Shown here: positions 1 to 36,731 of the stretch, piece after piece | Numbering within the stretch: position 1 is the stretch's first letter | How the letters are laid out: the number at the start of each line of letters is the position of its first letter | NCBI GenBank assembly: GCA_003833135.1 | Contig: QZLH01000325.1 | Span: forward strand, 20,528-57,258 | Source of the DNA: Oehlia diaphana | Lineage: Eukaryota > Glomeromycota > Glomeromycetes > Glomerales > Glomeraceae | DNA: 36,731 bases | Direction of reading: 5' to 3' | Notes under the pieces: generated by a model | Seen by the model: the letters and a program-made list of their open reading frames with translations, nothing else | Database searches by the model: none | Told to the model about the DNA's origin: nothing | Position numbers and translations under genes: made by a program

Positions 1-117
1 GGTTAAATCACCCATATCAAATTTATTAAATTATAATAAAATAATAGGTGATATCACCTGAGTTATATCACCCCCGGTTAAAACTAGTTATAATCTTAAT
101 AAATAACTTATATTTAC

Positions 118-2050
118 CAGCTTTAATAAATTACCAAATGGTTTTTTAACAAAAAAAATTTAATTAGTTTAATTATAACTAGATATTAATATATAAATCC
201 ATAATGATAAATTATATATTAAATACTAACTCCCTATATTATTAAAATAAAAAAATATAAAAAATTAATTAATTTAAATATTATATAATTATTATTTAGT
301 AATTAAGTTAAATAAACTAATAACTTACAGCCTATATGATTAAATATTTTTTTAAATAAAGTTTAGTTAATATATATATATTATATTATTAATACTGTAT
401 ATAATAATACATACCAACTATAATAAATAGTTACCACAATAATATTAGTTTAATTATATATAAATATTATAAATATATTATTAAATTAAATAAGTAATTT
501 ATAACTTACTAACTATAATAAATTAAATAAAATTTAAATAAATTTAGTTAATTTAATTATATATAAATATTATTGTAATAATTAAATACTTACTACCTAT
601 AATAAATTATCAAAATAATATTTTAAATAAAAATTTAGTTAGTTCAAATTTATTATAATAATATATAACAATAAATTTAAATAAATAACTTACTCCCTAA
701 ATAAAAATTTAGTTAATTTAATAATATATAAGATTATTATAATTATATAAATATATTGCAATAAAGTTAAATAAATAACTTACATACTATATAATTAAAT
801 ATTTATTTGAATATTAATATAATTAAATTATGTAAATACAAATAAAAATATAATAATAAAACTAAATAATAACTTACTTTCTACATTATTAAGTGAATAA
901 TTTAATTTAATTTAGTATATAAAAACTCCATATATTAAAAAAATGACTTATACTTACTAACTATAAATAATTGCAAAATAATTTTAAATAAAAAATTTAG
1001 TTAGTTTATATTACAACCATTATACCATAAATAATAATTATTAATAAACTTGAAATTGAATAAATAACTTACATTCTAATGAATTTTTAAATTAAAAAGG
1101 TTAGTTAAATTAAATAATATATACTAATAATATAATTAAATAAATAACTTACGTTCTATATATATTATTAATTAAAAATAAATTTAGTAAATTTAAGTAT
1201 TAAAAATATGTAGTAATAATTAGATAAATAATTCAACTTACCATCTATAATATAATGTTAAATAATTTTTTAAATAAATATTTAATTAGTTTATTTATAT
1301 ATAAATATTTTATAACAAAATTAAAAAATAACTTACAATCTACATTATTAAAAAAAATTAGTTAGTTATGGATATATAAATATAATAATAATTTGAATAA
1401 ATACTAACCTTCTATATTTTTAAATAAAAAATTTAGTTATTTTAAATTATATATGTAAATATTATTTATATAAAATATGTAATAATAATAAATAGATAAT
1501 TACTTACTACCATATTATTAATAATTTTTAAATAAATAATTAAGATAATTTAATTATATATATATAAATTATTAAATAAATTTTAATTAAAAATTTAATT
1601 AGTTTTAATTATATTATGATAATATAAATAATTATTTAATAACAGATAAAATTAATAATTCATAACTTACTAGCTATATTAAATAAATAAATAATTTTTA
1701 AATAAAATTTAATTAATTCAAAATATGTAAATGTTATGTTATTACATATTATAATGAATAACTTACTTTCTATATTATTATAAATAAAAAATAAAAAAAA
1801 TATTAGTTTAATTAATTGAATAATAAAAATAATAAAATTAAATAAATATGTGACTTACTGTCTATAAATAAATAAATAATTTTTTTAAATAAACTTTAGT
1901 TATTTAAATAATATTATATAAATTTATGATAATAAATTAAATAACTTACACTCTATATTATTAAATAGTTTGTTAAGTATAAAATTTAATTAGTTTAAGT
2001 TATAGAAATAACAAAAAAAATTAAATAAATAATTTATAACTTACGGCCAA
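118..2050 (-). CDS. Microexons, section A (21 units): juxtamembrane tail, then a second hydrophobic start
   Basis: Positions and minus-strand exons: 118 CTG, 231 GGA, 329 GCT, 415 TTG, 510 TTA, 594 GTA, 694 GGA, 784 TAT, 878 AAA, 958 TTA, 1073 AAT, 1153 AAC, 1242 ATG, 1337 ATT, 1409 AAG, 1508 GTA, 1671 CTA, 1767 AAA, 1859 ACA, 1950 AGT, 2045-2050 TTGGCC (6 nt). They read VGQYKTSKDYEQFK followed by IWSIIGWT. The 1508 unit lacks an AG acceptor (ATATG). If it is skipped, its Ser is lost but the flanking Thr and Lys codons and the frame survive. Donors at 231 and 1409 are GTTAGT and at 415 GTATGT. The interval 1511-1670 is nearly twice a unit and may hold a decayed one. The series continues off the window. 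Confidence 0.72.
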
Positions 2051-5000
2051 CTATAATAAATTATTAAAATAAAATATTTAATTAGTTTAATTATATGTAG
2101 TATGCTATAATACGGTACATAAATAAATCTAAATAAATAACTTAACAACTTACCAACTAAAATAAATTACCAAATGATTTTTAAATAAAATATTAATTAG
2201 TTTAAATTGGTTACAGCATGGAACGACCTCCCGACAGGACATTTGCCTAACAGTTTTGGCCAGAGTTATGCACGAAATGTGATCAAAACAGCCAGCGTTA
2301 GTCTGTTGGAAAATGTCCTGTCGGGAAACTGTCCGTAGGCAGTTTAAATTATAAATTACTTGCGAATATTATATAATAGTAGTAACTTACTTCCTATATC
2401 ATTAAAAATAAAGAATTTAATAAGTATAAATTATATGTAAATATTAATAAATAACTTGTAACTTACCAACTATAATAAGTTGCCAAATAGTTTTTAAATA
2501 AAAAAATTTGATTAGTTTAAATTATATATAATAAAATTAAATAATAGACTTATACTTTACCAACTATGATATAATTTTTTAAATAAAAAGTTAATTAATT
2601 AAAATTTATGTAAGTATAATAATAAAATTAATAATTTATAACTTACGACCTATAATAAATTATAAAGTAATTTTTAATTTGATTTAATTTAATTATATGA
2701 TAAAAATATAATATAATGATATAATTATATAAATGACTTACACACTATATAATGTAATATTTAATAATAAAAATGATTAATTAGTTTAAATTATATTTAT
2801 AAGATTAAATAAATAACTTATAACTTACCAGCTATAATAAATTATTAATAAAAAATTTGATTAACTTAATTGTGTGCAAATATTATTTAAATACATAATA
2901 ATAGAATTAAATAAATATTTTATAACTTACTGACTATAATAATAATAGTTTATTAAATATTTTTTTTAAATAAAAATTTAATTAGTTAAATAAATTATAT
3001 ATTAATATTATATAAATATAATAATAAAGTCAATAAATAATTTATAACTTACCAACTATTAAATAATTTTTTTGAATAAAAAATTGTTAATTTAATTATA
3101 AAGATTATTTAATTATTTATAATTAAATAAATAATCTATAAATAATTTATAACTTACTAGCTATAATAAATTTTTAGGTAAAAATTTAATTAGTTCCAAT
3201 TATGTATAAATATATAAAATAAAATTAAATAAATAACTTATAACTTACTAACTATATCCAAATAATTTATTAAATAAAGATTTAAGTAATTTTATATTAT
3301 ATAAATATATAAATAATAAGATTGAATAAATAACTTATAACTTACTAACTATAAAAGAATTTCAATCCATTTTTTTAGGAATTAAAGTTAGTAACTTAAT
3401 TATATATAATATTATATAAATATATATAAAAATAAATAACTTACGTCCTATATTATAAATGGTAAATAAAAAATAATTAGTTTAAGCCATATATAATAAA
3501 ATTAAACAAATAATTTATAACTTACCAACTATAATAAATTACCAATAATTTTTTAAATAAAATTTAATTAATTTAAGTTATATTTATATATTATAATTAT
3601 AATTAAATAAATGACTTACCAACTATAACAAATTTTAATTATTAAATAAAAAATTTAGTTATTTTAATAAACAATAAGTACATAACTTACCACCTATAGT
3701 AAATTATTAAATAGTATAAATTTAATTAATTTAAATTATATATAAATATTATATATTAATAGAATTAAATAAGTAATTCATAACTTACAAGCTATTATAA
3801 ATTGTTAAGTAAATTTAATAAATATAAATTATAATTTTATATAACTGAAATATGTAATAATAATTAAATAAATAACTCATAACTTACCAACTATAATAAA
3901 TTACAAATAAAAAAATTTACTTATTAAGTATTATTATAAATGTAATAAAGATATAAATAATAAAATTAAATAAATAACTAATAACTTACCAACTATGAAA
4001 ATAAATTATAAAAAATATAATTAGTATTTTATATATAATAATAATGATAAATTAAAAAATAATATAACTTACCAGCTATATATAATAAATCACAAATAAA
4101 AAAATTTAAATAATAAGTATTATTTATAAATATAATAAAGTCATATAATAATAAATTGTTAAAAATTTACCCCCTATATTAAATAAAGTTAAATAAAAAT
4201 TAATTGTATAAATATTATATAAATATATAAAATAATCAAATGAATAGTAATCCATAACTTACAATCTAGAATAATTACCAATAAAAAAGATTTAATTAAT
4301 TTAAATTATAATAAATATTATAAAATACTATATAATAATAAATTATATAAATAACTTACTTCCTATATCATTAAGTAATTTTTTAAGTAAATAAAAAATT
4401 TAAATATTTTAAATATTTTAAGTATAATAAATAAACTAAACAAATGATTTATAACTTACGGTCTAAAATACATTATTAAATAATTTTTTTAAATAAATTT
4501 AATTAGATTAAAATAAATAAATATAATAAATATTTGATAAAAATCAAATAAATAACTTACAATCTAAAAAAATTACCAATAATGTTTTAATTAAAAAATT
4601 TAATTAATTCAATTATTTATAAGTATAATATAAAGGATTTAACCCTAATATAAATATAACAAATAACTTACAATCTATTAAAATAATTATTAAATAATTT
4701 TTTAAATAAATTAGTTTAAATTTATCCATAACGAATTGTAATAAAATTAATAAATAATTTATAACTTACCAACTTTTAAATAAAAAAAATTTAATTAGTT
4801 TAAATTTATATTAATCATATTATATAATATATAATAATAAAATTAACTAAATAACTTACAAACTATATCATTAAAATAGAAATTTAATTAGTTTAAATTA
4901 TATAGATATTATATAAATATATAATAATAGAATTAACTAAATAATTTATAACTTACCATCTATAATAATTTATTAAATAAATAATTTAGTTAGATTAAGT

Positions 5001-8000
5001 AAATATTATATAAGTATTTTTTAATAAAATTAAATAAATAACTTACCATCTATAATAAGTTACGAAAAAATTTTTAATAAAAAATATAATTAAAAATATA
5101 GTTAATTTGAATTATAATAAACATTTAACAGTAAATAACTTACACCCTAATGTATTATTAATTAAATAAAAATTTAATTAGTGTAAATATTATGCAGATA
5201 TTTAATATAAAAAATATATAATTTATAACTTACGCCCTATATTAATAAATAATTATTTAAATAAGAGTTTAGTTAGTTAAATTATAAATAAACATTATAC
5301 AGGCATGAAAGAACAATTTTAAATAAATAACTTACATGCTATATTATTTATATTAATAATAAATTGTTTAATAAATTTAGTTAATTTAAATTTATTTATA
5401 TATATTGTATGAGTAATAATAGAATTAACAAATAACTTATGACTTACCAGCTAAAATAAAAATGAATTTAAATGTCAATTTTATATATAAATATAAATAA
5501 ATATTACATAAATACACAATATATAAATAATTCATAACTTACTATTTCTATAATCTAGAGAATAGTTTTTAATAAAAAATTTAGTTAATAAAAATTTAAA
5601 TTATATATAAATATATAAAAAAAGTAACTTACACCCTATATTATGAATAATTTAGATAAAGTTTAATTAATATAAATATTAGTATTTAAATAAATAATGG
5701 TGTAGTTAACCGAAAAATAATTAGCCGCAGCGTGATCCGGACCCGGCTCAGGCGTAGATTGTTGTGGAATTCCAGGGGATTTTCTGAGATTTAAACCGGG
5801 TTCGGATGATCGGCAATTAGGAATTCGGCTCAATTTTTCGGCCAACTACACCATTATTATAAAAAAATATATATATACTGTATTTTATTTATTTTAAATA
5901 AATAATTTATAACTTACACCCTATATTATTAAATAATTATTTTAATAAAAGAATTTATAAATAAGCAACACAAATATATAGTAATAGATAACTTACACTC
6001 TATATTATAAATAATTATTTAAATAAGAATCTAGTTAGTCTTAAATTATAAATAATCGAACATGAATAATAATTTAAAATAAATAACTTACTTTCTATAT
6101 TATTAAATATATTTTGAGTAAAAATTTTGTTAATTTAAATTATGCACAAATATTATATAAACGGATAATATTGAAATAAATAAATAATAACTTACTTTCT
6201 ATATTATTATTAAATAATTTTTTTAAATAAATAATTTAATTAATTTAAATTATATATAAATTTTATATAAATATGTAATAATAGAAACAAATAATTTACT
6301 TTCTATTATATTAATAAATAATTATTTTAAATAAATAATTTAATTAGCTTAAATTAAATATAAATATAGCACAAATATATTTAAATAAATAATTTATAAC
6401 TTACCGACTTATATTGAATAATTTTAAATAAATGAATGAATAAATAAAGAATTTAATTAGTTTAAATTAGTAATATAAATATAACATAAATGTACAATAA
6501 TGAAATTAAATAAACTTACAATCTAAATAAATTATCAAATAGTTTTTTAGAGATAATTAATTATATAAATATAATTAACAGATATGTAATAAAAAAATTA
6601 AATAAATAGCTTATAACTTACAATCTAAATTATCATAAATAAAGAATTTATTAGTTTATGTAAAACATGCAATAATATACACCTCCGTTTTGTGGGCGCG
6701 GTTTTATTAATCACATGACTTGCGATATAGTGTGACATTTATTTGTCAATGTACATGTGACTAACGAGAACGCGCAAGTATATTTATCTCAGCGACACTG
6801 TTTTTTAGTCTAATGCCTATTTGTCACGCCCGTGATGAAAAACCCGCGCTCACAAGAAGGGAGCGCATAGAAATAAATAAATAACTTATAACTTACCAAC
6901 TAAAATAAATTATCAAATGATTTTCAAAATAAAGAAATTAATTAGTATGCAAATATAATATAAATATGTAATAATAAATAACTTACTCCCTAAAAAATAA
7001 TTAAATAATTTTAAGTCAATAAAGAATTTAGTTTAAATATTATAAAAATAGTATGTAATAATAAATTGAATAAGTAATTTATAACTCACTTTCTATATTA
7101 TTACGTAATTTTTAAATAAAATTTAGTTAGCTTATATTACATGTAGACTCAACATTGTATAAAAATATATTATATAAATATATAACTTACCAACTATAAT
7201 GAATTACCAAATGATTTTAAATAAAATTTAGTCAAATTTAAAACATATAGGTAACAGAAATATAACTTACACCCTGTAATTTATTAATTATTAATTAATT
7301 AAATATAAATATTATTACGGCCAGTTCTCGATATAACGAACTCGAAATTTCGCATCACGTGACATTTAACTATCTTTTAATTCATAATGGTGTAGTTAGC
7401 CGAAAACGGAACCGAATTCCTGATTGCCGATCATCCGGACCAGGTTTAATCGCAGTAAATCTCCTGGAATTCTACGACGATCTACGCCTGAGCCAGGTCC
7501 AGATCACGTTGCGGCTAATTATTTTTCGGCTAACTACACCACCATTATAAATAAATCCTCAGCCTAAACAACAAAATGTTGGAAATTCAAAGGAAAAGGA
7601 AACTTTCAAACCAAGCTAACATTAACAATGAAGTACGTGACAATTAAATTTCTTAAATTCTTTAAATTCTTTGCAATAATCATAACGAATTTGAAGTGAA
7701 GGTGGAGGGTTCGTTATATTGAGAGTTGACTGCACAAAGATATAATATATAAAATTAAATGTATAACTTACAATCTGATCATTATTTAAATAAAGAATAC
7801 AATTAGTTTGAATTAAATGTAAAATATTAAGTAAATAAATAATTTACCATCTATTTTTGAAATATCGTTATTTTTCTTTTCATTATTATTTTGATCCTCA
7901 TTATCATTGTTATCATTGTTATTGTTATTGTTATTGTTATTCTCTTCCATATTAAATAATTATTTAAATAAAGAATTTGTTATTCGAATATCATGTAAGA

Positions 8001-8509
8001 TACAATAAAAAATAAATAAATGATAACTTACCAACTGTAGTTTTATTAATAAATTTAATCGTAAAAATATAATAAAAATAAATAATTCAATCAAATTACA
8101 AGAAACTTAATGACTTACGATCTAAATGGTTAAAAAAAAAAATAATTTATAGTTAGTTTAGATACGTGTATCATATAAGGTATAATAGAACTAAGAAACT
8201 TTGTTTTTATTTAATAATTCAGCAAAAATTTTGATTGTCCGGAGCGAAACGAATTAACAAAGATTATGAAAAATTTGTGGTCACGGGTGGTTCTCTGTCG
8301 CACACGTGATCGATAGCCAATAAAGTCGCAAAATATTTTTTTTCCGGGTTCCGTTCCCGTTCCAGATTGTTAGGTATATTATATTTACCTATAAATTCCT
8401 CGGTACTTGCTGAAACTAGGTTTAATATATCGCAAATTTGTTTTAAAATTTTAAATATGTATTAAATATTCATGATATGTGTTTTACCTTCGTCATTACT
8501 GTGAGCCAT
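118..8509 (-). CDS. Membrane protein gene made of >=76 exons, 72 of them 3 nt long (partial, runs off left edge)
   Basis: I do not recognise the protein. The start ATG is at 8509-8507 (minus), in a good context (A at -3). Exons 1 (22 nt) and 2 (21 nt) set phase 1. Then 74 units follow, each a yAG, a tiny exon and GTAAGT (variants GTAAAT, GTTAGT, GTATGT, GTAAAG, GTGAGT), separated by AT-rich introns of about 70-110 nt when free of transposons. Many introns carry CTAAC/CTAAT-like branch sites. Tiny exons are 3 nt, except one of 6 and one of 12. Joined, they give 277 nt (92 codons plus 1 nt) with no stop: an acidic start (MAHSNDEASTEEFI), an aromatic/basic region, a hydrophobic helix at about residues 51-72 (includes VVGLITIVTV), then QYKTSKDYEQFK and the start of another hydrophobic stretch at the window edge. 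The phase, absence of stops and membrane helix are read from the sequence. That all units are spliced is inference. An alternative is a decayed intron array, but that would not explain the open frame. Confidence 0.8.
2154..4075 (-). CDS. Microexons, section B (20 units): the transmembrane segment, one codon per exon
   Basis: Positions and minus-strand exons: 2154 TTG, 2391 GAA, 2467 TTG, 2561 TTG, 2647 GTC, 2742 TGT, 2829 CTG, 2931 TCA, 3053 TTG, 3158 CTA, 3249 TTA, 3346 TTA, 3445 GAC, 3526 TTG, 3620 TTG, 3691 GTG, 3789 CTT, 3888 TTG, 3990 TTG, 4073 CTG. Phase-1 translation is AVVACVVGLITIVTVCLVGI, an uninterrupted hydrophobic helix of membrane-spanning length, preceded by YYRNW and followed by VGQYK. 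All twenty exons are exactly 3 nt. Most donors are GTAAGTTA (2561 is GTAAAG). The intron 2157-2390 carries a MITE. Confidence 0.78.
2209..2342. mobile_element. MITE with CCCGACAGGACATTT inverted repeats, 8-bp target duplication
   Basis: A GC-richer insert of about 134 bp in an intron of the microexon gene. Inverted repeats share CCCGACAGGACATTT near both ends. The flanks show a direct repeat TTTAAATT (2201-2208 and 2343-2350), consistent with an hAT-like 8-bp target duplication, although that string is also native to the array. There is no coding capacity. Neighbouring triplets at 2154 and 2391 are intact. Confidence 0.7.
4171..5635 (-). CDS. Microexons, section C (16 units): residues WYYRNTAWRYDVFDYYRNW
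   Basis: Positions and minus-strand exons: 4171 GGG, 4263 ATT, 4360 GAA, 4460 ACC, 4561 ATT, 4672 ATT, 4770 TTG, 4860 TTT, 4957 ATG, 5047 ATG, 5144 GGT, 5234 GGC, 5336 CAT, 5448 CTG, 5543-5554 (12 nt, ATTATAGAAATA), 5633 GGT. Read in phase 1 they code for an aromatic and charged segment just ahead of the membrane helix. GGT/GGC/GGG after a T gives Trp and ATT/ATG after a T gives Tyr, a pattern unlikely in random AT-rich spacer. The 4770 acceptor is AAAAG, and 4171 uses a GTAAAT donor. The intron 5636-5917 contains a MITE. Confidence 0.75.
5697..5854. mobile_element. MITE family 1, copy 1 (TA target, TIR ATGGTGTAGTT..CCGAAAA)
   Basis: A 158-bp element flanked by TA on both sides. The terminal inverted repeats ATGGTGTAGTTAACCGAAAA and the reverse complement of TTTTTCGGCCAACTACACCAT match over about 20 bp. 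The TA target and short TIRs indicate a Tc1/mariner-type non-autonomous element. It sits in an intron of the microexon gene. The 60-aa minus ORF across it is a by-product of its higher GC content. Confidence 0.85.
5918..8121 (-). CDS. Microexons, section D (17 units): residues DLDDWFERIDYFEKKKW
   Basis: Lowest plus-strand coordinate and minus-strand exon sequence: 5918 GGT, 5997 AGT, 6092 AAA, 6196 AAA, 6300 AAA, 6405 TCG, 6520 ATT, 6622 ATT, 6897 TTG, 6987 GGA, 7090 AAA, 7191 TTG, 7271 GGT, 7772 ATT, 7848 ATG, 8032 TTG, 8119 ATC. Transcript order is from high to low coordinate. Each exon gives two bases to finish one codon and one base to start the next. Acceptors are TAG or CAG except at 6405 (ATAAG). 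Donors at 6300 and 7848 are GTAAAT and at 7090 GTGAGT. The long introns 6625-6896 and 7274-7771 contain transposons. The 7848 unit may be part of a longer Asn-rich exon. Confidence 0.75.
6681..6868. mobile_element. MITE-like insert with TIR about TTTTGTGGGCGCGGTTTT
   Basis: An insert of about 188 bp, clearly more GC-rich than its surroundings. The left end CTCCGTTTTGTGGGCGCGG and the reverse complement of the right end, CTCCCTTCTTGTGAGCGCGG, form imperfect inverted repeats of about 30 bp. There is no ORF of interest. It lies in the intron between microexons 6622 and 6897. Confidence 0.65.
7318..7740. mobile_element. pogo/Tigger-like non-autonomous element carrying a nested MITE
   Basis: The left end CAGTTCTCGATATAACGAAC and the reverse complement of the right end, CAGTCAACTCTCAATATAACGAAC, match the TIR style of pogo-family transposons (CAGT...CTCnATATAACGAA), with TA at the left junction. 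The interior is about 260 bp plus the nested MITE and has no transposase. It occupies one intron (7274-7771) of the microexon gene. The exact right end is uncertain by a few bases. Confidence 0.65.
7387..7545. mobile_element. MITE family 1, copy 2, opposite orientation, nested in a pogo-like element
   Basis: Same TIRs and internal sequence (for example GATCATCCGGACC and GGAATTC) as the copy at 5697-5854, but inverted. TA flanks both ends (7385-7386 and 7546-7547). The right TIR has 3 extra bases (CCACCAT). It lies inside the element at 7318-7740, so it inserted later. The 63-aa plus ORF here is not a gene. Confidence 0.85.
7848..7943 (-). CDS. Alternative 96-nt Asn-rich version of the 7848 microexon
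   Basis: Upstream of the 3-nt exon ATG at 7848-7850 the minus strand has a stop-free (AAT AAC)n-derived stretch. It codes for poly-Asn with Asp/Glu/Lys, ending NNDISKID plus G. If the acceptor is GGAAG at 7944-7948, the exon is 96 nt, a multiple of 3, and keeps phase 1 on both sides. That acceptor is poor (GAAG, no pyrimidine). The alternative acceptor AAATAG directly before ATG fits the array pattern. Either choice, or both by alternative splicing, keeps the downstream frame. Confidence 0.4.
8233..8375. mobile_element. Possible MITE remnant in intron 2 of the microexon gene
   Basis: A GC-richer block (GTCCGGAGCGAAACG ... CCGGGTTCCGTTCCCGTTCC) interrupts the AT-rich intron. Its ends are weakly inverted copies (TCCGGAGCGAAACG versus TCTGGAACGGGAACG). 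No clear target duplication is visible, so the assignment is tentative. Confidence 0.35.
8389..8409 (-). CDS. Exon 2 of the microexon gene (21 nt, phase 1)
   Basis: It lies between a TTTCAG acceptor and a GTAAATAT donor and is 21 nt long. With the G left by exon 1 it reads A-S-T-E-E-F-I and again leaves a single G. It is the last ordinary exon before the 3-nt exons begin. The following intron is long (8122-8388) because it seems to hold a small insertion. Confidence 0.72.
   Translation of the reverse strand, partial: QVPRNL
8488..8509 (-). CDS. Exon 1 of the microexon gene (MAHSNDE + G)
   Basis: This 22-nt start exon codes for MAHSNDE and leaves one G before the 5' splice site GTAAAAC (phase 1). 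Upstream on the minus strand are a purine-rich leader and a TATA-like stretch. The next possible exon begins about 80 nt downstream after TTTCAG. The ATG was chosen because it is the only one that joins in frame with exon 2 and the whole triplet array. Confidence 0.75.
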
Positions 8510-11500
8510 TGTTTTATAATTTCTTCTTAAAAAAACAGCGTGTATATGACTATATTCTTTATAAACGCTTTATTAATATACAGGTATATATATAGTTGTT
8601 TCGACAACAATATTTGTGGCAAAATGTAGATGCCAAGTATTCAGGAGAATGTATTACAGAATATGCAATCAATTATTTTGATCACAATCATAAACGGAAC
8701 GCGAAAGTATAGGACTTTTCCGGTAACAAGAACGAGATCGGTGACAAGAACGATATGTTTGCACCACAAACACTAAAAATAGCAAAATAATTACGGAAAG
8801 AAAAAAATATCCAATAATTGTGGCATGTTAAACTTTTATTAGAAGTGAAATCTTCAGTAATTTCGAATATTATAATTGTCCGAAGCGGGCATATGCATAG
8901 GACACTTCCATTCTACTGCAAACATGCATGTGTTGGTCCGCACGCATGCATGACCAAATAAAATATTAAGATCAGGTGTAACTTTAGATTTGTTTACGTG
9001 TAACCCTTTTTGTTTATGTCACTGATTTAAAATTTCTTAAAAATTTTTTACGGCACTTAATAAATATTTAATTTCTTAAAAAATTTACATGCTTTTTAAT
9101 TTGTATTCGTTTTTTTATAATAAAGATAAATAAAAAAAATAAAATAATTGATTTCGCAGTGTGATTTCTTTGTAATATCATAATAACACTTTTAATTTTT
9201 CAAGCATGTGATTTATGACGCTTCGGGCGCATCAACGGCTACAGTTTCCTAGTTTATAATTTATATAATTAACGGTAAGTCTGATATTATTGATATTTTG
9301 TTCAAGTTTGCTTTAGGTTTACTGTATGTGAGCGAAAGATAACTCATCGGCAGATATGTCATAAAGCAGTATGTTCAAGAGATAATGTTATACGAACAAT
9401 AAAGAAACTAAAAAAATATAGAAAAGTAATTTATTAAAACACTAAAAGATTTGTTGGTTGCCGATCGTACTAAAATAGAAAAGCTTGATTCGAAATGTAT
9501 TTATATAATCAGCAAATCAATACCAAAGATGGGGGATCAGCATCTTAAAATGGAAATCACTCAAAAACTAATCTTATGTTAACGTTAAGTTAACGTTAAC
9601 GTTAACCTATCATGACATGTCAATCATTTCAAGTCATTACAATAACGTGACGCGCCACCCACTCACCCATAAGGTCATATTGCACTTTTATAGAATGTTC
9701 TTTCTTGCTTAAAAATTGTGGGATAAAATTTTTAGCAAATCATGTGAAAACTGAATAATATTTTTGTCAGCCAAAAATGATCAACAACCGGATGACAAAT
9801 TTAATGTTATGTAAATAAACAATTTGTTTGTATTACTTATTTAAATATAGATACATATTTTTTTTATTTTGAACCAAAAAAATAAACAACAATCAAACGG
9901 TAAATTTTCATTATCGTCATCTCATTATCGTTATAATGCTATCATGAAAATTTTTTTTCAGGGTAGTAATTCTAAAAATGATTTTAAATAAATGCTTTAT
10001 CAAGTAATTCTGTATTATTATTTAAAGTTAATCACATATTCTGATATATATATTTTTTTATTTTTGAACCAAAAAATTAACAATCATCAAGATAATTAAC
10101 CTTAAAATGATTAACAAGTGAAATAACTAAGCCAAAAATGATTAACAAGCAAAATAAACCGAAAATGATCATCCTTTACCAAATGATAAAAAAATTATGT
10201 TAATAGCTAGTTAAGAGTAATTTCTCATTTTTTTTATAGATATGTTAAATATAAAAAAAAATTTTGCAAAATAAAGTGAAAGTTATGGTTTGGCTAGAAA
10301 AACCTGGCGAGCGAAGCGAGCCAAATGAAATTGCATCGTCATAATAAATCACGTGAATATTTAATACACAATCATATGATCTACCAGTAATTTTTCCACC
10401 AGTTAAAATTTAGAAATTCTTTTAAACTATTTATCATAATTATGATACTGTATGGTAGTATAAGCCAACTTAATTAAAAAAAAGTCAGAATTATTACAGT
10501 TCTAATTATACTATGACTATAGCTCCCTGCCATGTTTAATGTTAACTTGTTAGCATAAAAAAAAACTTGAAATGAATGTCTGATTTTAAATGACTATTAC
10601 TGAGTTAGATTAACATCGTGATCCGATTTTATATTGTACGAATTTTTCTAACTTGTAATATACTCGAAAATTTAACTTCTTGAAATGTTCAAAATTTGTT
10701 ACATTATTATTTAAATTATAAAAAGAAGCTAATAATAATAATAATAATAATAATAATTGACCAATCACATTTTAGTATCTTTGACATTAATATTACCCTT
10801 AAAAGCTCGAGTTAACCATTATATTTTTATTTTTCTTTAGGTAAATATATAAAATTAATTTTATAAAATATATATATTACGTGATTTATATCATATAACA
10901 TAATTTTTGTTCAAAATTATAATATTTTTCTTTCAACAATTTTATTTATCGCGTTCGGTTAATTTACTGCATTCGGATAATAATATAACTAATTTATTTA
11001 TAGTCACACACCCGTAATTTATTTGTAGTCACACATCCGTTGTTTATAGTAACGTTTGATCGGGGTTAGTCTGAGAGATTGCCGAAGTGTACAGCATTAG
11101 TGTACGACATCGGCAAAAATTTTTTGTGTTGTACGATATTTGTTTAGTATTGTCTTCAAATTGTACATCAAACTATTGTAAAATGTACGACTATTCTTTA
11201 ATAATAATTATAATTTGTATTATTCTCAATATTTTTTTGCAAAATCTAGAAAGATAGGTCCGCAATTAAGAAATAGTGGAAAAAATTGTGAGATTGTGAT
11301 ATTTAAGATATTTAAAATTTTCCGTAATGCATAATAAAACAGAACCAGTTTATTTTTATAAATGACGCTATTTTTTAATAAAGTGGGTCCAGATTTTTTT
11401 TTTTAATTGAAAAAATTACTGAACCATTTTTAATTAAACATAATCAGATTCTAGGATTTTTTAATCCGGTTATTATATAATAATTTTAACTTGATTGAGT

Positions 11501-11591
11501 ATACAAAGAATCTTTCTTGATTATGAACTAAGTGCAGTATACAACAAATTTTTGCTACAATGAATGTACGGCGGATTTTTTTTTCCTGTAG
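8510..11591. other. AT-rich intergenic region, no supported gene
   Basis: It begins with the presumed promoter of the microexon gene. It contains a GTTAAC-rich cluster (about 9577-9606), a GGCGAGCGAAGCGAGCC motif (about 10301-10317), an AAT/TAA microsatellite (about 10731-10756) and a small inverted repeat TTGCCGA...TCGGCAA near 11080-11117. A possible donor/acceptor pair (GTAAGTC near 9275, TTTAG near 9315) bounds no open frame. I see no convincing coding sequence. Confidence 0.5.
8585..8594 (-). promoter_or_regulatory. TATA-like element upstream of the microexon gene
   Basis: An alternating TATATATATA stretch lies about 75 nt upstream of the ATG at 8509 on the minus strand. In such AT-rich DNA the match is weak evidence; position is the only support. 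Confidence 0.25.
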
Positions 11592-11672
11592 GTAGCTGCT
11601 ACACGTGAACATCTAAAGGAAATTCGTACCACATTACAATTTGAACTTCGGAGTTCGGAGAGCTATTTTTAA
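11592..11672 (+). CDS. Orphan terminal exon, unknown protein (27 codons)
   Basis: After a good acceptor (TTTTTTCCTGTAG) there is an open, non-repetitive stretch reading VAATREHLKEIRTTLQFEL and then RSSESYF, followed by a stop. The GC content and mixed amino-acid composition differ from the surroundings and look coding. I cannot find the preceding exon with confidence, so this may be the last exon of a decayed or long-intron gene. The family is not recognised. Confidence 0.35.
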   Translation, partial: VAATREHLKEIRTTLQFELRSSESYF

Positions 11673-12128
11673 TTACATGTTATATTTTAAGTTTTAATGA
11701 ATCTTGTTAAATATCGTTCGGGACAAATATACATTATTACATATATCAGAACGTTATTTCCGGCAGATTTTTATTCAATTATTAAGACTTTTTACTTCAT
11801 TTCATTTATACGATGATTAAGAAATTTTTAATAATTGTAATTATGATGAGGTCTATAGTATTGTGAAAAGATATAATTATCATAAATACCACCTTCCGTT
11901 TTGACTTTTGTTTTAAATTGTAAATACGAAAATTAGATTTATTAAGAAATATATACTTATATTATCTATCGATAATAAATATATACTTTCTTACGTCTTT
12001 AAAATATAATTAAGAAATTATCATGTTAAACTCTTCTCATTTAAAAACCAAATAATAATTGAATTTGTCTAACGTGAGTTTAAATTAAATTAGTGTAAAG
12101 AGACAATCGTGATAAAGCTAGATAAACT

Positions 12129-12250
12129 ATTTTCATAACTGTATTCCATTTACCAATATCTGGATCTACTGCTTTTATCATCCTATAACCGTTCATCGCT
12201 GTGGCAATAAATAAATTTTAATTAGCTTTCATTTGACGTAAGTCATATAT
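12129..12250 (-). pseudogene. Small coding-like remnant (NLFIATAMNGYRMIKAVDPD...)
   Basis: The minus strand shows a short frame between stops reading IATAMNGYRMIKAVDPDIG and continuing KWNT. It resembles protein-coding sequence by composition, and an internal CCACAG acceptor and GGTAAA donor are present. No family can be named. It is most likely a fragment. Confidence 0.25.
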
Positions 12251-12509
12251 TACCAATAATATTATTTTTCATAAACAAGTTCAATAATAAGAACTATAGG
12301 TCTAATCTTATTAGCCATTACGGTCAAAAATGAACGAACATGATTACTGTAGATAATAAAAATATTAAGCAAAGTTGCATGAATGTTAATCATAATGAAT
12401 CAGCGTTCTTATTATCTTTTTCTTCTACTATATATATCTTTCCTAAATTCCTCATGCAAAAAATTCGAATTTTTTCTATGCTTCCATCGAAATAAATAAT
12501 CTCTTACAG

Positions 12510-12590
12510 GTTTCGATGTTTCGGTAATTGAGTTGTATAGAATGGGAGAGGGATATTTGGGTATTGTTTTACAGAAATCATAGTAAAGCG
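12510..12590 (+). CDS. Possible exon fragment (FDVSVIELYRMGEGYLGIVL...)
   Basis: Following CTCTTACAG at about 12510 the plus strand is open for about 25 codons (FDVSVIELYRMGEGYLGIVL, then QKS) and then stops. The sequence is not low-complexity, but neither its partner exons nor a family can be identified. It may belong with the terminal exon at 12837, although its own stop argues against a simple join. Confidence 0.2.
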
Positions 12591-12836
12591 AAGTAGCTAA
12601 AAGGAACTCAAGTTATCTGTTATATACAATTAGAGTATCTCTTCTCTTTACACGTCCACTACTCCAAGTTGAAATTCATTGAATCATAATTTGAAACTAT
12701 ATTCAATTTGCCCTTTGCGAAAATAATAAGCATTATACGGCGAACTCAAACTCAAATCGCTAAGTTGGTTAGTGGTTACATCATATTACCTTAAACATAT
12801 GGTTTCTGGCCGGACTTATTTCACCTTCGTCTTTAG

Positions 12837-12985
12837 AGTACGTGAATAAAGGTTCATCTAAACGAACACCACCTACATCTCTGCCACGTGACGCTAATAA
12901 CGTCGCGTCTACTCCTAAACGTCAAAAAATGGATAACGATGCTATTCCTGCTCCAGAATCAAGTTCGCGTTCGAGTATCCAATAA
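12837..12985 (+). CDS. Probable terminal exon, Ser/Pro-rich C-terminus of an unknown protein
   Basis: An acceptor CTTCGTCTTTAG precedes a 149-nt stretch of normal GC content. It reads YVNKGSSKRTPPTSLPRDAN, then NVASTPKRQKMDNDAIPA, ending SSSRSSIQ and TAA. TPKRQK resembles a basic nuclear-localisation cluster and the rest looks like a disordered tail. The frame is open upstream to 12773, so the acceptor is not proven. No upstream exon was identified, and function cannot be assigned. Confidence 0.4.
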
Positions 12986-14149
12986 TTTTTTCGGCGACGA
13001 ATAATATCACGGTTTTATAACAATGAATCATTTTACGCCTGACAGTATTTACGCGTATCACGGATACGATACGGCCTGGTTTCTTAAATTAAACGTTTTT
13101 TCCTTATGTTTTTTTCTTCCCCAGTGTGATAGTGCAATACTGCAGCAACACGTTAGTACGTATTTATTAAAGGGTGGTCCTATTTGAGATGTGCATTACT
13201 AGTCAAATTGTAGCATACATTATATATTATGTACTTTGACTCTAGAATTTGTATCGTAATTTAGCAGTTTGCCTGCCTTTCTAAAGTAAAAATAGAATAA
13301 AATAACTAATTATCAGAAAACTTGTGAACAATGAACTACATAATTTTACATAATTTTTATGAATTATTTTGGTTTTAAACACAGTGTATTGAAAAAAACT
13401 ATGAGACTTTAATTTTTAACGAAAAGATTCGCGCTAAAATTGGGAGCATCAAAAAGTCGCTATGCTAATAAAATTAAAATCTATTCTTAAATCAAAAATT
13501 GTGATATGATTCATGAAATGAAAATATTAAAATAAAAACTTTTTTTTTTTTTTTTTTTTTTTTCGAGAAATATTTACCTAAATTTGCTTAAAAAATATGA
13601 TTATCATTTAGAACCTGCTAGAATCAGTTCGCTATTTTGTTGTTTCAAAGGGATCATCGTATCACATGATCATATGAAAATCTTTACGAAAGTAAAAAAA
13701 ATTTCATCCACGAACTTGAACAAGACTTCGTTCTTAGCTTTTTAAAGGTTAGAACCATGTTTTTAAGTACCAGTTGCCAATTAGCCTAACCCAAAAAGCT
13801 ATTTAGAGTATCTGCGAATCCGCCTAAGGTAAGTTGCGAATAATTTAAATAACGTACTTTAAAAAAAGCTAAATGGTATTAAATTTCTATTATACTCTTA
13901 GCTTGTAAGTTTATATTAATTTAATGTTCATATATTTTCTATTTTAACATTCGAGTGCATGAATTATTTAATATTATAATGAATCAAGTGATTTAACATG
14001 TTAAAAATTTACGGTAATATGTCAGAAAGTTTAATGATATTAATTAAAATGAATTAACTTTTTTTTTTTAAGTTTATTTGTGTATATATATTATTTAAAA
14101 AAGACTAATATTTTTAATAAATAGTAAGAGCGAGCGAAAATTAGACATT
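12986..14149. other. Non-coding AT-rich stretch
   Basis: It holds the presumed 3' flank of the exon at 12837-12985, a T homopolymer (about 13541-13563) and unremarkable AT-rich DNA. No coding frame or RNA gene is supported. Confidence 0.5.
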
Positions 14150-14785
14150 TCATCGATAAGATTTGTTCATTTTATTATAAATAGGTAAAGAAGTCATAGG
14201 GTTTATGATAGAAATAATTGTATCGGTGTTATTATAATTCAAGGTTGTATTTTGAGGTATAATAGTTTCGTCTAATAATGAATGTGTTTCATTGTTGTTT
14301 TTGTTTATAGAAGTATTTTGTTTTCTACGTGGGTTGATATTATTTTGTTTATTTTGTTTATTTTCTAGATCTGAGTAAGTTACGTAAGGTTGACTCGCGG
14401 GTATTAATTTTTTTGGCTGTAGTGTTACAGAAAAAATTTGCTTGATTCTATAAAGTGTTCATTTTTTTTTATTTATTTTTAAAAGTTTGAAAAGAGTTTT
14501 TCATTTTGACTCATTTGAGTCATTTTATCTGTAAAGAGTTTTAGAGTTTTTAACGATTTTATGTGTGATCACGTAATGAGATCTCAAAAAAAAAAAAAAA
14601 AATAAATTGCTCATATGAAAAAAAATTACTCATGTATAATTCGTGGTAATTGTGTAATTATTATATAATATAATTCAAAAAATATTATTTATAAGCAATA
14701 CATTTTGGCTTTTTAGATAACTTCCCTTACTTTTCATAATTTCCCTTACTTTTTCTGTTCCTTCGCTTTTTTTCACTCTTAACAT
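14150..14785 (-). CDS. Probable two-exon gene, Asn/Thr-rich protein of unknown function
   Basis: The large exon, 14150-14416, follows a CACTACAG acceptor and is open for 88 codons plus a TGA stop: PKKLIPASQPYVTYSDLE, then Asn/Lys/Gln-rich sequence, then SLLDETIIPQNTTLN and INPMTSLPIYNKM. A candidate first exon, 14750-14785, starts with ATG (MLRVKKSEGTEK) and ends in GTAAGG at phase 0, matching the second exon. The intron (333 nt) contains an A homopolymer. The open frame of exon 2 actually extends about 45 nt upstream of the acceptor, so the true junction could differ. The composition suggests a disordered protein. The family is not recognised. Confidence 0.42.
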
Positions 14786-14967
14786 TTCTAGAAGTAACCA
14801 AATAAACTTACTATATCAAATTGTTCAGTTTTATATTCAAAAAAATATGGTCCTATCAACAATATTTGATGATAACAACAAAATTCAGAAATAAATGAAA
14901 ACTGAGACTTACACCAGTACACCCAACTGGCATTGGGTGAGCACCACAAATGGACATTAGCATAGTT

Positions 14968-15140
14968 ATACTTACAAGAAACTGTTAGATGATAGGCTGA
15001 AGTCAAGTTATAATGATACTTACTGAACAAGTTAGATGGTAGACTGAAGTTAAGCTATAGTGATACTTATAAGAAATAGTTGGATGATAGGTTGAAGTCA
15101 AGCTATAGTGATACTCATAAGAAACAGTTAGAGATTGATA
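14968..15140. repeat. Tandem repeat, about 48-bp unit, 3.5 copies
   Basis: Units begin ATACTTACAAGAAACTGTTAG, ATACTTACTGAACAAGTTAG, ATACTTATAAGAAATAGTTG and ATACTCATAAGAAACAGTTAG (first 20 or so bases), each followed by a variant of ATGATAGGCTGAAGTCAAG. The copies are diverged but have nearly constant length. The 80-aa minus ORF across this area is a shadow of the repeat. Confidence 0.75.
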
Positions 15141-15281
15141 GTCATCTGTAAGTAATACAGCTCGTGCTATACTATGTGCTATCCCTAGATAGGACCTCTG
15201 ATCATTAATGTATCAGAATCATTAATGGCTTTTAAAGCAATTTTGGAAAATAATTTGTTTGAAGCTATTGAAGCCAAAGAT

Positions 15282-15564
15282 ATGTTTACAGCTAATTGCA
15301 AAATTGTGCGACCACCTTATGATTTTTTAGTTTGAAAATTTGATATTTTTGATTTTTCAAAAATCAAGTTTAAATACCTATTTTAGTATCTCCTAACACT
15401 AATATTAAGTATAAAACCATATTATTTATTTCTATTTTTATTTTATAAAGTCAAATAAACAAGTATTAAACTTGATTTTTTACTAATTTTTGAAAAATCA
15501 AAGATATCAAATTTTCAAATTGAAAAACCATAAAGTGGTCGCCCAATTTTGCAATTTGCTGTAA
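15282..15564. repeat. Inverted repeat, about 90-bp arms, 100-bp spacer
   Basis: The left arm (about 15282-15372) and right arm (about 15476-15564) are reverse complements with scattered differences. Both carry the AATTTTGCAAnTnGCTGT and GGTCGC blocks on one strand. The right arm is part of the kinase-like fragment. The two copies imply an inverted duplication, and a transcript across it would form a long hairpin. Confidence 0.7.
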
Positions 15565-15741
15565 CAATAAATTCAAAGTTCCAAAATAAACTTTTGAATT
15601 TCCTCCATTTGTCAAATATTTTACATTATCTAAATTTGAACATGGAATCCATTCAATAAAATCATCACAATATTTTGAATTTAATATGAGTTTCATTAAT
15701 AAATTCATCCAATTTAAAATTTTCACTTGTCTTGCTATCAT
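15466..15741 (-). pseudogene. Truncated protein-kinase-like fragment
   Basis: A 91-codon open frame contains FIEWIPCSNLDNVKYLTNGG followed by NSKVYFG. This matches the start of the tyrosine-kinase-like domains that are very numerous in Glomeromycotina (an F-x-EWIP segment, then a GGFSxVYxG nucleotide loop). Everything after the glycine loop (VAIK lysine, HRD, DFG) is missing, and the frame ends in a low-similarity tail within the inverted repeat. It is therefore a fragment rather than an active kinase. Family identification is from memory of the motif. Confidence 0.55.
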
Positions 15742-16281
15742 TAATTATATTTATCTCTCATAGTTGTATAGTTGTACGCTACGAATTTCACTGTATTCAT
15801 TTATTCGTGTAGTAAGGAATTGTTTTCTACAAAAAGTTAGGACAAATTAGGAAATTCATGAAAGAAATAGTTTATGAGACAAATATGTAATCTCCAACCA
15901 AGTAGTTTATACATGCATTGGTGTTATAAATAAATCGTTTAATTAAAAAGGTTCATTTTCTGTTGATAGAAACTATAATATTATCAAAAATAAAAAAGTG
16001 TTATTAATAAAGTATATTTTATTTATTTATAATAATAATATTTGTGTTTAAATATTTAAAGTTATGCATGGAATTTAATATAGAATTTTCGATATTTTCA
16101 AAAAAAAAATTCACTGATAAATCAAAAATATATTATGCATAATAATACAACGTATACTTCTCGATTTTGGTTAAATCAAAATGGATTATTTATGTTATAA
16201 ATTAATAAATACAATCGGTATAATGCTTACATAAAAATATGATACAAAATTAAACTGTTATATAAATAATTAAATTATGAA
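15742..16281. other. AT-rich spacer downstream of the SCA7 gene
   Basis: It contains the presumed 3' flank of the minus-strand gene ending at 16282. No coding frame or repeat is supported. Confidence 0.45.
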
Positions 16282-16728
16282 TTATTTTTCGAGCGAATTA
16301 TTATCTTCTTTAGTAGAAACTAACGTTGATGAAAAAAAGACATTATAAATATAAAATTTAAAAGTAAAAAATTATGTTTATTATAAATTCACCTTCTTTC
16401 TCTATATCATCTTTTTTATCGTTATCATTTGATTTTGATACACTATTATCTGTGAGATGTCAACATAAAAAATAATTAGACAAAATAATATAAGGTTATA
16501 CAAAAATGTTACATATAAATTAGATACCTTGATGACGTCCAATAGATTTTTTGTTTTTCTGATATTTAATAAGTAGAATGACAAATGACTGTGATCTATC
16601 CACATTTCGTTTTGAAGCCAATGAATGTTTCTTACAATTTAATGAGCGTGTACAAGGCGTATTATCAGGTGGCGCAATTACTCCGCATTGGATGTCCAAA
16701 TCAATCACTCCTAATTTTAAATTAAATA

Positions 16729-16769
<41 letters not shown>

Positions 16770-17193
16770 CTAAAAAATTGGTGTTAAAAATAGGAATTTG
16801 GAAATTTCTTGTAACCTTTATTACGTCTTATGATTTTTTTCTTTTTCCAACTCTTTTTAATCTTTTGTTTTTTCCTAGGAAATTCTTCAGCTGATATTAG
16901 AGAATTAGGTCTTTTTTCTAAAATTTTATAAAAATAAAAATTAATAATTGTTTTAATTTGAAGGATTATAAAAAATAAACTTTACGAGTTTTTTTCCTCT
17001 CGTCTTTGATTATAAAGAGAATTATTTAATTATAAAAAAAAATAAATAAATAAAATAATACATTTGTTTAAAAATTTGTTATACTGTATATCTATTTAAA
17101 ATATTTACCTTGTAATCCTTCATTTGTTTCATTTGTTATAATTGTTTCGGGTATTTTTATATTAGAGGATACAGTTAAAGTTGACCCATCCAT
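16282..17193 (-). CDS. SCA7-domain protein, Sgf73/Ataxin-7-like SAGA subunit (5 exons, complete)
   Basis: Exons (minus): 17193-17109, 16917-16816, 16710-16528, 16449-16393, 16319-16282. Lengths 85, 102, 183, 57 and 38 nt total 465 nt, giving 154 aa and a TAA stop. All four introns are phase 1 with GT...AG ends (191, 105, 78 and 73 nt). Exon 2 is very basic (KKQKIKKSWKKKKIIRRNK, probable nuclear localisation). Exon 3 is the SCA7 zinc-binding domain: CGVIAPP, then CTRSLNCKKHSLASKRNV, with Cx10Cx5CxxH spacing, ending LLIKYQKNKK. In yeast and animals this domain belongs to the subunit anchoring the deubiquitinase module to SAGA and binding nucleosomes. This protein is far shorter than yeast Sgf73 or human ATXN7. 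It may be a reduced paralogue. The exon 2 donor (GTTACA) is weak. Confidence 0.8.
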
Positions 17194-19849
17194 TTTGATA
17201 TACTTTTTAACGAATATTTAACAAAAAATAAATAAAAAAAAAAAAAAGATCGTAAAATTTTTTTACTGATGACTTTATTTATATTCCATCGGAACATTCT
17301 TTTTATGCGGCCAAGTCTGCGCCACAGAAATTCGGTATACCAAATTAGGAAAAGTCTGAAACTGTGTCACAGGGACCGTTCAGACCATGGGAAAAAAGGA
17401 TTTACAATTTGACAATACAACAAATTAAATGATTTTCGGAACAGGAAAATGAACAATGATGTTACATTTTGTTTACATTTTTAGATTGATCATCTAAATG
17501 GAAAATTCCACGAGCATAATTAAAATATAAATAATTTTTAAATAAATTCCAAAAATTCACCCCATGAAAGATTTTTAGAATGTTCTAAAAAACCAGTTGA
17601 ACCGAATTCTATTTTTTTTTTTAAAAAAAAAAAATATTAGCTGTTAGTACTTACCATAATTGTCTTTTCTGATTTGATGAACCGAATTCAAAGTTTACCG
17701 CCTAGTACAACTATCCTCGATATGCAAATATTTACTCACGTAGAAGAGTCTATCATATCACATGTTAGATTTACATCGACGACGTCAAATTTTACTAGCG
17801 CAGCACGAATTTTGATTATGAAGCGAAAAAAACGAAGATCGGTAAATTGAATTTATTATGAAATCTTGTTTATAATTCATACAAATTTACTCATTTTTTG
17901 CATATCAAAATTCCATGAAAAAATAAAATGCATTTCTTGACTATCATTATTATTTTAATTTTCAATATCATCGCGTTTGTTCATATTCAAAATTATCATC
18001 TATTACTAAAATAATATTAATTATAAGTAAAAAATAATATACGGATATAATCTACTTATTACACCAATACAGTATTACACCGCTAACGAGAGAAGTTAAT
18101 GAGCGTGCGCAAGACAAATAAAATTATCCTACATTGATATTATGATTTCAAATTAATAATGAATAAAAATTTAAATTGAAATTTACTTAATAATTTTATG
18201 TCAAAGAGTCCTAACTTATCTTTAATGTAAAATTTAATAAAATTCTTTAATAATAATTTACTTCCGCAGAAACCTTAATTATGTGCACCTCAGTCTAATT
18301 GCAATGGGTTATCATACGAGTAGGCTTAAGTGCTTAACGTTCTAGAATGAAAATTGCAACCTTTGTGAAAGGATTTTTTTGTTTGTACAGTAAGAACTAA
18401 TGACACAATTTCAATCCGCTGTTTTTGCATGCAGAACTCTTTCATTTATTATTTTCGAATATAAAATGACTATATTGTAGTTTCACGTGTTTACAATATT
18501 TTCACACTTCGGTACGTAAATCCATTATTATTGTGCCCTAATAAATGTAATAAATAATCTTTTTTTCACAACCTACATTGTCACCGGTTATACTGCAACG
18601 ATAAAACTGTTTTGGAATGGTTGAGGCTGCAGGCTAGCAGATAAGAAATGTGAAGTCAGAAATTATATAATTCGTATGATAAAAATGATCACAAGTTCTT
18701 TATTAATAAATTCCCTTATTTTCTAATTAATATTTTATACTTGATTATTAGGCTTACTCACCAATTGAATATTTGGCACATCATATTTATTATCCAATGA
18801 TTGAATTTATTATTATTGATTATAAAATTTATTGAGACACATGATTTTATGTAAACTTAATATTAAATTAATTTGATATTAAAATCTGAATATAAATATA
18901 TAATACTAAATCTAATATAAATCTTAAAAAAAGGTATAAAAAAGTATAAAGAAGCTTAAATTTAATCTAGTCTTTATACCTAATTCAGGTACCAAATATT
19001 CAATTCAATTCCTTTTACACATAAGTAATTTTTATTGTCTGAGAGTTTTATTATAAGTCATTAAAGATCTTGCCGTCATAACAAGTCTATTATTTTTCAT
19101 GACTGTTTGGTTTAAAACATGAGCGACATTAATAATATTTAAATTATCAAATTTCTTTTCAATCACTATTCATCACGAGAAATCATCGAAGCCTCATTAT
19201 CAGTGTTCATATTTTCTGCTAACCCAAACTTGTGTGAAGAAATTCCGTATACGCGTTAGAGTATTAACCATGTTATTACCAGTATACCAGAATGATATCA
19301 AAAAGGAAAATTTTTAACTTTCAAGAAATTCAACATAATGAATAGTAAGGCTAAAGAAAGTTTGTACTACTATACATTTTCATATTCAAATATAGGAACC
19401 TATCTTATTACTGAGGTATTTTTTACAAAATAATATTAGTTATTTATATTTATATTTGGATTATCTTGGGATAGATTTCTCTTATAAATTAATTTCGATC
19501 ATCAATAAATTTGAATTTTTTAACAAGTATCTTTAAAAATCTTTATCGTTATAATATGTTTATTAATACACAAAAAAAAAAAAAATTAATACATGTTTAT
19601 TCCTCACTCAACTCAGGATGAAAACATAAATATTACTCAACCCATTTTTAATTGGCTAATTTTTTTATTGATTAATTTTTTTTTGATTTGAAAATTTTTT
19701 TTATAAAGAATATTTTTACTCCTATATAAAAACAATTTACACGATAAAATTTTATTTGTTAAATACAATTAAAAAATTATAAATTTATACATTTATAATA
19801 TTTATAATGCTTTTAAAATTATTTTATGCTTTATAAATTACTTTTTTTT
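17194..19849. other. Intergenic AT-rich region
   Basis: It holds the presumed upstream region of the SCA7 gene. A possible leader exon ends ACAATTATG|GTAAGTAC near 17650 on the minus strand. The rest has A/T homopolymers and no supported coding frame. I see no RNA gene. Confidence 0.4.
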
Positions 19850-20290
19850 TTTTTTAGGAAAAAAAGAACTGACAAATTTATTTCTGGAATTCGAAATCAA
19901 AATTTTTACAGGACTAGTAATAATGACAAAAAAAAATAATGATAAAAACAAAAATAAAAAGCTGTAAATGTGCCAATAAAAAAGAAAACAACGGCAAAAA
20001 AAGATGATAGGGACGAAAAGAAGTGAAAAAAAGATGTATATATAGAAAAAAAGTGGAAAAGAATAATATAAACAAAAGAAAGTGAAAAAAAGATGAAAAG
20101 AATAAATAAAAGCAATGAATAGGAAGTAAAAAGGATGATAATGGGTAAAGAGGAAATGAAAAGAATAATGGAGGAAGAAAAAGAAAATAAAAGGGTTGTA
20201 AAGTAATGAAAAAGAATAAAAAATAATGTTAAAAAGTGAAAAATAATTAAAGGCGAAAATAATGACTATTATCACCATAAAAAAGAAAGG
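19850..20290. repeat. Purine-rich low-complexity tract (plus strand)
   Basis: About 440 bp of almost pure A/G on the plus strand, built from degenerate GAAAAAAAG/GATGAAAAG units. The complementary strand gives a 146-codon open frame rich in Phe, Ile, Leu, Ser and Tyr. This is what a polypyrimidine strand produces and is not convincing as a protein. Confidence 0.7.
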
Positions 20291-20394
20291 AAAAGCTGAG
20301 TGGTTAGTATCATTTCAAAGCAAAAAAGTAATAGAAAACAATAAAGTAATAAGAAAAGAAAGACTCACCTAATCAGAAAATTTCTTTAGGAATA

Positions 20395-20503
20395 ACCCTG
20401 CGACGGGGCATAAACTTTATTAGATTTATGTAAATATACAGAAGCTTGTGTAAGTTTTTGTAAATTTCCTATAAAAATTTACGATTACACTCTATCGCAG
20501 GGC
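20395..20503. mobile_element. Short MITE, TIR about (A/G)CCCTGCGA, TA target
   Basis: A 109-bp element with ends ACCCTGCGACGG and the reverse complement of CTATCGCAGGGC, flanked by TA at 20393-20394 and 20504-20505. This pattern is typical of non-autonomous Tc1/mariner derivatives. The interior is AT-rich with no ORF. It lies downstream of the F-box gene's stop codon. Confidence 0.7.
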
Positions 20504-20681
20504 TATGAATTCTTGTTCAAATAAAAGAAGCCACCTCGTTATCTAAAGAAGACAAAAAATTATCTAACGACATGAGTAATACACCCGAGTGAGAAAAAAA
20601 ATTAAACAGTTGCTTTGGACTCAGAATTCTTAACGATGTTCTCAGGATTATTTACTATGTTCTCAGACGCTTTCAGGATTA

Positions 20682-22127
20682 TTAGTGACTCTTTTTTGCT
20701 TTATAAATTTCTAATAAATCTGAGTCTTCATCATCATAATAATGGATAAACTTTTTAATTACTCCTTTTTTTTTATATCTTTCGATTAAATCAATTAATT
20801 CATCATATCCACTTTCATCATAGTGATGATATCTTTCTATTTTAAATTTTAATAAAATAGGATGTCTACCTTCCCAATTATCAAGAAATAATTTTAAAGA
20901 TTCTAATTTAGGATTGTCATTAGTATATTTGAAAGCGAATTCAAATAAACTAGGTGGTGATGATTTAGCTAAAATGTTGAATAAATTATCCCAAGAATAT
21001 CTTTCATGATCAACGTTGTAATAAAAATAAATACAAAAATCCAATCTTTTTAAATGTTGACAATTAATTAATAATTTTTCAAAATCTATATTATTCTTAT
21101 TCTTATATAAAAATTCAAGATACATAAGGTCTGGACAATTTTGATAAATAGCCTGAATAAATTTTTTATCATCAATCACAGTTACCGCATCATGATTATG
21201 ATGATAATAAATTTTAATGAGATTTCTGCCAGAACTTTCAATTAAATTTATCAAATAATTAATTGGTATGTCACAAGCGATTAAAGTATGTAAGGAAGGT
21301 AAAGTTAAATCTTTTATATTATCCCATTCCAATTTAACAAATGGACTAGCATTTATCAATTTTAGAATTTTCAAATTTACGAAAGAAGTAAGAACTTTCG
21401 TTTTAGGTTGTTCCCATGTACTAAAATATTGTATAGTATCCGCATGTTTGATCAATGAATTTTCAATAATTTTACGTGAAGACCTTCTCCTATTTAGAAA
21501 ACTAATAATAAATAATTCTTTTTGATTTTCAATTAACTTAGCAATTTGATAATTATAATCATTCTCATAAGAATAAATTTTCAATTCTTTAATAGATTTG
21601 CATGTTTTCGTCAATATTGATAAAGTATTATCATTTACTTTACCATTACATTTAAGGAATACTATTTCTGAAAAACACTGTTCAACTTCAGGAATGAGAT
21701 GATAGTCATGATTATTGGGCATATAAAGATGTGTATAATCTGCATTTTTATTAATAAAAAGTTTGAGTACATCATTTCTAAATTCTTCATATTGAATATA
21801 TTTATTCATCATATTTTCGATTACTTCTAGATTTAAATGTCTACAAAAACTTATATAATTAAACAAAGGTTTCTTATATGAATTTGTAAAAAAATTAAAG
21901 TGATGATCTAAATTAGTTCTTGCTTCATCTGATAAATGTGAAATAATTACGTTTAATAATATTTCCTTCTTCCAAAGAGTTGAATGTTTCCAAGGATTTC
22001 TCCACAAAATTGGAATAACTATTTCACACCAAATTTTATTAACTCTAAGACATGAAGCAAGAGATTTTTTGTCATGATGCAATTCTTCAAATATCAGATA
22101 AAGAATATCTCTATATAATATTGACAT
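20682..22127 (-). CDS. F-box protein with LRR-like C-terminus (481 aa, intronless)
   Basis: A single open frame codes for 481 residues. Residues 1-46 form an F-box (LYRDILYLIFEEL, then SLASCLRVNKIWCEIVIPIL, then WRNPW), the motif that binds Skp1 in SCF ubiquitin ligases. The rest contains spaced leucine-rich segments (for example LKILKLINASPF, LPSLHTLIACDIP, CPDLMYLEFL, CQHLKRLDF), the usual substrate-recognition region in this large fungal family. Length and layout match the lineage-expanded F-box proteins of Glomeromycotina. The start is the first ATG, just downstream (in gene orientation) of an A/T homopolymer next to the assembly gap, so the promoter is not fully visible. The frame is intact with no introns. 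The substrate is unknown. Confidence 0.85.
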   Translation of the reverse strand: MSILYRDILYLIFEELHHDKKSLASCLRVNKIWCEIVIPILWRNPWKHSTLWKKEILLNVIISHLSDEARTNLDHHFNFFTNSYKKPLFNYISFCRHLNLEVIENMMNKYIQYEEFRNDVLKLFINKNADYTHLYMPNNHDYHLIPEVEQCFSEIVFLKCNGKVNDNTLSILTKTCKSIKELKIYSYENDYNYQIAKLIENQKELFIISFLNRRRSSRKIIENSLIKHADTIQYFSTWEQPKTKVLTSFVNLKILKLINASPFVKLEWDNIKDLTLPSLHTLIACDIPINYLINLIESSGRNLIKIYYHHNHDAVTVIDDKKFIQAIYQNCPDLMYLEFLYKNKNNIDFEKLLINCQHLKRLDFCIYFYYNVDHERYSWDNLFNILAKSSPPSLFEFAFKYTNDNPKLESLKLFLDNWEGRHPILLKFKIERYHHYDESGYDELIDLIERYKKKGVIKKFIHYYDDEDSDLLEIYKAKKSH

Positions 22128-22136
22128 TTTTAATTA

Positions 22137-22144
<8 letters not shown>

Positions 22145-22171
<27 letters not shown>

Positions 22172-22473
22172 GTTTTTATTTTTTTTTTTTNNNNNNNNNN
22201 NNNNNNNNNNNNNNNNNNNNNNNNNNNNNNNNNNNNNNNNNNNNNNNNNNNNNNNNNNNNNNNNNNNNNNNNNNNNNNNNNNNNNNNNNNNNNNNNNNNN
22301 NNNNNNNNNNNNNNNNNNNNNNNNNNNNNNNNNNNNNNNNNNNNNNNNNNNNNNNNNNNNNNNNNNNNNNNNNNNNNNNNNNNNNNNNNNNNNNNNNNNN
22401 NNNNNNNNNNNNNNNNNNNNNNNNNNNNNNNNNNNNNNNNNNNNNNNNNNNNNNNNNNNNNNNNNNNNNNNNN
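22145..22473. other. T homopolymer followed by an assembly gap (283 N)
   Basis: A poly-T run (22145-22190, with one G and one A) leads into N from 22191 to 22473. ORFs reported across it are artefacts. The sequence right of the gap is a copy of the repeat at 23755, so the gap probably reflects a collapsed or unresolved repeat. Confidence 0.95.
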
Positions 22474-22587
22474 TAATGAAAAAATGCCAAACCCAGCATT
22501 TTTCGAGTCAAAAAAAGTAGAAGTCCATTAAATGAATAAAAAATGTCAAATTTGATGTTTTTCTATTAAATGAATCAAAAAAAAAAA

Positions 22588-22600
<13 letters not shown>
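22474..22600. repeat. Copy of the AATGAAAAAATGCC repeat next to the gap
   Basis: The sequence from AATGAAAAAATGCCAAACCC to AAATGAATCAAAAAAA is essentially identical to 23756-23870, about 1.28 kb away. Such identity in AT-rich DNA means either recent duplication or an assembly artefact at the gap. Confidence 0.75.
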
Positions 22601-22618
<18 letters not shown>

Positions 22619-22879
22619 GGAGTCAATGTTATATTGTGGCTTGTTGTACAAGCGTGTTGATCTTTTTTACATACGTCAGACCTAATTATAAATATTTAGT
22701 CACACAATGATGCAACATTATCGTAATGTATGATGATCCGCATATAGATTAGTTTCTTATTATTAAATTGAACATAGTAAGTATTTTAGAATGTTCATAC
22801 AAAATTTCTTTTATCATATCTGATCAGTTTAATACTATTTATTAATTAAGTTAATTAACTCTTACATATCAAAAATATG

Positions 22880-23460
22880 CACTATCACAGGTTGAAGAGC
22901 ACCATTGTCCAAATTTCAAAAAATGCAAATTCTACATTTTCCTGGAAAATGGTGGGGAATTGTGGAAAATACTGCATTACACTGAGCAATTTTTTGGAAT
23001 AGCATTGTTACAACATTGTCCAATTTAGCAAATTTTATGAAAATTTGGGAAAATGCTACATTAAACCTCAAATGTAACATTTTGTAACATTGTTATAACA
23101 TTGTCAAATTTTGCTTTTTTTTTTGTCAAATGTTGTCAAATGGTAATTTTTTATGAAAATTCTATATTTTTTTGTTAAATGTTACATATTTTCAGCAAAT
23201 TTACATTTTTTTGGTCAAATGTTTCATTTTCATCAGAATGTTAAAATGTTACATTTTTTTTTTTGGAAAATGCTCAATAATATAGTATTACACTGGAAAA
23301 TGTAGCATTTCACCAAATTACACTAAAAAGTATCACAATTATCGCATTTTTTGGAAAATTCACATTACATTAAATTATACTGAAAAATGTAGAATATACT
23401 AGATTATGTAATATTGCACCAAAAAACACCACAATTACCCTAGACAATGTAGCATTATAC
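22880..23460. repeat. Degenerate repeats of ATGTwrCATTTT-like units
   Basis: The segment is dominated by variants of ATGTTACATTTT, AACATTGT and TGTAGCATT at irregular spacing on both strands. No coding frame is present. It looks like an old, diverged minisatellite. Confidence 0.5.
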
Positions 23461-23469
23461 TAAAAAGTA

Positions 23470-23625
23470 CCAGATCTGAATGGGTCAGATTAACCCAGGT
23501 GACCCAATAGGTTGACCCAAAAAATTTGGGTTGGGTAGCAAATTTAATAACCCAACCTTGGATCAGGTCAGTCACAAGTTGGGTACCTGACCTGACCTGT
23601 TGACCTGATATATTTTGAGTCAAAA
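23470..23625. repeat. GGGTCAGGTCA/TGACCCA inverted-repeat element
   Basis: Clusters of TGACCC, GGGTTGGGT, AACCCAACC, CAGGTCA and TGACCTGACC occur on both strands and fold back on each other. The same vocabulary appears in the insert at 25122-25594, suggesting one family. The 68-aa minus ORF over it is not a gene. Confidence 0.55.
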
Positions 23626-23754
23626 AAAGACATTTCAGCATTTTTTATATATAAAAAATGCCAATCCATTTTTTTGAACTGAATCTGACGTTTATTCATA
23701 AAAATAATAATAATAAATGTCTTTTTTAATTAAAAAAAAATAAAAAATGTTTTT

Positions 23755-24120
23755 TTAATGAAAAAATGCCAAACCCAGCATTTTTCGAGTCAAAAAAAGT
23801 AGAAGTCCATTAAATGAATAAAAAATGTCAAATTTGATGTTTTTCTATTAAATGAATCAAAAAAAAAAAAACATTTTTTCATTAAATGAATAAAAAAATG
23901 TTTTTTTAATGAAAAAATGCCAAACTCAGCATTTTTTGAATCAAAAAAAGTTGAAGTCCATTAAATGAATAAAAAATGTCAAATTTGATGTTTTTCTATT
24001 AAATGAATCAAAAAAAAACATTTTTTCATTAAATGAATAAAAAAAATGTTTTTTTAATGAAAAAATGCTAAACCTGACATTTTTCATTAAATGAATCAAA
24101 AAAACATTTTTTTAATGAAA
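23755..24120. repeat. Tandem repeat, about 130-150 bp unit, 2.5 copies
   Basis: Units start with TTTTTTTAATGAAAAAATGC (near 23750, 23905 and 24050) and contain TTAAATGAATAAAAAATGTC and TTTGATGTTTTTCTATTAAA. The third copy is shortened. The palindromic ATTTTTTCATTAAATGAAT pieces recur in each. Confidence 0.7.
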
Positions 24121-24394
24121 CAGAGTTATACCCTAGGGCCGGTGACTGGCCCTTACTAAAAGTATGATATATACCATAAATTTTAACACTTATTTGCAGA
24201 AACAATAATATTGGTAATATATAATTTATTTTTTTTTCATTTAAAATAATTTAATTTATTGTTCTTTTGCATTTTGATTTAATAATCTTGTAATTGGCTT
24301 TAAAAAAAGAAATATTATGAATTTTTTAATTTATAAAAAACATTTAACAATTTTTATTTAAAAATTTTATATAAAATGTACATCAGGAAATTTT

Positions 24395-24612
24395 TTAGGG
24401 TGCAGATCTGTGAAGAACTGCAAAATTTACAGTTCTCTGCATTTTTTTTTGCACTTTTTAATGCATTTCTGCGAAGTTCTGCGAATTTTGCAATTTTGCA
24501 GATTACCGCAGAAATTTTTTATAAAATTTGCAAAATTCTGCAATTTTACAGATTTCTGCAGATTGATTAAAAAAATTCTGCAGTAATCTGCAAAATTGCA
24601 GAATCTGCAGCT
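24395..24612. repeat. Foldback element rich in CTGCA/TTTGCA
   Basis: Many TCTGCA, CTGCGAA and TTTTGCAGA blocks. The segment at about 24482-24525 is an inverted copy of 24567-24611 (both carry TCTGCAATTTTGCAGATTAC or its near match), giving a strong hairpin. The small ORFs here and on the opposite strand are by-products. Confidence 0.6.
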
Positions 24613-24675
24613 AATGTCATACATTACACGTATCAAAAGTTTAAAAAAGATGAAAAAAAGGATCATCTTTTTTAA

Positions 24676-24787
24676 GCTCCCTTCTACTTTGTCCCTCCCT
24701 ATTATCCCTCCCCTTCCCTTTCATCCTTCTCTTTCCCTTCATCCTTCCCTTCCCTTTCATTCTCTTCTTTCCACTTCTTTTTCTTGA
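24676..24787. repeat. Pyrimidine-rich microsatellite (CCCTTCCCTTT-like)
   Basis: About 110 bp of almost pure C/T on the plus strand with degenerate CCTTCCCTTTCAT units. Confidence 0.75.
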
Positions 24788-25121
24788 AAGTAATATAAGT
24801 TTCGTTTTGAAACTTACATATATTATATACTTTTTTTTAATTCTTTTTTATTTTTAAATTTAAGAAATGAATTAACATTTCTTTTCATTATTTTTTTGTA
24901 GAACACCAGCGCTAGTTGAACTATAGAATTCAAGTAGGCTTTCAAAGATCAGTAAAACCAAGATTTGTAAGTATGTTACGAATCTTGGTTCTTTATATTT
25001 ATTTTTTTTGTAATATTAATGAACAGTTACTAACCATTCTTTTTCTTTTATTTTTTAGGTTTTGGGCAGACTTCTGAGTTTCAAAGAATAACAAAAAACT
25101 AAGATTCATAAGTAAGTACAA

Positions 25122-25594
25122 ATTAGAGTTTTGAATGGGTCAGGTCAGGTCAGGTTAACCTGAAATTTTTTTTCAGGTCAGGTTAGGTCAGGTTATATCA
25201 GGTTATCTATTTAACCTGACCTGAACTGAAACCTGAAATTTTTCAGGATTTTTATTAAAATATCAAAAAAAAAAATGGTGAAAAATACTTTATTGAAATA
25301 TTGCAATCCATTTTTTTATATTAAAATTGTATAAAAAGGTGAATCGCAATATCGCAACTAACTTTTTTTATACAAAATCAATATAAAAATGTGAATTCCA
25401 ATACCATGATTCACTTTTTATATATAAAATTAATATAAAAAGTGAATTATGATACCATAATTCACTTATATAAAATCATAGTTTCAGGTCAACAGGTTAT
25501 TCAGGTTATATTGATGTTACAATCTGAACTGAAACTGAATTGAAATTGCTAAACCTGACTTGATAAATTCAGGTCAACCTGTTCAGAACTCTAG
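25122..25594. mobile_element. Foldback transposon-like insert with AGGTCA repeats in the second array
   Basis: The ends TAGAGTTTTGAATGGGTCAG and the reverse complement TAGAGTTCTGAACAGGTTGA form inverted repeats. The interior has CAGGTCAGGT runs and paired GTGAATTnnGATACCA-like segments. The insert splits one module of the tandem array. The target duplication is not clear. Confidence 0.55.
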
Positions 25595-26572
25595 TGCGAA
25601 TTTTGGTCTTTTTTTCATTTTTTTTTTTAATATTAATAAATGGTTACTAATAACCATACTTTATTTTTTTAGGTCTGGTGGACTTCCAAAAAATGAAAAC
25701 CCAAAGTTTTGTAAATACGAAACTTTATTTTTTTTATTTTTCTTTAATATTAACAAATAGTTACTCATAACCGTTCTTTCTTTATTTTTTTAGGTCTGGT
25801 GGGCTTCTAAAAAATGAAAACCCAAAGTTTCGTAAGTATGAAACTATTTTTTATTTTTTTTTAATATTAATGAACGGGTACTAATAACCATTCTTTTCTT
25901 TATTTTTTAGGTCTGGTGGGCTTCCAAAGAATGAAAACCCAAAGTTTTGTAAGTACAAAACTTTTTTTTGTTTTTTTTTTAATATTAATGGATGGTTACT
26001 AATAACTGTTCTTTTTCTTTATTTTTTTAGGTTTGGTGGGCTTCTAAAGAATGAAAACCCAAAGTATGAAACTATTTTTTTATTTTTTTTAATATTAATG
26101 AATGTTTACTAATAACTGTTTTTTTTTATTTTTTAGGTCCAGTAGGCTTCCAAAAAATGAAAACCCAAAGTTTTGTAAGTACAAAACTTTTTTTATTTTT
26201 TTTAATATTAATGGATGGTTACTAATAACTGTTCTTTTTCTTTATTTTTTTAGGTCAGGTGGGCTTCTAAAGAATGAAAACCCAAAGTTTCGTAAGTACA
26301 AAACTTTTTTTATTTTTTTTAATATTAATGGATGGTTACTAATAACTGTTCTTTTTCTTTATTTTTTTAGGTCAGGTGGGCTTCTAAAGAATGAAAACCC
26401 AAAGTTTCGTAAGTACAAAACTTTTTTTATTTTTTTTAATATTAATGGATGGTTACTAATAACTGTTCTTTTTCTTTATTTTTTTAGGTCAGGTGGGCTT
26501 CTAAAGAATGAAAACCCAAAGTTTCGTAAGTATGAAACTATTTTTTTATTTTTTTTTAATATTAATAAATGG

Positions 26573-27312
26573 TGTCACCCACGTCTGCCACTCATGGATA
26601 AACAAGTATTCTAATAATCATTCTTATTGTACTTTATTTTGCTTGGTTTAGTTTTTATTTTCTTTTTGAACTTAAATTTCAAACTGCAATAGTTTTCCCT
26701 TCTTTTATGACTAATGTTGTTCTTTTGGACTACAAAACCTAGAGAGTTTATGCCTTTCACAACTTTCATTTATTAACCATTAATCAGAGGATTAATGTGG
26801 CACATTTTCATCATAAGAAAATGGCAAAAAGAATGTGTTTGATTATTAATAAAGGATGAATTTTATTTTTGTCAAAAAGACTGCGGTTCAAAAAACTGCA
26901 GAATGCCTCTCGAATTCCACACCTATTTATAACAATTTAATAAAAATTATTCTCCTATATTCTAACTTTCTTTCAAAGATCTTACTAGAACTATAAGAAA
27001 CTATTTCTACCTATTCTCTTGCTACGCCACCTATTTCTTCTAACGACTAACTAAATAAAACTATAAATAGAACTAATCTAAAAATAAAATGAACTATTCT
27101 ATAAATAAAACTAATCTAAAAATAAATAACTATAAATAATATTGTGTAACTATATTCCATTATTTCTTCTAATTATTCTGGTTAAATATTATTCCTTTGG
27201 CTAAATGTTTATCCCTCAGTTAAATATTTATCCGTATTTCTTTTGGTATTTCATTTATTCTTCAGTTAATTATTCTTTTGATCACGTGATTAACCTGGTT
27301 TCAAGGTTTACA
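26573..27312. mobile_element. Solo LTR (740 bp) inserted in the second array
   Basis: It begins TGTCACCCACGTCTGCC and ends GGTTTACA, the usual TG...CA ends of an LTR, and interrupts a module exactly in its ATGGTTACTAATAACC hairpin. The flanks ATGG and ACGG may be a mutated 4-5 bp target duplication. There is no ORF and no second LTR nearby, so it reads as a solo LTR. The start resembles Ty3/gypsy LTRs. Confidence 0.55.
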
Positions 27313-28247
27313 ACGGTTACTAATAACTGTTCTTTTCTTTATTTTTTAGGTCCGGTAGGCTTCCAAAGAATGAAAACCCAAAGTTTTGTAAATACATACA
27401 AAACTTTTATTTTATTTATATTTTTTTATTAATGAATGGTTACTAATAACCATTCTTTTTTTTTTATAGATTCAGCATCTAAGTGAGTTTCTGAAGAACA
27501 GGAAAAAACTAAGATTCGTAAATATTCTATATTACAAATCTTAGTTTTATTAATATTATAGAATAGTTACTAACCATTCCTTTCTTATTTTTATAGGTTC
27601 AGTGGACTTTTGGCGAACAAGAAACCAAGATTTGTAAGAATCATTTTTTTATTTTCTTTTTGTTATTATGGAATGGTTTACTAACTGTTCCTTTTTTTTT
27701 ATAGGATTTGGTGGACTTCTGAAGATCAGAAAAGGAAACTAAGGTTACAAACCTTAGTTTTTTTTAATATTATTACAAATGGCTATTAATAATTGTTCTT
27801 TATTTTTTTAGGTACAGGTGGCTTTCAATTTTCAAATAACCAAAAAAACCAAGATTCGAAGTACGAATCTTGATTATTTTTTTTATTTTTTTTAATATTA
27901 CTAGTTGTAACCTGTTGCTTTACACCAGAATTTGGCTGGAATTATATTATCATCACTTTTTTTTTAATTTGTTAACATTATGTAATAAAACTGGCCAATG
28001 GAAGTAATATTGCACAATTTGGAATTTATTTATACAGGTAATTCAAATATTACAAATTTTTTTAATTATATAGATTATGAATGGTTATTAATAACCATTC
28101 TTTATTTTTTTAGGTTCGGGTAGCCTTTCAATTTCTAAATAATGGAAATTAAGATTCGTAAATAACTACGAATCTTGATTTTTTTATTTTTTATTTTTTA
28201 ATATTATTATAAATGATTATTAATAACAGGTCTTTCTTCTTTTTTAG

Positions 28248-29372
28248 GTTCAGGTTGCCTTCAACAACCAAATTCAGTCTGGGCACTGAAAGACAATGAC
28301 ACATATCTGAAACAACTTGCAGGAAAATGTGTTGAACTTGAATTCCTGATATGGTTGCTACTCCTATCAGTCCTATGACTACTTTTCTAGATGAAGTCTG
28401 ACCTTACATCAGAACAGTTTTTCTGTGATCAGATGAATGGAGGAGCCATGACAATTGGAGAACTAGTGGGAACACTAAGCAAATATAATATAACAACAAT
28501 CAGGAACATGCTGTTTTATGTACAGAAATATCTGGAAGAACATCTTAACATCAAAAATCAAGGACTTGTAATTGCTTTGGATAAGACCATATTGCAGTAA
28601 ATCGTATCTTGGCTGGCAAGCTAATTTCACCATCTGCACTATCAGAAAATAAAGAAATCATCAATTAAAAGAATCAACTAAAGGAGATATATCAGCATGG
28701 TTATCTTACACCTCTATGTGCAATACTGAGTGACATGCACACAACACTTGTGGTGCTTAGAACATCATTGTTACTGGCAGATGCAGAACAAGTATACTCA
28801 GCAGTTGGCAAGATGACAAACTTTCAAAGAATTACAAAATTTCCTTCACTTAATGAGAAAAATGTGGATAATCTGTTAAAACATGCTATTGACTTATCTG
28901 AGTGTGCAATTCCACCTGACAAGTGATGAAAACTTACAGGACAGCCTCATTTTTCAGCTAGTGTTGTTGGTAAGCTGAATGACTCAATAACTTTGATATG
29001 TGTACCAAACAGGATGTATTCATTGATGCAGTTGATTTAGCAATTGATCAACTTAAGAATGATCTGAAGAGCACGTTATGCAAACTTTTTACTAATGATA
29101 AGACAGGAAAGATAGCACATTTACTCAGTCACATAGTTTTAGCATACAAGTTACACAATGGCAAAGTATCATTTGCAAGTATTTTAGAAGTTGACTTTGT
29201 TAATAATGCCTTGTGCAGTCTTCACAATGACTCTGATGGTATACACTTGATCATGGATAAGCCACTGATAATTGAAGTGATGGAAGAGAAGCTAAAAAGC
29301 AGAAATATTGATCACAGTGAAAGGAAATATGCTGGGACCACTTGTCTGACACTGTTTGCAACATTTCAATGA
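28248..29372 (+). pseudogene. Crinkler-like NTPase pseudogene (several frameshifts and stops)
   Basis: Pieces in changing frames read as one protein: DNDTYLKQLAGKCVELEF; MVATPISPMTTFLDEV; LTSEQFFCDQMNGGAMTIGE; YVQKYLEEHLNIKNQGLVIA followed by LD (Walker-B-like); AVNRILAGKLISPSALSEN; GYLTPLCAILSDMHTTLVVL; SAVGKMTNFQRITKFPSLNE; KLTGQPHFSASVVGKL; and AIDQLKNDLKSTLCKLF. The order and the VIALD and LTGxPxF motifs recall the P-loop NTPase region of Crinkler (CRN) family proteins, which are abundant in Glomeromycotina. Breaks: after LDEV, after LDK near 28590, TAA near 28668 and TGA at 28924, so no full product is possible. The last module of the upstream array splices directly into its start. Family identification is from memory of motifs. 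Confidence 0.5.
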
Positions 29373-29438
29373 TTTTGACCTTACAAATCTTCCTTTCCTT
29401 AAAGGTTTTAAAGCATTACAAGGGCCTTAAGCTTCAAA

Positions 29439-29738
29439 TTGATGAAGTTAATACAGCAAATGGATTTTGGAAACAATCATGATGACCTTGAGTTTATGTG
29501 CAAAAAGAATTTATTTTATGGAACTACCATTCATGATTGTATTATTGAATTCACTTTAGGAAAAATCAGACCAGATAGTATGAACTCTGAATTTCTCATT
29601 AATTATCCATGGTGGAATGAACCTCAGGCAGTACAATTGAAAAATAATATCAATTATTTTAAATATATTGAACGATTAATGAATGGGTTACCAGTTTACA
29701 AAATATCTTTGGAATCTTTTATTGCTAAATTGGACTAA
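29439..29738 (+). pseudogene. Open frame of 99 codons, probable C-terminal fragment
   Basis: It reads MMKLIQQMDFGNNHDDLEFM, then YPWWNEPQAVQLKN, ending ISLESFIAKLD and stop. It follows the Crinkler-like pseudogene on the same strand after a short broken stretch and could be its C-terminal part. It could also be an unrelated fragment. Composition is normal coding-like. Confidence 0.35.
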
Positions 29739-29739
29739 A

Positions 29740-29995
29740 AGTCCATTTCTTTTACATATTATAATTAAGAAAGTATCATAGAGTGAAAGTGAAAGTATTC
29801 ACAATGTGACAAGATAGCCCAATTTTTCAAAATAGATATCGAACATTATAATAACATACATAATTATTTAAAATATAATCCACATTAAATAACTAACAAA
29901 AACAATAAATTTAAAAACAATCAGCATATTTTATTATCAAAAATAATTTTATTTATAAGAAAAACAAAAATAAACAAAATAATTTATTATGAGTA
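29740..29995. other. AT-rich spacer, nothing recognised
   Basis: It separates the preceding fragment from the integrase remnant. No repeat or frame is supported. Confidence 0.4.
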
Positions 29996-31051
29996 ATTAG
30001 AAGACATAAATTGGAACCAGTTCTTTTAATATTTCACAACAATTCTACTGCTGCGCATTTCTCAGTTAACACTATATTTGACAAAATTCAATCAAAATAC
30101 TATTGGCCACAAATGTACAATGATATCAGATCTTATGTCATGTCATGTGACTCTTGCCAACAAAGAGGAAAACAAAAGACAAAGTTGCCTTTACATCCTA
30201 TTTCAGTAGAAATCCTTTTTATCAAATAGGAATAGATTTTGTAGAACCTTTACCTATAACTATGAATGGAAATAAATATATAATTATAGCAATGGCTTAT
30301 CTAAAAAGTACGACCTGTAAAAGAAGCTACTGTGGAACAAGCTGCACTTTTTATTTATTAAGAAATAATTTGTCAACATGGATGTCCAGCAAAAATATTA
30401 TCTGATCAAGGAACTCATTTCAGAAATCAAATAATTGAAAAATTAATGGAAAAATTTCAAATAAAACATTTATTTCCAATACCCTACCACCTTTAAACTA
30501 ATGGACTTGTAGAAAGATTTAATTGTACTTTATCAGAATCTTTAGCAAAATTATCAACAGTTCATATTGATAATTGGAATAATTATATTGCACCAATTTT
30601 ATTTGCTTATTGTATTACAAAATATTCAACTACAAAAATTGCATCCTTCTTTTTATTATATGGATAAGATGCTAAACTATCAACTGATCTATTAGAAAAT
30701 AATAAAACTTCTTTAATAAATCACATAGAGAATTTAATGGATCAACTACCCAACTACCTCAAGAAATTGAAATAGCTAAGACAAATATTAAAATATCTCA
30801 GCAAAAACAAAAGGAATGACATGATAGAAAATTACACCATCAAATAAATTTTTCTATTGGAGATAAAGTTTTATATTATGATGCAGCAAAAGAAAAGCAA
30901 TGAACTGGAAAACTAAAATCCAAAATGGAAAGAACTATACAATATTCATCAAGTTGGAGAAAAAGGAGCATACAAATTACAAACTATAGATGGAAAAGTC
31001 TTAAAATTGTATTATGATCAACAAAATTGGGAACCAATAATTGTAGTATAA
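29996..31051 (+). pseudogene. Ty3/gypsy-type retrotransposon integrase, broken
   Basis: The domain order is intact but spread over shifting frames. The zinc-binding H2C2 region (LIFHNNSTAAHF, then YYWPQMYNDIRSYVMSCDSC) is followed by the catalytic core with all three acidic residues visible: GIDFVEPLPI (D), KILSDQGTHFRNQ (D) and GLVERFNCTL (E). The C-terminal part, IGDKVLYYDAAKEKQ and KGAYKLQTIDGKVLKLYYDQ, resembles the chromatin-side tail and ends WEPIIVV-stop. Frameshifts near 30220 and 30310 and several stops (for example near 30494, 30666 and 30902) make it inactive. Reverse transcriptase, protease and LTRs are absent, so this is a fragment. Confidence 0.8.
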
Positions 31052-31345
31052 TTAATCACATTTAGGATCTATGACTCGTGGTAAAAAGTCAATTTTACTT
31101 AGTACAACTTACAAGTATTACAGATGATGATCAAAATGAATTTGCAACTCAATGCCCCAGAAAAATTATTAAAAAGATGAAAAAAGATCTTAGAAATTTT
31201 ATTACGAAAAATTTAACAAAAATTTATTACAAAATATATTAGAAAATTTTAGAAAAAAAAAAAAAAAATTAAAAAGAAATTTTTATTTAATCAAGCTTTT
31301 CAAAGCTAAGAGGTAGAAATATTTGTTAAAATTATGTTACATTAC
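31052..31345. other. AT-rich spacer downstream of the integrase remnant
   Basis: It includes an A homopolymer near 31253-31268. A few codons after the integrase stop resemble a further retroelement tail but cannot be assigned. Confidence 0.35.
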
Positions 31346-31655
31346 TCATAGAGCACTTCTTTTGCTTCCTCTCTTAGCATGACCTCTACTACTCTTCAAA
31401 CTCATATTATGTTCAAGAAAGCTACAAATCCCCTCCTCCAGACCTTCTATTGTTTGCTGTTGTTCAATAATTAATTTTTGGGCTTTCCATAACTTTTGTT
31501 GCTCTTCAGCCCAGATCTTATTTTGCTCTTCAACTTCAAGATTCTTATGGGTCCCCATCTCAAGCAAACATTCAAACTTTTCTTGAAGATTCTTATTTTT
31601 TTCTGTTACTTTCGTAAGGTCCTTTATTAACAGTAAAAATGGAGATTTATAGTCA
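31346..31655 (-). pseudogene. C-terminal coiled-coil fragment, unknown protein
   Basis: On the minus strand the frame is open from after a stop near 31656: TWCDYKSPFLLLIKDLTKV, NLQEKFECLLEMGTHKNLEV, EEQNKIWAEEQQKLWKAQKL, IIEQQQTIEGLEEGICSF, ending in a basic tail (RGHAKRGSKRSAL) and stop. Regular Leu/Ile and Glu/Gln/Lys spacing predicts a coiled coil. An internal ATG at 31567 gives 73 residues, but similarity of composition continues upstream. It is probably the 3' end of a longer gene whose 5' part has decayed. The family is not recognised. Confidence 0.45.
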
Positions 31656-33692
31656 CACCAAGTTAATTAAAAACTAAGTGGATAAAGTCGATAGCACAAA
31701 AGAGTTCTACAGGTAGAGGCCATTCAAGACTTAAATATCCTGGAGGTATAAGTACCCATCTACAAGCTGCGCAAAAGCAACCCTTCAAGAATTGGATATA
31801 AGGTCAAAATCCTGTCTATAAGCTATCATACCATTCAAGAGACATCTTAAGGAAGCGCAAAAAATGAAAGTTTGACAACTTGAAGGTTGGTATTGTACGC
31901 AAGGTTTTTAAGTCTTTGAAATCATGCACAAGACTTTGACGAGTAGTATTTGAGTGGCAACAAGTCATGATTAATGGTTAGATATATTAATAAAGAAAAT
32001 TTTTGGGAAATGTTTGTTATAAAATTGAAGATATTATGAAGAAATATGAAAAAGAGAGAGGGAAAAATTTAGATCTTATATAAGAAATAGGCATGACTCA
32101 AAAACACATAAAGATCAGGTACAACAAAAATGTTATGAAAAATTACAACATGAAAAAACACAAAAAAGTAGAAACTACTGTACATGAAAAATTAGGATGT
32201 GTGTAAGATGCGCAAAATTATTTATGTAAATATTTCTGGAAAGTTCTAGAGAAAAATGTGAAGATATTTTCAGAACAAGGAAAAATGATCTTAAAATAGA
32301 AAAACACGGTTAAATAATTTAAGCATTAAAAATAACTGATAGATATGGTGAAACATGATAAGTAATACAAAAATCTTATCAGAAATAAACAAAAATCTAA
32401 TCAGCAAAATGATCTACAAAAATTTAAAATGTATATATAAGATATGGACAAGCTCCATGCTTCTACCTTTCCAAATGAAAAGTGCTATCAAAGTTCCAAT
32501 AGCAGTCCATGAGACCAATAATGGATTATGTGAGTCTTAGCTTTTGTATGTTTAAGCTATTTGTGATTAATATTCTTTTGGTGCAGTTTGTTCCTACGGT
32601 ACAGTAACTGAAACCTAACGTAAAATCATGTGACTTGAGACCAATCCAGTTTTCTGTACGACTTCACATAATTTGTACGATTACTGACCGAACTATGGAC
32701 ATCTTTTACCTCCCCTATAAAGATTTTAGCGTACTAGTATTAAGAAAAAAAATTCTTTTTTTTTTCTTTTAGTTACCAACTTGCATCCCAATCTGATAAA
32801 AAAATTTCTTGATTTTTGTTATGATTTTAGTATACCAATTTTAAGAAAAAAATTCTTAATTTTTAAAAAACAAAAATGCCATTTGGGAATTTTTTTCTTA
32901 TTTATTTATGAAAAAAAGCCCATTGAGTATTTTTTTTTTTGGAAAAAAAAAAGCTAAAATGAATTCATTAATCACGGGACTTTACCAATGGATATAATCG
33001 CGTAAAAAGTATCTTATTTTAAAATGAGTCATCATTTATTAAATTAAATATTGAATTCCTGCTGATGAGGAAGAAGAGGTTTAAGGTAGACTTTAAGGAT
33101 GCATCATATAATAATATAAAAAAATTAGGTTAAAAAAAAATTAGGCTCGCAGAGAAAGAGACGATCGATTGAGGAACGAACATATGATTTTCTATAGTTG
33201 ATAAGTCAGATTAAGTTTGACTCTTTCTCTTATTTAGTCAATATAAATTAAAAAGTCACGCAATAATCAATAATCATCACTCAAATTCTTATAAGAGATA
33301 ATTTATCAAAAAAAAAAAATTTATTAAATAATATGTTACTAAAAATGAAATGTATACTACACTACTATAAAACAAAATTTTGTCAAAAATTTTTTTCTCA
33401 ATTACTAAAACTATAATACTCTATAATTTCTATTATCAATAATTTAATATAATCAATCTAAAAGTTTCGCCATTCTTTTTTATATATAAAAAATTGTCTT
33501 GCGATATTTTGCCCTATTTTTTTTTGTTTGTCATTGACTATTTTTTAACGTACTAACGTACTACTTTTCATTCTTATCGTTTGAAAATATATATGAACAT
33601 ACATTTATTTGTTTTATTTTTTTTTCTTCTTATTTTTGTAAATTTTGATAAATATTAAACGACTAACAAAAGTAAAATTATCTTAATTTGAA
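31656..33692. other. AT-rich region with decayed coding traces
   Basis: Between about 32040 and 32540 the plus strand shows coding-like fragments in shifting frames with many stops (for example ESSREKCEDIFRTRKNDLK and DMDKLHASTFPNEKC), suggesting an old pseudogene of unknown family. A diverged direct repeat (GATTTTAGyrTACyArTwTTAAGAA) occurs near 32722 and 32823. Nothing else is supported. Confidence 0.35.
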
Positions 33693-33761
33693 ATGATCAT
33701 AAATGTTAACTTAAAAAAAAAAAAAAATAGTAGTTCAGCTTGCGCGGTATTTCCAGGATTT

Positions 33762-33875
33762 AAAATGACATCGAAACGACATCATAGTAACGATATCAAA
33801 CTGACCAAAAAAGAAAAAATGAAACGATATACAAACGAATGTCGTATGTCAATTATAAATCCTAAGAGAATTTAA
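33762..33875 (+). CDS. Small basic open frame, hypothetical
   Basis: It reads MTSKRHHSNDIKLTKKEKMK, then RYTNECRMSIINPKRI and stop. The frame is open upstream through NSSSACAVFPGF. GC content is slightly raised and the sequence is not low-complexity, but 37 codons without a recognisable domain are weak evidence. Confidence 0.25.
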   Translation, partial: KMTSKRHHSNDIKLTKKEKMKRYTNECRMSIINPKRI

Positions 33876-33944
33876 GAAAGGTTAACATTTAATTTTTTTT
33901 TATTTAATTTATCTTATAAGAATAATATTTTACCTGGTAAGAAT

Positions 33945-34145
33945 TACGATAAGAGAGGGAGAAATATTTTCATATATAATGGTTCACGATACTATAACAT
34001 GCGAAAACCACTTTTAGTTATTAAATTTAATTATTTATAATATTTTGCTTTAAAAGGATAACGTTAAGAGGGAGGGAAGGTTATAAATTTTTATAATGGT
34101 TTACAAAATACCGTACCAAGCGAAACTACTTTTAATCATATTATT
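33945..34145. repeat. Two diverged direct copies, about 119 bp apart
   Basis: AAGAGAGGGAGAAATATTTT...ATAATGGTTCACGATAC...ACATGCGAAAACCACTTTTAG is repeated as AAGAGGGAGGGAAGGTTATA...ATAATGGTTTACAAAATAC...CAAGCGAAACTACTTTTAA. Conserved blocks and order indicate an old tandem duplication. Confidence 0.6.
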
Positions 34146-34480
34146 TGTAACGAAGGAAATTTGAAAACCGTTAATTTTTGTCGAAAAAAAAAATTAACAC
34201 TAAATATACAAGTGTGATAAGCGAGATAAAAACATCGATTAAAAAGAGTAAAGCCAAAAGAGATTAATAGTTTATTTTATATAAATCGTTGGATCGTTAG
34301 ATGTAAGAAAAGTAAAAGGGGTTATAAAAAAAGGAAGGAAGCTTTTACATAATCTTACTAATTTAAATAAATTGATAGGAAAAAACATAAGAAAAAAAAA
34401 AGTTCATAATTTTGGATTTTTATATGATTGAAAGTCTAACGTGACTTAATAATTATTATACATTATTGCGTGATATGTGA

Positions 34481-34603
34481 ACGAATTTAGTTGATCATAT
34501 ACGTTTGATTAAATATGCGGACTTATTAAAAAATTTTCATTCGAACTTCACCGATTTGGGCAGATCCGCTGATATGCATGACGTGATGGATGAACAAAAT
34601 TAG
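34481..34603 (+). pseudogene. Short coding-like fragment (TNLVDHIRLIKYADLLKNFH...)
   Basis: A 40-codon frame between stops reads TNLVDHIRLIKYADLLKNFH and ends SADMHDVMDEQN. Composition is protein-like rather than low-complexity, but there is no start codon at its head and no recognisable family. Possibly an exon or relic. Confidence 0.25.
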
Positions 34604-36731
34604 TCTATTCTTACTTTTGAAACATAAAAAGCGTGTGTACAACAGAAAAAAAGGGATAATTTTATAACAATTTATAACTCATTGTGGTTAATGTTCTCAT
34701 GTAAACGAAATATAATGAAATTAGTTAAATTCATCTTCATCTTAATTTATTATAAAAACTTTTATGAAAAATGAACGATTCAAACCAGACTTTAGAAAAA
34801 GAAGATCAACATTTTTTGCAAAGAATTTAAACAAGTTGTAATTAAAAGTCATGTGTGCCTAAAGTAGTGATATTCAAAAAGGCGTGTTATGTTCATTGAG
34901 TAGTTAAAGAATTGAGGGAATTAAGGCTTTACCGTATATGGGATAATTTATATTTAATTCACGATAAAATATTAATATGATGTCATTGTGATAAATGAAT
35001 TATTATCTTTTTTTTTGTACGAAGAAATTTTTTTCAAATAAAAAGCATGATTAATTGGGTAAGTAATCATACATACTATAAGATCACCGGTAGTCACACT
35101 ACTATCATATGGAAATTGTATACAGTATTTACAGTTATAATTGCTGTAAGGAAACAAAATCAAATACTTGATATAAAATTTTATATAACAAAAAATAATA
35201 TTTATCTTAAAAATTATTTAGTTCTCTTATTACATAACTTACTTTTATTAATAAAATTCGTTTTTTTTATCCATAGAAATACGTAATAATTAAGGATCAA
35301 ATAGTAATGTTCATATTGCCTTATCAGATTCGGATAATTTCTTTTTTGGGAACCATTCAAAATCCAGATTGATCGGAATGACCAGAATCCCGTAATCGTA
35401 ATAATTTAAAATTTTTTATTGACGTATTAAAATCTTTATTTAATACAAAGCAATTTTTTTTTAAAAAAAGAAAATGACTAACTAATAAACTCAGAATTAA
35501 AACTTTTAAATATTAATAATAATTAATTAATTTTTACATAGTATTTTAAATCTTTGTATATTAATAATATATTAATTGTTACAAATTATTACGCCTATAA
35601 AAAAAAAAATTAATAAATGCAAAATTAAAAAGAAAAGATATTAAGTGTTGAGTTAATGAGCGTCGAGATTTTGAATTTCCAGGATCATGAGTTGTCAGGA
35701 TGATTGTGAACGCCGAGTTTGTACTATATAATCGTAAGGATTCGTATAGTAAATCCTTTTTTTTTTTTAAAAAAAAAAAGTAACAATAATCAAAATCGTC
35801 TCGCTAGTTTATTCACCTTTTAGAATTTTCATCATTTCGCAGGTCACTTTTTGTATATCTCTTTTTTATTATTTCATAGATGCATTTTGTTTTTTTTTCG
35901 TCATTTATAACACACTTAATTTTTCTGTAATTAAATCTTTTATATTTGTACTCATTTGATAGATTGTGCTTCTTTCGCCATCGTCATACTGTATGGAGAA
36001 ACGTCGGAAATGGGAAGAAAGGTAAAAAAATTAAAAGTATGTTCAATGCTCCTATATATTTATGTAGTCTTGTTCTTGTAGAAGCCGGAAGATTTAATAA
36101 ATAAATATTCAAAAACAATATGTAGTTATTCTTAAAGTAACCTCATAAGAAAATAATAATGTACCCTTAGAAATAATAATAAATCTCTGTAGTTAAATTA
36201 AAATTTTTATTTATATTTTTAGTCTTGTTATTTTATTCACTATATTTCTTAAACATTTTATTAATTATATCAATTTTTTTATTATTTTTTTTTTTTTTAT
36301 CCTTTATCATTAGACGTAACAATAGTTGAAGGCTAATATATTTTTCTAATGCGGTCTTTTAATTTAAACACGTGAAAGGCTGATTATGTGATCATATGAT
36401 CAGTAATAAATATTATATTACCAATAGGAATGGCCTCATATAGATAGTCGGGAAATTACTAATTTTAGTTTAAAATAGTTAAGTTTAAAATAGTTAATAT
36501 TTAATGTGTGACACGCTCCAGGGGATTACCCATTTATTTCATGGGAAGGGAAACATTAGGGTTTTTTTTCCAAACCCTATTATTATTATTATTATTATTT
36601 TTTTTTTTTTTTTTTTTTTAAAAAAAAAACTTTATTAATATTATAACATCTCAAAAATACAGAGCTAGTTATAATTTAGACGCAAGCATCTGCTAATAAA
36701 GTATCTAACCTAAATTATAACACAATTCACT
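34604..36731. other. AT-rich terminal region, no supported gene
   Basis: It contains homopolymers (for example 35758-35780 T/A and about 36597-36630 T/A), a small AGGGTTT...AAACCCT hairpin near 36556-36579, an ATT microsatellite (about 36579-36600) and an inverted repeat GTTATAATTTAG/CTAAATTATAAC at 36669-36680 and 36710-36721. No coding region or RNA gene is supported. Confidence 0.45.

Follow-up and report, generated by a model that had tools for sequence, protein, structure and literature searches.

The window analysed here, a stretch of 36,731 nt of contig QZLH01000325.1 of Oehlia diaphana, carries on its minus strand a chain of 72 predicted micro-exons, which with high probability constitute the N-terminal part of a kinase gene, are all spliced in order, and are translated in phase 1. 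The array probably encodes the N-terminal arm of the predicted kinase, with the kinase body probably located to the left of the window. The initial annotation had proposed a gene cut into one-codon exons, and at the level of the genome sequence this proposal is backed by a family of 31 loci, by an almost stop-free order of neighbouring triplets, and by an in-frame kinase downstream. The phase 1 frame, the continuation into the kinase outside the window, and the gene family go beyond what had been noticed originally.

The long chained run stands, but it comprises 72 exons instead of the 74 units counted at first. This difference may be due to the weak unit at 118-120 and to one near 1510 that lacks a clear AG. 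The chain search in the window gave no preference to any exon length, and it returned 70 exons of 3 nt, one of 6 nt, and one of 12 nt, which are the lengths that had been read before; the exonic share of the array is 228 of 7891 nt. The described spacing of an AG, three nucleotides and a GTAAGT-type donor was also recovered. Between positions 1 and 8509, the minus strand contains GTAAGT 65 times and AG-N3-GTAAGT 62 times, while each of the other spacings from 0 to 24 nt between AG and GTAAGT occurs 0 to 2 times. The conventional start exon with its ATG at 8509 has counterparts in the six other loci compared for their starts, with start exons of the MAHSNDE, MAQSNDK, and MALSNDK types and two of the MDQYI type. 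By eye, the start MAHSNDE... is unlike a signal peptide. Exon 2 begins with VS in several relatives, e.g., VSSSTKEF in P0030 and VSGNIEFEG in P0012. The predicted features are compiled in the table.

Table. Predicted features of the one-codon exon array in the window
Feature	Position	Strand	Basis
Exon 1 (coding part), MAHSNDE, 22 nt, ends in phase 1, donor GTAAAA	8488..8509	-	start exons of relatives
Exon 2, 27 nt, phase 1 to phase 1; together with exon 1 reads VSASTEEFI	8389..8415	-	acceptor picked by eye
72 chained micro-exons, all frame-preserving, phase 1	231..8121	-	chain search
First 3-nt exon, ATC	8119..8121	-	
3-nt exon GGT; completes, with the T of the preceding ATT, the Trp codon TGG in the L-D/E-D/N-W start motif	7271..7273	-	
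12-nt array exon	5543..5554	-	chain search
6-nt array exon	2045..2050	-	chain search
Run of one-codon exons reading AVVACVVGLITIVTVCLVG in phase 1; predicted membrane-spanning stretch	2391..4075	-	Kyte-Doolittle
Last chained 3-nt exon in the window, GGA	231..233	-	
Weaker unit CTG beyond the last chained exon	118-120	-	
Edge of an inserted stretch and of an N run	1..117	-	

The array loci that were read comprise a first set of 20 and 11 later ones. Where the ends of a locus are readable, a phase 1 start exon is followed by a usually short exon 2, by 5 to about 75 one-codon exons, usually by a 1-nt exon, and by the kinase domain. Patterns for the start or end of this architecture match on 69 further contigs (hand count). 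The start pattern has 47 matches (control 0), and the pattern for the end, i.e., the 1-nt exon and the kinase acceptor, has 44 (control 1), whereby the GTAAGT after the single A is part of the search pattern and gives no independent support. A tblastn search found a kinase match downstream on the same strand for 19 of the 20 first-set arrays; the match of C46b is only a fragment, and that of the window copy, C324, is frame-shifted. For locus C17 the profile matches are PF07714 (E 2.5e-39) and PF00069 (3.8e-34). The downstream kinase domain sits in the frame predicted by the array, and in intact relatives the predicted frame closes from exon 1 via the 1-nt exon into the kinase only when the triplets are joined. 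By eye, the catalytic motifs HCDFHDGN and ISDLGL are present in C17, C54, C52, C403, and C602, and the sequences HYNFHNGN or HYNFHDGN in C58, C1397, and C30 suggest that these encode pseudokinases. A few loci deviate from this scheme and may be decaying: a second exon is not seen in C54, an AG is lacking in C17 where the acceptor of exon 2 is expected, and C46b contains a 2-nt unit. C60, C193, C76, C775, and C602 hold long N stretches and were kept with their readable part, and L024 (C46:209000-218900), which holds no array, was excluded from all counts.

The 3-nt spacing also prevails in the genome. The pattern TAG-N3-GTAAGTTAT has 1346 matches, compared to 46 for a reversed control, 29 for the spacing TAG-N2, and 18 for TAG-N4. 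A length-agnostic chain search in 20 loci returned 532 3-nt exons among 586; 538 of 616 were found when GC donors and lengths up to 24 were allowed, settings that bring in strays outside the arrays, and the 11 later loci gave 321 of 354. The donor after the 3-nt exons is GTAAGT in 448 of 538 cases and GCAAGT in five. The branch-like CTAAY motifs seen in the window proved to be general, as 289 of 470 introns have one 15-60 nt upstream of the AG (shuffling gives 63.9), and an internal AG within the last 40 nt is present in only 24 of these introns (120.6 expected). The predicted introns match the U2 type, with GT-AG ends, an extended donor consensus, a branch motif at proper distance, and AG exclusion. 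Their median length in the arrays is 92 nt, and they are mutually related: for 385 of 470 there is a relative with a score above 0.55, while the best of 3000 shuffled pairs reaches 0.453. Tandem Repeats Finder reports arrays of about 100 bp, and several arrays are interrupted by gaps of about 200 nt, at which a unit is absent or has signals too weak to be called.

When neighbouring triplets of the 31 loci were joined in phase 1, a single stop, in locus C865, was found among 755 junction codons, compared to 37.9 for shuffled triplet order. The 11 loci fetched afterwards contain one stop in 285 (13.8 expected; the minimum in 2000 shuffles was 5), and the 20 first-set loci contain none in 470 junctions (24 expected), versus 63 in phase 2 and 3 of 530 in phase 0. 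Reversal of the order yields 27 stops in 470 in the first set, and stops are also found there when one exon (25, 20.9 expected) or two exons (20, 18.2 expected) are skipped. The order is thus almost stop-free only when direct neighbours are joined in the forward direction and in the frame of exon 1. Because stops return to chance level upon skipping, selection sees consecutive, complete, and in-order inclusion. Units outside runs of at least two were excluded (530 of 538 were used, and 320 of 321 in the later set), and units scored at other lengths break the runs. The ATT-GGT pair had served to pick many loci, and after its removal one stop in 683 remains (31.6 expected); ten loci picked without this pair contain none in 262 (14.9 expected). 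Collapsing to 279 distinct ordered pairs gives zero stops (16.1 expected), and reading AG-ambiguous 1-nt units as 3-nt units leaves the result unchanged (one in 691, 32.9 expected). Tryptophan codons generated across introns were counted as well. The initial count of 73 versus 36.5 was discarded, because it was inflated by the selecting pair ATT-GGT, a Trp codon by design. With this pair removed, 40 cross-intron TGG codons are found versus 23.9 expected (P 0.001), and the number is at chance level with exons skipped; in the held-out loci alone there are 13 versus 9.2, an excess that is not significant (P 0.10).

A serious possibility, to which we give somewhat less than an even chance, is that the family is as described and that the window's own gene is dead, due to insertions and a frameshift. 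The gene resumes about 4.25 kb further left on the contig with four 3-nt exons, a 1-nt exon, and the kinase exons, and it is split by about 4 kb of N; its kinase exon is frame-shifted near its start in comparison to the paralogs, and its introns contain insertion-like elements. However, the array is clean, with no stop in 61 junctions (3.49 expected, P 0.0125), and most donors are intact. Furthermore, the frameshift is located in a homopolymer run and may be an artefact of assembly, and an R. irregularis protein, P0036, exists that is 88% identical over 36% of a 160-residue query region.

The 3-nt exons are all frame-neutral, and any subset of them would stay in phase. They could therefore be cassette exons that are used in varying subsets, giving many isoforms per gene, as micro-exons elsewhere are often alternative and the central exons of schistosome MEG genes are described as alternatively spliced (PMC10526429). 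Yet across the 31 loci, skipping one exon results in 38 stops in 660 pairs (33.3 expected) and skipping two in 31 of 578 (29.1 expected). These chance values indicate that selection acts on the full series, and we regard regular use of subsets as unlikely; they may still arise as minor products or splicing noise.

Protein searches of the whole database, three in number, yielded 61 kinases (P0001-P0061), nearly all from Rhizophagus and one from Glomus cerebriforme among the listed names, with best local identities of 90%, 86%, and 88%. The kinase body of these Rhizophagus kinase-like proteins belongs to the same family as that of the array genes. About 30 of 38 sequences compared begin near the kinase exon (FGKSGN...), without the arm, and P0019, P0048, and P0056 have unrelated starts. 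The phase 1 reading of the arm is absent from the 38 of 61 sequences compared, save for the first residues DLNN of P0030. Three annotations from R. irregularis and R. diaphanus, P0001, P0010, and P0030, seem to include arrays, and they fit a phase 0 vocabulary better (log2 per residue in phase 0 and phase 1, respectively: -2.89 and -4.24, -3.14 and -5.41, -3.65 and -4.29). This indicates that the annotators took another frame. Such automated models would be right if the triplets were exons in phase 0, one codon each, and if the 5-nt exon AGTAA, and not the 1-nt exon A, closed the array. In line with a 5-nt exon, SKFGKS, SKSGKS, and SKFQES come next in P0001, P0010, and P0030, and only 4 stops are present in 850 units of the 31 loci in phase 0. 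However, shuffled phase 0 codons predict 24 stops in phase 1, where none is seen in the first set, while shuffled phase 1 codons predict 5.1 stops in phase 0, where three are seen (P 0.18). Codons in phase 1 account for both counts, and therefore phase 1 alone suffices. In addition, exons 1 and 2 deliver phase 1, TAA triplets lie inside the arrays of C46a, C76, and C1069, and the donor that follows AGTAA is variable by eye (GTGTTA, GTATAA, GTAATA, GTTTTG), though some of these could serve. Translation in phase 0 is thus highly improbable. It is hardly credible that the array is a noncoding, decaying satellite of intron copies that is removed as a whole, with exon 2 joined straight to the kinase, because, although the introns are AT-rich and related, the repeats of about 100 bp fit, and the R. 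irregularis models P0002 and P0012 skip the array, skipped DNA has no reason to hold the exon length at 3 nt, to keep branch motifs and AG exclusion, or to keep neighbouring junctions stop-free while skipped and reversed junctions are at chance.

With the triplets read as coding exons in phase 1, the arm of the window gene reaches a 19-residue Kyte-Doolittle mean of 2.76 in the hydrophobic stretch of the array, a value reached in 0 of 300 order shuffles. Phase 1 stretches of this kind are significant in two of the 12 arrays long enough to score, C324 and C46a. The membrane helix was rejected as evidence for the frame, because by eye the C324 units look hydrophobic in phase 0, too. A Pfam search with the arm returned only TMIE (E 0.71, not significant), and scanning the window with Rfam and for tRNAs gave no hits. 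If the arm is diversifying, its codons would be expected to change faster than the introns. Unit pairs with near-identical flanks often differ in their triplet, in a choice of pairs that is biased. With held-out flanks, the triplet change was 0.27-0.31 versus 0.11-0.13 for the inner flank at the three strictest thresholds, and with reciprocal selection it was 0.25 versus 0.33 for the outer flank at the strictest threshold, i.e., not clearly faster.

A 3-nt exon would be too short for exon definition or for splicing enhancers, and its splice sites would overlap sterically. As AG and GTAAGT are only 3 nt apart, the two introns flanking one exon are probably not recognisable at once, and the introns would thus be defined singly and removed stepwise. 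Each splicing step would attach one codon and position the next GTAAGT, a codon-depositing form of recursive (ratchet) splicing. About 75 serial events, all included in order, would test the accuracy attainable by intron definition and whether sequential removal of introns is obligatory. Arrays may grow by duplication of modules of about 95 bp, each an intron plus a codon. Insertion of introners into an old exon was considered and is disfavoured, because module duplication better fits both the number of units, about 5 in some loci and up to 75 in others, and the relatedness of the introns, which holds within loci as well as between them. Breaks anywhere within the introns would keep the frame, and the arm could lengthen, shorten, and be reshuffled by single residues. 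As each module is one codon, unequal exchange within introns would alter single residues and never the frame, and exon size would become the unit of protein evolution. For the kinase, the arm might serve as a rapidly changing segment for sensing or docking, which in the window gene would contain the predicted membrane helix. We tentatively propose that one codon per exon could be a fundamentally new mode of encoding proteins, in which a kinase family assembles an entire arm by codon-depositing ratchet splicing, with the intron and its codon as a recombination cassette for inserting, deleting, or swapping single residues, yielding hypervariable kinase sensor arms in a symbiotic fungus. Exons of 3 nt can escape standard gene finders and read aligners or be misinterpreted by them. 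Given that most public models compared lack the arm and the longer ones misframe or skip it, a variable part of the symbiont kinome has probably been overlooked, and the same blind spot of annotation may hide one-codon-exon genes elsewhere.

A full-text literature search, the scope of which did not extend to subscription papers and most preprints, found no report of serial 3-nt exon arrays. The micro-exon genes (MEG) of Schistosoma mansoni are similar in that they, too, form a family rich in short and mostly frame-neutral exons on which annotation fails; they are described with 10-20 micro-exons of mostly 15 bp (range 6-81 bp in the text of the paper, 3-81 bp in its abstract), introns of up to 5 kb, and secreted products (PMC10526429). 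In contrast, the predicted array genes have near-uniform exons of 3 nt, up to about 75 of them in series, introns of about 92 nt, and a kinase product. The bicycle genes of aphids, including megacycle with more than 100 micro-exons, share a large number of small internal exons that all have the same phase, and fast-changing proteins (PMC9168663), and the array exons likewise run from phase 1 to phase 1. However, the proteins are different, and a uniform length of 3 nt is not among the traits described in the passages compared.

Single tiny exons are documented for Drosophila homothorax (3 bp; PMC7392893) and for Arabidopsis APC11, for which the authors favour intron definition with stepwise removal (PMC4674806). 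In fungi, the lipS gene has two 3-nt exons (PMC5639578), and an exon of Fusarium CYP621A has been called the second reported 1-nt exon and the first in a fungal gene (PMC12940212). According to these accounts there are one or two such exons per gene, in contrast to dozens in series here, and the pattern for a 1-nt exon in front of the kinase has 44 matches in the genome that carries the arrays. Recursive splicing is similar in that an acceptor almost abuts a donor and that stepwise removal is the natural path. Ratchet points are described mostly in long introns and leave nothing in the mRNA (PMC8605326). In the window array AG-N0-GTAAGT, with the AG directly followed by GT, does not occur, and unlike at 0-nt ratchet points, each step through the array would leave one codon.

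On the minus strand of window positions 1-8509, GTAAGT occurs 65 times, and 62 of these occurrences lie exactly three nucleotides behind an AG (AG-N3-GTAAGT); any alternative gap between 0 and 24 nt was found no more than twice. The repetition of yAG, a triplet and a GTAAGT-type donor, which had been described in the initial annotation, is thus borne out. A chain search, which used a splice-site model trained on AG-N3-GTAAGT-type units and had no exon-length preference, recovered the claimed minus-strand series of tiny exons, with a count of 72 between positions 8121 and 231 instead of at least 74. Exons comprise 228 of the 7891 nt of the array, and its units are also visible as imperfect tandem repeats of about 100 bp. 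In phase 1, the frame delivered by exons 1 and 2, the gene reads MAHSNDE VSASTEEFI DLDDWFERIDYFEKKKWW YYRNTAWRYDVFDYYRNW AVVACVVGLITIVTVCLVG .... A membrane helix is predicted in this phase-1 arm and in the array locus C46a, and in none of ten other scored arrays.

Features of the window and of two other loci, with window positions unless stated otherwise
Feature	Sequence	Positions	Strand	Description
Chained micro-exons	window	231-8121	-	n = 72 (70 of 3 nt, one of 6 nt, one of 12 nt); splice-site chain
GC-richer elements	window	~5695-5880 and ~7385-7560	-	short, two copies, opposite orientation, within two array introns
Asn-rich open stretch	window	7848-7950	-	starts with ATG (MEENNNNNNNN...)
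F-box-like open frame	window	20682-22133	-	483 aa; PF12937, E 6.7e-05, just under the curated cut-off
Run of N	window	22191-22473		
Second exon-like repeat array	window	25621-26573	+	about eight tandem copies of a ~117-bp unit
Second kinase	C324, the contig of the window (window = C324:20528-57258)	23535-24516 (oriented)	same as array	usual Rhizophagus type (MAKANETQ...WTSGNNDID), ordinary exons
Short array L014	contig C46	5559-6239 (oriented)	+	one 2-nt unit; kinase match just a fragment

Inspection by eye revealed two additional features of the window. The Asn-rich stretch leads into an ATG triplet exon and ends in the array frame (phase 1); it is possibly an alternative first exon. The GC-richer elements (GGTGTAGTTAGCCGAAAAATAATTAGCCGC...) look like MITE insertions. 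The unit of the second repeat array resembles an exon within an intron, in the order of a branch-like motif (TTACTAATAAC), a T-rich tract, AG, about 38 nt (GTCTGGTGGGCTTCTAAAGAATGAAAACCCAAAGTTTC) and GTAAGT, and these exons are not divisible by three.

The order of the triplets provides a test of whether such series are translated. In phase 1 each junction codon takes its first base from the end of one unit and its other two bases from the start of the next, about 95 bp away in the genome, and the expectation was obtained by shuffling the triplet order within each locus. In the first set of 20 array loci, none of 470 junctions formed a stop codon, compared with 24.1 expected, and none of 2000 shuffles gave fewer than 12. 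Stops were absent from each third of the arrays (about 8 expected in each). Phase 2 contained 63 stops and phase 0 contained 3 in 530. When the phase-0 codons were kept and shuffled, 24.0 phase-1 stops were predicted and 0 were seen; when the phase-1 codons were kept and shuffled, 5.1 phase-0 stops were predicted and 3 were seen (P = 0.18). This symmetrical control identifies phase 1 as the constrained frame. After identical pairs had been collapsed against shared ancestry, the 279 distinct ordered pairs still contained no stop, compared with 16.1 expected and a minimum of 6 in 5000 shuffles. The absence of stops was lost when one exon (25 stops, 20.9 expected) or two exons (20 stops, 18.2 expected) were skipped, and reversal of the triplet order produced 27 stops in 470 junctions.

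Eleven held-out loci were fetched once the hypothesis was fixed, and their 285 junctions contained a single stop, compared with 13.8 expected and a minimum of 5 in 2000 shuffles. Over all 31 loci there was thus 1 stop in 755 junctions, compared with 37.9 expected, and the skipped pairs were at chance level (38 stops in 660, 33.3 expected). Many loci had been chosen via the unit pair ATT-GGT, and the test was repeated with that pair taken out (1 stop in 683, 31.6 expected); the ten loci chosen without it had 0 stops in 262 junctions (14.9 expected). After removal of the pair, tryptophan codons across introns were also in excess (40 versus 23.9 expected, P = 0.001), at chance level if exons were skipped. 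In the held-out loci alone this excess was not significant (13 versus 9.2 expected, P = 0.10), which weakens the argument, and we do not count it as replicated. To our knowledge, the stop pattern has no source other than selection on a series that is joined in order and translated.

The array genes share a common anatomy. The conventional start exon that had been noted ahead of the array is of one type in the seven loci whose starts were inspected (MAHSNDE, MAQSNDK, MALSNDK, or, in C46b and C54, MDQYI), and in all seven it ends in phase 1. In six of them the second exon is short and hydrophilic and preserves phase 1; none is visible in C54, and C17 has no AG at the expected exon 2 acceptor. 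The locus C403 follows the same plan. The number of 3-nt exons per locus ranges from 5 to about 75, and they make up 532 of the 586 exons chained in the first 20 loci and 321 of 354 in the later 11. The median intron length is 92 nt (5-95% range 75-111, introns up to 130 nt). In many loci the phase-1 arm starts with L-[DE]-[DN]-W and is variable thereafter; in loci chosen by the ATT-GGT pattern the end of this motif follows from the choice itself, but the pair is also present in C324, C46b, C56, C30, C58 and C54, none of which was chosen by it. Sixteen of the 20 first-set arrays end with a 1-nt exon, usually A (AG|A|GTAAGT), and C324 also has one. The next exon is an ordinary one that must be entered in phase 2, with the reading (E)FGKSGN...WIPYDKFKNIEYLDKGGFGTIYKA. 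Adding one nucleotide to phase 1 gives phase 2, and splicing of the array in multiples of three would therefore close the frame.

Of the 20 first-set loci, 19 are followed on the same strand by a match to a kinase domain (in C17 Pfam PF07714, E 2.5e-39), although this match is a fragment in C46b and frame-shifted in C324; the one locus without a match, C76, consists of N for 4402 of its 7801 bases. A kinase with a fast-changing arm might have a role in sensing or docking, but this is a guess. By eye, loci L016, L017 and L022 (C30, C58 and C1397) have a long coiled-coil-like tail behind the kinase domain and degenerate catalytic motifs (HYNFHNGN or HYNFHDGN), and thus they may be pseudokinases.

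The array gene is a member of a family and not a single gene. In the 108.8-Mb genome, TAG-NNN-GTAAGTTAT has 1346 exact matches, compared with 46 for the backwards control pattern, 29 for the TAG-N2 form and 18 for the TAG-N4 form. Adjacent ATT and GGT units, the array-start pattern, occur at 47 places (control 0), and the 1-nt exon followed by the kinase acceptor, the array-end pattern, at 44 (control 1). Counted by hand, they together mark 69 contigs (43 and 43, 17 common to both), in addition to C324 and C37; the 31 loci were read individually, and most pattern matches are counts only. The short array L014 looks like a decaying family member. Further left on C324 lies a second kinase with ordinary exons, and therefore not all kinases there are of the array type.

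It is possible that the window copy itself is dead or has been mis-assembled. A run of N of about 4.07 kb begins where the window ends on the left, and beyond it the gene continues with four further 3-nt exons, the 1-nt exon and the kinase exons. Its kinase exon is frame-shifted near the start compared with its paralogs, of which intact ones exist. Its array has no stop in 61 junctions (3.49 expected, P = 0.0125).

Three database searches retrieved 61 proteins, named Rhizophagus irregularis, R. diaphanus, R. clarus and one Glomus cerebriforme, with best local identities of 90%, 86% and 88%. From these identities, the genome probably belongs to a Rhizophagus-like species that is absent from the retrieved set. 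About 30 of the 38 sequences examined start near the kinase exon. Three longer proteins (P0001, P0010 and P0030) include stretches that fit the phase-0 vocabulary of the arrays, which suggests, without proving it, that both R. irregularis and R. diaphanus possess arrays and that another frame was chosen in their annotation. Public Nanopore and Illumina RNA reads of R. irregularis are described in PMC10234402. P0030 begins MAQSNDK VSSSTKEF... DLNN, in agreement with phase 1 at its start.

The array introns are related to one another (mean pairwise score 0.38 versus 0.245 among 3000 shuffled pairs). A relative scoring above 0.55 exists for 385 of the 470, compared with a shuffled maximum of 0.453. 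For 103 of the 470 the best relative comes from their own locus, and some loci contain repeated blocks, e.g., CTC TTA ATG GAA GAA in C17. We propose that the arrays grew by duplication of intron-plus-codon modules, which would explain the related introns, the varying number of units and the fixed 3-nt size.

The splice signals are those of ordinary U2 introns. Donors behind 3-nt exons are GTAAGT in 448 of 538 cases and GCAAGT in 5. The branch-like CTAAY seen initially between the units was confirmed: 289 of 470 introns have it 15-60 nt upstream of the acceptor (63.9 after shuffling), 347 have ACTAA (46.4 after shuffling), and 24 have an AG within the last 40 nt (120.6 after shuffling).

Precedents exist for single 3-nt and 1-nt exons, for genes with many micro-exons and for recursive splicing. 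Full-text literature searches returned no report of a long series of one-codon exons, and we class it as a new, extreme form of micro-exon genes. The factors for the two introns flanking a 3-nt exon could hardly both be in place, and intron definition with stepwise intron removal would be the likely path, in which each step would join one codon and then present the next GTAAGT. Passages of the work on a 1-nt exon in Arabidopsis argue likewise for one exon (PMC4674806). At the ratchet points of Drosophila, as described in sections of PMC8605326, nothing is left behind, whereas in the arrays one codon per step would remain.
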